Assembly: GCA_024643985.1 (NCBI GenBank)
Contig: JAHELW010000005.1
Location: 1 to 48,572 of the forward strand
Length of the DNA: 48,572 nt
Reading direction: 5' to 3'
Source: Myxococcales bacterium
GTDB lineage: Bacteria > Myxococcota_A > Polyangia > Polyangiales > Houyiibacteriaceae
In this document: in pieces, positions 1 to 48,572 of the stretch
Position numbering within the stretch: the first letter of the stretch is position 1
How the letters are laid out: each line of letters opens with the position of its first letter
Translations under genes and position numbers: made by a program
Notes under the pieces: model-generated
Seen by the model: only the letters and a program-made list of their open reading frames with translations
What the model was told of the DNA's origin: nothing
Databases searched by the model: none

Positions 1-93
1 GGGTGCCCGCTCGCTACGCTCGCCCCCACTCGCTGTGCTGGGCATCCCGACCGATTCTCCTCCGCATACGTCCTACCGCTGCGTACTGAATCC

Positions 94-160
94 GGGTTTT
101 CGCGGTGTGGGTTGCAACACCCTGAAATGACAGCCTTCCGACAGGGGGAGCATGTCCCCC
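94..160 (+). repeat. Interspersed 3'-end repeat, copy A
   Basis: It begins with the core TTTTCGCGGTGTGGGTTG, identical to copy B over 21 bases, and ends in the hairpin GGGGGA-gcatg-TCCCCC (144-160). The middle differs from the other copies. Unlike the other three copies, no recognisable gene stop abuts its hairpin end inside this window. The sequence just right of the hairpin (about 160-215) loosely resembles a degraded copy in the opposite orientation, but I could not confirm that by eye. Confidence 0.65.
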
Positions 161-322
161 TCTTGACCCTGGTTTGGTTATATCCGACCCACCCACCCCC
201 ACCCGTAATCCTCCCTCCGCGCCCTGCGGGCTTGGCGGCGCATGCGCGCCGGGCTTCGCCCTTCGGGCTCGCGCTTCCGCCTGCACGACGCCCGCCTGCT
301 TCCTGGGCAAGACGTCTGCCTA

Positions 323-510
323 GGGGCTCGGAAAAAACGCGACGGGGGTCGGAGCGGACGTGCCAAGTGACAATCGCCACGACAGCAACCACCGGCGATT
401 GGCGCGCAGCCCGAGGGAGCGCGTGCGCGGCCTACATCCCCAGTCTTACGGGCCGCATTTGCAGGCGCTCCCGATCCGCGCAGGCCCCCGTCGTGTTTTT
501 TCCGAGCCCC
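323..510. other. Candidate structured RNA or MITE-like element
   Basis: Two 26-base arms (323-348 and 485-510) are inverted repeats with one mismatch, which would be a G-U pair in RNA of one strand. Between them are two further perfect-arm hairpins: CAATCGCC/GGCGATTG (371-378 with 394-401), and a nested stem GGGAGCGC/GCGCTCCC (415-422 with 465-472) that encloses GCGGCC/GGCCGC (427-432 with 451-456). Together they would fold as a three-way junction closed by a long stem. It lies in a gene-free spacer between repeat copies A and B. A miniature transposable element with terminal inverted repeats is the main alternative. I recognise no known RNA family and cannot tell the transcribed strand. Confidence 0.5.
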
Positions 511-538
511 GTATGCGCGGTAGCGATGCCTCGAATTT

Positions 539-604
539 GGGTTTTCGCGGTGTGGGTTGTAAGTGGTTGGAATCAGCAGCTTTGGGAGGGGGGAGAATGT
601 CCCC
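539..604 (+). repeat. Interspersed 3'-end repeat, copy B
   Basis: It carries the same 21-base core as copy A followed by TAAGTG, as in copy C. It ends in the hairpin GGGGA-gaatg-TCCCC (590-604). The last base of the hairpin is the first base of the minus-strand stop codon of the phosphatase gene that follows, so in that gene's transcript the repeat starts right at the stop codon and forms the 3' UTR. That placement suggests a role in transcript ends, such as termination or stability; this is inference. Confidence 0.75.
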
Positions 605-1407
605 TAGCTTAGGAAGCCGAAGTGGTGGAGGCCCTCTAGGACGCCTCGGGCGTAGGGGTGCTCGGCGAAGTACATGCGGTCGGTGATTCCGCGGGCGGCG
701 GACTGGTCGGCCAGATCCGCCTTGAGGGCCGCGTCGGCGTTGCCGACGACGATGACCCGATAGCCGGCGAGCATCGCCGCGCGATCGTTGCCGGAGTCGC
801 CCGCGTACACGAGCTGATCCTCGTCGATGCCGGCGTGGTCGTGCAGATACCGTACCGCGTGGTCTTTCGCCACGCCCGACGGCAGAAGGTCGAGCAGCCC
901 ACGCTTCGACACGGGGTCGTAGCTGGCAACCAGGTTCACCGTGGCGCCCGCGCGATCCAACCGGGACCTCACGTTGCCGAGAAACCCGTCCGGACGGCCA
1001 TTAGTGTAATAGCTGACCTTGAACTCGGCCTGCTTCTCCTCTTCCTGGAGCTCGATGCCCGCCATCGCCCCGATCGCAGACTGAATCTGCACCCCTTTGA
1101 GACCTCCAAACGCGGCCTTCATCGCCTGCCGATACCTTTCGTCGACTTCGAAAGTCCCGTTTCTTCGGCGGTAGACGCTCGTTCCGACGTCGCAAACGAA
1201 CCAATCCGGAGTCGGAAGACCCACCTCCGCAATGCCTGCGCGCGCAAGGGACAGGTGGCGGCCGGTCACGTATGCCAGTCCGAGCGCGGGCTCTCCCCGC
1301 ATCGCCGCGACGAGCTCTGCCACCTCGCGCAAGCGCTCGGGAGTTCGCTCCAGCGGAATCAGTGTACCGTCCAAATCTGACGCGAGAAGGGTCCGTGTTA
1401 TGCTCAT
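604..1407 (-). CDS. HAD-family sucrose-6-phosphate phosphatase-like hydrolase
   Basis: The 267-residue protein is a cytosolic HAD IIB-type phosphatase, most like sucrose-phosphate phosphatase, which removes phosphate from sucrose-6-phosphate. Motif I is DLDGT (D11, D13), motif II is in VTGRH, and motif IV is GDSGND near residue 200. Its C-terminus (FAEHPYARGVLEGL) closely matches the phosphatase module of the divergent fusion gene, which supports the family call. The start is ATG at 1407, inside a 7-bp-arm inverted repeat. It is divergent from the fusion gene with 63 bp between them, and its stop touches repeat copy B. It is a second phosphatase of the same type in one locus, so it could be redundant or act on a related sugar phosphate such as glucosyl- or mannosylglycerate phosphate. 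Confidence 0.82.
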   Translation of the reverse strand: MSITRTLLASDLDGTLIPLERTPERLREVAELVAAMRGEPALGLAYVTGRHLSLARAGIAEVGLPTPDWFVCDVGTSVYRRRNGTFEVDERYRQAMKAAFGGLKGVQIQSAIGAMAGIELQEEEKQAEFKVSYYTNGRPDGFLGNVRSRLDRAGATVNLVASYDPVSKRGLLDLLPSGVAKDHAVRYLHDHAGIDEDQLVYAGDSGNDRAAMLAGYRVIVVGNADAALKADLADQSAARGITDRMYFAEHPYARGVLEGLHHFGFLS

Positions 1408-1419
1408 GCCGACATGAGC
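1402..1419. promoter_or_regulatory. Inverted repeat over the phosphatase start codon
   Basis: GCTCATG-ccga-CATGAGC is a perfect 7-bp-arm inverted repeat with a 4-base spacer. It contains the start codon of the minus-strand phosphatase gene and lies 52 bases before the start of the divergent fusion gene. In the phosphatase mRNA it would place the start codon in a stem. It also creates an upstream ATG that reads three codons and stops at TGA overlapping the true ATG. It could be an operator for the divergent pair or a translational control hairpin. Confidence 0.4.
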
Positions 1420-1470
1420 CTAGCGAGGACCGCGGCAACCCGCACCCAGGAAGCCATCAGCTGAGAGCCC

Positions 1471-4400
1471 GTGCACCGATCCCACAACCGACCTGTCATT
1501 TTCGGCGAGGTGCTCTTCGATCACTTCCCGGACGGTAGCCGCGTTCTCGGCGGCGCGCCTTTCAACGTCGCCTGGCATCTCCGGGGCTTCGGCGCCAATC
1601 CACTCGTGCTGAGCGCCGTCGGAGACGATGCGGAGGGGCGCGAGGTGCTCGAGCGCATGACGAGCTGGGACTTGATGACCCACGGGGTGCAGGTCGATCC
1701 GACGCATCCGACCGGCCGCGTCACCGCGAGCGTCGTCGACGGGGAGAACCGCTTCGAAATCGCGCCTGACCAGGCGTGGGACCGCGTGCAAGCCGGGCCT
1801 GCGCTCAGCACCACCGCAGAGGAGCCGGCCGGGCTGCTCTATCACGGCACGCTCGCTCTGCGCGGGGACGCGAGCTGGAAGACGCTGCGCGCGCTGCAGG
1901 CGGACACCGCCGCGCCATCCTTCGTCGACATCAACCTCAGGGAGCCCTGGTGGACGAAAGAAAAAGTCGACTGGTGTTTGTCGACGAGCCACTGGGTCAA
2001 GCTGAACGATGCGGAGCTCGCCCAGCTGACCGGAAGGCCCACGGACTCCTTCGACACGTGCCGGGACGCCGCGATGGCGTTGGCGCACTTACACACGATT
2101 CAAGGCGTCATCGTGACGCGCGGAGGGGAGGGCGCGCTCTCCGTTCTTGGCGGTGAAACCGCCTTCGAGGCGCACGCCTCGAAGGTCGAGCGCATCGTCG
2201 ACACGGTCGGGGCGGGAGACGCCTTCAGCTCGGTGGTGTGCCTCGGGCTGTTGCAAGCGTGGGACCATCAAACGACTCTGGACCGTGCGGCCGCTTTCGC
2301 GGCAGATCTCTGCGCCATCCGCGGTGCCACGACCACCGACTTCGCGCTGTACGAGCGGCACCTCACCGAATGGGCCAAAGACACGAGCTCGGGCTCGATC
2401 AGCGCCCCCGGCGCGCCGCAGCTCTACGTCCTGTCGCTCACGGTGCACGGCCTCGTCCGGGCGACGGACATCGAGCTCGGCCGGGACGCCGACACGGGCG
2501 GTCAGGTCTCGTACGTGGTCGACCAAGCCCGAGCGCTCGCGCACCATCCGGAGGTCGAGCGCGTCGATGTGATCACGCGGGCGATCACAGACCGACGGGT
2601 GCAGGACTGCTACTCGCGCCCGTTCGAGCCGATTTGCCGAGGTGCGCAGATCGTTCGGATTCCCTTCGGTCCGCGCCGCTACCTTCGCAAAGAAACGCTG
2701 TGGCCTCATCTCGACAGTCTGCTCGACCAGCTCGCGCGGTACGTTCGAATGCAGGACCGAACGCCCGATCTCATCCACGGTCACTACGCCGACGCGGGCT
2801 ACGTGGGTGCGCGGCTGGCGAAGCTGCTGGGCGTGCCGTTCGTGTTCACTGGCCATTCCCTCGGACGAGTGAAGAAGCTGCGGCTCGAATCCAAAGGGGA
2901 GGCCAGCGAGCAGACGTATCAGTTCACCTCGCGGATCGAAGCCGAAGAGCGCGCTCTCGAGACCGCGGCGCTGGTCATCGCGAGCACTCGCCAAGAGGTC
3001 CGCGAGCAGTACGAGCTCTACGACCACTACCAGCCGGACCGAATGGCGGTGATACCGCCGGGGGTCGATCTTTCGCGCTTTTCGCCTCCCGGCCCCTCGT
3101 GGGAGCGGCCCGCGATCGCCGACGACCTTTCGCGATTCCTGACCGATCCCGAAAAGCCGATGGTCCTGGCACTCGCGCGCGCGGACGAGCGGAAGAACTT
3201 CGAGGGATTGATTCGCGCTTTTGGCGAAACCGAGGGCCTCCGCGACATGGCGAACCTCGTCATCGTTGCCGGGAACCGCGACGACATCGGCGACCTGGGC
3301 GCCATGCCGCGTCGGGTCCTCACCCAGATCCTCGTCCTCATCGATCGCTACGACCTCTACGGATCGGTGGCGTACCCGAAGCATCACGACTCGAACGACG
3401 TGCCCGAGCTCTACCGCCTCGCCGCAAGGACGGGAGGCCTGTTCGTGAACCCCGCGCTCACGGAGCCGTTTGGGCTCACTCTGCTAGAGGCGTCGGCAAC
3501 GGGTGTGCCTCTCGTGGCGACGAACGACGGAGGCCCACAGGACATCATCGGTACCTGCAAGAACGGGCTCCTCGTCGACGCCCTCGACTCGGGCGCGATC
3601 GGCGAGGCGATGGTCGACGCGCTGAGCGACCGCGCTCGATGGAAAGATTGGTCTGACACCGGGCTCGCGGCGGTGCATGCGAACTACTCGTGGGACAGCC
3701 ACGCCTTTCGCTACGTTCAAGAAGCCACCAAGGTCGTGAAGGGTACTCGTCCGATGCCGGTTCATCGGCCGCGCACCAAGCTCGCCGGAATGGATCGGCT
3801 TCTCGTCACCGACGTCGACGACACGCTGACAGGGGACGACGAGGCGCTCGCCGAGCTCCTCGAACGCCTCGAGACGACGAATGCGAAGGTGGGCTTCGGC
3901 ATCGCGACGGGCAGGACGCTCGATGAAGCGCTCGCGCTCATGGCGGAGCTCGACGTTCGGGTCCCCGACGTTCTCATCACCGCGGGCGGGAGCGAGCTCC
4001 ACTACGGCACCCACCTGCTGCCCGACCGCTCCTGGGAACGCCAGATCCGCTATCGCTGGGATCGGGAGGAGGTCGCAGACGTCCTCGGCAAAATCCCGGG
4101 GCTCAGACCGGTCGCGGCGGCGAGCACCAAGTACCGGCTGCGGTACCAGCTCGACCCCGACGAGGCGCCGACCCTTCGCGAAATCCGGCGCCAGGCCCGC
4201 CAGGAAGGCCTGCGGATCACCACGATTCTCGACCACGAGGTTTATCTGGACGTCGTTCCGGTCCGAGCATCGCCCGGCCTTGCGATTCGTTTTTTTTGCT
4301 TCAAGTGGAATCTCGAGCCGCAGCGGCTCCTCGTGGCAGGCGATTCAGGGAACGACTGGGACATGCTTTCGGGCGACACGTTGGGCGTGGTTGTGAGCAA

Positions 4401-4545
4401 CCACACACCGGAGCTCGAGCGGCTTCGGGGGCGGCCCCGCGTCCACTTTGCAAAAAGCGCTCACGCGCGCGGGATCTTGGAGGGGATTGATTGGTATGAT
4501 TTCCTCGGTGACATCCGAATCCCCGCAGAGGAACAGAATGATTGA
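1471..4545 (+). CDS. Fructokinase / sucrose-phosphate synthase / sucrose-phosphate phosphatase fusion
   Basis: The 1024-residue protein has three complete-looking enzyme modules. Residues 1 to about 306 are a PfkB-family sugar kinase with the DTVGAGDAF signature (catalytic Asp250). Residues 317 to about 755 are a GT-B family 4 sucrose-phosphate synthase with DADTGGQ (341-345), the GHSLGR motif and EPFGLTLLE (E665/E673). Residues about 770-1015 are an HAD sucrose phosphatase with DVDDT (D781), ATGRT and GDSGND (957-962). The modules would carry fructose to fructose-6-P, then with UDP-glucose to sucrose-6-P, then to sucrose. SPS-SPP fusions are familiar; an added N-terminal fructokinase is not one I recall. 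The start is GTG after GAGAG. The stop overlaps the sucrose synthase start (ATGATTGA), so the two are translationally coupled. The kinase substrate is inferred. Confidence 0.88.
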
Positions 4546-6937
4546 CACCCTCGAAGGGCTGATGCTCGCTCATCGTGAGCCGATTTACCTCTTCTTCAGG
4601 CGGCTCAAAGCACTGGACCGGCAGTTTCTGCTCTGGTCCGACCTCGTGTACGAGTACGAGCAGTTCAGCGCGACTGAGGTCGCGGGGGCGCTTCGAAACA
4701 CGAAGATGTCGTCGATCATGCAGCACGCGCAGGAAGCCGTCGTCGATGAGCCCTTCATCGCGCTCGCGGTGCGGTCCCGCGTCGGCCGATGGCGGTACCT
4801 GCAGATCCATACCGAAGAGATGCATTGCCGGGAGCTCGCGGTCGCCGAGTATCTCGACCTGAAGGAGCGGATAGCCGCCGGCATCCCTCAAGGAGAGCGA
4901 TACGTTCTCGAAATCGACCTGAGCCCGTTCGAGCGAGGCTTCCCGAAGCTCAAAGACGCGCGCAACATCGGGCGGGGCGTCGAGTTTCTCAACCGACACC
5001 TGTCGGGACGGCTCTTCATCGACGGCGGGCGCGGCCAGCAGCTGCTCTTCGACTTTCTCCAAGTGCACCAGACGCGGGGTCAGCAGCTCATGCTGAACGG
5101 CACCCTGAAAGACATCGACGAGCTCAGAGACGCGCTCGACAGCGCCATGGAAGTCCTCGCGCAACACGAAGAGGAAAGCGAAGATCTCAGCCGCGAGCTT
5201 AGACGCTTGGGCTTCGAGCCTGGATGGGGGCGAACGCCCGCGCAAATTCGAGTGACGATGGAGCTGCTTCTCGACATCCTCGAAGCTCCATCGCCGAGAA
5301 ATCTCGAGAGGTTCCTCGCGCGCATGCCGATGATCTTTTCGATCGCGATCATCTCGCCGCATGGCTACTTCGGCCAGTCCAACGTCCTCGGCAAGCCCGA
5401 CACGGGCGGTCAGATCGTCTACATTCTCGATCAGGTTCGCGCGCTCGAGAAAGAGATGCGCGAGTCGATCCACGACCAAGGGCTCGACATCGAGCCTCAG
5501 ATCGTCGTTCTCACGCGCCTGATCCCAGACGCGGACGGCACGACCTGCGACCAGCGGGTCGAGCGCATCCTCGGCACGGAGCACGCACGCATCCTTCGCG
5601 TGCCATTCCGAACGTACGACGGGGGAGAAGTCATTCCGCAGTGGATTTCTCGCTTCGAGGTGTGGCCGTACTTGGAGCGGTACGCGATCGACGCGGAGCG
5701 CGAGCTGCTCGCTGAGCTCGGCGGCGTTCGCCCGGACTTCGTCATCGGGAACTACTCGGATGGAAATCTCGTCGCGACGATCCTGGCCCACCGGCTGGGG
5801 GTCACGCAGTGCAACATCGCGCACGCGCTCGAAAAGACGAAGTACCTGCTCTCGGACCTGCACTGGCAGCACCACGAAGAGGAGCATCACTTCGCGGCTC
5901 AGTACACCGCCGACCTGATGGCGATGAATACGGCTGACTTCATCATCACCAGCACGTATCAGGAAATCGCGGGAACGGAGGAGAGCGTCGGCCAGTACGA
6001 GAGCTACAGCTCTTTTTCGTTGCCGAGACTCTACCGCGTCGTCTCCGGCATCGACTGCTTCGACCCGAAGTTCAACATCGTGTCCCCGGGCGCCGATCCT
6101 CGCGTGTTCTTCCCGTACCACGACGAAGTACGCCGGCCGCAAGAGATTCGAGAAGAGATCGAGGACATGGTGTTCGGGTCTCCGAGCTGCGCCTTCCGGG
6201 GCCTTTTGAGCGATCGCGACAAGCCGCTCATCTTTGCAATGTCACGACTCGACCGCATCAAGAACATGGCCGGCCTCGTCGAATGGTACGCAAACAACGA
6301 CGAGCTTCGAAAGACGGCGAATCTGCTGATCGTGGGCGGGCGCCTCCGGGTCGAAGAGTCCAACGACCGCGACGAACGCGAGCAAATCGAGCGCGCCCAT
6401 TGGCTGTTCGACGAGTTTGACCTCGAGGGCCAGGTTCGCTGGGTCGAAATGCAAACCGACAAAAACAAGGTCGGCGAGCTCTACCGGCTGGTCGCCGATC
6501 AGCGGGGCGTGTTCGTCCAGCCGGCGCTTTTCGAGGCGTTTGGGCTCACCGTGGTCGAGGCGATGAGCAGCGGGCTTCCGACTTTCGCCACGCGGTACGG
6601 CGGCCCGCTGGAAATCATTCAGGACGGCAAATCGGGTTTTCACATCGACCCGACGCAGGGTCAGGACGCCGCGGCGAAGCTGCTCGCTTTTCTTCAGACG
6701 TGCGCCGAGGACCCGGCAGCTTGGAATACGATCTCGCAGGGCGGAATCGAAAGGGTTCAGGAGCGCTACAACTGGCCCCTCTACGCATCGACCCTGCTGA
6801 AGCTCTCTCGCATCTACGGCTTCTGGCGCTACATCTCCTCTCTCGAGCGCGACGAAACGCGCAGGTACCTGGAGATGTTCTACGGCTTGCTCCTTCGCCC
6901 GCTCTCGAAGCGCGTGCTCGAGCAGCACCAACACTAG
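4538..6937 (+). CDS. Sucrose synthase
   Basis: At 799 residues this matches the usual length of about 800 for sucrose synthase, which reversibly converts sucrose and nucleoside diphosphate (UDP or ADP) to NDP-glucose and fructose. The N-terminal regulatory region (1 to about 260) precedes a GT-B core with PDTGGQ (288-292), HALEKTKY, and EAFGLTVVE (E666/E674). I chose ATG at 4538 rather than the longer track start because AGAGGA lies 5 bases upstream, the length fits, and the start overlaps the previous stop by 8 bases. Coupling to the fusion gene puts synthesis and cleavage of sucrose in one operon. Nucleotide preference cannot be read with confidence by eye. Confidence 0.93.
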
Positions 6938-6948
6938 ACGCGACCGCG

Positions 6949-9000
6949 CTAAAGCACGACGACGTCGAAGCCCCGGAGCTTGCCCGGGTAGCGCCCCTCC
7001 ACGGCGGCGACGTCCACCCGAACCCGCCCCTCCTCGGAAGTCGCGGCAAACGTCGTCAACCGGTAGCCCCCCTCGAGATGACCGAAGCCGTCTCCCGCGT
7101 CCTCGTAGAGCCGCCCCTCGGCGCGTCCCGCCGCGTCGAGAGACACCAAGAGCGTAAGCGGCCCCTCGAAGGCCTCGCCGGTCGTCTCGCCGCCCGGGCC
7201 AACCGGAAGGATCGCGCCCTCGCGAAGGCGCAGCACCGGATGAGCCGGCGAGGTTTCTGGATCTTCACCCGCCAGCGTGAAGGGCCGCCAGCGCCCCCGC
7301 GGCAACCGAGGCGCTCGATGTGCGGCCCCGAGCGACGCAGGCACGACCAGGACGTCCGTCCCGAGGAGAAACGACTGGTCCTCGCTGCGGAGCGAAGGGT
7401 CCACCGGATCGGCGAAGAAGACCGGGCGTGCGACCGGAAGCCCGGTCACGGCGGCCTCGCGAAAGAGGGTGTAGAGATACGGGAGCAGCCGGTAGCGGCG
7501 CTCCAGCGCGGTTCGCGCGATCGCCTCCACCTCGGGACCGAAAGACCAAGGCTCCTGGTCGCCCTCGTCGAGCGCGCTGTGCGTTCGCGAAAACGGGAGC
7601 AAGGCGCCGAGTCCGATCCAGCGCGCGAAGAGCTCCGGGGTCGGCGTTCCGGCGAAGCCTCCGATGTCGGGGCCGCTGTTCGGCTGTCCGGAGAGGCCTA
7701 GATTGAGCACCATCGGCACCGACCAGCCGAAATGCTCGAAGCTCGACACGTTGTCGCCGGTCCAAGTCGCGGCGTAGCGCTGCCCCCCGATGAAGCTCGA
7801 GCGCGTCAGCACGAAGGGGCGCCGGTCCGGGCGCGCGGCGCGCATCGCATCGTTTGTAGCTTTCGACATCAAGAGCCCGTAAACGTTGTGGTATTGCGCG
7901 TGGCTTCCGGGCGCGATGTCCCCGCCTCCGCGATGCTGGACGTCGTCGGGCAGCTCCGCCCCAAGCGGGAGGATCGGTGACGGCTCGTTGAGATCGACCC
8001 ACAGCCCGTCCATTTCGTGCTCGAGGAGCTCGGCGGTGTGCCGTGCCCACCAGGCGCGCGTCTCGGGGCGGGTGTAGTCGGGAAACGCTGCGTCGCCCGG
8101 CCACGTCCATTCGCGATGCTCGCGTCCTTCCGCGTCGAGGAGAAAGTGCCGCTCCGCCACGCCCTCTTCGTAAACCAGGTAGCCGGGCTCGACCTTGATC
8201 GCCGGGTCGAGGATCCAAACCGAGCGGAACCCTCGCTCGTGCAGCTGATCGTTCGTGGCGCGGGGGTTCGGAAAACCCTCCGGATCGAAGGTGAACACCT
8301 TGTATGCATCCATGTAGTGGATGTCGATCCAAATGACGTCGCAGGGGATCTTGCGCGCGCGAAACTCGTCTGCGAGCGCCCGGACGCGCGAGTCCGGATG
8401 GTAAGAGAAGCGACACTGGTGATAGCCGAGCGACCACCTCGGCGGGAGCTCGATTCGGCCCGTCAGCTCCGCAAGCCGGCGGACGACGTCCTGCGGACGA
8501 GCGCCTTCGATCACGAGAACCGGAAACGGCGTCTCGCAGCTGAAACGAACGCCGGCCCTCAGATCGATTTCGAGCCGATACGTCGTGTCCGCCAGCACGC
8601 CAAACGCGGTCCCGTCTCGCCGCACCGCCAGCACCCACGGATGCGCTTGGTAGAGGCTCTTCGAACGCTCGTCGTAGTTGGGGACCGGAGTGCCGTCGGC
8701 TTCGATTCGAAAAGGCTGCGTCGCCCATGCCTCCGTCACGAAACCGTTTCGCAGGAGCGGGCCCGCGACCTCGCCGGTCCCGTAGAGGCTCGTGCCGGCC
8801 TCGACGGCCAGGGTGGCTGCCCAGGGGCCGTCCGTCTCGAACTCGGGCGTGCTCCTCCACGTGCCCGGCACCGGTGCTTGGGCGGGCATCGGCTCGACGA
8901 GCGCGAACGAACGGGGAAGCGACGCGGGATCGACGTCCTGCGGGACGAAACGGGCGACGTCGTCGGCGACCAGGCCCGGCTCTTGATGCGATTGCGCCAT
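6949..9000 (-). CDS. GH31 alpha-glucosidase
   Basis: The 683-residue protein is a glycoside hydrolase family 31 enzyme. An N-terminal mutarotase-like beta domain (about 1-185) precedes the (beta/alpha)8 barrel with DVIWIDIHYMD, the nucleophile Asp336 in LWVDLNEPS, and the acid/base Asp416 in TWTGDN. C-terminal beta domains follow. No signal peptide is visible, so it is probably cytosolic and acts on maltosides, sucrose or other alpha-glucosides. It converges on sucrose synthase with only 11 bases between stops and is divergent from the carotenoid oxygenase (47 bases). The neighbourhood suggests it releases glucose from stored or imported alpha-glucosides, but its exact substrate is not shown. 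Confidence 0.9.
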   Translation of the reverse strand: MAQSHQEPGLVADDVARFVPQDVDPASLPRSFALVEPMPAQAPVPGTWRSTPEFETDGPWAATLAVEAGTSLYGTGEVAGPLLRNGFVTEAWATQPFRIEADGTPVPNYDERSKSLYQAHPWVLAVRRDGTAFGVLADTTYRLEIDLRAGVRFSCETPFPVLVIEGARPQDVVRRLAELTGRIELPPRWSLGYHQCRFSYHPDSRVRALADEFRARKIPCDVIWIDIHYMDAYKVFTFDPEGFPNPRATNDQLHERGFRSVWILDPAIKVEPGYLVYEEGVAERHFLLDAEGREHREWTWPGDAAFPDYTRPETRAWWARHTAELLEHEMDGLWVDLNEPSPILPLGAELPDDVQHRGGGDIAPGSHAQYHNVYGLLMSKATNDAMRAARPDRRPFVLTRSSFIGGQRYAATWTGDNVSSFEHFGWSVPMVLNLGLSGQPNSGPDIGGFAGTPTPELFARWIGLGALLPFSRTHSALDEGDQEPWSFGPEVEAIARTALERRYRLLPYLYTLFREAAVTGLPVARPVFFADPVDPSLRSEDQSFLLGTDVLVVPASLGAAHRAPRLPRGRWRPFTLAGEDPETSPAHPVLRLREGAILPVGPGGETTGEAFEGPLTLLVSLDAAGRAEGRLYEDAGDGFGHLEGGYRLTTFAATSEEGRVRVDVAAVEGRYPGKLRGFDVVVL

Positions 9001-9047
9001 CGGCGGAAACGTAGCGCAGGCGAGCCGCTGCGCGTACTCTCTCGTCG

Positions 9048-10502
9048 ATGCCGCTCGGCCCTCCCGACTCGCCCGCGTGGACAGCGGACGTCGACAATCC
9101 GTACCTCCACGGGCTCTACGCCCCGACGGTGCACGAAAGCTGCGCGTTCGACCTTCCCGTCGACGGGGAGCTTCCTGCGGACCTCGACGGAGCCTACGTT
9201 CGAAACGGTCCCAATTCGGTCTTTCCGCCTCGCAACGCCTACCACTGGTTCGACGGCGACGGAATGGTGCACGCCGTCTACTTCAGAGACCAGCGCGCGT
9301 CGTATCGGAGCCGCCTCGTACCGACCGCGGCGCTTCGGGAGGAGATGCGACGGGGCAGGGCGCTTTGGAACGGCATCATGGGGCCGCTCAATCTCGAAGA
9401 GCAAGACCTCCGCGCGAAGGACACCGCCAACACGGACGTCGTGTGGCACAACGGAAATCTCCACGCGCTGTGGTACCTGTGCGGCGAGCCGTACAAGCTC
9501 GACCCGCTCACGCTCGAGCCGCGCGGCGTCGACGACTTCCAGGGGCGGCGACGCACGACCATGTCTGCGCACCCCAAGGTCGACGAGAGAACCGGAGAGC
9601 TCGTCTGGTTCACGCTGTCGGAATTCGAGCCGCCATACATGACCTACGGGGTCTGCGACCAAGGCGGCCGACTCGTCCACCAGGTTCCAATCGATCTACC
9701 GGGCGTGCGCGCTCCGCACGACATCACGATCACCCGCAGATACTCGATCCTGCACGACTTCCCTTTCTTTCACGACACCGAGCTTCTCCGGAAGCACGGC
9801 TATCGTGTCGCACGATTCCACCGCGACATCCCGACGCGCTTCGGTGTGATTCCGAGGCGGGGCGGCACGGACGAGGTCCGTTGGTTCGAATTCGAGCCGG
9901 GTTACGTTTTACACATGGTCAACGCATGGGAGGAGGACGACTGGATCGTGATGGACGGCTGCTTCCAGCCCGATCCGTCCATCCGTCGAAACTCCGACGA
10001 AGGCGAGCTCGCGTCGATGTTGGCGTACCTCCGCATTCGAACGCACCTCCGCCGCTGGCGCATGAACCTCGCGACCGGTGAGCGCAAAGAGGAGCAGCTC
10101 GACGACCTGAACACGGAGTTCTGTCTGCCCGACACGCGCCTCTACGGAGAAAAGACACGCTTTTCCTACCATCAGTACTTGCCTCCCGACATGCACACCG
10201 TCGAGTTTCGCAGCCTGGTGAAGTACGACCACGAGGACGGCTCGCACCGGCGGTATGACTATCCGGAGGGCTGGTTTGCGAGCGAAGCCCCGTTTGCGCC
10301 CCGGGCAGGCGCGACCCGCGAAGACGACGGCTACGTCGTCACGATCATGATGAGCGTGGACGGCCGATCGGAGTCCTGGGTCTTCGACGCCAGGGAAATC
10401 GAGCGTGGCCCGCTCGCTCGGGTTCGGCTGCCGTCCCGGGTGCCCGCGGGCTTTCACGCGAAGTGGATTCCAGGCTCGCGCGTCTGGGGGGAGACCCGAT
10501 GA
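9048..10502 (+). CDS. Carotenoid/stilbene cleavage oxygenase (RPE65 family)
   Basis: This 484-residue protein belongs to the carotenoid cleavage dioxygenase family, non-heme Fe(II) enzymes that cut a double bond of carotenoids or stilbenes with O2. Family hallmarks are YVRNGPN and HWFDGDGMVH near the N-terminus, and candidate iron ligands in SAHPK, SILHDFP, LHMVNAWEE and the C-terminal AGFHAKW. No signal peptide is seen. The stop overlaps the start of the reductase gene (ATGA), so the two products are made together. The sequence does not distinguish an apocarotenoid-forming enzyme from a lignostilbene dioxygenase. Confidence 0.88.
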   Translation: MPLGPPDSPAWTADVDNPYLHGLYAPTVHESCAFDLPVDGELPADLDGAYVRNGPNSVFPPRNAYHWFDGDGMVHAVYFRDQRASYRSRLVPTAALREEMRRGRALWNGIMGPLNLEEQDLRAKDTANTDVVWHNGNLHALWYLCGEPYKLDPLTLEPRGVDDFQGRRRTTMSAHPKVDERTGELVWFTLSEFEPPYMTYGVCDQGGRLVHQVPIDLPGVRAPHDITITRRYSILHDFPFFHDTELLRKHGYRVARFHRDIPTRFGVIPRRGGTDEVRWFEFEPGYVLHMVNAWEEDDWIVMDGCFQPDPSIRRNSDEGELASMLAYLRIRTHLRRWRMNLATGERKEEQLDDLNTEFCLPDTRLYGEKTRFSYHQYLPPDMHTVEFRSLVKYDHEDGSHRRYDYPEGWFASEAPFAPRAGATREDDGYVVTIMMSVDGRSESWVFDAREIERGPLARVRLPSRVPAGFHAKWIPGSRVWGETR

Positions 10503-11488
10503 ACAAGCAAGTGCGGCTTGCCGCGAGGCCCGACGGCCTGCCCAAAGACACGGACTGGTCTTTCGACGCGAGCCCGGTGCCGGAGCCGGGCCCGGGACAG
10601 GTGCTGGTCCGAATCAGCCACGTCTCCCTCGATCCCGCGATGCGCGCATGGATGAACGAGGGGGCGACCTACATCGACGACGTGAAAGTCGGTGATGTCA
10701 TGCGCGCCGGCGCCGTGGGCCGCGTCGTGCGCTCGAACGCACCCGATCTCGCCGAAGGCGACGCCGTCAGGGGCGTGCTCGGCGTCCAGGAGTACGCGGT
10801 CGCCGGCGCCAACGAGCTCGACCGGCTCGACACCACGCTTGCACCGATCGAGCGGTACCTCGGCGTCCTCGGATGGCCCGGCATGACGGCCTATTTTGGT
10901 CTGCTCGAGATCGGCAAGCCGAACGAAGGGGACAGCGTGGTCGTTTCCGGCGCCGCCGGCGCGGTCGGAAGCATCACCGGACAAATCGCCAAGATCAAAG
11001 GCTGCCACGTGGTCGGCATCGCCGGCGGCACTGAAAAGTGCAGCTACCTAGTCGACGAGCTCGGGTTCGACGGCGCGATCGACTACAAGACCGAAAACAT
11101 TCGGAATCGCCTGAGCGAGCTCTGCCCGAGGGGCGTCGACGTCTTCTTCGACAACGTCGGCGGCGAAATCCTCGACGCGGTCTTGAGTCGGATCGCGATG
11201 AAAGCACGCGTCGTGATCTCCGGGGCGATCAGCCAGTACAACAGCGCCCGTTTCCGAGGTCCGAACAACTACATGGCGCTATTGACCCAGCGCGCGCGCA
11301 TGGAGGGTTTCGTGGTGTTCGACTACGCGCGCGACTATCCCCACGCCGCGGAACAGATCGTTCAATGGATCGCGGAAGGGAAGATCAAGGCCAAGGAGCA
11401 CGTCGTGAAGGGCATCGAGAGCTTTCCTTCGGCTTTCTTGCGCCTCTTCAGCGGGGAAAAGCTCGGCAAGCTGATTCTCGAAGTCTGA
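10499..11488 (+). CDS. NAD(P)-dependent MDR-family alkenal/enone reductase
   Basis: The 329-residue protein is a zinc-free medium-chain dehydrogenase/reductase of the leukotriene B4 dehydrogenase / CurA type, which reduces alpha,beta-unsaturated carbonyls with NADPH. The nucleotide-binding loop GAAGAVGSITGQIAKIKG is clear, and the N-terminal RISHVSLDPAMRAWMNE and central GGEILDAVL motifs fit this subfamily. The track start adds 12 residues; I chose ATG at 10499 because it overlaps the previous stop (ATGA) and begins at the normal family N-terminus. Coupling with a carotenoid oxygenase makes reduction of an apocarotenoid aldehyde or enone a reasonable, unproven role. Confidence 0.87.
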   Translation: MNKQVRLAARPDGLPKDTDWSFDASPVPEPGPGQVLVRISHVSLDPAMRAWMNEGATYIDDVKVGDVMRAGAVGRVVRSNAPDLAEGDAVRGVLGVQEYAVAGANELDRLDTTLAPIERYLGVLGWPGMTAYFGLLEIGKPNEGDSVVVSGAAGAVGSITGQIAKIKGCHVVGIAGGTEKCSYLVDELGFDGAIDYKTENIRNRLSELCPRGVDVFFDNVGGEILDAVLSRIAMKARVVISGAISQYNSARFRGPNNYMALLTQRARMEGFVVFDYARDYPHAAEQIVQWIAEGKIKAKEHVVKGIESFPSAFLRLFSGEKLGKLILEV

Positions 11489-11522
11489 GCGCCGGGCACG
11501 ACGCCGCGCCCGAGCCACTCGC

Positions 11523-11981
11523 TTAGGGGCAGCCCCCGGTGCAAATCCGGTAGGCGGCTTCGCACGCCATCGTGCAGTCCTTGTCCTTCATTTCGCATCG
11601 CGCGTTGCATTCCGCCCATCGGTCGTTGCAGAGGGGAGTGCAGCCCGAAGTGGGGTAGCCCGGGGGGGGTGTCCGTGGGTATTCGTGCTCGTAAGTCGGC
11701 GGCGGCTCGGGCGTGGGGTCCGCGATCGGGCGGGTCGAGCCGTCCACCGCGAGCTGCTGGAGCCGCATTTCCGCGTAGCGAACGCGCTCCGGAGGGTCGC
11801 CCTCGAGGCGGTCTCGAAGCCAGGCGGCCCAGCACTCGCGTCGCTGTTCGGGCGTGACGGACGGGTCGTAGTCGGCGCCGTAGCACTGCTCGTAGCGCTC
11901 CGTGCGTCTTTGGGCTTGTTTAAGGCTCGGTCCGCATGCAATTGAAACCAGGAGGCCACACGCGAGGATCCAACGAGCCAT
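11523..11981 (-). CDS. Small cysteine-rich putative lipoprotein
   Basis: The 152-residue product begins MARWILACGLLVSIAC, a short lipoprotein-like signal with Cys16 as a plausible but non-canonical lipidation site. The middle is Pro/Tyr-rich (PTPEPPPTYEHEYP) and the C-terminal 40 residues hold seven cysteines in a regular pattern (CTPLCNDRWAECNARC, then CTMACEAAYRICTGGC), suggesting disulfides in the periplasm or on the outer membrane. I do not recognise a family. I chose ATG at 11981 because it starts the signal peptide; the track start adds 50 residues without one. This ATG overlaps by two bases the ATG of the divergent methyltransferase gene, so one of the two starts may be wrong. Confidence 0.6.
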   Translation of the reverse strand: MARWILACGLLVSIACGPSLKQAQRRTERYEQCYGADYDPSVTPEQRRECWAAWLRDRLEGDPPERVRYAEMRLQQLAVDGSTRPIADPTPEPPPTYEHEYPRTPPPGYPTSGCTPLCNDRWAECNARCEMKDKDCTMACEAAYRICTGGCP

Positions 11982-12528
11982 GACCGCGGAAGGTAACACT
12001 CGGGACGCGACCCACCAACAGCCGGCAACCGGGTGGGGAACGTTCCAGGCCAAAGGTCTCGGAACGCTGTGGTTGGCGTGGAACGACACCGGATTGACAC
12101 GCGTTTCGTTCGAGCGCCTCGACGACGTCATCGCGGACGAGGCGCCCGTTCCCGAGCTCTACGCTGCTCCCCTAGCACGCTATTTCGACGGGGAGCCGGA
12201 GGACTTCGCTCGGGTGCCGCTCGATCTCAGCGGTACCGAGTTTCAGCTCCGAGTCTGGGCGGCTCTCCGTGAAATACCGTGGGGTCAGGTGCGGACCTAC
12301 GGCGGCATCGCGCAGCAGATCCAGTCGCCCCGGGCGATGCGAGCCGTGGGCCAAGCGAATCACGTCAACCCGATTCCGATCATCGTGCCGTGTCACCGCG
12401 TCGTCGAAGCGGGACATCACCTCGGCGGGTACGGCGGCGGGGTCGAGCGGAAGCAGCTTCTCCTCGAGCTCGAAGGGGTGAAGCTCCACGAGGGCGTCGT
12501 CCAGCCCGGACAGCTGGAGCTGTTCTAA
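11980..12528 (+). CDS. ogt: Methylated-DNA--protein-cysteine methyltransferase
   Basis: The 182-residue protein repairs O6-alkylguanine (and O4-alkylthymine) by irreversible transfer of the alkyl group to its own cysteine. The C-terminal domain has the winged-helix motif FQLRVWAALREIPWGQVRTYG, an Arg-finger/NHVNPIP stretch and the active-site IVPCHRV (Cys138), then GGYGGGVERKQLLLELEG. ATG at 11980 is the first good start; the track form adds 26 residues from the divergent gene. It ends exactly where the convergent UbiA gene ends, with no gap. It lacks an AraC-like Ada domain, so it is the Ogt type. Confidence 0.9.
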   Translation: MTAEGNTRDATHQQPATGWGTFQAKGLGTLWLAWNDTGLTRVSFERLDDVIADEAPVPELYAAPLARYFDGEPEDFARVPLDLSGTEFQLRVWAALREIPWGQVRTYGGIAQQIQSPRAMRAVGQANHVNPIPIIVPCHRVVEAGHHLGGYGGGVERKQLLLELEGVKLHEGVVQPGQLELF

Positions 12529-13992
12529 CTATCCGCCGTACCGTGCGGCGAGCAGGCAGCCCGCCACGGCGACACCTGCGAGAAGGCTGATTCGGTCCTT
12601 GACCGCGAACAGGACGGGGTCGTCGTGCATCTGGTCCCGCGCCGCGAGAAACCAGATGCGCATGATCCAGTAGACGAGGACGAGGCAGATGCCCCAGAGG
12701 ATCTGGTGGCGGGGATAGTAGGCGATGATTGCAGGCGTGTTGATGTAGAGCGCAAAAACGAGGACGGCGAGAAAGCCCGCGGCAGGCCCCGCGGAGACGA
12801 TGATGGGGATGTCGGCCGGGACGTAGTTGCGGCCCTTGATCGACGCGGCGCCGTCCGCCCTGATTTGAATCAGCTCCGAGTATCGCTTCACGAACGCGAG
12901 GCTCGTGAAGAAGAAGATCGAAAACGCCAGCAGCCATTCGGACAAGGGCACTCCGACGGCGACTCCGCCGGCCATGACCCGATAGGTGAAGAGCGACGCG
13001 AGCGTGAGCACGTCGACGATCATCTTCTGTTTGAGGACGAATGAATACGCCGTCGTGAGCGCGACGTAGCCGATGACGACGAAGACGAATCGCGGGTTGA
13101 CGAAGGCAACCGCCAGCCCGATCGACAGGACGAGCGCGGAAACGATGAGCCCGAGGGCTTCTGCGATGGTGAGGTCGCCTGCCGCCAGCGGACGGTTCCG
13201 TTTGGTCCTGTGCTGACGATCGGCGGAGAGGTCCACCAAGTCGTTCAGCACGTAGATCGACGATGCCGCGAAGTTGAAGGAAAGAAATGCCATCAAGGCG
13301 GTGAAGACGAGGTCGAGGTTGGTGTACTGGTGAGAGAAGTAGAGCGGGACGAACAGCAAGACGTTCTTGGCCCACTGGTGAGGCCGGAGCTCTTTCACGA
13401 TGGCCCGTAGCTTGTTGGGCCGCTTCACGAGAACCCTCGATCTCGTGACGCTTTGCTCCGCGCGCCTCTGGGTGGTGTTGCTCGGTGCGACCATGAGGGC
13501 GTCGTCCGCCGCTTTCCAAACGGGGAGGTCGGCCGAGGAATCGCCGATGTACTGAAAGCCGCCGTTTCCAAAGCGCGAAACCAAGAAATCGGCCTTTCGG
13601 CTCGCTTTGAGGTTGGTATCCGTTCGCGTCCCCACCGCCTCGTCGATCAGGTCGACGTGGGCCGCAACCGCGTCGGCGGTGCTCTGGTGCGAAGCGGTGA
13701 CGAGCAGAACCTTCCGGCCGTCGGCCCGCGCTTGGCGCATCTCGGCGAGAACTTCTGGACGGTACGGCAGCGCCGTCGCGTCGATGGTGACGCGCCGTGA
13801 CATGAAGCTCTTGAGTGCGACCCGTCCGCGGAACAGCGCTCCGAGCGCGGAAAAGATTCCCCACGGCGACGCTTTGATCAGCTCGAGAAGGCTCTCCGCC
13901 GTCGTGTCGGTGGCCACGAGCGTGCCGTCGAGATCGACGCAGAGCGGCGGCTTGACCGACTGCGAGCTCGAGTGCGCGGGAGGGCTGCTCAA
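12529..13992 (-). CDS. HAD phosphatase / UbiA prenyltransferase fusion (DPPR synthase-like)
   Basis: The 487-residue protein joins an N-terminal HAD phosphatase (about 15-195; DLDGT at D20/D22, GDSSADLP) to a polytopic UbiA transferase (about 205-487). The UbiA part has NDLVDLSADRQH from N250, TKRNRPLAAG and AGGVAVGVPLSEW. From memory this resembles mycobacterial decaprenyl-phosphate phosphoribosyltransferase more than quinone-pathway UbiA. In mycobacteria a separate phosphatase then removes the ribose 5-phosphate, so the fusion may join both steps of polyprenyl-phosphoryl-ribose formation; this is inference. The start is TTG with AGGA upstream. It follows valS by 12 bases on the same strand. 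Confidence 0.82.
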   Translation of the reverse strand: MSSPPAHSSSQSVKPPLCVDLDGTLVATDTTAESLLELIKASPWGIFSALGALFRGRVALKSFMSRRVTIDATALPYRPEVLAEMRQARADGRKVLLVTASHQSTADAVAAHVDLIDEAVGTRTDTNLKASRKADFLVSRFGNGGFQYIGDSSADLPVWKAADDALMVAPSNTTQRRAEQSVTRSRVLVKRPNKLRAIVKELRPHQWAKNVLLFVPLYFSHQYTNLDLVFTALMAFLSFNFAASSIYVLNDLVDLSADRQHRTKRNRPLAAGDLTIAEALGLIVSALVLSIGLAVAFVNPRFVFVVIGYVALTTAYSFVLKQKMIVDVLTLASLFTYRVMAGGVAVGVPLSEWLLAFSIFFFTSLAFVKRYSELIQIRADGAASIKGRNYVPADIPIIVSAGPAAGFLAVLVFALYINTPAIIAYYPRHQILWGICLVLVYWIMRIWFLAARDQMHDDPVLFAVKDRISLLAGVAVAGCLLAARYGG

Positions 13993-14004
13993 AGGGTCCT
14001 CTCT

Positions 14005-16767
14005 TCACAGGCTGCGCAGCGCAGCCTCCAACTGTTCGCGCTTTTCGCGAAGCTGAGACGCGTCGCGCCGGGATTTTTCGACGACGGCCTCCGGAGCGCG
14101 CTCGACGAAGCTCGGGTTCGCGAGCTTCTTTTCGACCGCTCCGAGCTCCTTGTCGAGCTTCTTCAGATCTCGCTCGAGACGGTCTCGCTCCTTTTCGGTA
14201 TCGATCACCCCGGGAACCGCGGCGCGGACGCCTGGATTGACGAAAACCGCGGCGTTGTCGAAGTGAGCCGACGCGTCGTCGAGCTTGCTGGCGTCCGCCT
14301 CGAACCGCATCTCGCAGCGCGCAAGCGTCTCGATTGTCGAACGCTCGGCCTCGAGCACGGCTCGGATACCGGGCTCCCCGGTATGCCAATGAATCGGCAT
14401 CGCGTGGCTCTTCGGCACGTCGTGCTCCGCGCGAATGGTGCGGGCGCTGCCGACGAACGCCTGGACCGCCTCGAAGTCGTGCTCGGCGGAGCGATCGACT
14501 TTGGCGTCGACCAGAGCCGACGGAAACCGGCTCACCATGATGCTCGGGGCCGCGCCGTCCCACTTCGGTACCCGCTGCCAGATCTCTTCGGTGATGTGCG
14601 GCATCATCGGGTGGAGCGCACGAAGCACCGTTTCCAGCACGTGAGCAAGAGTTGCCTCCGTCTCCGCGACCAGCGCCGCGTTGCCGGAGTCGAGCGCAGG
14701 CTTGCTCACCTCGAGGTACCAATCACAGAACTCGTCCCACACGAAGTGGTAGAGCGCGCCCGACGCTTCATCGAGGCGATACGCCTCGAGGCCGGTCGCA
14801 GCCACGTCTAGCGCATGGTAGAGGCGCGATAGAACCCAACGATTGGCGAGCGCCTTGGGTTCGGGGCACTGCTGCGTTGCCCGGGTCGTCGACCCTTCGA
14901 GGCGCATGAGGGCATAGCGAGAGGCGTTCCAGAGCTTGTTGGCGAAGTTGCGATACCCCTCGATGCGCTTGATCGACAAGGCAATGCGGCGCGACTGCGG
15001 CGAATAGCTCAACAGCGTCATGCGCAGCGCGTCCGCACCGTAGGCGGCGAATCCGTCGGGGTAGGTCGTGCGCAGGTACTTCAGGCCCGACTTCTTCGCG
15101 CCGGCCTTTTCAGCTTTTCCGAGGAGCTGGTCGACGGTCGCGCCGTGGATCACGTCGAGAGGATCCACGACGTTGCCCTTGACCTTGCTCATCTTTTCAC
15201 CGCGCTCGTCGGTGACGAGCCCCGCGAGAAGCACACGGGTGAAGGGCACCTCACCCATGAAGTGAAGCCCCATCATGATCATTCGCGCGACCCAGAAAAA
15301 CAGGATGTCGTACCCCGTTTCCATGTCTTGCGTCGGATAGAAACGCTGAAGCGAAAAGCTCTCGCCGGGCCACCCGAGCGTGGAAAAGGGCCACAGCCCG
15401 GAGCTGAACCACGTGTCGAGCACGTCTTCGTCCTGCCGGATCGAGGTGCTGCCGCAGTCGCCGCACTCGGTCGGATCCACTCGCGAAACCGTGACGTGCT
15501 CGCAGCGTCCGCAGTACCAGGCAGGGATGGGGTGACCCCACCAGAGCTGGCGGGAAATGCACCAGTCCTGGATGTTGCGAAGCCAGTGAAAATAGGTCTT
15601 CGTCCATTCGGACGGAAGAATCTGGATCGTTCCGTCTTCGACGGCGCGAATCGCCGGGGCTGCGAGCGGCTCCATCCTGACGAACCACTGCGTCGAAATC
15701 ATCGGCTCGACGATGGTTCCGGAGCGTTGGCTGCGGGGAAGCGTCATCATGTGCTTCTTGCGGCCCCGAACGAGCCCGCGATTGCCGAGCTCGATCTCGA
15801 CGGCCTTGCGGCCCTCGAACCGCTCGAGGCCCTGGAACGGGCCGGCGTTCTCGTTCAGCGTGCCGTCTAGATTGAGGATGTTGATTTCCTCGAGCCCGTG
15901 CCGTTTCCCCGTCGCGAAATCGTTCGGGTCGTGCGCCGGGGTGACCTTGACCACCCCCGTGCCGAACTCCGGGTCGACCAGCTCCGCGTCGCGAATGACC
16001 GGGATGAGACGGTCGACGAACGGGTGGCGGACGTATCGGCCGTGCAGGTGCCGGTAGCGTTCGTCATCCGGATGGATCGCGACCGCGGTGTCGCCAAGCA
16101 TCGTCTCCGGCCGCGTCGTCGACACGATCACTTCGCCGCCACCGTCGGCGAGCGGATAAGCGAAGTCGAACATCTCGCCTTCGACGTTCTCCTCCTGTTC
16201 GACTTCGAGGTCGGAAAGCACGGTCTGGGCCTCGACGTCCCAGTTGACGAGGCGCGTATCCCTATAGATGAGCCCCTCTTCGTAGAGGCGGACGAACGCC
16301 TCCCGCACGGCGAGCACCATGTCGGGATCCATGGTGAACTTCGTCCGCGGCCAGTCACAGGAAGCCCCCATCTTGCGAAGCTGCTGCAGGATGCGGCCTC
16401 CGGACTGCTCCTTCCACTGCCAGACTCGCTCGATGAACTTCTCGCGGCCGAGATCGTGGCGCGTGAGCCCTTCCTTTTTGAGCTGCCTTTCCACGACGAC
16501 CTGCGTCGCGATGCCCGCGTGGTCGATGCCCGGCACCCAGAGGGTGTTGTAGCCCTGCATCCGTTTGTGGCGGCAGAGCACGTCCTCGAAAGTCGTCCGG
16601 CACGCGTGCCCCATGTGCAGGGAGCCCGTGACGTTGGGCGGTGGAATGGCGAGCGTGTAGGTCGGGCGGTGATCGTCTGGGTCTTCGGAGGCAGAAAAGA
16701 AGCCGGACTTCTCCCAGAACTCGTACCAGCGGCCCTCCGCCTCGGTGGGCGAGTACTGCTTGGGCAT
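14005..16767 (-). CDS. valS: Valyl-tRNA synthetase
   Basis: The 920-residue protein charges tRNA-Val and has the expected class I layout: PPPNVTGSLHMGHA (HIGH motif at 51-54), the editing domain, the zinc-ribbon-like CGRCEHV...CGDCGST segment, KMSKVKGN (KMSK at 525-528), the anticodon-binding domain and a C-terminal coiled-coil arm (KERDRLERDLKKLDKELG). I chose ATG at 16767 (MPKQYSPTEAEGRW), which is where family members begin; another ATG seven codons upstream is possible. It lies 62 bases after the response regulator gene and 12 bases before the HAD-UbiA gene, all on the minus strand, so the three may be co-transcribed. Confidence 0.96.
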   Translation of the reverse strand: MPKQYSPTEAEGRWYEFWEKSGFFSASEDPDDHRPTYTLAIPPPNVTGSLHMGHACRTTFEDVLCRHKRMQGYNTLWVPGIDHAGIATQVVVERQLKKEGLTRHDLGREKFIERVWQWKEQSGGRILQQLRKMGASCDWPRTKFTMDPDMVLAVREAFVRLYEEGLIYRDTRLVNWDVEAQTVLSDLEVEQEENVEGEMFDFAYPLADGGGEVIVSTTRPETMLGDTAVAIHPDDERYRHLHGRYVRHPFVDRLIPVIRDAELVDPEFGTGVVKVTPAHDPNDFATGKRHGLEEINILNLDGTLNENAGPFQGLERFEGRKAVEIELGNRGLVRGRKKHMMTLPRSQRSGTIVEPMISTQWFVRMEPLAAPAIRAVEDGTIQILPSEWTKTYFHWLRNIQDWCISRQLWWGHPIPAWYCGRCEHVTVSRVDPTECGDCGSTSIRQDEDVLDTWFSSGLWPFSTLGWPGESFSLQRFYPTQDMETGYDILFFWVARMIMMGLHFMGEVPFTRVLLAGLVTDERGEKMSKVKGNVVDPLDVIHGATVDQLLGKAEKAGAKKSGLKYLRTTYPDGFAAYGADALRMTLLSYSPQSRRIALSIKRIEGYRNFANKLWNASRYALMRLEGSTTRATQQCPEPKALANRWVLSRLYHALDVAATGLEAYRLDEASGALYHFVWDEFCDWYLEVSKPALDSGNAALVAETEATLAHVLETVLRALHPMMPHITEEIWQRVPKWDGAAPSIMVSRFPSALVDAKVDRSAEHDFEAVQAFVGSARTIRAEHDVPKSHAMPIHWHTGEPGIRAVLEAERSTIETLARCEMRFEADASKLDDASAHFDNAAVFVNPGVRAAVPGVIDTEKERDRLERDLKKLDKELGAVEKKLANPSFVERAPEAVVEKSRRDASQLREKREQLEAALRSL

Positions 16768-16829
16768 CTCGTCCGCTCGTGGCCTCATCCGACCGACCGT
16801 GTGCGGTGAAATCGAGGGCCAGTCAAGTC

Positions 16830-17654
16830 TCAGTCGCCGACGAGACGGTGCAGCTCTTCGCGGATCATCGCTTCTGCGAGCTCGGGCACGACCTCCCATA
16901 CGACGCGCTCCACGACCTCGGCGGAAAGCTTGAGCACGCCCTCGACCTGCTCGGGCGTCAAACCGAGAGTCTGCAGCCTTTCGACGACCGAGTGAGAGAT
17001 CGCCTCTCCTGCAGCGGACGAGGTCTGCGCCGGAACCGGCGCCGACGAAATCGGAGCCCTCTCGACGGGAGCCGCCGGAGGCAGGGACGAGGCGACTGCG
17101 GTACGCGACGTGACCGGAGCGCCGCTCAGGCGCGTGCTCATCGGCGTCGGGGCCATCGGACGCGCCGAGGGGCCGTTCACGGGAAGCGGAGGCGGCGTGG
17201 GCCGGTACGATGGCTGCGCGACCGGCTGTGGCGGCGTGGTCGCCGGCCGGGCCATGGGGATCGAGGGCGCCTCGAAGAGCGCTTCGGCCCGTCCCGCAAG
17301 GCTGGTGGCTTTGTCGATCGCTTCCTGCGTATCGAAAGGTTTGAGTATGTGGTCGTCCGCGCCGACTTCTACGGCGCGGGCCTCGTCGAGCGGCCGGTGC
17401 TGGCTCGCCATCAACACGACGGACGTTCCCGCGAGCTGCGGATCGGCCTTCAGCTGGCGCGTGACCTCGTACCCATCGATTCCGGGAAGCGACGCGTCGA
17501 TGAACGCGACGTCGGGACCGAAATCCCGGCCTTGCTGAAGCGCGAGCTCACCGCTCTCCACCGCGAGCAGCTCGGCATGCTCACCGGCAAACGTCATCTC
17601 GATGACCTTGCGCATGGTCACGCTATCTTCGACGACTAGGATCCTCATCGACAT
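16830..17654 (-). CDS. Single-domain response regulator with Pro-rich linker and conserved helical tail
   Basis: The 274-residue protein has an N-terminal receiver domain (3-125: VVEDSVTMRKV, phosphoacceptor Asp53 in FIDASLPG, Lys in ILKPFD). A low-complexity Pro/Ala/Ser linker (about 135-225) follows, then a C-terminal helical segment (LGLTPEQVEGVLKLSAEVVERVVWEVVPELAEAMIREEL). No DNA-binding or enzyme output domain is visible, so it probably signals by protein-protein contact. I recall a similar WEVVPELAE tail on other deltaproteobacterial receiver proteins, but its function is unknown to me. ATG at 17654 was preferred over TTG at 17657. It is divergent from trmB across a 111-base region with two inverted repeats. 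Confidence 0.82.
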   Translation of the reverse strand: MSMRILVVEDSVTMRKVIEMTFAGEHAELLAVESGELALQQGRDFGPDVAFIDASLPGIDGYEVTRQLKADPQLAGTSVVLMASQHRPLDEARAVEVGADDHILKPFDTQEAIDKATSLAGRAEALFEAPSIPMARPATTPPQPVAQPSYRPTPPPLPVNGPSARPMAPTPMSTRLSGAPVTSRTAVASSLPPAAPVERAPISSAPVPAQTSSAAGEAISHSVVERLQTLGLTPEQVEGVLKLSAEVVERVVWEVVPELAEAMIREELHRLVGD

Positions 17655-17672
17655 CAAGCCCCGTTTCTCGTT

Positions 17673-17690
17673 GTATGCTGGCTGGCATAC
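17673..17690. promoter_or_regulatory. Operator-like inverted repeat GTATGC-N6-GCATAC
   Basis: Perfect 6-bp arms separated by TGGCTG lie 19 bases upstream of the response regulator start, in the spacer it shares with the divergent trmB. The geometry suits a dimeric regulator. No known regulator consensus is recognised. Confidence 0.35.
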
Positions 17691-17732
17691 GCGATCGGGA
17701 CCTTCCCGGTCAAGAAGGAGCCCCTCCGGTTT

Positions 17733-17748
17733 GACCCCCCGGGGGGTC
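17733..17748. promoter_or_regulatory. 16-bp perfect palindrome GACCCCCCGGGGGGTC
   Basis: The palindrome has no spacer and ends 17 bases before the trmB start codon, just upstream of its GGAG ribosome-binding site. In RNA it cannot form a normal loop without losing central pairs, so a DNA-binding site is as likely as a hairpin. Perfect 16-bp palindromes are uncommon even in GC-rich DNA. Confidence 0.35.
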
Positions 17749-17765
17749 GCCCGTACGGAGCGCGA

Positions 17766-18383
17766 ATGTCGGAGTCCGACCTACGACGGCTCTACCGGGA
17801 GCAGGCGCCGCGGCCCCCCGAGGGACGGTTCTCGCTCGAGGAGCTGCTCCCAGGCCAGGGACCGCTCGAGCTCGACATCGGTTTTGGGCGGGGATTGTCG
17901 CTGTTCGAAAGGGCGGAGGCCGCTCCCGAGAGCCGGATCGTCGGGATCGAGGTCAAGACCAAGCTCGCCTACCAGGCCGACCAGCGCCTCCGAAAGCACG
18001 GGGTCCGAAATGTATCGATCTTGTGCGGGGATGCGCGAGAAATCTTGAAAAGGGCGGAGCCGGCGCGATCGGTCTCGCGGGCCTCGATTCACTTCCCGGA
18101 CCCTTGGTGGAAGAAGCGCCACGGCAAGCGGCGCGTCATCGGGGAAGGGCTCCTCGCCGAGCTCGGACGGCTGGTAAAGCCCGGGGGCGAGCTCTTCATC
18201 CAGACCGACGTGGAGCATCGGGCCGAGGAGTACGTGGCCCAGCTCCGCGCGCAAACCGACTTCGTGCTTCGTTCGCCGAGTGGCTACGTCGATCGCAACC
18301 CCTTCGACGCGCGCTCGAACCGCGAGCGACGCGCCATTCGAGACGGGCTCCCCGTGTGGCGGATCTTGGCCGTGAGACGCTAG
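17766..18383 (+). CDS. trmB: tRNA (guanine-N7-)-methyltransferase
   Basis: The 205-residue SAM-dependent enzyme makes m7G46 in tRNA. The SAM-binding LDIGFGRG motif, the GIEVKTKL strand and the family signature IHFPDPWWKKRHGKRR are all present, as is the C-terminal FDARSNRERRAI. The length is typical. GGAG lies 7 bases upstream of ATG. Its stop overlaps by four bases the stop of the convergent polysaccharide deacetylase gene, leaving no room for a separate terminator. Confidence 0.94.
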   Translation: MSESDLRRLYREQAPRPPEGRFSLEELLPGQGPLELDIGFGRGLSLFERAEAAPESRIVGIEVKTKLAYQADQRLRKHGVRNVSILCGDAREILKRAEPARSVSRASIHFPDPWWKKRHGKRRVIGEGLLAELGRLVKPGGELFIQTDVEHRAEEYVAQLRAQTDFVLRSPSGYVDRNPFDARSNRERRAIRDGLPVWRILAVRR

Positions 18384-19372
18384 TGTGCCACTGCGAGAGC
18401 GGCACACTCGCGTGCCGTCGCGTCACGCAGCTCGGCCTGCCGCTCGTCGAGCGTCTGGTCCGGCTCGTACCCTGGAATGAAGTAGCCGACGTCGCCGACG
18501 ATGTCGTAGAGCTCTTCGCCTCGCTCGAGGAGCTTGCAGTTGCGGCGCTCGAGAGCATCGACCAGCCGCGGCATCGCGTCGAGCGTGTGGGGCTTCGTGT
18601 CGTGCATCAAGACGATTCCGCCGCGATCGCCCGTATCGCGCTCGCGTCGATCGAGAACGTGGAAGAACGTGCGCACGACGTCCTCCGGAGTGCGCACCTC
18701 GAGGTCGGCCGGATAGAGCGCCCACATCACGCTGGTATAGCCGTTTTCGCCGAGAAGCTGCTCGACCCGCTTCGAAAGCGCGCCGCCGGGCGGGCGAATC
18801 AAGCGAGGGTAGCTGCCTGCGGCCCAGGCGATCTTCCCGCCGCTCCGCCTGAGCTCCGCCTCGATCTCCGAATTGTTCAGAAGGGGCAGCTGTCGGTGCG
18901 TCTCCGTGTGATTGCCGACCATGTGTCCACGCCGCACGATGTCGCGCACGATGGCCGCGTGCTCGCGTTCCCACGGGTTGCCGTTGCCGAAGCTCTCGCT
19001 CGTGACGAAAAACAGCGCGGTGATGCCGAGCTCGTCGAGCGTGTCGAGAAGCCGCGGTGTCGTTCGGCGCGAGGGCCCGTCGTCGAACGTGAACAGAAGC
19101 AACCGGTGCTTGGTGCCGCCCTTGATCGTCAGCCCGCTAGGGAAACGCGAGCCCGTCACGTCGCGCTGTCCGACCATGGCGACCTCGTCGAGGAGCTCTG
19201 GACCCGGCTCCCCGTGGACGGGCTCGAGCACGGGCACTCGCGCCGGGAGCGTCGACGCGGCCAAGAGGACGTCCGGCGAGGTGCTGATCTCGGAGGCCCC
19301 CACGTACGAGCCGCCGGCAACGATCGCCAACACGCCGCAAATCAGGCGAAGCTTCCAGGAGACCCAGCGCAT
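18380..19372 (-). CDS. Membrane-anchored polysaccharide deacetylase (NodB domain)
   Basis: The 330-residue protein starts with a single hydrophobic segment (WKLRLICGVLAIVAGGSYVGA), so it is probably a signal-anchored periplasmic enzyme. The NodB/CE4 domain (about 95-290) has FTFDDGPS (metal/catalytic Asp pair), HTETH (metal His pair), RPPGG and LMHD. Such enzymes remove N- or O-acetyl groups from peptidoglycan, chitin or exopolysaccharide. I chose ATG at 19372 because it starts the membrane segment; the track start adds 36 residues without a recognisable purpose. It is divergent from the ABC cassette (118 bases). The substrate cannot be told from sequence. Confidence 0.87.
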   Translation of the reverse strand: MRWVSWKLRLICGVLAIVAGGSYVGASEISTSPDVLLAASTLPARVPVLEPVHGEPGPELLDEVAMVGQRDVTGSRFPSGLTIKGGTKHRLLLFTFDDGPSRRTTPRLLDTLDELGITALFFVTSESFGNGNPWEREHAAIVRDIVRRGHMVGNHTETHRQLPLLNNSEIEAELRRSGGKIAWAAGSYPRLIRPPGGALSKRVEQLLGENGYTSVMWALYPADLEVRTPEDVVRTFFHVLDRRERDTGDRGGIVLMHDTKPHTLDAMPRLVDALERRNCKLLERGEELYDIVGDVGYFIPGYEPDQTLDERQAELRDATARECAALAVAH

Positions 19373-19490
19373 CTTCGGACGATCGTAAGGAAGCTCGGAG
19401 CCCAGACGCGAGAAAGCGGCACGACCTGGACAGGTCTCCAGTTGCAACCGCCGATCGCATCGGTTACCTCGGTCGCGCAACGGACGTGCA

Positions 19491-20204
19491 GTGATTGAAG
19501 TTCAGGCGCTGAGCAGACGGTACGGCAGCCGACTCGCCGTGAACGATCTTTCGTTTCGGGTCGAGCAGGGTGAGATCATGGGGTTTCTCGGGCCGAACGG
19601 CGCCGGCAAGACCACGACGCTCCGCATGCTGACCGGCTACCTCTCCCCGACGTCGGGCGAGGTGCGCATCGATGGAATCGACTCCGTGGCGCGGTCGATG
19701 GAGTCGCGGGCCAGGCTCGGATACATGCCCGAGGGCGTGCCGCTCTACCGTGAGATGCGCGTGTACGAGTATCTGCGCCACCGCGGTGCGCTGAAGGGCG
19801 TTCGGCACGTTTCGAAGGCCGTCGACCGATCCCTCGAGCTCGCGGGCGTCGAGGACGCCCGCCGGCGCATCATCGGACAGCTCTCGAAGGGCTACAGGCA
19901 GCGTGTCGGGCTCGCAGAAGCGCTGATCGCAGACCCGCCGATTCTCATTCTCGACGAGCCGACCTCGGGCCTCGATCCAAATCAGATCCGGCAGTTTCGC
20001 GAGCTCGTGCGAGGCTTCGCGGGGGACAAGACCGTTCTCTTGTCGACGCACATTCTCTCCGAGGTCGAGGCCGTATGCGACCGCGTCATCATCATTCGCG
20101 AGGGTGAAAAGGTGGCGGACCTCGCGCCGGGCGAAGCCGAGACCAGCCTCGAAGACGTGTTTGCCGAGCTGACTGCATCCTCGAACGGCGGGGGCGTATC
20201 GTGA
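19491..20204 (+). CDS. ABC transporter ATPase, GldA type
   Basis: The 237-residue protein is the ATPase of an ABC-2 transporter. It has Walker A GPNGAGKTTT, Q-loop region, signature LSKGYRQRVGLAEAL, Walker B ILILDEPTSGLD and the H-loop STHIL. The YGYMPEGVPLYREM-like region and gene order match the gliding-motility-type GldA family found widely in Bacteroidota and deltaproteobacteria, where the cassette need not relate to motility. The start is GTG. Its stop overlaps the GTG of the permease gene, so the four cassette genes are translationally coupled. Confidence 0.9.
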   Translation: MIEVQALSRRYGSRLAVNDLSFRVEQGEIMGFLGPNGAGKTTTLRMLTGYLSPTSGEVRIDGIDSVARSMESRARLGYMPEGVPLYREMRVYEYLRHRGALKGVRHVSKAVDRSLELAGVEDARRRIIGQLSKGYRQRVGLAEALIADPPILILDEPTSGLDPNQIRQFRELVRGFAGDKTVLLSTHILSEVEAVCDRVIIIREGEKVADLAPGEAETSLEDVFAELTASSNGGGVS

Positions 20205-20944
20205 GAGGCAGCTGGGTCGTCCTGCGGCGCGAGCTCGCATCTTTCTTCGTCTCGCCGCTCGCGTACGTCGTGCTGACGGCGTGGCTGGTGTGGAACGGCG
20301 TGGTGTTCTGGATTCTGACGGAGTTCTACGCCCGCAACGCAGTGTCCTCGGGTGCCGCGAACCCGCTTTCCGCGTTTTACGGAGGAAGCTCGCTCTTCTT
20401 CATTCCGCTGTTGGTGTTCGTACCGGTCCTCACGATGCGCCTCGTCGCGGGCGAAAAGCAGTCGGGCACGCTGGAACCCTTGATGACGGCCCCCGTATCC
20501 GACGCCGCGATCGTGCTCGGCAAGTACGGGGCCGCCCTCGTCATGTGGTCCGCGCTCTGGCTGCCGACGGTGATCTACGCGTACATCATGAGCCAGCACG
20601 GCACCGTGGATTGGGGAGCAACCGCTTCGAGCTACTTCGGCATTTTCCTGCTCGGAGCCTACTTCATGTCGATTGGCCTTCTCATGAGCGTCGTCGCACC
20701 CAATCAGATCATCGCTGCCGTGCTCTCGTTCGTCGCCCTCGGCGTCGTGTTCACGGTCGGCATCGGAGAGTTCGTTTTCGACGGCGGGCTTCGCGAGCTC
20801 TGCGCCTACGTGAGCATGTTCGGGCACATGCAGAGCTTTGCAAAGGGCGTAGTCGATACGCGCTACGTCGTGTTCGACCTCTCGCTCGCCGTCCTCGGTG
20901 TCGGCTTGAGCATCGCGGTGCTCCGTTCGAGGAGGCACGTTTGA
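20201..20944 (+). CDS. ABC-2 permease, GldF type
   Basis: The 247-residue integral membrane protein has about six hydrophobic segments and the family motif RLVAGEKQSGTLEPLMTAPV near residues 85-105. It is the membrane partner of the preceding ATPase. The GTG start overlaps the ATPase stop (GTGA), and its own stop overlaps the TTG start of the next gene (TTGA). The exported substrate is unknown. Confidence 0.88.
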   Translation: MRGSWVVLRRELASFFVSPLAYVVLTAWLVWNGVVFWILTEFYARNAVSSGAANPLSAFYGGSSLFFIPLLVFVPVLTMRLVAGEKQSGTLEPLMTAPVSDAAIVLGKYGAALVMWSALWLPTVIYAYIMSQHGTVDWGATASSYFGIFLLGAYFMSIGLLMSVVAPNQIIAAVLSFVALGVVFTVGIGEFVFDGGLRELCAYVSMFGHMQSFAKGVVDTRYVVFDLSLAVLGVGLSIAVLRSRRHV

Positions 20945-22434
20945 ACGCGCAGAACAGGACGAAGCTGTTCCTCGTCGTGACCGCGCTTCTCGGGCTCGTG
21001 ATCCTCGTCGAGGTGAATTACGTCGCATCGCGGCACTACACCCGGTCCGACTGGACGGCGCGTGGTCTCTTCACTTTGTCCGACCGAAGCCGGGAAGCGC
21101 TTCAGGGTCTCGACCAAGACGTCCAAATCTACGTGTTCCTCGGCCGGGACGAGCAGGACTTCGCCGACGTCGAGACGCTGCTCGAGGAGTACGTAGCCGT
21201 GACGGATCGCATTGCGGTCGAGTGGGTCGACCCGGACCGCGACCGTGCACGCTACCAAGTCCTGGCGAATCAATTCGGGATCGACAGCTGGCTCGCGGGC
21301 GAGGTGACGCTGTCTCAAGTTCCGGTCGTGGTCACGAGCGGCGAGCGTAAATGGAAGGTCGAGCGCCACCAGCTCATCGTCGAGGACTTCGACAGCTTCG
21401 AGGACGCCGACGGGCACAAGCTCGACCTCCAATCCGAGCGCGCTCTGACCGGTGCGATCCTCGAGGTGACGACGGGCGAGCCGACGAAGGTGTGCCTGGC
21501 GTCGGGACACGGGGAATGGGAGCTCGGAGCGTACGGGGAGCGGAGCTTCGACGCAGTCGCGCGCGAGCTCGAATGGGAAAAGATCGAGATCGAGCCGTTC
21601 GAGATCCGCAGAGACGAGGTCCCCAAATCGTGCAACGCGCTCTTCGTCGTGAGCCCTCAGCGCGAGCTCTCCCGGGAAGAGGTGGGCGTCGTGGATCGGT
21701 ACCTCACCGAGGGAGGCAATGTCTTGCTCGCCTTCGATCCCGTCCTTCGCAAACAAGAGCTTTCCCCGACAGGCTTCGAGGCGGCGCTCGAGGCGCGCGG
21801 CATCGCCGTCGGGCAGGATCTCGTCCTCGAAAACGACACGGCGCGACAGCTGCCCGGCAGCCCCGGCGATCTCTTCTTCGTCACGGACATCGGCACGCAT
21901 CGCCTGGTCGAGGCGATTCAAAAGCGGGGCGGGGGGCTGCTCATGGCGGTCGCTCGATCGGTCGACGTGGTCGAAGGGAGCGATACGGAAGTGCTCTTCC
22001 GCACCAGCCCGAGCGCCGTTGCCGAGACGGACCTTCAGCGGGCGATCAACCCCGACGAGAAAGAGCCCGCGCCGCGGAGCGCCGTGCCGCTCGCGGCAGT
22101 GTGGGAGTACGTGCCGCCGCTCGGAGACGACTTGAAGCCGGTCGAGGCGGAGGGGCCGGAGCCGGGTCGCCTCGTGGTCATCGGGGACAGCGATTGGATG
22201 AGCTCGGAGCTTCTCGAGAACCCTCAGCTCTCGAACATCGATCTCCTTTCCTCGGTCGCCGGGTGGCTCACGCAGCGTGAAGCGCTGATCAACATCGCGC
22301 CGCGCAAGACCAAAGCGCAGGCGATCGTCATGAGCGACGCGGACCTCCAGAATCTGCTGTTCCGCGTGGTCGTCTTGCTGCCACTCGCGGCGATGATCGC
22401 CGGCTTTGGCGTTTGGTGGTCGAGGCGGTCATGA
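20941..22434 (+). CDS. GldG-like ABC-associated auxiliary protein
   Basis: The 497-residue protein has an N-terminal transmembrane helix (LFLVVTALLGLVILVEVNYVA), a large extracytoplasmic region with the typical LFTLSDRSREAL start, and a C-terminal transmembrane helix (VVVLLPLAAMIAGFGVWW). This is the layout of the GldG / DUF4350-like transport system component. The track ORF begins 220 codons earlier, inside the permease gene. I chose TTG at 20941 because the Gld-type N-terminus begins there and the codon overlaps the permease stop. It presumably works with the ATPase/permease pair, perhaps handling substrate outside the inner membrane. Confidence 0.85.
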   Translation: MNAQNRTKLFLVVTALLGLVILVEVNYVASRHYTRSDWTARGLFTLSDRSREALQGLDQDVQIYVFLGRDEQDFADVETLLEEYVAVTDRIAVEWVDPDRDRARYQVLANQFGIDSWLAGEVTLSQVPVVVTSGERKWKVERHQLIVEDFDSFEDADGHKLDLQSERALTGAILEVTTGEPTKVCLASGHGEWELGAYGERSFDAVARELEWEKIEIEPFEIRRDEVPKSCNALFVVSPQRELSREEVGVVDRYLTEGGNVLLAFDPVLRKQELSPTGFEAALEARGIAVGQDLVLENDTARQLPGSPGDLFFVTDIGTHRLVEAIQKRGGGLLMAVARSVDVVEGSDTEVLFRTSPSAVAETDLQRAINPDEKEPAPRSAVPLAAVWEYVPPLGDDLKPVEAEGPEPGRLVVIGDSDWMSSELLENPQLSNIDLLSSVAGWLTQREALINIAPRKTKAQAIVMSDADLQNLLFRVVVLLPLAAMIAGFGVWWSRRS

Positions 22435-23054
22435 GCGCGCGCGTCCCCGTCATCCTCTTGCTGATCGCCGTCGCGCTAGGCGCGTACATCTTCGCATTCG
22501 AGCGCGGCCTGCCGAGCCGGAGCGAGATCGACTCACGGGCGGGATTGCTGCTCGAGGGCCTGGTTCGAAACCGAATCACCCGAGTGCGGATCACGTCCGC
22601 TGGCGAGCGCGTGGCGCTCCGGCGCGAAGGGGAGGGCTTCGACGAGACCTGGAGCCTCGAGGAGCCTGAACCCGGAGCCGCCGACCCCGAGCGAATCGAA
22701 GACTATCTTCGGAGCTGGGAGTTCGCGATTCCGGTTCGCACGCTCGAAGCACCGAGCCCTGAAGACGTCGCGAGCTTCGGCTTGGACTCGCCGACCGCGG
22801 AGGTCGTGTTCGAGATGGGCCGCGGCGAGGCTCGGGCGTCGCTCGGCGCGGGAACGCCGATCGACGGCGGCGGCTACGTTCGCATCGGCGGCAGTGACGC
22901 GGTCGTGGTCGTCGGCCAAGACGTCGTCGACCTCTTCAAGCGCTCGGCGGAATCGTTCGCGCTTCCGGGAGATGCAGGCGCGCCGACGCTGTCCGACCTC
23001 GTCGACGGCGGCGAGCCGGGTGCCGGCCCGCCCGCAGAGGACGTCCAGCGGTGA
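22431..23054 (+). CDS. DUF4340-like membrane-anchored protein
   Basis: The 207-residue protein has an N-terminal signal anchor (VPVILLLIAVALGAYIFAFERG) and an extracytoplasmic domain with the IDSRAGLLLEGL...ITRVRI and FGLDSPTAEVVF patterns typical of DUF4340, a domain usually encoded next to GldG-type proteins. The ATG overlaps the GldG-like stop (ATGA). Family members often hold repeated DUF4340 units; this one looks short. It is convergent with the following lipoprotein gene (17-base gap). Confidence 0.8.
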   Translation: MSARVPVILLLIAVALGAYIFAFERGLPSRSEIDSRAGLLLEGLVRNRITRVRITSAGERVALRREGEGFDETWSLEEPEPGAADPERIEDYLRSWEFAIPVRTLEAPSPEDVASFGLDSPTAEVVFEMGRGEARASLGAGTPIDGGGYVRIGGSDAVVVVGQDVVDLFKRSAESFALPGDAGAPTLSDLVDGGEPGAGPPAEDVQR

Positions 23055-23071
23055 ACCGAAAATAGGCGGCG

Positions 23072-23668
23072 CTACTCGGCCTGCGCGAGCGTCTCGTGCG
23101 AGGCGTACTCGACGAGGCCGTTGCTGGTGTTGAAGCCGCCTGAAGATATCAGCGTGAAGTGCCCCTTCACGCGGACTTTGTTTCCGACCTTCAGGTCCCT
23201 CGGCACGACGACTCCACCGGCAATGGTCGTGGTCTTGCGGCCTCGACGTGCGCGCGCGAGCTGCTCCTGATTGTCGGCGTAGCCCACGATGATGAGCTGT
23301 TCGGCGCGGTCGCTCTGATCGGCGGTGTCCGCAACGAACATGTGGGGCGCAGCCGCTTTCGGACACTCGTCCTTTTTCTTCTTCTTGCACGCCGGCGGCT
23401 CATAGATGTCGACGATGTAGCCGGTCACCGCAAGGTCGGTGTCGAGCACCTTGGAAAGCCGGCTCCGCAGACCGTAGACGCTGTACGAGTCGTCCTCGTA
23501 GGTCGTTGGGAACGGCGGCGGTGGGAGCGTCGGAACCTCGGGAAGGTTCGGGACGATTTCGGGCAGCTTCTCGGCTTCGGCTTCGGGCTCCGAGGCGGAA
23601 GTCACTCCTTCGCATCCTGTGCTAAGCAGCACCGCGGCAAAGATCAGGCCAGTTACACGAGCTCGCAT
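23072..23668 (-). CDS. Lipoprotein with a predicted OB-fold-like domain
   Basis: The 198-residue protein has a lipoprotein signal ending LLSTGC (Cys19), an acidic/Pro-rich linker (about 25-55) and a C-terminal beta-rich region (VTGYIVDIYEPP ... KVRVKGHFTLISSG), which resembles the OB-fold tRNA_anti-like domains found in secreted proteins. A short KKKKKDECP insert, bounded by two cysteines, sits in the middle. I chose ATG at 23668 because AGGGGG lies 5 bases upstream and the signal begins there. The function is not known to me. Confidence 0.72.
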   Translation of the reverse strand: MRARVTGLIFAAVLLSTGCEGVTSASEPEAEAEKLPEIVPNLPEVPTLPPPPFPTTYEDDSYSVYGLRSRLSKVLDTDLAVTGYIVDIYEPPACKKKKKDECPKAAAPHMFVADTADQSDRAEQLIIVGYADNQEQLARARRGRKTTTIAGGVVVPRDLKVGNKVRVKGHFTLISSGGFNTSNGLVEYASHETLAQAE

Positions 23669-23719
23669 GGGTCCCCCTGTTCCGATCAACGTAACACGGT
23701 GGATTCGCCACCCACAAAA

Positions 23720-25162
23720 CTAGTGGGCCGCGGTCGGACAGCGCACGGCGGGCGCGGGCGCCTCGAGGGCCATTTTCAACGTGGGCGGAACCCCCGGGGT
23801 CCCCCGCAGCCGATCGAGGACGGCGACGGCCTCGGGCGTTCCAATCGCGCGGAGCGCCTCGATCGCCTCGGCCGCGTTGTTGAGGTCTTCCGTCAGCGCG
23901 TTGCTGGGCGCGGCCCGCATGACGACCCTGAACAGGGACTCGGACGCGTCCGTCCGGCAGTGAGCAGCCGCGTATCGGATCGCCGACGCGGTGACCTTCG
24001 GCCACTCGTCGGACGCGCGAAGGCGGCGATGAATGCGCTCCCAACCCTCGTCGTGGGGGCTGGTCGTCAGCACGTCGATGGCGGTCGCACGGACCAACGA
24101 CATCGGGTCGTCGATGGATGCCACGATGACGGGCAAGGCGTCGGGCTCGCTTCGGAGGCTGGTGACCGCGGCGGCCCGGACCATCGGCCAAGCGTCTCGG
24201 CGTGCGAGCGTGGCACGAGCGAGGAGCGTGCCCGGGTCGCCGGACAGAGCGCTGGCAGCACGGGCTCGGACGCGTGGATAGGGATCGGCCAAGGCCTCTC
24301 GCGCGTGCTCTCTCTGGCCGCGCGCGGTGACGGCATCGACCGCTGCAGCTCGCAGCATCCACGGCTCCGCGTCGCGAATCTGGCGCTCGGCCCAACCGTC
24401 AATCGAGGCGCTTGGTCCCGCCGCGCCCGCGCTACGCAAGAGCCGCCAGATCGTTGGGAAGTCGCCGGACCGCCCCACCGCATACTCGACGAACGAGGTG
24501 AGGACGTCGCGCACCCTCTCGAGGGCGGCGAGACCGAAGGCAGCGCTCGCCACGGCTGCGGCAGGAGGGGAGGTCCCGAGCCACGCCAGAAGCGCGGCCC
24601 GTGGGGACTTCGCCCGCTGTGCGGCAACGGCCAGCGCATCGCGGAGGCCCGGTCGATCCGGCCCGCCAGCCTCGCTCATCGCGAGGAGCAGCGGTTCGAT
24701 GGCGAGATCGGGGGCGCTGCGCGCGAGCAGTTCGGCCGCGCGTTCCCCGACGCTCGGATCGACGATCAGCCGAATCATGCCTTCCCGCCCGCGCGCGGCG
24801 CTCGCCGCAAGCGCCTGGAGCGCCCGTTCCGCAAGCGTCTCGTCTCCGGAGCGGGCTGCCTCGACGAGCGCGTCGACCGCTTCGTCGTGGTTAGGGGCGA
24901 GGATTCGAAGCACGGGAAGGACGCGCTGTCTCGCGAGCGGCGACATCGTGGACCAACCTTCCCGGATGGCCGCCGCGGCCTCACGCCCGCCCGCTTGAAG
25001 CTCGTACCGTGCCGCCGTTGCGCGGTCGTGATCTCCGCCTAGCTCGCGCACCGCGACATCCATCTCGGCACGCGACGGCGCCGCGGCGGTCACCGCCGGC
25101 CAGACCAGGAACCCCGCCAGCGCGACTAGTTGAGTCGCGCGTCTGCTGCTCGGCGTTGCCAT
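23720..25162 (-). CDS. Secreted HEAT-repeat protein
   Basis: The 480-residue protein has an N-terminal signal peptide (LVALAGFLVWPAVTAAA) and then repeated 30-40-residue helical pairs rich in Ala, Asp and Arg, for example DPYPRVRARAASALSGDP, RRDAWPMVRAAAVTSL and DDPMSLVRATAIDVL. These are HEAT/PBS-lyase-like repeats, which act as protein-binding scaffolds. Its start lies 37 bases inside the end of the upstream ABC transporter gene, so the pair is probably co-expressed. It may be a periplasmic partner of that transporter, though nothing in the sequence proves it. Confidence 0.8.
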   Translation of the reverse strand: MATPSSRRATQLVALAGFLVWPAVTAAAPSRAEMDVAVRELGGDHDRATAARYELQAGGREAAAAIREGWSTMSPLARQRVLPVLRILAPNHDEAVDALVEAARSGDETLAERALQALAASAARGREGMIRLIVDPSVGERAAELLARSAPDLAIEPLLLAMSEAGGPDRPGLRDALAVAAQRAKSPRAALLAWLGTSPPAAAVASAAFGLAALERVRDVLTSFVEYAVGRSGDFPTIWRLLRSAGAAGPSASIDGWAERQIRDAEPWMLRAAAVDAVTARGQREHAREALADPYPRVRARAASALSGDPGTLLARATLARRDAWPMVRAAAVTSLRSEPDALPVIVASIDDPMSLVRATAIDVLTTSPHDEGWERIHRRLRASDEWPKVTASAIRYAAAHCRTDASESLFRVVMRAAPSNALTEDLNNAAEAIEALRAIGTPEAVAVLDRLRGTPGVPPTLKMALEAPAPAVRCPTAAH

Positions 25163-26853
25163 TCGTGTAGCGCTCCCTGTCGCACCTCTAGCACGCGGTC
25201 CGCCCCCCGGAGCAACTCCTCACGGTGCGTCGCCGTGACCACGAGGCCGCCCGCGTCCGCATGCGCCCGGCAGATGGCCGCGACGTTCTGCTCGAGCGCT
25301 TCATCGAGCGCGGCCGTCGGCTCGTCCAACAGCAACACCGGAGCACCGCGGTAGAGCGCTCTTGCAAGTGCGATACGCTGCCTCTGGCCGACCGATAGAT
25401 CGGTTCCTCCTTCGCGAACGAGGCCGTCGTAGCCCCCCGGCCGAGAGCCGATGAACCCGTGCGCGTGAACGCGCTCGCACGCTTCGATGACCCGGGCCCG
25501 ATCGGGAGCCCCATCGCCGAGCGCGACGTTGTGAAGCAAGGTGCCGTGAAAGAGCGCCGGCGACTGTGGCAGCCACGACGCTGCGGCAGCGAGCTCTTCG
25601 CGAGTGGCCGGCGCGCCGCCGACGCGAATCATCCCCGACGAAGGGGCCAACATCCCCGCAATCAGTGCGACGAGGGTGGACTTGCCGGCCCCGCTCACAC
25701 CGGTCACCGCGATCCACTGCCCACCTCGCAGCGCCACCGAGAGGCGGTCGAAAACAGGGACGGCGCCATACGAGAACGAGACGGCGTCGAGCTCGATCGA
25801 GGGCGCGGCCTTCGCGCGCAGGGCCGGCCGCGACGGGGGCGCCGCCGGAAGGACGAGGAGCTCGTCGAGCCGGTCGAGCGACGCGACGCCGGACCACCAG
25901 CCGAACGCGGCGTGCGCGAGGCCCCTCAGCGGGCGAACCATCAACACGAGCGCCGTCAGGACCGAACCCATCGCAGCGAGATCCCACGCGCTGCGCGTGG
26001 ATGCGGCGAGCACGACGACGGCAGCAATCGCGAGCGCGCCCGCCATCTCGGCGAGCGGGGCGGCCGCCGCGCTCCAGGTCTCCGCCTCGACGGCGCGCCT
26101 TTCGGAGGCGACGGCATGCCCGTCGATTCGCTCCCAGGTTTCGGGAACGGCGCCGTACGCGTGAAGCAGCGGCGCTCCCTCGATCGCCTCTGCCGTCTGC
26201 GCCACGACCGCCGTCTCCGCAGAAAACACCCTGTTCTGAAGCCGCCGAGCCGGCCGGCCCGCGAGCAGCGCCAGCCCCACCGCGATCGGAAGGAACAGCA
26301 GCCCTGGGGTGGCTAGTGCACTATCCACCTTGATCGCCACGGTGGCTAACGCAGTTGCCACCACCACGCTTCGAATGCCCTGGAATACGCCCGCATGGAG
26401 GAGACCGCGGACGCCGTGAACCTCGACCTGGATCCGGGAAGCGAGCTCGCCGTGCGGCCACGCCGCGAGATGAATCGGCTCTGCGCAAAGGACCCGCGAC
26501 AGGATTTTCCCTCTAAATTCGCGTATTACGCCGAGCTGGACGCGTGCGCCAACGTTCGCCCGCAGGGTTTCCGCCGCCCCGCGAAGCACGCCAAGAAGGA
26601 CGAGCGCCAGGGCGATCTCCGTCCACGAAAGGCTGGGCGAAGCCTCGGTTCGCGCGCCAAGAGCCTGGGATGACAAGGAAAGCGGGGTGCCGCCGAGATG
26701 GTCGAGCAGGGGTCCTACCAGCCACGCGTAGGCGGCGATGACGGCTGCAGAGACGCCCGTCAGGGCGAGAGCGAGAAGCATCAGGCCGCTTCGAGACCGC
26801 GCAGATTCCAGCAACAAAAGACGAGCACCCCTATGACTGGAATTAGAGCTCAC
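25126..26853 (-). CDS. ABC half-transporter (membrane + ATPase), CydC/CydD-like
   Basis: The 575-residue protein has an N-terminal type-1 exporter membrane domain (about 20-320, several hydrophobic segments) and a C-terminal ATPase with Walker A GVSGAGKST, signature DLSVGQRQRIALARAL, Walker B VLLLDEPTAALDE and H-loop TATHRE. The domain arrangement resembles CydC/CydD thiol exporters, but MsbA-like lipid or peptide exporters share it. No second half-transporter or cytochrome bd gene is nearby, so it probably forms a homodimer. I chose GTG at 26853 (VSSNSSHRGAR) because GGGGGG lies 6 bases upstream; the track TTG adds 8 residues. Confidence 0.83.
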   Translation of the reverse strand: MSSNSSHRGARLLLLESARSRSGLMLLALALTGVSAAVIAAYAWLVGPLLDHLGGTPLSLSSQALGARTEASPSLSWTEIALALVLLGVLRGAAETLRANVGARVQLGVIREFRGKILSRVLCAEPIHLAAWPHGELASRIQVEVHGVRGLLHAGVFQGIRSVVVATALATVAIKVDSALATPGLLFLPIAVGLALLAGRPARRLQNRVFSAETAVVAQTAEAIEGAPLLHAYGAVPETWERIDGHAVASERRAVEAETWSAAAAPLAEMAGALAIAAVVVLAASTRSAWDLAAMGSVLTALVLMVRPLRGLAHAAFGWWSGVASLDRLDELLVLPAAPPSRPALRAKAAPSIELDAVSFSYGAVPVFDRLSVALRGGQWIAVTGVSGAGKSTLVALIAGMLAPSSGMIRVGGAPATREELAAAASWLPQSPALFHGTLLHNVALGDGAPDRARVIEACERVHAHGFIGSRPGGYDGLVREGGTDLSVGQRQRIALARALYRGAPVLLLDEPTAALDEALEQNVAAICRAHADAGGLVVTATHREELLRGADRVLEVRQGALHEWQRRAADARLN

Positions 26854-26961
26854 AAACGCCCCCCGACCCCTTCTCAAGCCGTTTCACGGACCCATATAGT
26901 ATCGGTTGACCCCACGACAAAGCCGGCGAACGAGGGCTCAAGTACACGGATTCGTGATTTC

Positions 26962-26977
26962 CGGCACGATGCGTGCA
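26962..26977 (+). promoter_or_regulatory. Possible sigma-54 promoter upstream of the sigma-70 family gene
   Basis: CGGCACGATGCGTGCA fits the GG-N10-GC rule and matches most of the TGGCACG-N4-TTGCA consensus, 118 bases before the sigma factor start. The surrounding spacer (26854-27094) also contains an AT-rich TATAGT at about 26893 that could serve as a -10 element. A match of this quality can arise by chance in GC-rich DNA. Confidence 0.25.
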
Positions 26978-27094
26978 TCCCAGTTCTCGTCGAACGGTTG
27001 GCTCCTGCGCTCGGAAGGGTTTGGGAGCCCCAGGTGTTCACCCAAGCAGACGGGGTGCCACACGTAGCGGGCGCCACCGAAGGCGAGAGGGAAA

Positions 27095-28483
<1,389 letters not shown>

Positions 28484-28527
28484 CGCGAAGCGGCTCTCGC
28501 CGCTGACGGATGTGCGGGAGAGCCCCT

Positions 28528-29163
28528 GTGAGCCTCAACGGCATCGGCGAGCTGATGACGGCGGTCGGCCTCGCCGCGCTTCTCTACGGGGAGTGGAAGA
28601 ACGAGCCCGCTCTGCGTGCCGCCAGCAAGCCTTTCGCGTCGCTTGGCTTTCTCGTCGCCGCGATCGGCTTCGGCGCGCTCGAGTCGCGGTACGGCAAGAT
28701 CGTATTCGTCGGGCTGGTGCTCGGTGCGCTCGGGGACGTGTTCTTGCTCGGTCGCGCGCGGCAGTTCTTCATCGCGGGCCTGGTCTCGTTCTTGCTCGGC
28801 CATGTCGCCTACGTGGTGGCGTTCGCATCGCTCGGGTTGAGCGCGCCGCATGCAGCGCTCGCAGCCGGGGTCATGGCGGTCGTGATGTTCTTCGTGGGAC
28901 GTTGGGTGTTTCCCCACGCGCCGGAGATGCGCATCCCGATAGGCGCCTACATGCTGGTGATCGCATTGATGTGCATCGCGGCGATTGGCGCTTGGGGAGC
29001 GGGGGCACCTTGGATGATCCCGGTCGGCGCGCTGATGTTCACCGCGTCGGACATCGCCGTCGTCCGGGATCGGTTCGTCGAGAAAGACTTCATCAACCGC
29101 GCATGGGGCCTCCCCCTCTACTACGCCGCCCAGCTCCTGATCGCCTGGTCCTCGGGGACATGA
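28528..29163 (+). CDS. YhhN-family lysoplasmalogenase-like membrane protein
   Basis: The 211-residue polytopic protein has about seven to eight hydrophobic segments and the YhhN/TMEM86 signature acidic residues ([11 protein letters not shown], and [13 protein letters not shown] near the C-terminus). Vertebrate TMEM86 members hydrolyse the vinyl-ether bond of lysoplasmalogens; bacterial roles are less certain. I chose GTG at 28528 because GGGAGAG lies 7 bases upstream; ATG at 28510 would add six residues. The stop codon TGA lies in the loop of the hairpin that begins repeat copy C. Confidence 0.8.
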
Positions 29164-29218
29164 TCCCCCTCCAAAACCCCAAAATATACCGACACTTACG
29201 ACCCACACCGCGAAAACC
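29154..29218 (-). repeat. Interspersed 3'-end repeat, copy C
   Basis: Copy C is in the opposite orientation to A, B and D. It begins with the hairpin GGGGA-catga-TCCCC (29154-29168), whose loop contains the stop codon of the YhhN gene, and ends with the complement of the core, CACTTACGACCCACACCG followed by CGAAAACC. Over 26 bases the core differs from copy B at one position. With copy D it forms an inverted pair, separated by seven bases, between convergent genes. Confidence 0.78.
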
Positions 29219-29225
29219 GAAGTCT

Positions 29226-29285
29226 CCCCGGTGTGGGTTCTAAGTGTTTGGAAGGGTTGGGTTTTTGGAGGGAGAGCGTGTCCCC
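29226..29285 (+). repeat. Interspersed 3'-end repeat, copy D
   Basis: Copy D carries GGTGTGGGTTCTAAGTG and ends in the imperfect hairpin GGGA-N7-TCCC (29270-29284), five bases before the stop codon of the minus-strand oligopeptidase gene. It lacks the TTTTCGC part of the core. It is about three-quarters identical to the reverse complement of copy C by eye, so C and D could pair into one long hairpin acting as a two-way 3'-end structure. Confidence 0.7.
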
Positions 29286-29290
29286 GCGTC

Positions 29291-31405
29291 CTACGGCGCC
29301 GCGGGGAGGCGATCGAGGATGAACGCGTAGTCGAACGCGGTTTCCTTCAGGTAGTCGTAGCGACCCGACGCTCCACCGTGACCGGCGTCCAGGTTGATCT
29401 TGAATACCAACGGGTTGTCCCCGAGCGCGTTTGCCCTGAGCTTCGCGACGTACTTCGCGGGCTCCCAGTACATCACCTGGCTGTCGTTGAGTGACGTTCG
29501 GACGAGCATCGTCGGGTAGGGCTGTTTCGAGATGTTCGTATAGGGGCAGTAGCTCTCGATTCGGAGGTAGGCGTCGCGCTCGTTGGGGTTTCCCCATTCC
29601 TCGTATTCGCCAACGGTCAGAGGAAGGCTGTCGTCCAGCATCGTGTTGAGCACGTCGACGAACGGCACGAGAGAGACGACCACGTGAAAAAGATCCGGCC
29701 GCATGTTGCTCACCGCACCCATCAAGAGCCCGCCGGCGCTCCCGCCCTGGATCGCAAGCTGACTCGGAGAGGTGTAGCCGGACGCGATCAGGTGCTCGGC
29801 AACCGCAATGAAATCGGTGAAGGTGTTCTTCTTGTTCTCGAGCCGGCCTTGGTCGTGCCACGCCTTGCCGAGCTCGCCGCCGCCGCGGACATGCGCAATC
29901 GCGTAGACCAAACCACGATCGAGCAGGCTCACCCGAGCGTGCGAAAACGTCGTCGGGTACGGATAGCCATACGAGCCGTAGCCGACTAAGAGCATGCGGG
30001 CAGGCCCATCGTCGAGCGCGCCCCGCGCGTACACCAACGAGACGGGGATCTTCGTCCCATCCGGGGCGGTCGCCCACTGCCGCTCGGCGCGATAGCCAGC
30101 CGGATCGTAGCCGCCGAGCACCTCCACCCGCTTTACGAGCATCCGCGTGTGGTCATGAACGTCGTAGTCGTAAACCGAGTCCGGCGTCGTCAGCGACTCG
30201 TACCGGAATCGATAGGCTCGCGCCGAAAACTCTTCGTTGTTGCCCGGATAGATCGCGTACACGGGCTCGTCGACGGGGATCCGCTCCGTTTCATCGGAGT
30301 CAAACCGCGAAACGCGCACGTGCGGAAGGCCCATCTCGCGCTCGCTCAGCACGAAGAAATCCTCGAACACGTCCAGCCCTTCGACCATCACGTCGTCGCG
30401 ATGTGGGATGATTTCCTTCCACGAATCGCGGCCCGGAGACCGAAGCGGAGCGCGCACGATTCGAAAGTTCCGCCCGCGGTCGTTGGTGCGAATCAAGAGC
30501 TCGTCTTTGCGATGCGAGACGTCGTATTCGTGGTCCTGCTCTCGTGGCGCGACCATCTCCCAGTCCTCCCGTCCGGCGGACGCGGAACGAAACGCGACCT
30601 CGCTCGTCGTGTGGCTGAAGGAGCCGCGAAAGAGGAGCTCGCCGCTCCGGGAGCGCCACACCGCGACACGAAAGCGTTCGTCGGCCTCTTCGAAAAGCAC
30701 TGGATCGGGGGATTTGTCGCCGAGGCGATGGCGGAGCACGCGGTAGGGGCGCTTCGTGTCGTCGTCGACCGTGTAGAAGAACGTTCGACTATCGCTCGCC
30801 CAGGCGACCGACTTCACCTTTTCGATCTGCTCGGGAAGCAGCCGGCCGGCCTCTAGATCTTTGACCTGAAGCGTGTACTCGCGGAATCCGGTCTTATCGA
30901 GCGAGAAGGCCAAATAGCGCCCATCGGGCGAAACCTCGTAGGCGCCGAGCGCGAGAAACGGAAGCCCCTCGGCCAGCGCATTCATGTCCAAGAGCAGGTT
31001 TTCCGTGTCCGGCTTACCCGGCTCGCGCCGGTAGTAGGCGCGGTACTGCTTCCCCTCGAAGGTGCGGTGATAGTACTCGAACCGTCCCTTTCGGTACGGC
31101 GCGCTTTGATCGGTTTCTTGAATGCGGCCGACGATCTCGTCGTAGAGCGTCCGCTGAAGCTCGATAGTGCGACCGGTGACGCGCTCCGCATGAGCGTTCT
31201 CCGCCTCGAGGTACGCGCGCACCTCGGGCGATTCCTTGTCGCGGAGCCAATGATACTCGTCGACGCGCGTGTCCCCGTGCAGCGTGCTCGAGTGCGGCTC
31301 TTTTCTCGCGATCGGCGGTGGCATGGGTGTCGATGATGGGTTGGCAGGCTGGGGCGTGGAGCCACACGCCCCGAGCACGAGCGCGAGGCCGGCTAACAAT
31401 CGCAT
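29291..31405 (-). CDS. Oligopeptidase B-like prolyl oligopeptidase lipoprotein
   Basis: The 704-residue serine peptidase has a lipoprotein signal (LVLGAC, Cys14), an N-terminal seven-bladed beta-propeller (about 60-420) and a C-terminal alpha/beta hydrolase with nucleophile Ser556 in [17 protein letters not shown] upstream and the catalytic His in DAGHGG near the end. Oligopeptidase B enzymes cut short peptides after Arg/Lys and are normally cytosolic; the lipobox predicts an envelope location here. I chose ATG at 31405 because GAGAGG lies 4 bases upstream; TTG at 31408 is the track start. It follows the PBP4-type gene by 42 bases on the same strand. Confidence 0.88.
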
Positions 31406-31447
31406 CAACCCTCTCTAGCAGGGCGTGGGCTCCTGTCAGCGCAGAGG

Positions 31448-32878
31448 TCAGCGCACCCTGACCGAATAGTCGGCTAGAACGCGCACGATGTCGTCGGCGA
31501 GCTTGCGCGCCTCCTCCTGCTTCCCGGCAATTCCGTTTGCCAAGAAGCTGAAGGCAATCGACCGGTCCGGCTCGCCGAGCACGTACCCCGAGAGCGCAAT
31601 CACATCACGAAGGGTTCCCGTTTTGGCGCGCACCATGCGCGGACGCGGCAGATCCTCGAGGCGAGACTTCAACGTTCCCTCCGAGCCAGCCACTGCCAGA
31701 TGCGCGACGTACTCGGCACGAATTGCCGCGTCCCGATAGGCCGCAATCAGCGTCTGGGTCACGTGACGCGGCGAGACGCGATTCCCATCGAACAGTCCGG
31801 AGCCGTTGACCATCACGAGCCCTTCGGTGCCGATCCCGTGCTTTTCGAGCTCCTCGCGGACCACGGCGACACCCCGAGCCGAGGTGCCGGGCCGCTCTTC
31901 CTGCGCGCCCATGATCTTCACCAGCATCTCGGCCGAGAAGTTGTCGCTCCATTTGCCAACGCCCGTCAGAAGCGTGCTGAGCGGCGCGGAGTCCATCTGC
32001 CCGATCAGGGGCAGCTCTTCTGGAGCGCTGCCGTATTCCACTGCGAGCGCTCCGCCAAGGCCTGCTTTTTGGAACGCGCGCACCAGAAGGCTCGCGGCAT
32101 ACGCCTTGGGATCGGGAACGCGGCGCCGGTAGAAGAGCGTCCGAACCTGCTGTGGAACCTTTCCGTCGACCTTGACTCGGAGGTGTCCGTCCTCGGTGAG
32201 CAGGTGGTCGATGCGAGGCGAGGGCGGACCGCTCGCGGTAGTCACCGTGCGGTTTTCGATCTGAATGTAGCCTTCGGCAAGAACGCGGACGCGGGCGGGA
32301 CCGTCCACCTCGGGACCGGGTCCGACGTGAACCACGTAGCTGTTGCGGTTCACGGCAAACGCGGAAATCGCGGCACGAAAAGCCGCGGCTTCCCTGGGCT
32401 GCTGGTCGAATGCAGGCGGCAGGATCTGATCGTCGAAGTACCCATCGTCGATGACGATGCGATCGACGCTGTCCACGCCGCGAAGGCGGAGGCTCTCCGC
32501 AAACGTCGCGAGTGCCGGATAGCCGAGGCTCGGATCGCCGGAAGGCCGGACAACCAGCCGTTCGACGTGACCGCGCTTCACTACGCCCTCGAGCCGGGTG
32601 CTGGCTCGAAAGGTAGGCCCGAGGCGCCAAAGGGCGGCAGCCGCGGTCAGGAGCTTCTGGTTCGATGCCGGATTCCGGGGCCTGGACGGACGATTGCGGT
32701 AGAGTTCCTCCGCATCGTGGAGCCGCACGACGTGAATCCCAACGCCATCGCCGAGCCCCGCCGAGCGGACGAGCTCCGCGATGGCTTGCGCAAGAGGCTC
32801 GGGACCTCGGGCCCGCGCGCCGGGGCTGGCCAACAGAAGGCAGGCGATCCAAATGCCGAGAAGCGCTCTTTGCGCCAT
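31448..32878 (-). CDS. dacB: D-alanyl-D-alanine carboxypeptidase/endopeptidase (PBP4, family S13)
   Basis: The 476-residue periplasmic peptidase has a signal peptide (LLGIWIACLLLASPGARA) and the three penicillin-binding motifs in order: SNQK (Ser72-Lys75), SDN in GKWSDNFSAEML, and KTGT in VRAKTGTLRD. The length matches PBP4 with its inserted domains. It trims terminal D-Ala and cleaves D-Ala-mDap cross-links of peptidoglycan. Its start codon overlaps the 5' end of the divergent solute-binding gene if that gene starts at TTG 32870. Confidence 0.93.
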   Translation of the reverse strand: MAQRALLGIWIACLLLASPGARARGPEPLAQAIAELVRSAGLGDGVGIHVVRLHDAEELYRNRPSRPRNPASNQKLLTAAAALWRLGPTFRASTRLEGVVKRGHVERLVVRPSGDPSLGYPALATFAESLRLRGVDSVDRIVIDDGYFDDQILPPAFDQQPREAAAFRAAISAFAVNRNSYVVHVGPGPEVDGPARVRVLAEGYIQIENRTVTTASGPPSPRIDHLLTEDGHLRVKVDGKVPQQVRTLFYRRRVPDPKAYAASLLVRAFQKAGLGGALAVEYGSAPEELPLIGQMDSAPLSTLLTGVGKWSDNFSAEMLVKIMGAQEERPGTSARGVAVVREELEKHGIGTEGLVMVNGSGLFDGNRVSPRHVTQTLIAAYRDAAIRAEYVAHLAVAGSEGTLKSRLEDLPRPRMVRAKTGTLRDVIALSGYVLGEPDRSIAFSFLANGIAGKQEEARKLADDIVRVLADYSVRVR

Positions 32879-34399
32879 CGGTGCAAGCGTAGCAGCGCGG
32901 TGCTCGTGCTCCTAGCAATCGGCTTCGGCTGCACGTCCGCGGCCGAGCGCGACCCGAATGCTTTGGTGGTGATGCTCCCGCGCGACGCCGAGCAGCTCGA
33001 CCCGCGGTTCGTCGGCGACCCCTACGGACTCCGCGTCTCCCGTCTGCTCTTCGCGTCCCTGGTCACGATCGACCCGCGCTCCCTCGAGGTGATCCCGGAC
33101 CTCGCCAAATCCGTGAAAGCCGAGAGCCCAACCGAGTTCGTCGTCGAGCTTCGAAGCGGCTTGCGCTTTAGCGACGGCAGCGTGCTCGACGCCGACGATG
33201 TCGTTGCCACCTTCGAGGGGGTGGTCGATCCAGCGCTTCGAAGCCGGTACGCGCACGCCTACCGACGAATTGCAGAGATGCGGGTCGCCAACCCCCAAAC
33301 GATCGAGTTCGTGCTGCACGAGCCCCACGCCACGTTTCTCACGGACCTCGAGCTCCCGATTGTCCGGAGCGAGGACGCGCGGCGACGCGTCGCAACACAG
33401 CGCGATCCGTTTCCCGTCGGCGCGGGCCCGTACCGGCTCGTTGCTCGCGACCCCGGTGTCCTCGAGCTTCGCCCGAATCCCTACTGGCATCGAGGCGCGC
33501 CGACGCACCCGAAACTACGGCTCGTGGTCATACGCGACGACAACACGCGCGCCCTTCGCATGTTGGCCGGGCAGGGGGACCTTGCGATCGCGTCAATCCC
33601 CCCGCTGCTCCTACCGATGTTCACGAGCAACCCGCAGTTCGACACGAAAAGCGCCCCGGGCATATCGACGATGTACCTCGGTTTTCACACGCGCTCGTCC
33701 AAGCTCAGCGATCTACGAGTCCGCCGCGCCATCGCACACGCAATCGACCGCGAGCTGCTCGTTGCCGCGAAATATCAAGGTCTCGCGCGTGTGACCGACA
33801 GCTGGGTGCCGAACGATCATTGGGCCGAGGTCGAAGGGCTTCCGACGCAGCAGTTCGATCCCGTCAAAGCGCGCGAGCTGCTCGACGAAGCCGGGTTTGC
33901 GGACCCTCCCGGCCCGGAGCCCCGCATGCGCCTCGCCCTCCGAACGACCTCGGAACGCTTCCGCCAGTCGGTCGCGCGGGCGATCGCAGCCATGCTTCGA
34001 GACGTCGGCATCGAGGTCGACGTCCGCCCATCGGAGGCGGCGACTTTGATCTCCGATCTGAACCGCGGCCGGTTCGAGATCACGCTGCTTCAGGTGCCCG
34101 AGGTGATCGAGCCGCACGTGTTGAGCTGGTTTTTCGATTCATCGCGCATTCCAGGCCCCGAAAATGAGGGCGCCAATCGCTGGCGCTATGCGAACGAAGA
34201 GCTCGACGCGCTCTTCGAGCTGGGCCGAACGCGAATCGACCTCGGGAAGCGCAGAGAAGCGTACGTCGGCGTGCAGCGCATGTTGGCGCGCGACATTCCC
34301 GTGTTGCCGCTCTGGCAGCCGGACACCGTTGCCGTCGTGCGCCGAGGCACTTCGTTCGACGTCCCGCGGGACGGCCGCTTTGGTACGCTGGCTTTCTGA
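32870..34399 (+). CDS. ABC solute-binding lipoprotein, family 5 (oligopeptide type)
   Basis: The protein of about 509 residues is a family 5 extracytoplasmic binding protein (DppA/OppA type): VVMLPRDAEQLDPRF at the start, DLAKSVKAESPTEFVVELRSGLRFSDGS, DVRVRRAIAHAIDRELL-like hinge segment and the C-terminal LPLWQPDTVAVVR. The start is uncertain. TTG at 32870 gives a basic n-region and hydrophobic core ending in Cys21, a lipoprotein-like signal, while GTG at 32900 leaves only a short hydrophobic stretch. The track ORF is over-extended across the opposite gene. No permease or ATPase genes are adjacent. Being next to dacB hints at muropeptide binding; this is speculation. Confidence 0.8.
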   Translation: MRHRCKRSSAVLVLLAIGFGCTSAAERDPNALVVMLPRDAEQLDPRFVGDPYGLRVSRLLFASLVTIDPRSLEVIPDLAKSVKAESPTEFVVELRSGLRFSDGSVLDADDVVATFEGVVDPALRSRYAHAYRRIAEMRVANPQTIEFVLHEPHATFLTDLELPIVRSEDARRRVATQRDPFPVGAGPYRLVARDPGVLELRPNPYWHRGAPTHPKLRLVVIRDDNTRALRMLAGQGDLAIASIPPLLLPMFTSNPQFDTKSAPGISTMYLGFHTRSSKLSDLRVRRAIAHAIDRELLVAAKYQGLARVTDSWVPNDHWAEVEGLPTQQFDPVKARELLDEAGFADPPGPEPRMRLALRTTSERFRQSVARAIAAMLRDVGIEVDVRPSEAATLISDLNRGRFEITLLQVPEVIEPHVLSWFFDSSRIPGPENEGANRWRYANEELDALFELGRTRIDLGKRREAYVGVQRMLARDIPVLPLWQPDTVAVVRRGTSFDVPRDGRFGTLAF

Positions 34400-34422
34400 G
34401 TACGCGGTGGTAGCGTAAGGCC

Positions 34423-35721
34423 GTGATCCTGCGGGACCCCGTTCACGGCTTGATCGTCTTCGAAGGCATGGCGGAGCGGGTGGTCCAATCGCTTCTCGAT
34501 ACGCGGGAGGTGCAGAGGCTTCGCAGGGTCCGCCAGCTCGGTCTCGCCTCGCTCGTTTTCCCAGGCGCGGAGCACACGCGCTTCGTCCATGCGATCGGCA
34601 CCGCCCACGTGATGCAGGAGCTCCTCCAGCGCATCGACGCGTGTAGCGGTGAGCTCCCGTCCGATCATCGGCTCGACGATCAGGCCAGGGCCGACGCTCT
34701 CGCCGCTGCGCTTCTGCACGACCTCGGGCACGGCCCCTTCTCGCATCTGTTCGAGGAGGTTCTGCCGCACGCGAAGCATCACGAGATGTGGACTGCGGAG
34801 ATTCTTCTCGACCCGTCGACGGAGGTGAACCAGACGCTGGAGTCGATCTCGTCGGGCATGGCCGCTCGCGTCGCGAAGCTCTTGAGCGGGGACTACCACC
34901 TCGGCTACCTCAGTCAGAGCGTCAGCGGCACGTTGGACGTCGACCGCGCGGACTACCTCCTGCGCGACAGCCACATGACCGGAGTGCGGTACGGCCTTTA
35001 CGACCTCGACTGGCTCCTCCACGCGTTGACCTTCGCGTGCGTCGAAGGCCGGTGGGTGCTCGCCGTGCAAGGCCGCAAGGGAACGCCGCCCGTCGAGAGC
35101 TTCTTTCTCGGCAGGCACTTCATGTACCAGCAGGTGTATCACCACAAAGCGACGCGCGCCGCGGATGCGCTCGTCCGCGCCATCTTCATGCGCGTGAGCG
35201 AGCTCATCGTCGAAGGGACGCCTCCCGATCCGCTGCTTCCCGCGTTCCGTGCCGCGGCGCTCGGCGAGCCGATCTCGGTTGCCGACTACCTGCGCATGGA
35301 CGACGCGGAGCTCTTGACGTGCCTGAGCGCCTGGGAGCACGGCGGCGACGCAACGCTCGCCGGCCTGAGCCGGCGCCTGCGCTGTCGCGAGCTTCCAAAG
35401 ACCTTGCCCCTGCCGCACCAGCACCCCGAGAAATGGAAAGCGGCGCTCGAGCGGGCCCGCCGAGTCGTCGCCCGGGACGGTCTCCGCGCGGACCTGACCG
35501 TCTGGCTCGACCGCGCCGAGGACGTTCCCTACCAGGAACCGACAGACGGCAGCACGGACGGCATGTGGGTCACGTTCCGACATCGGCCGCTTCAACGCCT
35601 GGGTGATGCGTCATTTCTGCTCGGCCAACTGCGAAACAAACGAATCGAACGTCCACTGCTGATCTTCCCGGGCGAGTACCGCCCCCAGGTGCTCGAAGCG
35701 CTTCACGGTGTCCTAGACTGA
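34423..35721 (+). CDS. HD-domain phosphohydrolase (dGTPase-like)
   Basis: The 432-residue cytosolic protein has the HD metal-binding motif AALLHDLGHGPFSH and an upstream QLGLASLVFPGAEHTRFVHAIGT segment typical of the SAMHD1/YdhJ-like HD family, which hydrolyse dNTPs or related nucleotides. The first residues, ILRDPVHGLI, are also a family hallmark. The start is GTG, 23 bases after the solute-binding gene. The substrate is not determined by sequence. Confidence 0.86.
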   Translation: MILRDPVHGLIVFEGMAERVVQSLLDTREVQRLRRVRQLGLASLVFPGAEHTRFVHAIGTAHVMQELLQRIDACSGELPSDHRLDDQARADALAAALLHDLGHGPFSHLFEEVLPHAKHHEMWTAEILLDPSTEVNQTLESISSGMAARVAKLLSGDYHLGYLSQSVSGTLDVDRADYLLRDSHMTGVRYGLYDLDWLLHALTFACVEGRWVLAVQGRKGTPPVESFFLGRHFMYQQVYHHKATRAADALVRAIFMRVSELIVEGTPPDPLLPAFRAAALGEPISVADYLRMDDAELLTCLSAWEHGGDATLAGLSRRLRCRELPKTLPLPHQHPEKWKAALERARRVVARDGLRADLTVWLDRAEDVPYQEPTDGSTDGMWVTFRHRPLQRLGDASFLLGQLRNKRIERPLLIFPGEYRPQVLEALHGVLD

Positions 35722-35781
35722 CGCTTCGAGCGCGAACCGTTGATTTGCGGTAGGCTCGTGCGTGACGGAGCCGGTTGGGGG

Positions 35782-37125
<1,344 letters not shown>

Positions 37126-37131
37126 TCGAAG

Positions 37132-37476
37132 CTACTGCGACTCCTCTTCGCGCGCATCCTCGATGCGCCGTTCGCGCGCGTATGCGTGGCCCACGACCCC
37201 CTGCAGCTGATCGGAAACCGCCTCTGGGACCTGAGACGCGCCGGCGTCGACCGCCGGCGGCTTCGTCGCGTCGTGAACTTGGCCGCCGATTTCGTCGGCG
37301 ATTCGCTGGGTGGCCGCGGTGACTTCGCGGCCGAGCTCGCGGGCTTCGTCCGTCTTGACGACCCGCATCAGGTGGCCGAAGGGCGTGTGCTCGCCGAGCT
37401 GAACGAAGAACAGGACGTAGACCAGGAACGCCAGAATGGCGCCCCGCCACATCAATCGAATCGACCGCTGAATCAT
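37132..37476 (-). CDS. Small single-pass membrane protein coupled to an NtrC-type regulator
   Basis: The 114-residue protein has one N-terminal transmembrane helix (GAILAFLVYVLFFVQLGEH) and a polar, helical, acid-rich tail (DEARELGREVTAATQRIADEIG...). I recognise no family. Its ATG overlaps the stop of the upstream NtrC-type gene (ATGA), which implies translational coupling and a shared function. It could be a membrane-bound sensor accessory or anti-activator, but nothing in the sequence shows it. Confidence 0.72.
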   Translation of the reverse strand: MIQRSIRLMWRGAILAFLVYVLFFVQLGEHTPFGHLMRVVKTDEARELGREVTAATQRIADEIGGQVHDATKPPAVDAGASQVPEAVSDQLQGVVGHAYARERRIEDAREEESQ

Positions 37477-38870
37477 CCCTCTGCCCTCCGGATACCATAG
37501 CTCCGCATTTTCTTGTGAAGGTTGGTGCGCTCGACGCCGAGAATCGTCGCCGCCCGGGAGATGTTCCAGCCAACCTCGTCGAGCGTCTGAAGGATGTAGT
37601 CCTTTTCGGCGCGCCCGCGATACTCACGCAAAGTCAGGCGTTCGCCGCTCTCGTCGACGGGGCTCGGAAGGTCGGAGGGGGCCGACGAATCGCGGCGTCC
37701 CTGACTGAGGACTCCCTCTTCCGGCAGATCGTCGAGCGTAATCCGATCGCCGCTCAAGATCGCCATTCGCTCGACCACGTTTCGAAGCTCGCGAACGTTG
37801 CCCGGCCAAGGGCGCTCAGCGAGCGCGTCGAGCACCTCCTCGTCGATTGGCTTCCGACGAAGCCCGTTATCCCTGCAGAAGTCGTGGAGAAATCCCTTCG
37901 CGAGCAGGGGAATGTCGGTCTTGCGGTCGCGCAGCGTCGGACTGACGATCGGAACGACGTTCAGGCGAAAGTAGAGGTCCTCCCGGAAGCGGCCTTCGTT
38001 GACCTCGACTTCGAGATCCTTGTTCGTCGCGGCGAGCACGCGAACGTCCACCGCAATCGCCTTCTCGCTCCCGACGCGCGAGATTTCGCCGCTCTGAAGC
38101 GCGCGCAGGACCTTGGCTTGGGCGCTCGCGCTCATGTCGCCAATCTCGTCGAGAAAAAGCGTGCCCTCGTTCGCCAGCTCGAACATGCCTTTCTTGCGCC
38201 CCTGTGCACCGGTGAACGCGCCGCGCTCGTACCCGAAGAGCTCGCTCTCGATTAGCTCGGCAGGGATTGCGGCGCAGTTCACCTTGATGAAGGGTTTGTC
38301 GGCACGCGGGCTCAGGCGGTGTATCGCGCGCGCGATGAGCTCTTTGCCGGTGCCGCTCTCGCCCGAGATCAGGACCCGGCCGTTCGTGGGCGCCACCTTT
38401 TCGAGCTGCGCGAAGAGCTCCTGCATGACGGGGCTCTCGCCCACCATCTCGTATCGGTGCTCGATGTCGGCGCGAAGCTGCTCGACCTCGCGCCGAAGCT
38501 GCCATGTCTGCAGTGCGTTACGCACGGTGACGAGCACTCGATCGCGGTCGAGCGGCTTTTCGAAGAAGTCGGTTGCGCCGAGCTGGACCGCCTGAACGGC
38601 CTCGGCAACCGACGCATGGCCCGAGACCATCAGCACGGGAAGCGCTCGCGTCTCCGGCTCGCCGCGGATCTTCGCAAGCGCCTCGATCCCGCTCATGCGA
38701 GGAAGACGCACGTCGAGGATCACGAGGTCCACTTCATTGGCTCGAAGCTGCTCCAGGCACTCTTCGCCGGACGACGCTTCGATGGTGTGAAAGCCCGAGC
38801 CTTCGAGCACCATCCTCAGCGTTCGCCGAATGTTCTTTTCGTCGTCGACGACCAGGACCGTGGCTGCCAT
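37473..38870 (-). CDS. Sigma-54-dependent NtrC-family response regulator
   Basis: The 465-residue activator has a receiver domain (Asp53 in VILDVRLPR, Lys in FFEKPLDRD), an AAA+ domain with GESGTGKE and GAFTGA, and a C-terminal Fis-type helix-turn-helix (ISRAATILGVERTNLHKKM). The layout resembles NtrX/NtrC regulators that pair with a membrane histidine kinase, but no kinase gene is adjacent. It is divergent from the STAS protein gene across 62 bases and coupled to the downstream small membrane protein gene. Confidence 0.94.
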   Translation of the reverse strand: MAATVLVVDDEKNIRRTLRMVLEGSGFHTIEASSGEECLEQLRANEVDLVILDVRLPRMSGIEALAKIRGEPETRALPVLMVSGHASVAEAVQAVQLGATDFFEKPLDRDRVLVTVRNALQTWQLRREVEQLRADIEHRYEMVGESPVMQELFAQLEKVAPTNGRVLISGESGTGKELIARAIHRLSPRADKPFIKVNCAAIPAELIESELFGYERGAFTGAQGRKKGMFELANEGTLFLDEIGDMSASAQAKVLRALQSGEISRVGSEKAIAVDVRVLAATNKDLEVEVNEGRFREDLYFRLNVVPIVSPTLRDRKTDIPLLAKGFLHDFCRDNGLRRKPIDEEVLDALAERPWPGNVRELRNVVERMAILSGDRITLDDLPEEGVLSQGRRDSSAPSDLPSPVDESGERLTLREYRGRAEKDYILQTLDEVGWNISRAATILGVERTNLHKKMRSYGIRRAEG

Positions 38871-38932
38871 GCAGCGGTCGGTATATCACGATCAATTCGA
38901 CCCAACCCAAAGAGTGTTAGAGTCGAGCGATC

Positions 38933-39748
38933 GTGACCGACGGACGGCCCGCCAACGACCGCTTCGAGGCTCTGCTCGCAGAGACACGGCCGCCAACGGG
39001 CGGTGTCGCGCTCGAAGACATCGCTGCGGAGGTGGGACCGGTGTTGCCGCTGTTGAGAGAGCTGCCCGCGCACGAACGTGCGGGCGGAGACTTCGAATCG
39101 TTTGAGTTCCGCGAGTGCTTCACCGTGCTCACGTTGCTCGGCCGCCGTCTCGCCCTGCTAGACCTGACGGCCGCTTCGGTACTTCAGGTCACGGATCTCG
39201 CACTTCGTTCTATCGACCCGCCCGGTGCGTCGCCGGCCGAAGGCTTCCACCAGCGCGCGACCATGGCGACGGTCGAGGGGTTCGTGCTGGGACGCGAGGA
39301 GCGCGTTGCGCGGGATGCAGAAGCGCGTGCGCTAGCCCCGATTCGCCCTCTCCGGATCGACGAGTCGACCTTTGCGCTTCTCATCACCGGTGTCCACGAT
39401 CCGAGCGCTCTCAGCGAAGTCGTCGAGAGCCTCGGACGGTCGATGCTCGATGCGAACGCGAGCTTGGCCATCGTCGATTTGACGCAGCTCGGCGAGCCGA
39501 GCCGAGAGCGCGCAAGGGCGATCTTCTCGGCCGAGGAGGTGACCCGCATGCTCGGTGCGCGGTGCATCTTCAGCGGCGTCGACCCGCGATGGCGCAGGGC
39601 GGCGGCCGAGGGACGAATCCACCTCGACGAGCTTTACGTCGTCCCGACGTTTGCCGCGGCGCTCACGACCGCGCAGACGCTCGCCGCGGAATCACGCGCC
39701 AGCGGCAATCCGAAGTGGCGCGCGCTGCTCGACCGACTTCGCAGGTGA
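38933..39748 (+). CDS. STAS-domain protein (RsbR-like)
   Basis: The C-terminal half of this 271-residue protein (about 140-260) looks like a STAS domain: PLRIDESTFALLITGVHDPSAL, then ASLAIVDLTQLGEPS at the position of the usual anti-anti-sigma phospho-site, then LGARCIFSGVDP and ELYVVPTFAAALTTAQ. The N-terminal 130 residues are helical and unrecognised, as in RsbR-type stressosome or partner-switching proteins. The phospho-site motif DLTQ lacks the usual following Ser/Thr arrangement, so regulation may differ. The start is GTG. It converges on the anti-sigma gene (5-base gap). Confidence 0.7.
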   Translation: MTDGRPANDRFEALLAETRPPTGGVALEDIAAEVGPVLPLLRELPAHERAGGDFESFEFRECFTVLTLLGRRLALLDLTAASVLQVTDLALRSIDPPGASPAEGFHQRATMATVEGFVLGREERVARDAEARALAPIRPLRIDESTFALLITGVHDPSALSEVVESLGRSMLDANASLAIVDLTQLGEPSRERARAIFSAEEVTRMLGARCIFSGVDPRWRRAAAEGRIHLDELYVVPTFAAALTTAQTLAAESRASGNPKWRALLDRLRR

Positions 39749-39753
39749 GCGCC

Positions 39754-40671
39754 TCAGTCGGCCGGAAGCTCTCGAAGCGCACGCATCGCGCGCTCTTTCG
39801 TTTCTTCGTCGAGGGAGGCGCGCTCGAGCCAGAGCCGCGCTTTTCGGAGTTTGCCGGCCGTGCGATAGCACTCTCCGATCGCAAGCGCGTCTTCGGGCGG
39901 GACGCCGGAGGGATCGTCGTCGAGTCGCCGGCGTTCGACGCGTGCAAGCCGCCGAGCGCACTCACGAGACAGCTCGGACTGCTCCTTTTTCTTTTCGGCT
40001 TCGGGAAAGCTCTCCGCTTGGTCGGCGACGGCGACGTCGGCAGTGGAACCGGCAAGCGCTTCCGGCTCGGCGACCGCCGGGACCGCCGCGACCCTTGCGG
40101 AGGGTTCCGCGTCACGAGCTCCCTTCGAGCGGCGACGTAGGGCCTCCGGCCGGGACTCCCGCGGGGCCGACTTCGCGGCGACCTGCCGCGCGGGCTTCGG
40201 CGCGGCCGCCTCCTCGGCGCCGCCTCGGCCCGCCCACGCCACCTCCGCCGAGGACGGCGCCTCGGCTTCGTCCAACGGCGGCTCGACCTGCTCCATGCGG
40301 TCGTCCTGCTCGGGAGCCGCGAGCTCCGCGACGGGCTTCGCCTCTTCTCCACGCGGGATCGCCCAAACGCCGACGCCAACCGCGAGGAGCGCGACGGCCG
40401 CGACCGCCCACTCCGGGGATTGAAACCATCGACGCCTGACGCGTGTGACGCCCATCTCGCGTGCGCGCGCCGCGCGGAGAATCGCCGCGTCGACCTCGGC
40501 CGGAGGCTCGAGGCGCGGCAACTCCTCTGCAAGCGCAAGCGCGGCTTTCATCTCGTCGAAGAGAGCGCGGCAGTCGGGACACCGATCGAGGACCTCGCGC
40601 ACGCTCTCCGCGTCGTGCGCTTCACGTTCGATCAGCTCGAGCACCTGCTCTTTGCACTCGTCACACGTCAT
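39754..40671 (-). CDS. Zinc-finger anti-sigma factor, membrane-anchored
   Basis: The 305-residue protein starts with a zf-HC2-like module (CDECKEQVLELIEREAHD...CPDCRALF). A transmembrane helix (WAVAAVALLAVGVGVWAIP, about 88-106) follows, then an Ala/Pro/Glu-rich periplasmic linker of about 130 residues and a C-terminal helical segment (DALAIGECYRTAGKLRKARLWLERA) that resembles a single TPR. The start overlaps the end of the ECF sigma gene by 11 bases. It should hold that sigma at the membrane and release it on an envelope signal. The long periplasmic part is larger than in typical ZAS anti-sigmas. Confidence 0.85.
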   Translation of the reverse strand: MTCDECKEQVLELIEREAHDAESVREVLDRCPDCRALFDEMKAALALAEELPRLEPPAEVDAAILRAARAREMGVTRVRRRWFQSPEWAVAAVALLAVGVGVWAIPRGEEAKPVAELAAPEQDDRMEQVEPPLDEAEAPSSAEVAWAGRGGAEEAAAPKPARQVAAKSAPRESRPEALRRRSKGARDAEPSARVAAVPAVAEPEALAGSTADVAVADQAESFPEAEKKKEQSELSRECARRLARVERRRLDDDPSGVPPEDALAIGECYRTAGKLRKARLWLERASLDEETKERAMRALRELPAD

Positions 40672-41248
40672 CCGGCTCTTTCCATTCCCCGAGCGCGCGC
40701 TGAAGCCGCTCGAGCGCGTAGCGCATGCGGCTCTTGACCGTGTTGGCAGGGACGCCGACCACGTCGGAGATCTCCTGAAAGGCGAGCCCCTGAAGGTGAC
40801 GCAGGAGAAACACTTCGCGCTGCTCGTCGGGGAGGGCCTGCACCGCGGCCGCGATCCGGTCCTGCATCAGGCGTCCCGCCGCCAGCGCCTCGGTCGTCGG
40901 GCCGGGGTTCGCGACGCGCTCGCCGATCGTCCCACTCTGGCCCCGCGGCGGCTCGTCGAACGAGGCGTGGCCTCGGAACTTCATCTTGCGCTGGTGGTCG
41001 ATGCAGAGGTTCCGGGCAATTCTGTACAGCCACGTCGAGAACTTGGCGTCTCCTCGGAAATCGTCGCAGCGCTCGATCACCTTGAGCCAAACGTCTTGAT
41101 AGATCTCCTCCGCCCTGCCGCGATCGCGCACCCACCGCACCACGACGTTGAACAGCGGACCGCGGTACCGCTCGAGCAGGGCCTCGAAGGCCTTCGCATC
41201 GCCTTCGCGATACGCGGAAAGCAGCAATTCGTCCGACGGAACGGTCAA
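40661..41248 (-). CDS. ECF-family RNA polymerase sigma factor
   Basis: The 195-residue protein has sigma region 2 (FEALLERYRGPLFNVVVRWV, AEEIYQDVWLKVIERCDDF, FSTWLYRIARNLCIDHQRK) and region 4 (LPDEQREVFLLRHLQGLAFQEISDVVGVPANTVKSRMRYALERL), and lacks regions 1 and 3, as in RpoE-type ECF factors. The start is TTG, with a poorly spaced GGGGG just upstream. It is co-transcribed with its anti-sigma (overlapping genes) and divergent from the TPR operon across 251 bases, so it may control that operon. Confidence 0.92.
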   Translation of the reverse strand: MTVPSDELLLSAYREGDAKAFEALLERYRGPLFNVVVRWVRDRGRAEEIYQDVWLKVIERCDDFRGDAKFSTWLYRIARNLCIDHQRKMKFRGHASFDEPPRGQSGTIGERVANPGPTTEALAAGRLMQDRIAAAVQALPDEQREVFLLRHLQGLAFQEISDVVGVPANTVKSRMRYALERLQRALGEWKEPDDV

Positions 41249-41407
41249 GACCCCCTACCTTCGTCGCTATGGTGATGCGTCGGATCGGCACACATCGATC
41301 GACGTCCGAGACCCGTGGAGGATCTACCCGATCGCCCCCACGCAAGTGAAGGACAATTCAGCGCTTCTTCTCCCGCGCACGGTGCGTCTCGCGCGGGGGG
41401 GCGCAGA

Positions 41408-41437
41408 TTGACCCGTCGGCTGGCGCTGCGGTATAAG
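41408..41437 (+). promoter_or_regulatory. Sigma-70-type promoter for the TPR operon
   Basis: TTGACC and TATAAG are separated by 18 bases, a good match to the housekeeping consensus TTGACA-N17-TATAAT. It would start transcription near 41444, about 55 bases before the first operon gene, which has AGAGGGG 7 bases upstream of ATG at 41500. The rest of the 41249-41499 spacer holds nothing else I can name. Confidence 0.55.
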
Positions 41438-41499
41438 CGCGGGGACCGCCCGGGGGGGCAATTTCGCTTCAGATGGTGGTCACTTAGAGGGGAATCGCG

Positions 41500-42207
41500 A
41501 TGCGCAGGACAGTTGCGCTCTCAGTCGTGGCGGCGTGCATGTTGGCGGGGGGCGTCGTGGCGCTTCACGCAGAGGCTCAGGAGCCGCCGGAAACGCCAAT
41601 CGAAGCTCCTCCGGCGACCCCGGAGGCCGCGCCTGCCGAGCCGGACGAACCGCTCGATGCGGGCACGTATGCCGTTCGGCTTCGCGATCTGGAGCAGCGG
41701 ATCAACGAGCTCAAAGAACAGATTTTCCGCTCGAAGGCGCGGCTCTCCCTGCTGGCCGAAACGGTCCTCGAAGGCGTCGTCGGCGGCGGGCAGGCGGTCA
41801 TCGTGCACGAAAACCGCATGTCGGCATCGTACAAGCTCGTCCGGGTCGTCTACGCGCTCGACGGCGCTCCCATCTTCACCAAGGCGGACGAAGAGGGATC
41901 GCTCGGCGATCAGAAAGAGTTCGAGGTCTACAACGGGAGCATCGTTCCCGGGGAGCACACCCTGACGGTGAGCCTCGAGTATCGCGGCCACGGCTACGGT
42001 GTGTTTGCCTACCTCAAAGGGTATCGATTCAAGGTGCGCTCGACGTACACGTTCGCGGTGCCCGAAGGCCGCGTCGCGACCCTGCACGTCGTGGGCTACG
42101 AAAAGGGTGGGCCGACGACGCCTCTCGAGGACCGCCCCGCGGTTCGATACATCGAACGCGTCGAGCGACAGACTCGGCCCGATGCCAGCGGTGAGGGCGA
42201 CCGGTAA
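41500..42207 (+). CDS. Secreted coiled-coil/beta-domain protein
   Basis: The 235-residue protein has a signal peptide (ALSVVAACMLAGGVVALHAEAQ), a Pro/Ala/Glu-rich segment (25-50), a short coiled coil (RLRDLEQRINELKEQIFRSKARL) and a beta-rich C-terminal domain (VIVHENRMSASYKLVRVVYALDG ... LTVSLEYRGHG). I recognise no family with confidence. It is the first gene of the right-end operon; its TAA overlaps the ATG of the next gene (TAATG). It is probably a periplasmic partner of the two TPR proteins. Confidence 0.78.
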   Translation: MRRTVALSVVAACMLAGGVVALHAEAQEPPETPIEAPPATPEAAPAEPDEPLDAGTYAVRLRDLEQRINELKEQIFRSKARLSLLAETVLEGVVGGGQAVIVHENRMSASYKLVRVVYALDGAPIFTKADEEGSLGDQKEFEVYNGSIVPGEHTLTVSLEYRGHGYGVFAYLKGYRFKVRSTYTFAVPEGRVATLHVVGYEKGGPTTPLEDRPAVRYIERVERQTRPDASGEGDR

Positions 42208-44597
42208 TGCATCCGCGTGGGGCGACAGCATCGCCGCCCACACCAAACGTTGGCAGGGGGCGGGCGTTTGAAGCCTGGCTGGGCGCAATCCTGGTCTTGG
42301 GCACGCTGTGCGTCGCCTTGCCGCACGCCGGCGCGCAGGACCTGAGCCGCGCGAACCGCGAGCTCGCAGATCTCGAGGCCGATGCGGAACGCCTGATGGC
42401 GCAGGAGGTGCAGCTGCGCGGCTTGAAGACCGAGACTTTCGTCGAGGAACGACTCACGGATGGCGAGCTCTACCTTCGGCTGGGGGACCATCTCCGCGCC
42501 GCGATTCTCTTTACCGACATCGTCGACCACTACCCGACGCACCGGGCCTATCCCGAGGCGCTGTTTCTGCTCGGGGAGTCGCTGTTTCTGGCAGGCGACT
42601 ACCTCGGCGCCCGCAAGCGGTACGCGACCGTCATCGAGAGAAGCGCGGACCCGGCGTTCTCGCAGTACCTTCAGCGGTCGCTGAGCCGTTTGATCGAAAT
42701 CGGGATCTACACGCGCGATTTTCGGGACGTCGATGCGTACTTCGCGCGGCTCGAAACGCTCCCTCCCTCGTCTCTCTCGGTCACGACGTCGTATTTCAGA
42801 GCGAAGTACCTCTATCACCGAGCGGTTCCAGTCGACGACGTGTTGAATGCGCCCTCGAACGCCGCCATCCGGGGGCTCGACCAGGCGCGCCTCGAACAGG
42901 CCCGCAAGGGGTTCGTCGCAATTCCGAGCGGCACCGAGTTCTCACTTCGCGCTCAATACTTCGTCGGTACGATCTACACCCTTCGCGGCGAGCTGCTCGA
43001 TGCGATTGCGGCTTTCTACAGTGTGCTCGGTCAAGAGCCGGTCAGCGAGGAAGAGAGGCAGGTCGTCGAGCTGACGTACTTGGCGCTCGGGCGGCTGTAC
43101 TATGAAACCGAACAGCTGGAACAAGCGGTCGAGGCGTACCGGTCGGTCGAGCAAACGTCGCCGCACTTCGACCGCGCGCTCTACGAATTGGCCTGGACCT
43201 ACATTCGCATGGGTGACGCGGTCCAAGCCGAGCGCGCGCTCGAGCTTCTGTCGGTCGCAGCGCCGGACAGCCCGCTGAACGCCGACGGCAAGATTCTACG
43301 CGGCGACCTCCTGGCGCGCGTGGGGCGCTATGACGAGGCGGAGGTGGTGTTCGAGGAGGTTCGGACGACCTTTGGCCCGATCCGCGACGACCTGGAAAAG
43401 CAGCGGACGGAGCACGCGGATCTTCACGCCTATTTTCGGGAGGTTGTTCGCCAAAACCTCGATCACTTCGAGCTCGACGACTTCCTGCCAGAGGCGGCAC
43501 AGCAGTGGATCGAGCTCGAGGGCGACCACGAGCGGGCGCTCGCCGTCCTCGCCGATCTGAGCGAGGCCGAGCAGCTCGTCGAGGAGACCGATGAGCTCGC
43601 GCAGCGCATCACCGCCGTGCTGAGCGCGCCCAACCGCGTGAGCGTGTTTTCGGACCTTCGGCGCCAGCGGGAGCGGCTCACCGGTCTGAGGAACCGCGCT
43701 GCGCGAGTGCGAGGCGCACTGATCGACAGCGAAGCGCGACAGCTCGGGGATCGGGCGGGCGAAGTCGCGCGGGTTCGCACGCAGCGGCGCGACCACCAGA
43801 CGGCAGTTGCCGAGATGCCGGTCGATACCGAAGACTTCATCGAGCGAGACTTGGAGATGCTCGAGCAGTGGCGTGCGGCCGAACGCGACCTCCAGGCCCT
43901 GCGCATCGAAATGCTCGGCCTCGAAGCGCGAATCGTGGCCTCGCACAGTGCGCTGCCCGCGGTCGACCCGAGCAAGGCCGATCGGGCGGCCCTCCGCGCG
44001 CAGCTCGCCGAGCACGAAGGAGAGGTGGAGCGCTACGACGACGAGCTCACCCGAATTCGCCGGCAGCTCGAGGTCGGCCGGCTCCATGTCGGCGTGGGGG
44101 ACGAGCGCTACCAGGCCGACGACGAGGAGCGCGCTCGTTTCATCCGGTCGGTGAGCCGCGAACGGCAGCTCGCCGGCTCCGGCGGCTCCGAGTTCGACGC
44201 CGGCTTTCGGCGCGTCGCCGCGGTCGAGCAGCAGCTCGATCGGCGCGAGGCCGAAGTCGCGGAGGTCGTGCGACGCCGCGTCTCCGAAATGCTGGCCGTC
44301 GTCGATGAAGAAACGGCGAACCTAGCGCGCTATCGCACCGCGCTCCGCTCGCTCGAAGGAGAGACCGTGGACGTGGTCGGTGCGATCACCTATCTCAGCT
44401 TCAATCGAATCCACAGCCGATTCTACGACCTGGTCCTGCGCGCCGACGTCGGAAAGATCGACGTCGCGTGGGCGCGCCGCGAGGAGCACCGCCTGAAGAT
44501 CGACGCCTTGACCCGCGAGCGCGCTCGCGAGCTTCAAGCGCTCGATGACGAATTCCGCGATGTGATGGACGAGAACGTCGGCGGGGGCGCACGATGA
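42207..44597 (+). CDS. Large secreted TPR and coiled-coil protein
   Basis: The 796-residue protein has an extended N-terminus with a signal-like segment (WLGAILVLGTLCVALPHAGAQ, about 24-44). TPR-like helical repeats follow between about 80 and 400 (DGELYLRLGDHLRAAILFTDIVDHYP, ALFLLGESLFLAGDYLGARKRY, LALGRLYYETEQLEQAVEAYRSV). The rest, about 410-796, is a long Glu/Arg-rich coiled coil. This layout suits a periplasmic scaffold. Both its start (TAATG) and its stop (ATGA) overlap neighbouring genes, so it is coupled on both sides. Confidence 0.82.
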   Translation: MHPRGATASPPTPNVGRGRAFEAWLGAILVLGTLCVALPHAGAQDLSRANRELADLEADAERLMAQEVQLRGLKTETFVEERLTDGELYLRLGDHLRAAILFTDIVDHYPTHRAYPEALFLLGESLFLAGDYLGARKRYATVIERSADPAFSQYLQRSLSRLIEIGIYTRDFRDVDAYFARLETLPPSSLSVTTSYFRAKYLYHRAVPVDDVLNAPSNAAIRGLDQARLEQARKGFVAIPSGTEFSLRAQYFVGTIYTLRGELLDAIAAFYSVLGQEPVSEEERQVVELTYLALGRLYYETEQLEQAVEAYRSVEQTSPHFDRALYELAWTYIRMGDAVQAERALELLSVAAPDSPLNADGKILRGDLLARVGRYDEAEVVFEEVRTTFGPIRDDLEKQRTEHADLHAYFREVVRQNLDHFELDDFLPEAAQQWIELEGDHERALAVLADLSEAEQLVEETDELAQRITAVLSAPNRVSVFSDLRRQRERLTGLRNRAARVRGALIDSEARQLGDRAGEVARVRTQRRDHQTAVAEMPVDTEDFIERDLEMLEQWRAAERDLQALRIEMLGLEARIVASHSALPAVDPSKADRAALRAQLAEHEGEVERYDDELTRIRRQLEVGRLHVGVGDERYQADDEERARFIRSVSRERQLAGSGGSEFDAGFRRVAAVEQQLDRREAEVAEVVRRRVSEMLAVVDEETANLARYRTALRSLEGETVDVVGAITYLSFNRIHSRFYDLVLRADVGKIDVAWARREEHRLKIDALTRERARELQALDDEFRDVMDENVGGGAR

Positions 44598-47500
44598 GCG
44601 CTAAGCGTTCGGCCGGCCTCGCCGCCTTGTCGGTTATTGCGGGGCTCATGGTCACTCCGGCCCTCGCGCAGGAGAGCGAGCCCGATGCCGAGGCCGTTCC
44701 CTGGGATGGCGCCACCGACGTGACGCTTCCCCCGTTCTTGCAGGACACGGGCAAGCGCGTCGTCGACGAACGTCCGCCGCCGACCGAATCCCAGCAGGAA
44801 GCGCTTCGCCAGCTCGAGCGCGAGGTCGAGCGCTTCAGCGAGAGCGGCGAAACGTTTCGCTCGACGGTGACTTCCCTCGTCCGGCGCGAATACCTCCAGC
44901 AGCGGCGCGACCGGGACCGATGGTACGGCGAGCAGCTCGAAGCGGAGGAGCAGGCCTTCAAGGAGGCACGCGAGGAGTCGATTCGCGTGTTCGAGGAGTT
45001 CGTTCGCCGCTATCCGAACCATCCGAAGTACACGCCCGACGCGATGTTTCGGCTCGGCGAGCTCTACTTCGAGCGTAGCAGCATGGACTTTCAGCAGCTC
45101 TACGACGACGCCCAGGCGGCGAGGGAGGCGGGCGACTTGACGGCGGAAGACAACCTGCCGACGTCTCCTGACTTCACGCCGACGATCGAGCTCTACAAAA
45201 CGCTTGCGACGCGCTTCCCGAGCTACGAGCGGTCGGACGGTGTCTACTACCTCATTGGATACACGCTGAACGAAATGGGCCGCCCCGAAGAGGCCGTCGC
45301 TGCCTGGCTCGCGCTCGTATGCGCGAACAAGTACCGCTACGACCCGGCGTGGAAGCCCGCGCCGCCCGACGGAACGCTTGCCGCGCAGGCGAGGTATCCA
45401 GCGCTGACGCTCGATGGCCGCCCACTCGGCGCGGCTCCTGGAGGCGTGTTTGCCAACCCCTATGCCACCTGTGACTCGATTTCTCCCGAGGCCCGATTCG
45501 TCAGCGAGACCTGGTTCCGAATCGGCGAGTACCACTTCGATGATTTCGGCGGTCAGAACGCGCTCGACCTCTCGATCGCAGCATACAATCGCATTCTCGA
45601 AAACCAGAACGACCGCAACTACAACCTGGCGCTCTACAAGGTCGCGTGGGCGTACTATCGGGCAAGTCGATACCCCGAGGCGATTCGAAACTTCGGCAAG
45701 CTCGTTCAGTGGTCCGACGATACCCAGCGGGAGACGGGCCGCGCTGGCTCGGAGCTCCGCCCCGAGGCAATCGAGTATCTAGGCATCGCGTTCGCGTACG
45801 ACGACTGGAACGAAAACCAAATCCCCGACACCGCGGAAGGCAAGGCTTCGGGAATCCGGCGAATCCAAGACCCGAAGCTCTTGCCGCAGGAGCGGCCCTG
45901 GACCCCGGAGGTCTACTTCCAGCTCGGTCAGGTCTACTTCGACGAGGCCAAGTACCCCGAGGCAATCGCTGCGTGGCGCCTCTCGATCGACAAATGGCCG
46001 CAGCACCACCGCGCGCCCGAAATCCTCAACCAGATCGCGGTCGCTCACCAGATGCACAACGAGTTCGAGCAAGCGATTGCCGCGCGCTCCGGTCTCACGG
46101 AGTACGTGCAGGGAAGCGACTGGTGGAATGCGAACATGGACCGGCCGGAGGAGCAGCAGAACGCGGAGCAGCTCGCGGAAAATGCGCTCATCGTCACGGC
46201 GATCTATCATCACCAGCGCGCCCAGCAGATGCGACAGCAGTGCGTGCAAGAGCGCAACGTGCGGCTCTGCCGGGACGCTCAGGGAGAATATGCGCTCGCC
46301 GCGACCGCCTACCGCGGCTACCTCGAGCGGTACCCCAACAATCCCCAGGGCTACGAGCTTCACTACAACCTCGCAGACGCGCTGTACTGGTCGAAGAGCT
46401 ACGAGCAGGCTGCCACGGAGTACGCCGAGGTTCGCGATTCCAACGTGGACGATACGTACCTCGCGGAAGCAGCACGCCGCGTCGTGGAATCACTGAAGCG
46501 AATCGCGGACCGCGACGTCGAGGAGGGGCGTTTGGTGGTGCGCGAGGAGCCTCCAGCAGCCGCGGGCGCCCCGCCGGCTGTCCGACCGGTAGCCATGCCG
46601 GAAACCGTGCAGCGGCTCGCCCGGGCACGCGAGATCTACCTGACTCGCGTGAGCCCGGCTCGCGACACCGAAGGCGTTCGCGCTGCCTACGACTACAACA
46701 ACGCTCTGTTGCTCTACTCGTACGGCTACTGGCCTCAAGCAGAGGCGCGCTTCACGCGCATCTACGAAGAGCGGTGCTCCGGAGCGGAAGCCGACTCGAC
46801 GGGCCAGATCGCCTGGGAGAACCTCCGCGCGATGGCGATGGCGACCGAGAACACCGAAGAGATTCGGCGGCTCGCGACCGACATCCAAGAGCGCGGGTGC
46901 ACGTTCTCCGCGCGCGCAGAGCGAATCGACTGCAGCCGGGCGGCCAACCGCGACAAGCCGATCTGCCGCGCGGGAGCCGACCTCAACGCGCTCGTCTATC
47001 AGGACGCCCTGGACGTCTACAAACGCGCAGGCCAGGCAACGGGCGCCGAGCGCACGGCTCTCTACGAGCAGTCCGCCACGATGCTGCTCGCCGCGGTCAA
47101 CAAGAATCCCAACGACCGCCAGGCGCCCATCGCGCTCGAGTACGCCGCGCTCGCGCTCGAGGCGACGAACCGCTTCGATTCCGCCGCCCAGCTCTACCAA
47201 CGCGTCATCGACGAGGTCGGTCCCCGAAAGGCCGAAGATGCCGAGGAGCAGGCGAGCCTCGACGCCATCCTGGCAAATGCGCATTTCAAGCTGGCGTATA
47301 CCGCAAGCCGAAACTTCGACTTCGACCGAGCCGTCGAGAACTACCGCGTCCTGGCCGACTCCCCTCGTTTCGCGAAATCGGCCGACCCGCAGGTGCAGAC
47401 CAAGCGCGCCGACGGCCTGGTCAACTCCGCCATCTTGTTGGAGCAGCTCCAACGCTACGCCGAGGCGACGCGATACTACCGGCGGGTGTACAGCACGGTC

Positions 47501-48427
47501 GACGACCCGGCCACGAAGCGAAACGCCCTCTATCGGATCGCCGAGATGGCCTACAAGCAGCGGCGGTACACGCAGGCCATCAGCGGCATGCGGGAGTTCA
47601 TCAGCGCATACGGGAAAGACGGCGAAGCGGGCGAGCTCGTCGTGCAGGCGTACTGGCGGATCGCACAGTCATGGAAAGCACGCGGTCGAATCAAGGACTA
47701 CCGAGCCGCGCTCGGAGACGTGAGTCGAGCCTTCGAGCAGACCGGTCAGCCGGCAGGCTCGATCGCGGCCGGTTACGCCGCGGAAGCACGCTTCATTCTG
47801 GCCGACGATGAAATCAAAGGCTTCGAGAAGTTCCAGATCAAGCCCGGAAAGCCAAAGACCGTCCAAGCGTACATCAACACGATCACGAAGCAGATCGAGG
47901 GCGGAGCCGCGCGCGCTCAAACGATCGCCGGGGGCTACGAGCGTGTGTTTCCATACCGACGGCCGCGCTGGACCATCGCCGCCTACGTCCGTCAGGGAAG
48001 GGCGTACGAGATCCTCGCTCGGTCGATTCTCAATACGCCGATCGTGCTTCCAAGCGACCTCCGGCGCGCGTTCCGTCAGGCTGACGAATACGAACGTGAG
48101 GAGTACCAGCTCGACTTCGAAGACAAAGTCCGCCAGGTGCTCGACGATCAGGTGAGGCCAATCGAGTGTTTTGCGGTCGCCCGATATGCACTCGCGGCGC
48201 GAGCCGGCCGCGCAGGCAGCTTCGACACCGAACACACCCGCATCGCGATCGACCGACTCCAAGCCTACGGGGACGAGCGCATCGGCGAATGCATCGCGGA
48301 GGCGCAGGCCCGGGACGCAACCTTCCAGGGCTATGCGCCTGGGGAGTTCGCGCGGTCGCCGCGCGGCAAACCGCTCGAGATTCGACCTGGAATTGCACCG
48401 CCTGCTATCACCGGGGAGGGGCCGTGA
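44594..48427 (+). CDS. Very large secreted TPR protein
   Basis: The 1277-residue protein has a clear signal peptide (GLAALSVIAGLMVTPALAQ) and many TPR-like repeats, such as YTPDAMFRLGELYFERSS, GVYYLIGYTLNEMGRPEEAVAAW, EVYFQLGQVYFDEAKYPEAIAAW and ALEYAALALEATNRFDSAAQLY. Scattered cysteines (CVQERNVRLC, CTFSARAERIDC) suggest disulfides. It is similar in size and style to the AgmU/GltD TPR protein of the Myxococcus gliding machinery, which is also followed by a lipoprotein gene; that link is from memory and unproven. It overlaps the upstream gene (ATGA) and the following lipoprotein gene (GTGA). Confidence 0.85.
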   Translation: MSAKRSAGLAALSVIAGLMVTPALAQESEPDAEAVPWDGATDVTLPPFLQDTGKRVVDERPPPTESQQEALRQLEREVERFSESGETFRSTVTSLVRREYLQQRRDRDRWYGEQLEAEEQAFKEAREESIRVFEEFVRRYPNHPKYTPDAMFRLGELYFERSSMDFQQLYDDAQAAREAGDLTAEDNLPTSPDFTPTIELYKTLATRFPSYERSDGVYYLIGYTLNEMGRPEEAVAAWLALVCANKYRYDPAWKPAPPDGTLAAQARYPALTLDGRPLGAAPGGVFANPYATCDSISPEARFVSETWFRIGEYHFDDFGGQNALDLSIAAYNRILENQNDRNYNLALYKVAWAYYRASRYPEAIRNFGKLVQWSDDTQRETGRAGSELRPEAIEYLGIAFAYDDWNENQIPDTAEGKASGIRRIQDPKLLPQERPWTPEVYFQLGQVYFDEAKYPEAIAAWRLSIDKWPQHHRAPEILNQIAVAHQMHNEFEQAIAARSGLTEYVQGSDWWNANMDRPEEQQNAEQLAENALIVTAIYHHQRAQQMRQQCVQERNVRLCRDAQGEYALAATAYRGYLERYPNNPQGYELHYNLADALYWSKSYEQAATEYAEVRDSNVDDTYLAEAARRVVESLKRIADRDVEEGRLVVREEPPAAAGAPPAVRPVAMPETVQRLARAREIYLTRVSPARDTEGVRAAYDYNNALLLYSYGYWPQAEARFTRIYEERCSGAEADSTGQIAWENLRAMAMATENTEEIRRLATDIQERGCTFSARAERIDCSRAANRDKPICRAGADLNALVYQDALDVYKRAGQATGAERTALYEQSATMLLAAVNKNPNDRQAPIALEYAALALEATNRFDSAAQLYQRVIDEVGPRKAEDAEEQASLDAILANAHFKLAYTASRNFDFDRAVENYRVLADSPRFAKSADPQVQTKRADGLVNSAILLEQLQRYAEATRYYRRVYSTVDDPATKRNALYRIAEMAYKQRRYTQAISGMREFISAYGKDGEAGELVVQAYWRIAQSWKARGRIKDYRAALGDVSRAFEQTGQPAGSIAAGYAAEARFILADDEIKGFEKFQIKPGKPKTVQAYINTITKQIEGGAARAQTIAGGYERVFPYRRPRWTIAAYVRQGRAYEILARSILNTPIVLPSDLRRAFRQADEYEREEYQLDFEDKVRQVLDDQVRPIECFAVARYALAARAGRAGSFDTEHTRIAIDRLQAYGDERIGECIAEAQARDATFQGYAPGEFARSPRGKPLEIRPGIAPPAITGEGP

Positions 48428-48572
48428 CACGTATGGGGATCGAGAAGACATGGTGGATTGGAGCGCTGCTGCTCGCGGCGTACGGCTGCAAGGGCACGTC
48501 GGCCACCGAGTCGGCCGGCTCCGAGACCACGTCCGGAGGGGAAGTCTCCGAGGGCATGGAGGCGGGGGACGC
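48424..48572 (+). CDS. Lipoprotein, partial (runs off the right edge)
   Basis: The first 49 residues are visible. They begin with a basic n-region and a hydrophobic core ending LLLAAYGC, a lipoprotein signal, followed by a Ser/Thr/Glu/Gly-rich linker. GTG at 48424 overlaps the stop of the TPR gene (GTGA); ATG at 48433 is an alternative in the same frame. It is too short for the ORF track. Its position after a giant TPR gene suggests an outer-membrane or periplasmic partner in the same complex. Confidence 0.72.
   Translation, partial: MTRMGIEKTWWIGALLLAAYGCKGTSATESAGSETTSGGEVSEGMEAGD

What the first reader, a model, noticed from the sequence alone, without database searches (positions are those of the whole stretch)
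323..510. 188-bp element with a 26-bp closing stem and two internal hairpins
The arms 323-348 and 485-510 pair over 26 bases with one mismatch that becomes G-U in RNA, and the interior holds two more perfect-arm stems. The result is a three-way-junction shape in a gene-free spacer. Long near-perfect arms do not arise by chance at this length. It could be a new structured RNA, or a MITE with terminal inverted repeats.
Basis: seen in the sequence. Interest (0 to 1): 0.68.

Follow-up and report, generated by a model that had tools for sequence, protein, structure and literature searches.

The report
Mobile three-armed hairpin repeat, myxobacteria
This 188-letter stretch is one of roughly 40 copies, in this myxobacterial genome, of an undescribed non-coding mobile repeat whose three-armed hairpin shape is kept by matching mutations across a bacterial class, so that the shape of one strand, not its sequence, is what evolution protects.

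Summary
Window 323-510 folds into a closed three-way junction (-123 kcal/mol, z -9.8) with no Rfam match. It is also a dispersed repeat: about 40 copies in its own genome, 1-52 in 18 of 19 same-genus genomes, and divergent copies in other families of the same class of Myxococcota (29 of 318 genomes, patchy). Across 98 copies, 98.4% of pair cells are paired and 41 of 54 pairs show double-sided compensatory changes. Between families, and even between copies in one genome, the ~30-bp closing stem has entirely different sequence yet still pairs. Wobbles are G-U, not A-C (136:10), so the + strand structure is what is kept. Uncompensated private mutations are about six times rarer per site in stems than in loops. 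Copies sit after stop codons, mostly between convergent genes, beside no consistent protein gene. Best reading: a new class-specific, non-autonomous mobile/repeat structured element whose + strand fold (RNA or, less likely, single-stranded DNA) is selected. The mobilising enzyme and the job of the fold are unknown; reverse transcriptase and RAYT do not fit as general movers.

The parts
323..510 (+). Whole structured core element (three-way junction), the repeated and conserved unit
   Evidence: ~40 copies in own genome; fold z -9.76; CM matches across the class
323..358 (+). P1, 5' arm of the long closing stem (sequence free, pairing kept)
359..413 (+). P2 hairpin with near-invariant inner pairs (GUG/CGC with a conserved U-G, CAA/UUG)
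379..393 (+). P2 loop, AAGACAGCAACCACC-type, strongly conserved within the genus
415..472 (+). P3 hairpin with near-invariant UGC/GCA pairs and a 4-nt bulge on its 3' side
434..449 (+). P3 loop; the CCAGUCUU motif recurs in another genus (G021)
475..510 (+). P1, 3' arm; its end is the fixed outward end of the element
170..322 (+). Left module (B repeat and linker) that often precedes the core in this genome; also occurs without the core
533..604 (+). REP-like repeat next to the core; passenger or neighbour, not part of the core; its type flanks RAYT genes

Best explanation
It is a copy of an undescribed family of dispersed, non-coding, structured mobile elements of one class of Myxococcota. 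SHOWN by comparison: about 185-200 nt; a three-way junction made of a ~30-bp closing stem (P1) of free sequence and two hairpins (P2, P3) with near-invariant inner pairs; 1 to ~50 copies per genome, varying by presence/absence between relatives; placed after stop codons, mostly between convergent genes; structure kept on one strand only. INFERRED: (1) it spreads as a non-autonomous element, with the 3' end of the core as fixed outward end, moved by an unidentified enzyme that recognises the folded P2/P3 core; (2) where it lands, read-through transcription from the upstream gene makes the + strand RNA, which folds into a very stable 3'-end block that shields the upstream mRNA and/or is cut by RNase III in the long P1, which is why stem-breaking mutations are removed copy by copy. 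Step 1 is likely but its enzyme is unknown; step 2 is the most plausible in-place role and has no direct evidence. The confidence given is for the identity (mobile structured repeat with a selected + strand fold); for the 3'-end role alone I would give about 0.3.
For: Copy numbers and patchy spread. Unit moves: G016 and G018 single copies at different loci share only ~325 bp; presence/absence after ileS; copies in G012/G005 share no flanks beyond a few nt. Covariation: 98.4% paired, 41/54 pairs with double changes, score 0.435 vs 0.148 shuffled and <=0.099 slid; 44/54 in 31 mostly inter-family copies plus the window; P1 arms unrelated in sequence yet pairing, also between two copies of one genome. 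Strand: G-U 136 vs A-C 10 species-by-pair states. Constraint copy by copy: private changes at 91/401 loop sites vs 19/536 uncompensated stem sites, 39 stem changes with both partners private; same insertion in three species with different but pairing P1. Context: right gene antisense 53:10, 37 convergent vs 5 divergent.
Against: No transcript data. No mobilising gene bounded by cores was found. No exact pre-insertion site or target duplication recovered. High similarity of copies within a species could reflect recent amplification or gene conversion, which weakens the inference of selection on each copy. Copies between convergent genes may simply be where insertions do least harm.
Confidence: 0.7

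Rival explanations
1. Single-stranded-DNA hairpin element: the fold of one strand matters as DNA, recognised by a single-strand transposase (REPIN-like, RAYT or similar), with no RNA role.
For: Strand-specific structure also fits ssDNA. Inverted neighbours are always 5'-to-5' (14/14 hits; three pairs in G047), like REP doublets. RAYT presence correlates with copy number in the genus (11/13 vs 1/6, p 0.0095 before correction for relatedness).
Against: No Y1_Tnp in the carriers G047, G205, G042, G084. RAYT genes are flanked by a different repeat, not the core. Structure is kept in old, orthologous copies, which mobility alone does not need.
Confidence: 0.15
2. Plain MITE: the arms are terminal inverted repeats of a DNA transposon recognised by sequence, and the hairpin shape is incidental.
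For: Short, non-coding, multi-copy, long inverted arms, intergenic.
Against: Arms have no conserved sequence between families or even within G047; internal hairpins covary as well; wobbles are strand-specific; no target duplication seen; no insertion sequence with these ends found.
Confidence: 0.05
3. Host-owned element: a bidirectional terminator or mRNA 3'-end stabiliser multiplied because it is useful to the host, not a selfish element.
For: Convergent-gene placement close to stop codons; A6/U6 tracts flank the stem in part of the genus; stems constrained in each copy.
Against: U-runs are absent in G004, G007, G016 and other families; the terminator scan finds no simple terminator; copy number ranges from 0 to 52 between congeneric genomes with complete assemblies carrying one.
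Confidence: 0.08
4. Retro-element RNA: copied by reverse transcription from its 3' end.
For: Fixed 3' end with variable 5' extent; several partial copies keep the 3' end.
Against: RVT_1 is absent from 17 of 19 genus genomes, among them 92-100% complete element-rich ones.
Confidence: 0.02

Closest known systems
REP/REPIN repeats and RAYTs (PMC3116915, PMC3733652)
   Same: Dispersed intergenic palindromic repeats, mostly downstream of genes, with G-U pairing that suggests RNA, singlets and inverted doublets (as described in PMC3733652)
   Different: REPs are 20-40 nt hairpins with a GTAG or CGTC tag, GTAG ones tied to RAYT genes; here a ~190-nt three-way junction, no tag, RAYT genes not flanked by it and missing from several carriers
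Mobile/repeat sequence candidates such as MRSC-65-2 (PMC11109978)
   Same: Structured, strongly covarying, dozens of copies per genome, predicted selfish element, possibly acting as DNA
   Different: MRSC-65-2 is a single long stem with a UYCCGG repeat in many phyla; this is a three-way junction with invariant inner pairs in one class. The motifs themselves were not compared by alignment
ERIC and Correia-type intergenic elements (from general knowledge)
   Same: 100-200 bp palindromic intergenic repeats, often transcribed; Correia RNAs are cut by RNase III
   Different: Those have conserved terminal sequence and TA target duplication; here the closing stem is of free sequence and no duplication was seen

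Membership tests
Known Rfam RNA family | Match to a covariance model of Rfam 15 | tested here: not met
   No match at gathering score; relaxed search gives only a chance hit
Structured RNA (new family) | Compensatory base changes above shuffled and slid controls | tested here: met
Structured RNA (new family) | Strand-specific wobble pairs | tested here: met
   G-U 136 vs A-C 10 states
Structured RNA (new family) | A transcript exists | not testable with these tools
   No expression data available
MITE | Short, non-coding, multi-copy, dispersed | tested here: met
MITE | Terminal inverted repeats of conserved sequence | tested here: not met
   Arms pair but have unrelated sequences between families and within G047
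MITE | Target-site duplication | tested here: inconclusive
   None visible at the junctions; no exact empty site recovered
MITE | Related autonomous element with the same ends | tested here: inconclusive
   None found in the loci examined; draft genomes, not exhaustive
REP/REPIN | 20-40 nt hairpin with GTAG/CGTC tag | tested here: not met
   Core is ~190 nt, three-way junction, no such tag
REP/REPIN | RAYT gene flanked by the repeat | tested here: not met
   No core near 14 RAYT loci; they carry the 533-604 type instead
Retron or other RT-borne element | Reverse transcriptase in the genome | tested here: not met
   Absent from 17 of 19 genus genomes

The most novel reading that the evidence does not exclude
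A selfish nucleic-acid lineage whose replication signal is a folded three-way junction (RNA or ssDNA) and not a sequence: the near-invariant P2/P3 core is recognised by an undiscovered mobilising enzyme, while the long closing stem may take any sequence as long as it pairs. It would be a kind of bacterial mobile element without a known relative.
Probability: 0.3. Interest if true: 0.85.

Novelty: new variant of a known kind. Interest (0 to 1): 0.66.

Why it matters
It adds a covariation-supported structured family, absent from Rfam and found in at least 10 genera of one class, to the small set of mobile/repeat structured motifs. It makes a concrete question testable: how a repeat whose ends have no conserved sequence is recognised and copied. 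With up to ~50 copies at gene ends it may also shape mRNA 3' ends genome-wide, and, since many copies sit at contig ends, it probably breaks short-read assemblies of these bacteria.

Tried and rejected
Rfam at gathering and relaxed thresholds: nothing. Target-site duplications: none visible. Reverse transcriptase as mover: absent from most carriers. RAYT as mover: correlated within the genus but absent from other carriers, and its genes are flanked by another repeat. 23S-rRNA-IVP four-helix-bundle genes as autonomous partner: a separate multi-copy convergent gene pair; among 20 loci taken around matches to that flank query only four hold an intact core and two a cut or degenerate one. Pattern hits in Burkholderiales, Massilia, Verrucomicrobia and others: chance, no covariance-model match. 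Intrinsic terminator as general role: U-run missing outside part of the genus, no simple terminator found. Neighbour genes in distant families: unrelated as judged by reading the translations, not scanned against Pfam. Literature searches found no description of this element (open-access library only).

Full report
OBSERVATION. The inverted arms and two internal hairpins are present exactly where reported. The fold is 9.8 sd below dinucleotide shuffles. There is no Rfam match. The nearest gene encodes a sucrose-phosphate phosphatase on the opposite strand and ends at 604; the window is a whole contig, so position 1 is a contig end.

IT IS A REPEAT. The 188-mer occurs about 40 times in its genome (3.52 Mb, 81% complete): blastn lists some 36 long copies plus fragments, the covariance model 40 matches. 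Many copies sit at contig ends. In the genus 18 of 19 genomes carry 1-52 copies and one has none. A covariance model of 53 genus copies (R1) and one of 98 copies (R2) extend the family to other genera of the family, other families of the order and two families outside the order: 29 of 318 class genomes, 10 of 152 genera. A phylum-wide sample gave matches only within the window's own order. Named records are Myxococcota MAGs such as Myxococcales bacterium SG8_38; that the class is Polyangia is my inference from names and general knowledge.

UNIT AND MOBILITY. In G012 and most G005 copies, similarity between copies ends 1-4 nt right of the core; on the left it ends at 0-7 nt in some copies (L081, L082, L035) and at 100-270 nt in others. 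The left modules are repeats of their own that also occur without the core. G016 and G018 each have one copy, at different loci, sharing only about 325 bp. After the ileS stop codon the model finds a core in G012, G005, G006, G002 and G010 and none in eleven other genomes; in G000 a degenerate core-like stretch runs into a contig end and in G009 the locus is cut. Orientations differ. At another locus G012, G005 and G010 share the insertion with the same right junction, yet the closing stem differs in sequence and still pairs; the G005 copy has lost part of its interior. Inverted neighbours within 1 kb are always 5'-to-5' (14 of 14 hits, some of them the two halves of one pair; three pairs in G047). 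Several internal partial copies keep the 3' end.

STRUCTURE IS SELECTED, ON ONE STRAND. On 98 copies 98.4% of cells are paired, 41 of 54 pairs have double-sided changes, and the covariation score is 0.435 against 0.148 shuffled and at most 0.099 for slid partners. That alignment was fitted to the model and leans towards it, but the sliding control and the perfectly pairing yet unrelated P1 arms of distant copies do not depend on it. In 31 mostly inter-family copies plus the window copy, 44 of 54 pairs have double changes and most P1 pairs show three or four Watson-Crick types (three antisense rows removed). Wobbles are G-U in 136 and A-C in 10 species-by-pair states. Arm-templated DNA repair would not prefer G-U on one strand, so selection on the + strand fold is indicated. 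Within five species, private mutations hit 91 over 401 loop sites and 19, uncompensated, over 536 stem sites; 39 further stem changes have both partners private.

CONTEXT. Relative to the + strand, the right gene is antisense in 53 of 63 cases, and 37 copies lie between convergent genes against 5 between divergent ones (simple ORF calling). Many distant copies follow the same rule, beside unrelated genes.

MECHANISM. Shown: a mobile/repeat element with a selected + strand fold. Not shown: what moves it. Reverse transcriptases are missing from most carriers. RAYT correlates with copy number in the genus (p 0.0095 before correction for relatedness) but is missing from other carriers and is flanked by a different repeat, the type at window 88-159 and 533-604. 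My inference for the in-place role is a transcribed 3'-end block or RNase III substrate; no transcript data exist here.

COMPARISON. It works like REP/ERIC-type structured intergenic repeats and like the mobile/repeat sequence candidates of PMC11109978, but is a member of none tested: it is far larger than a REP, has a junction with near-invariant inner pairs, lacks the REP tag and the RAYT association, and its terminal arms have no conserved sequence.

LIMITS. Most genomes are draft MAGs, and copies are lost at contig ends. E-values from the short calibration are rough. No exact pre-insertion site was recovered. Only two protein families were searched as candidate movers.

Noticed in passing
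window 1-165: A separate multi-copy repeat (module A), 96-98% identical to copies in L014, L027 and L029, where it sits beside a core.
   Followed up: partly
window 170-273: Another repeat (B), over 40 matches in the genome including copies without the core; very GC-rich and palindromic.
   Followed up: partly
window 88-159 and 533-604: Two REP-like ~72-nt repeats, 72% alike, ending GGGGAG-N-ATGTCCCC; the same type flanks RAYT (PF01797) genes, in inverted orientation in L296.
   Followed up: partly
L331-L346: Convergent pairs of two paralogous 23S_rRNA_IVP (PF05635) genes, many copies per genome in G002, G012 and relatives: another apparent mobile unit.
   Followed up: partly
window 604-6937: Sucrose cluster: phosphatase (minus strand), a PfkB kinase-glycosyltransferase-phosphatase fusion of 1024 aa, and sucrose synthase.
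   Followed up: no
L071, L084 and other spacers of the genus: Short imperfect arrays of CAGTGCCAGTG-type units are scattered in intergenic spacers.
   Followed up: no
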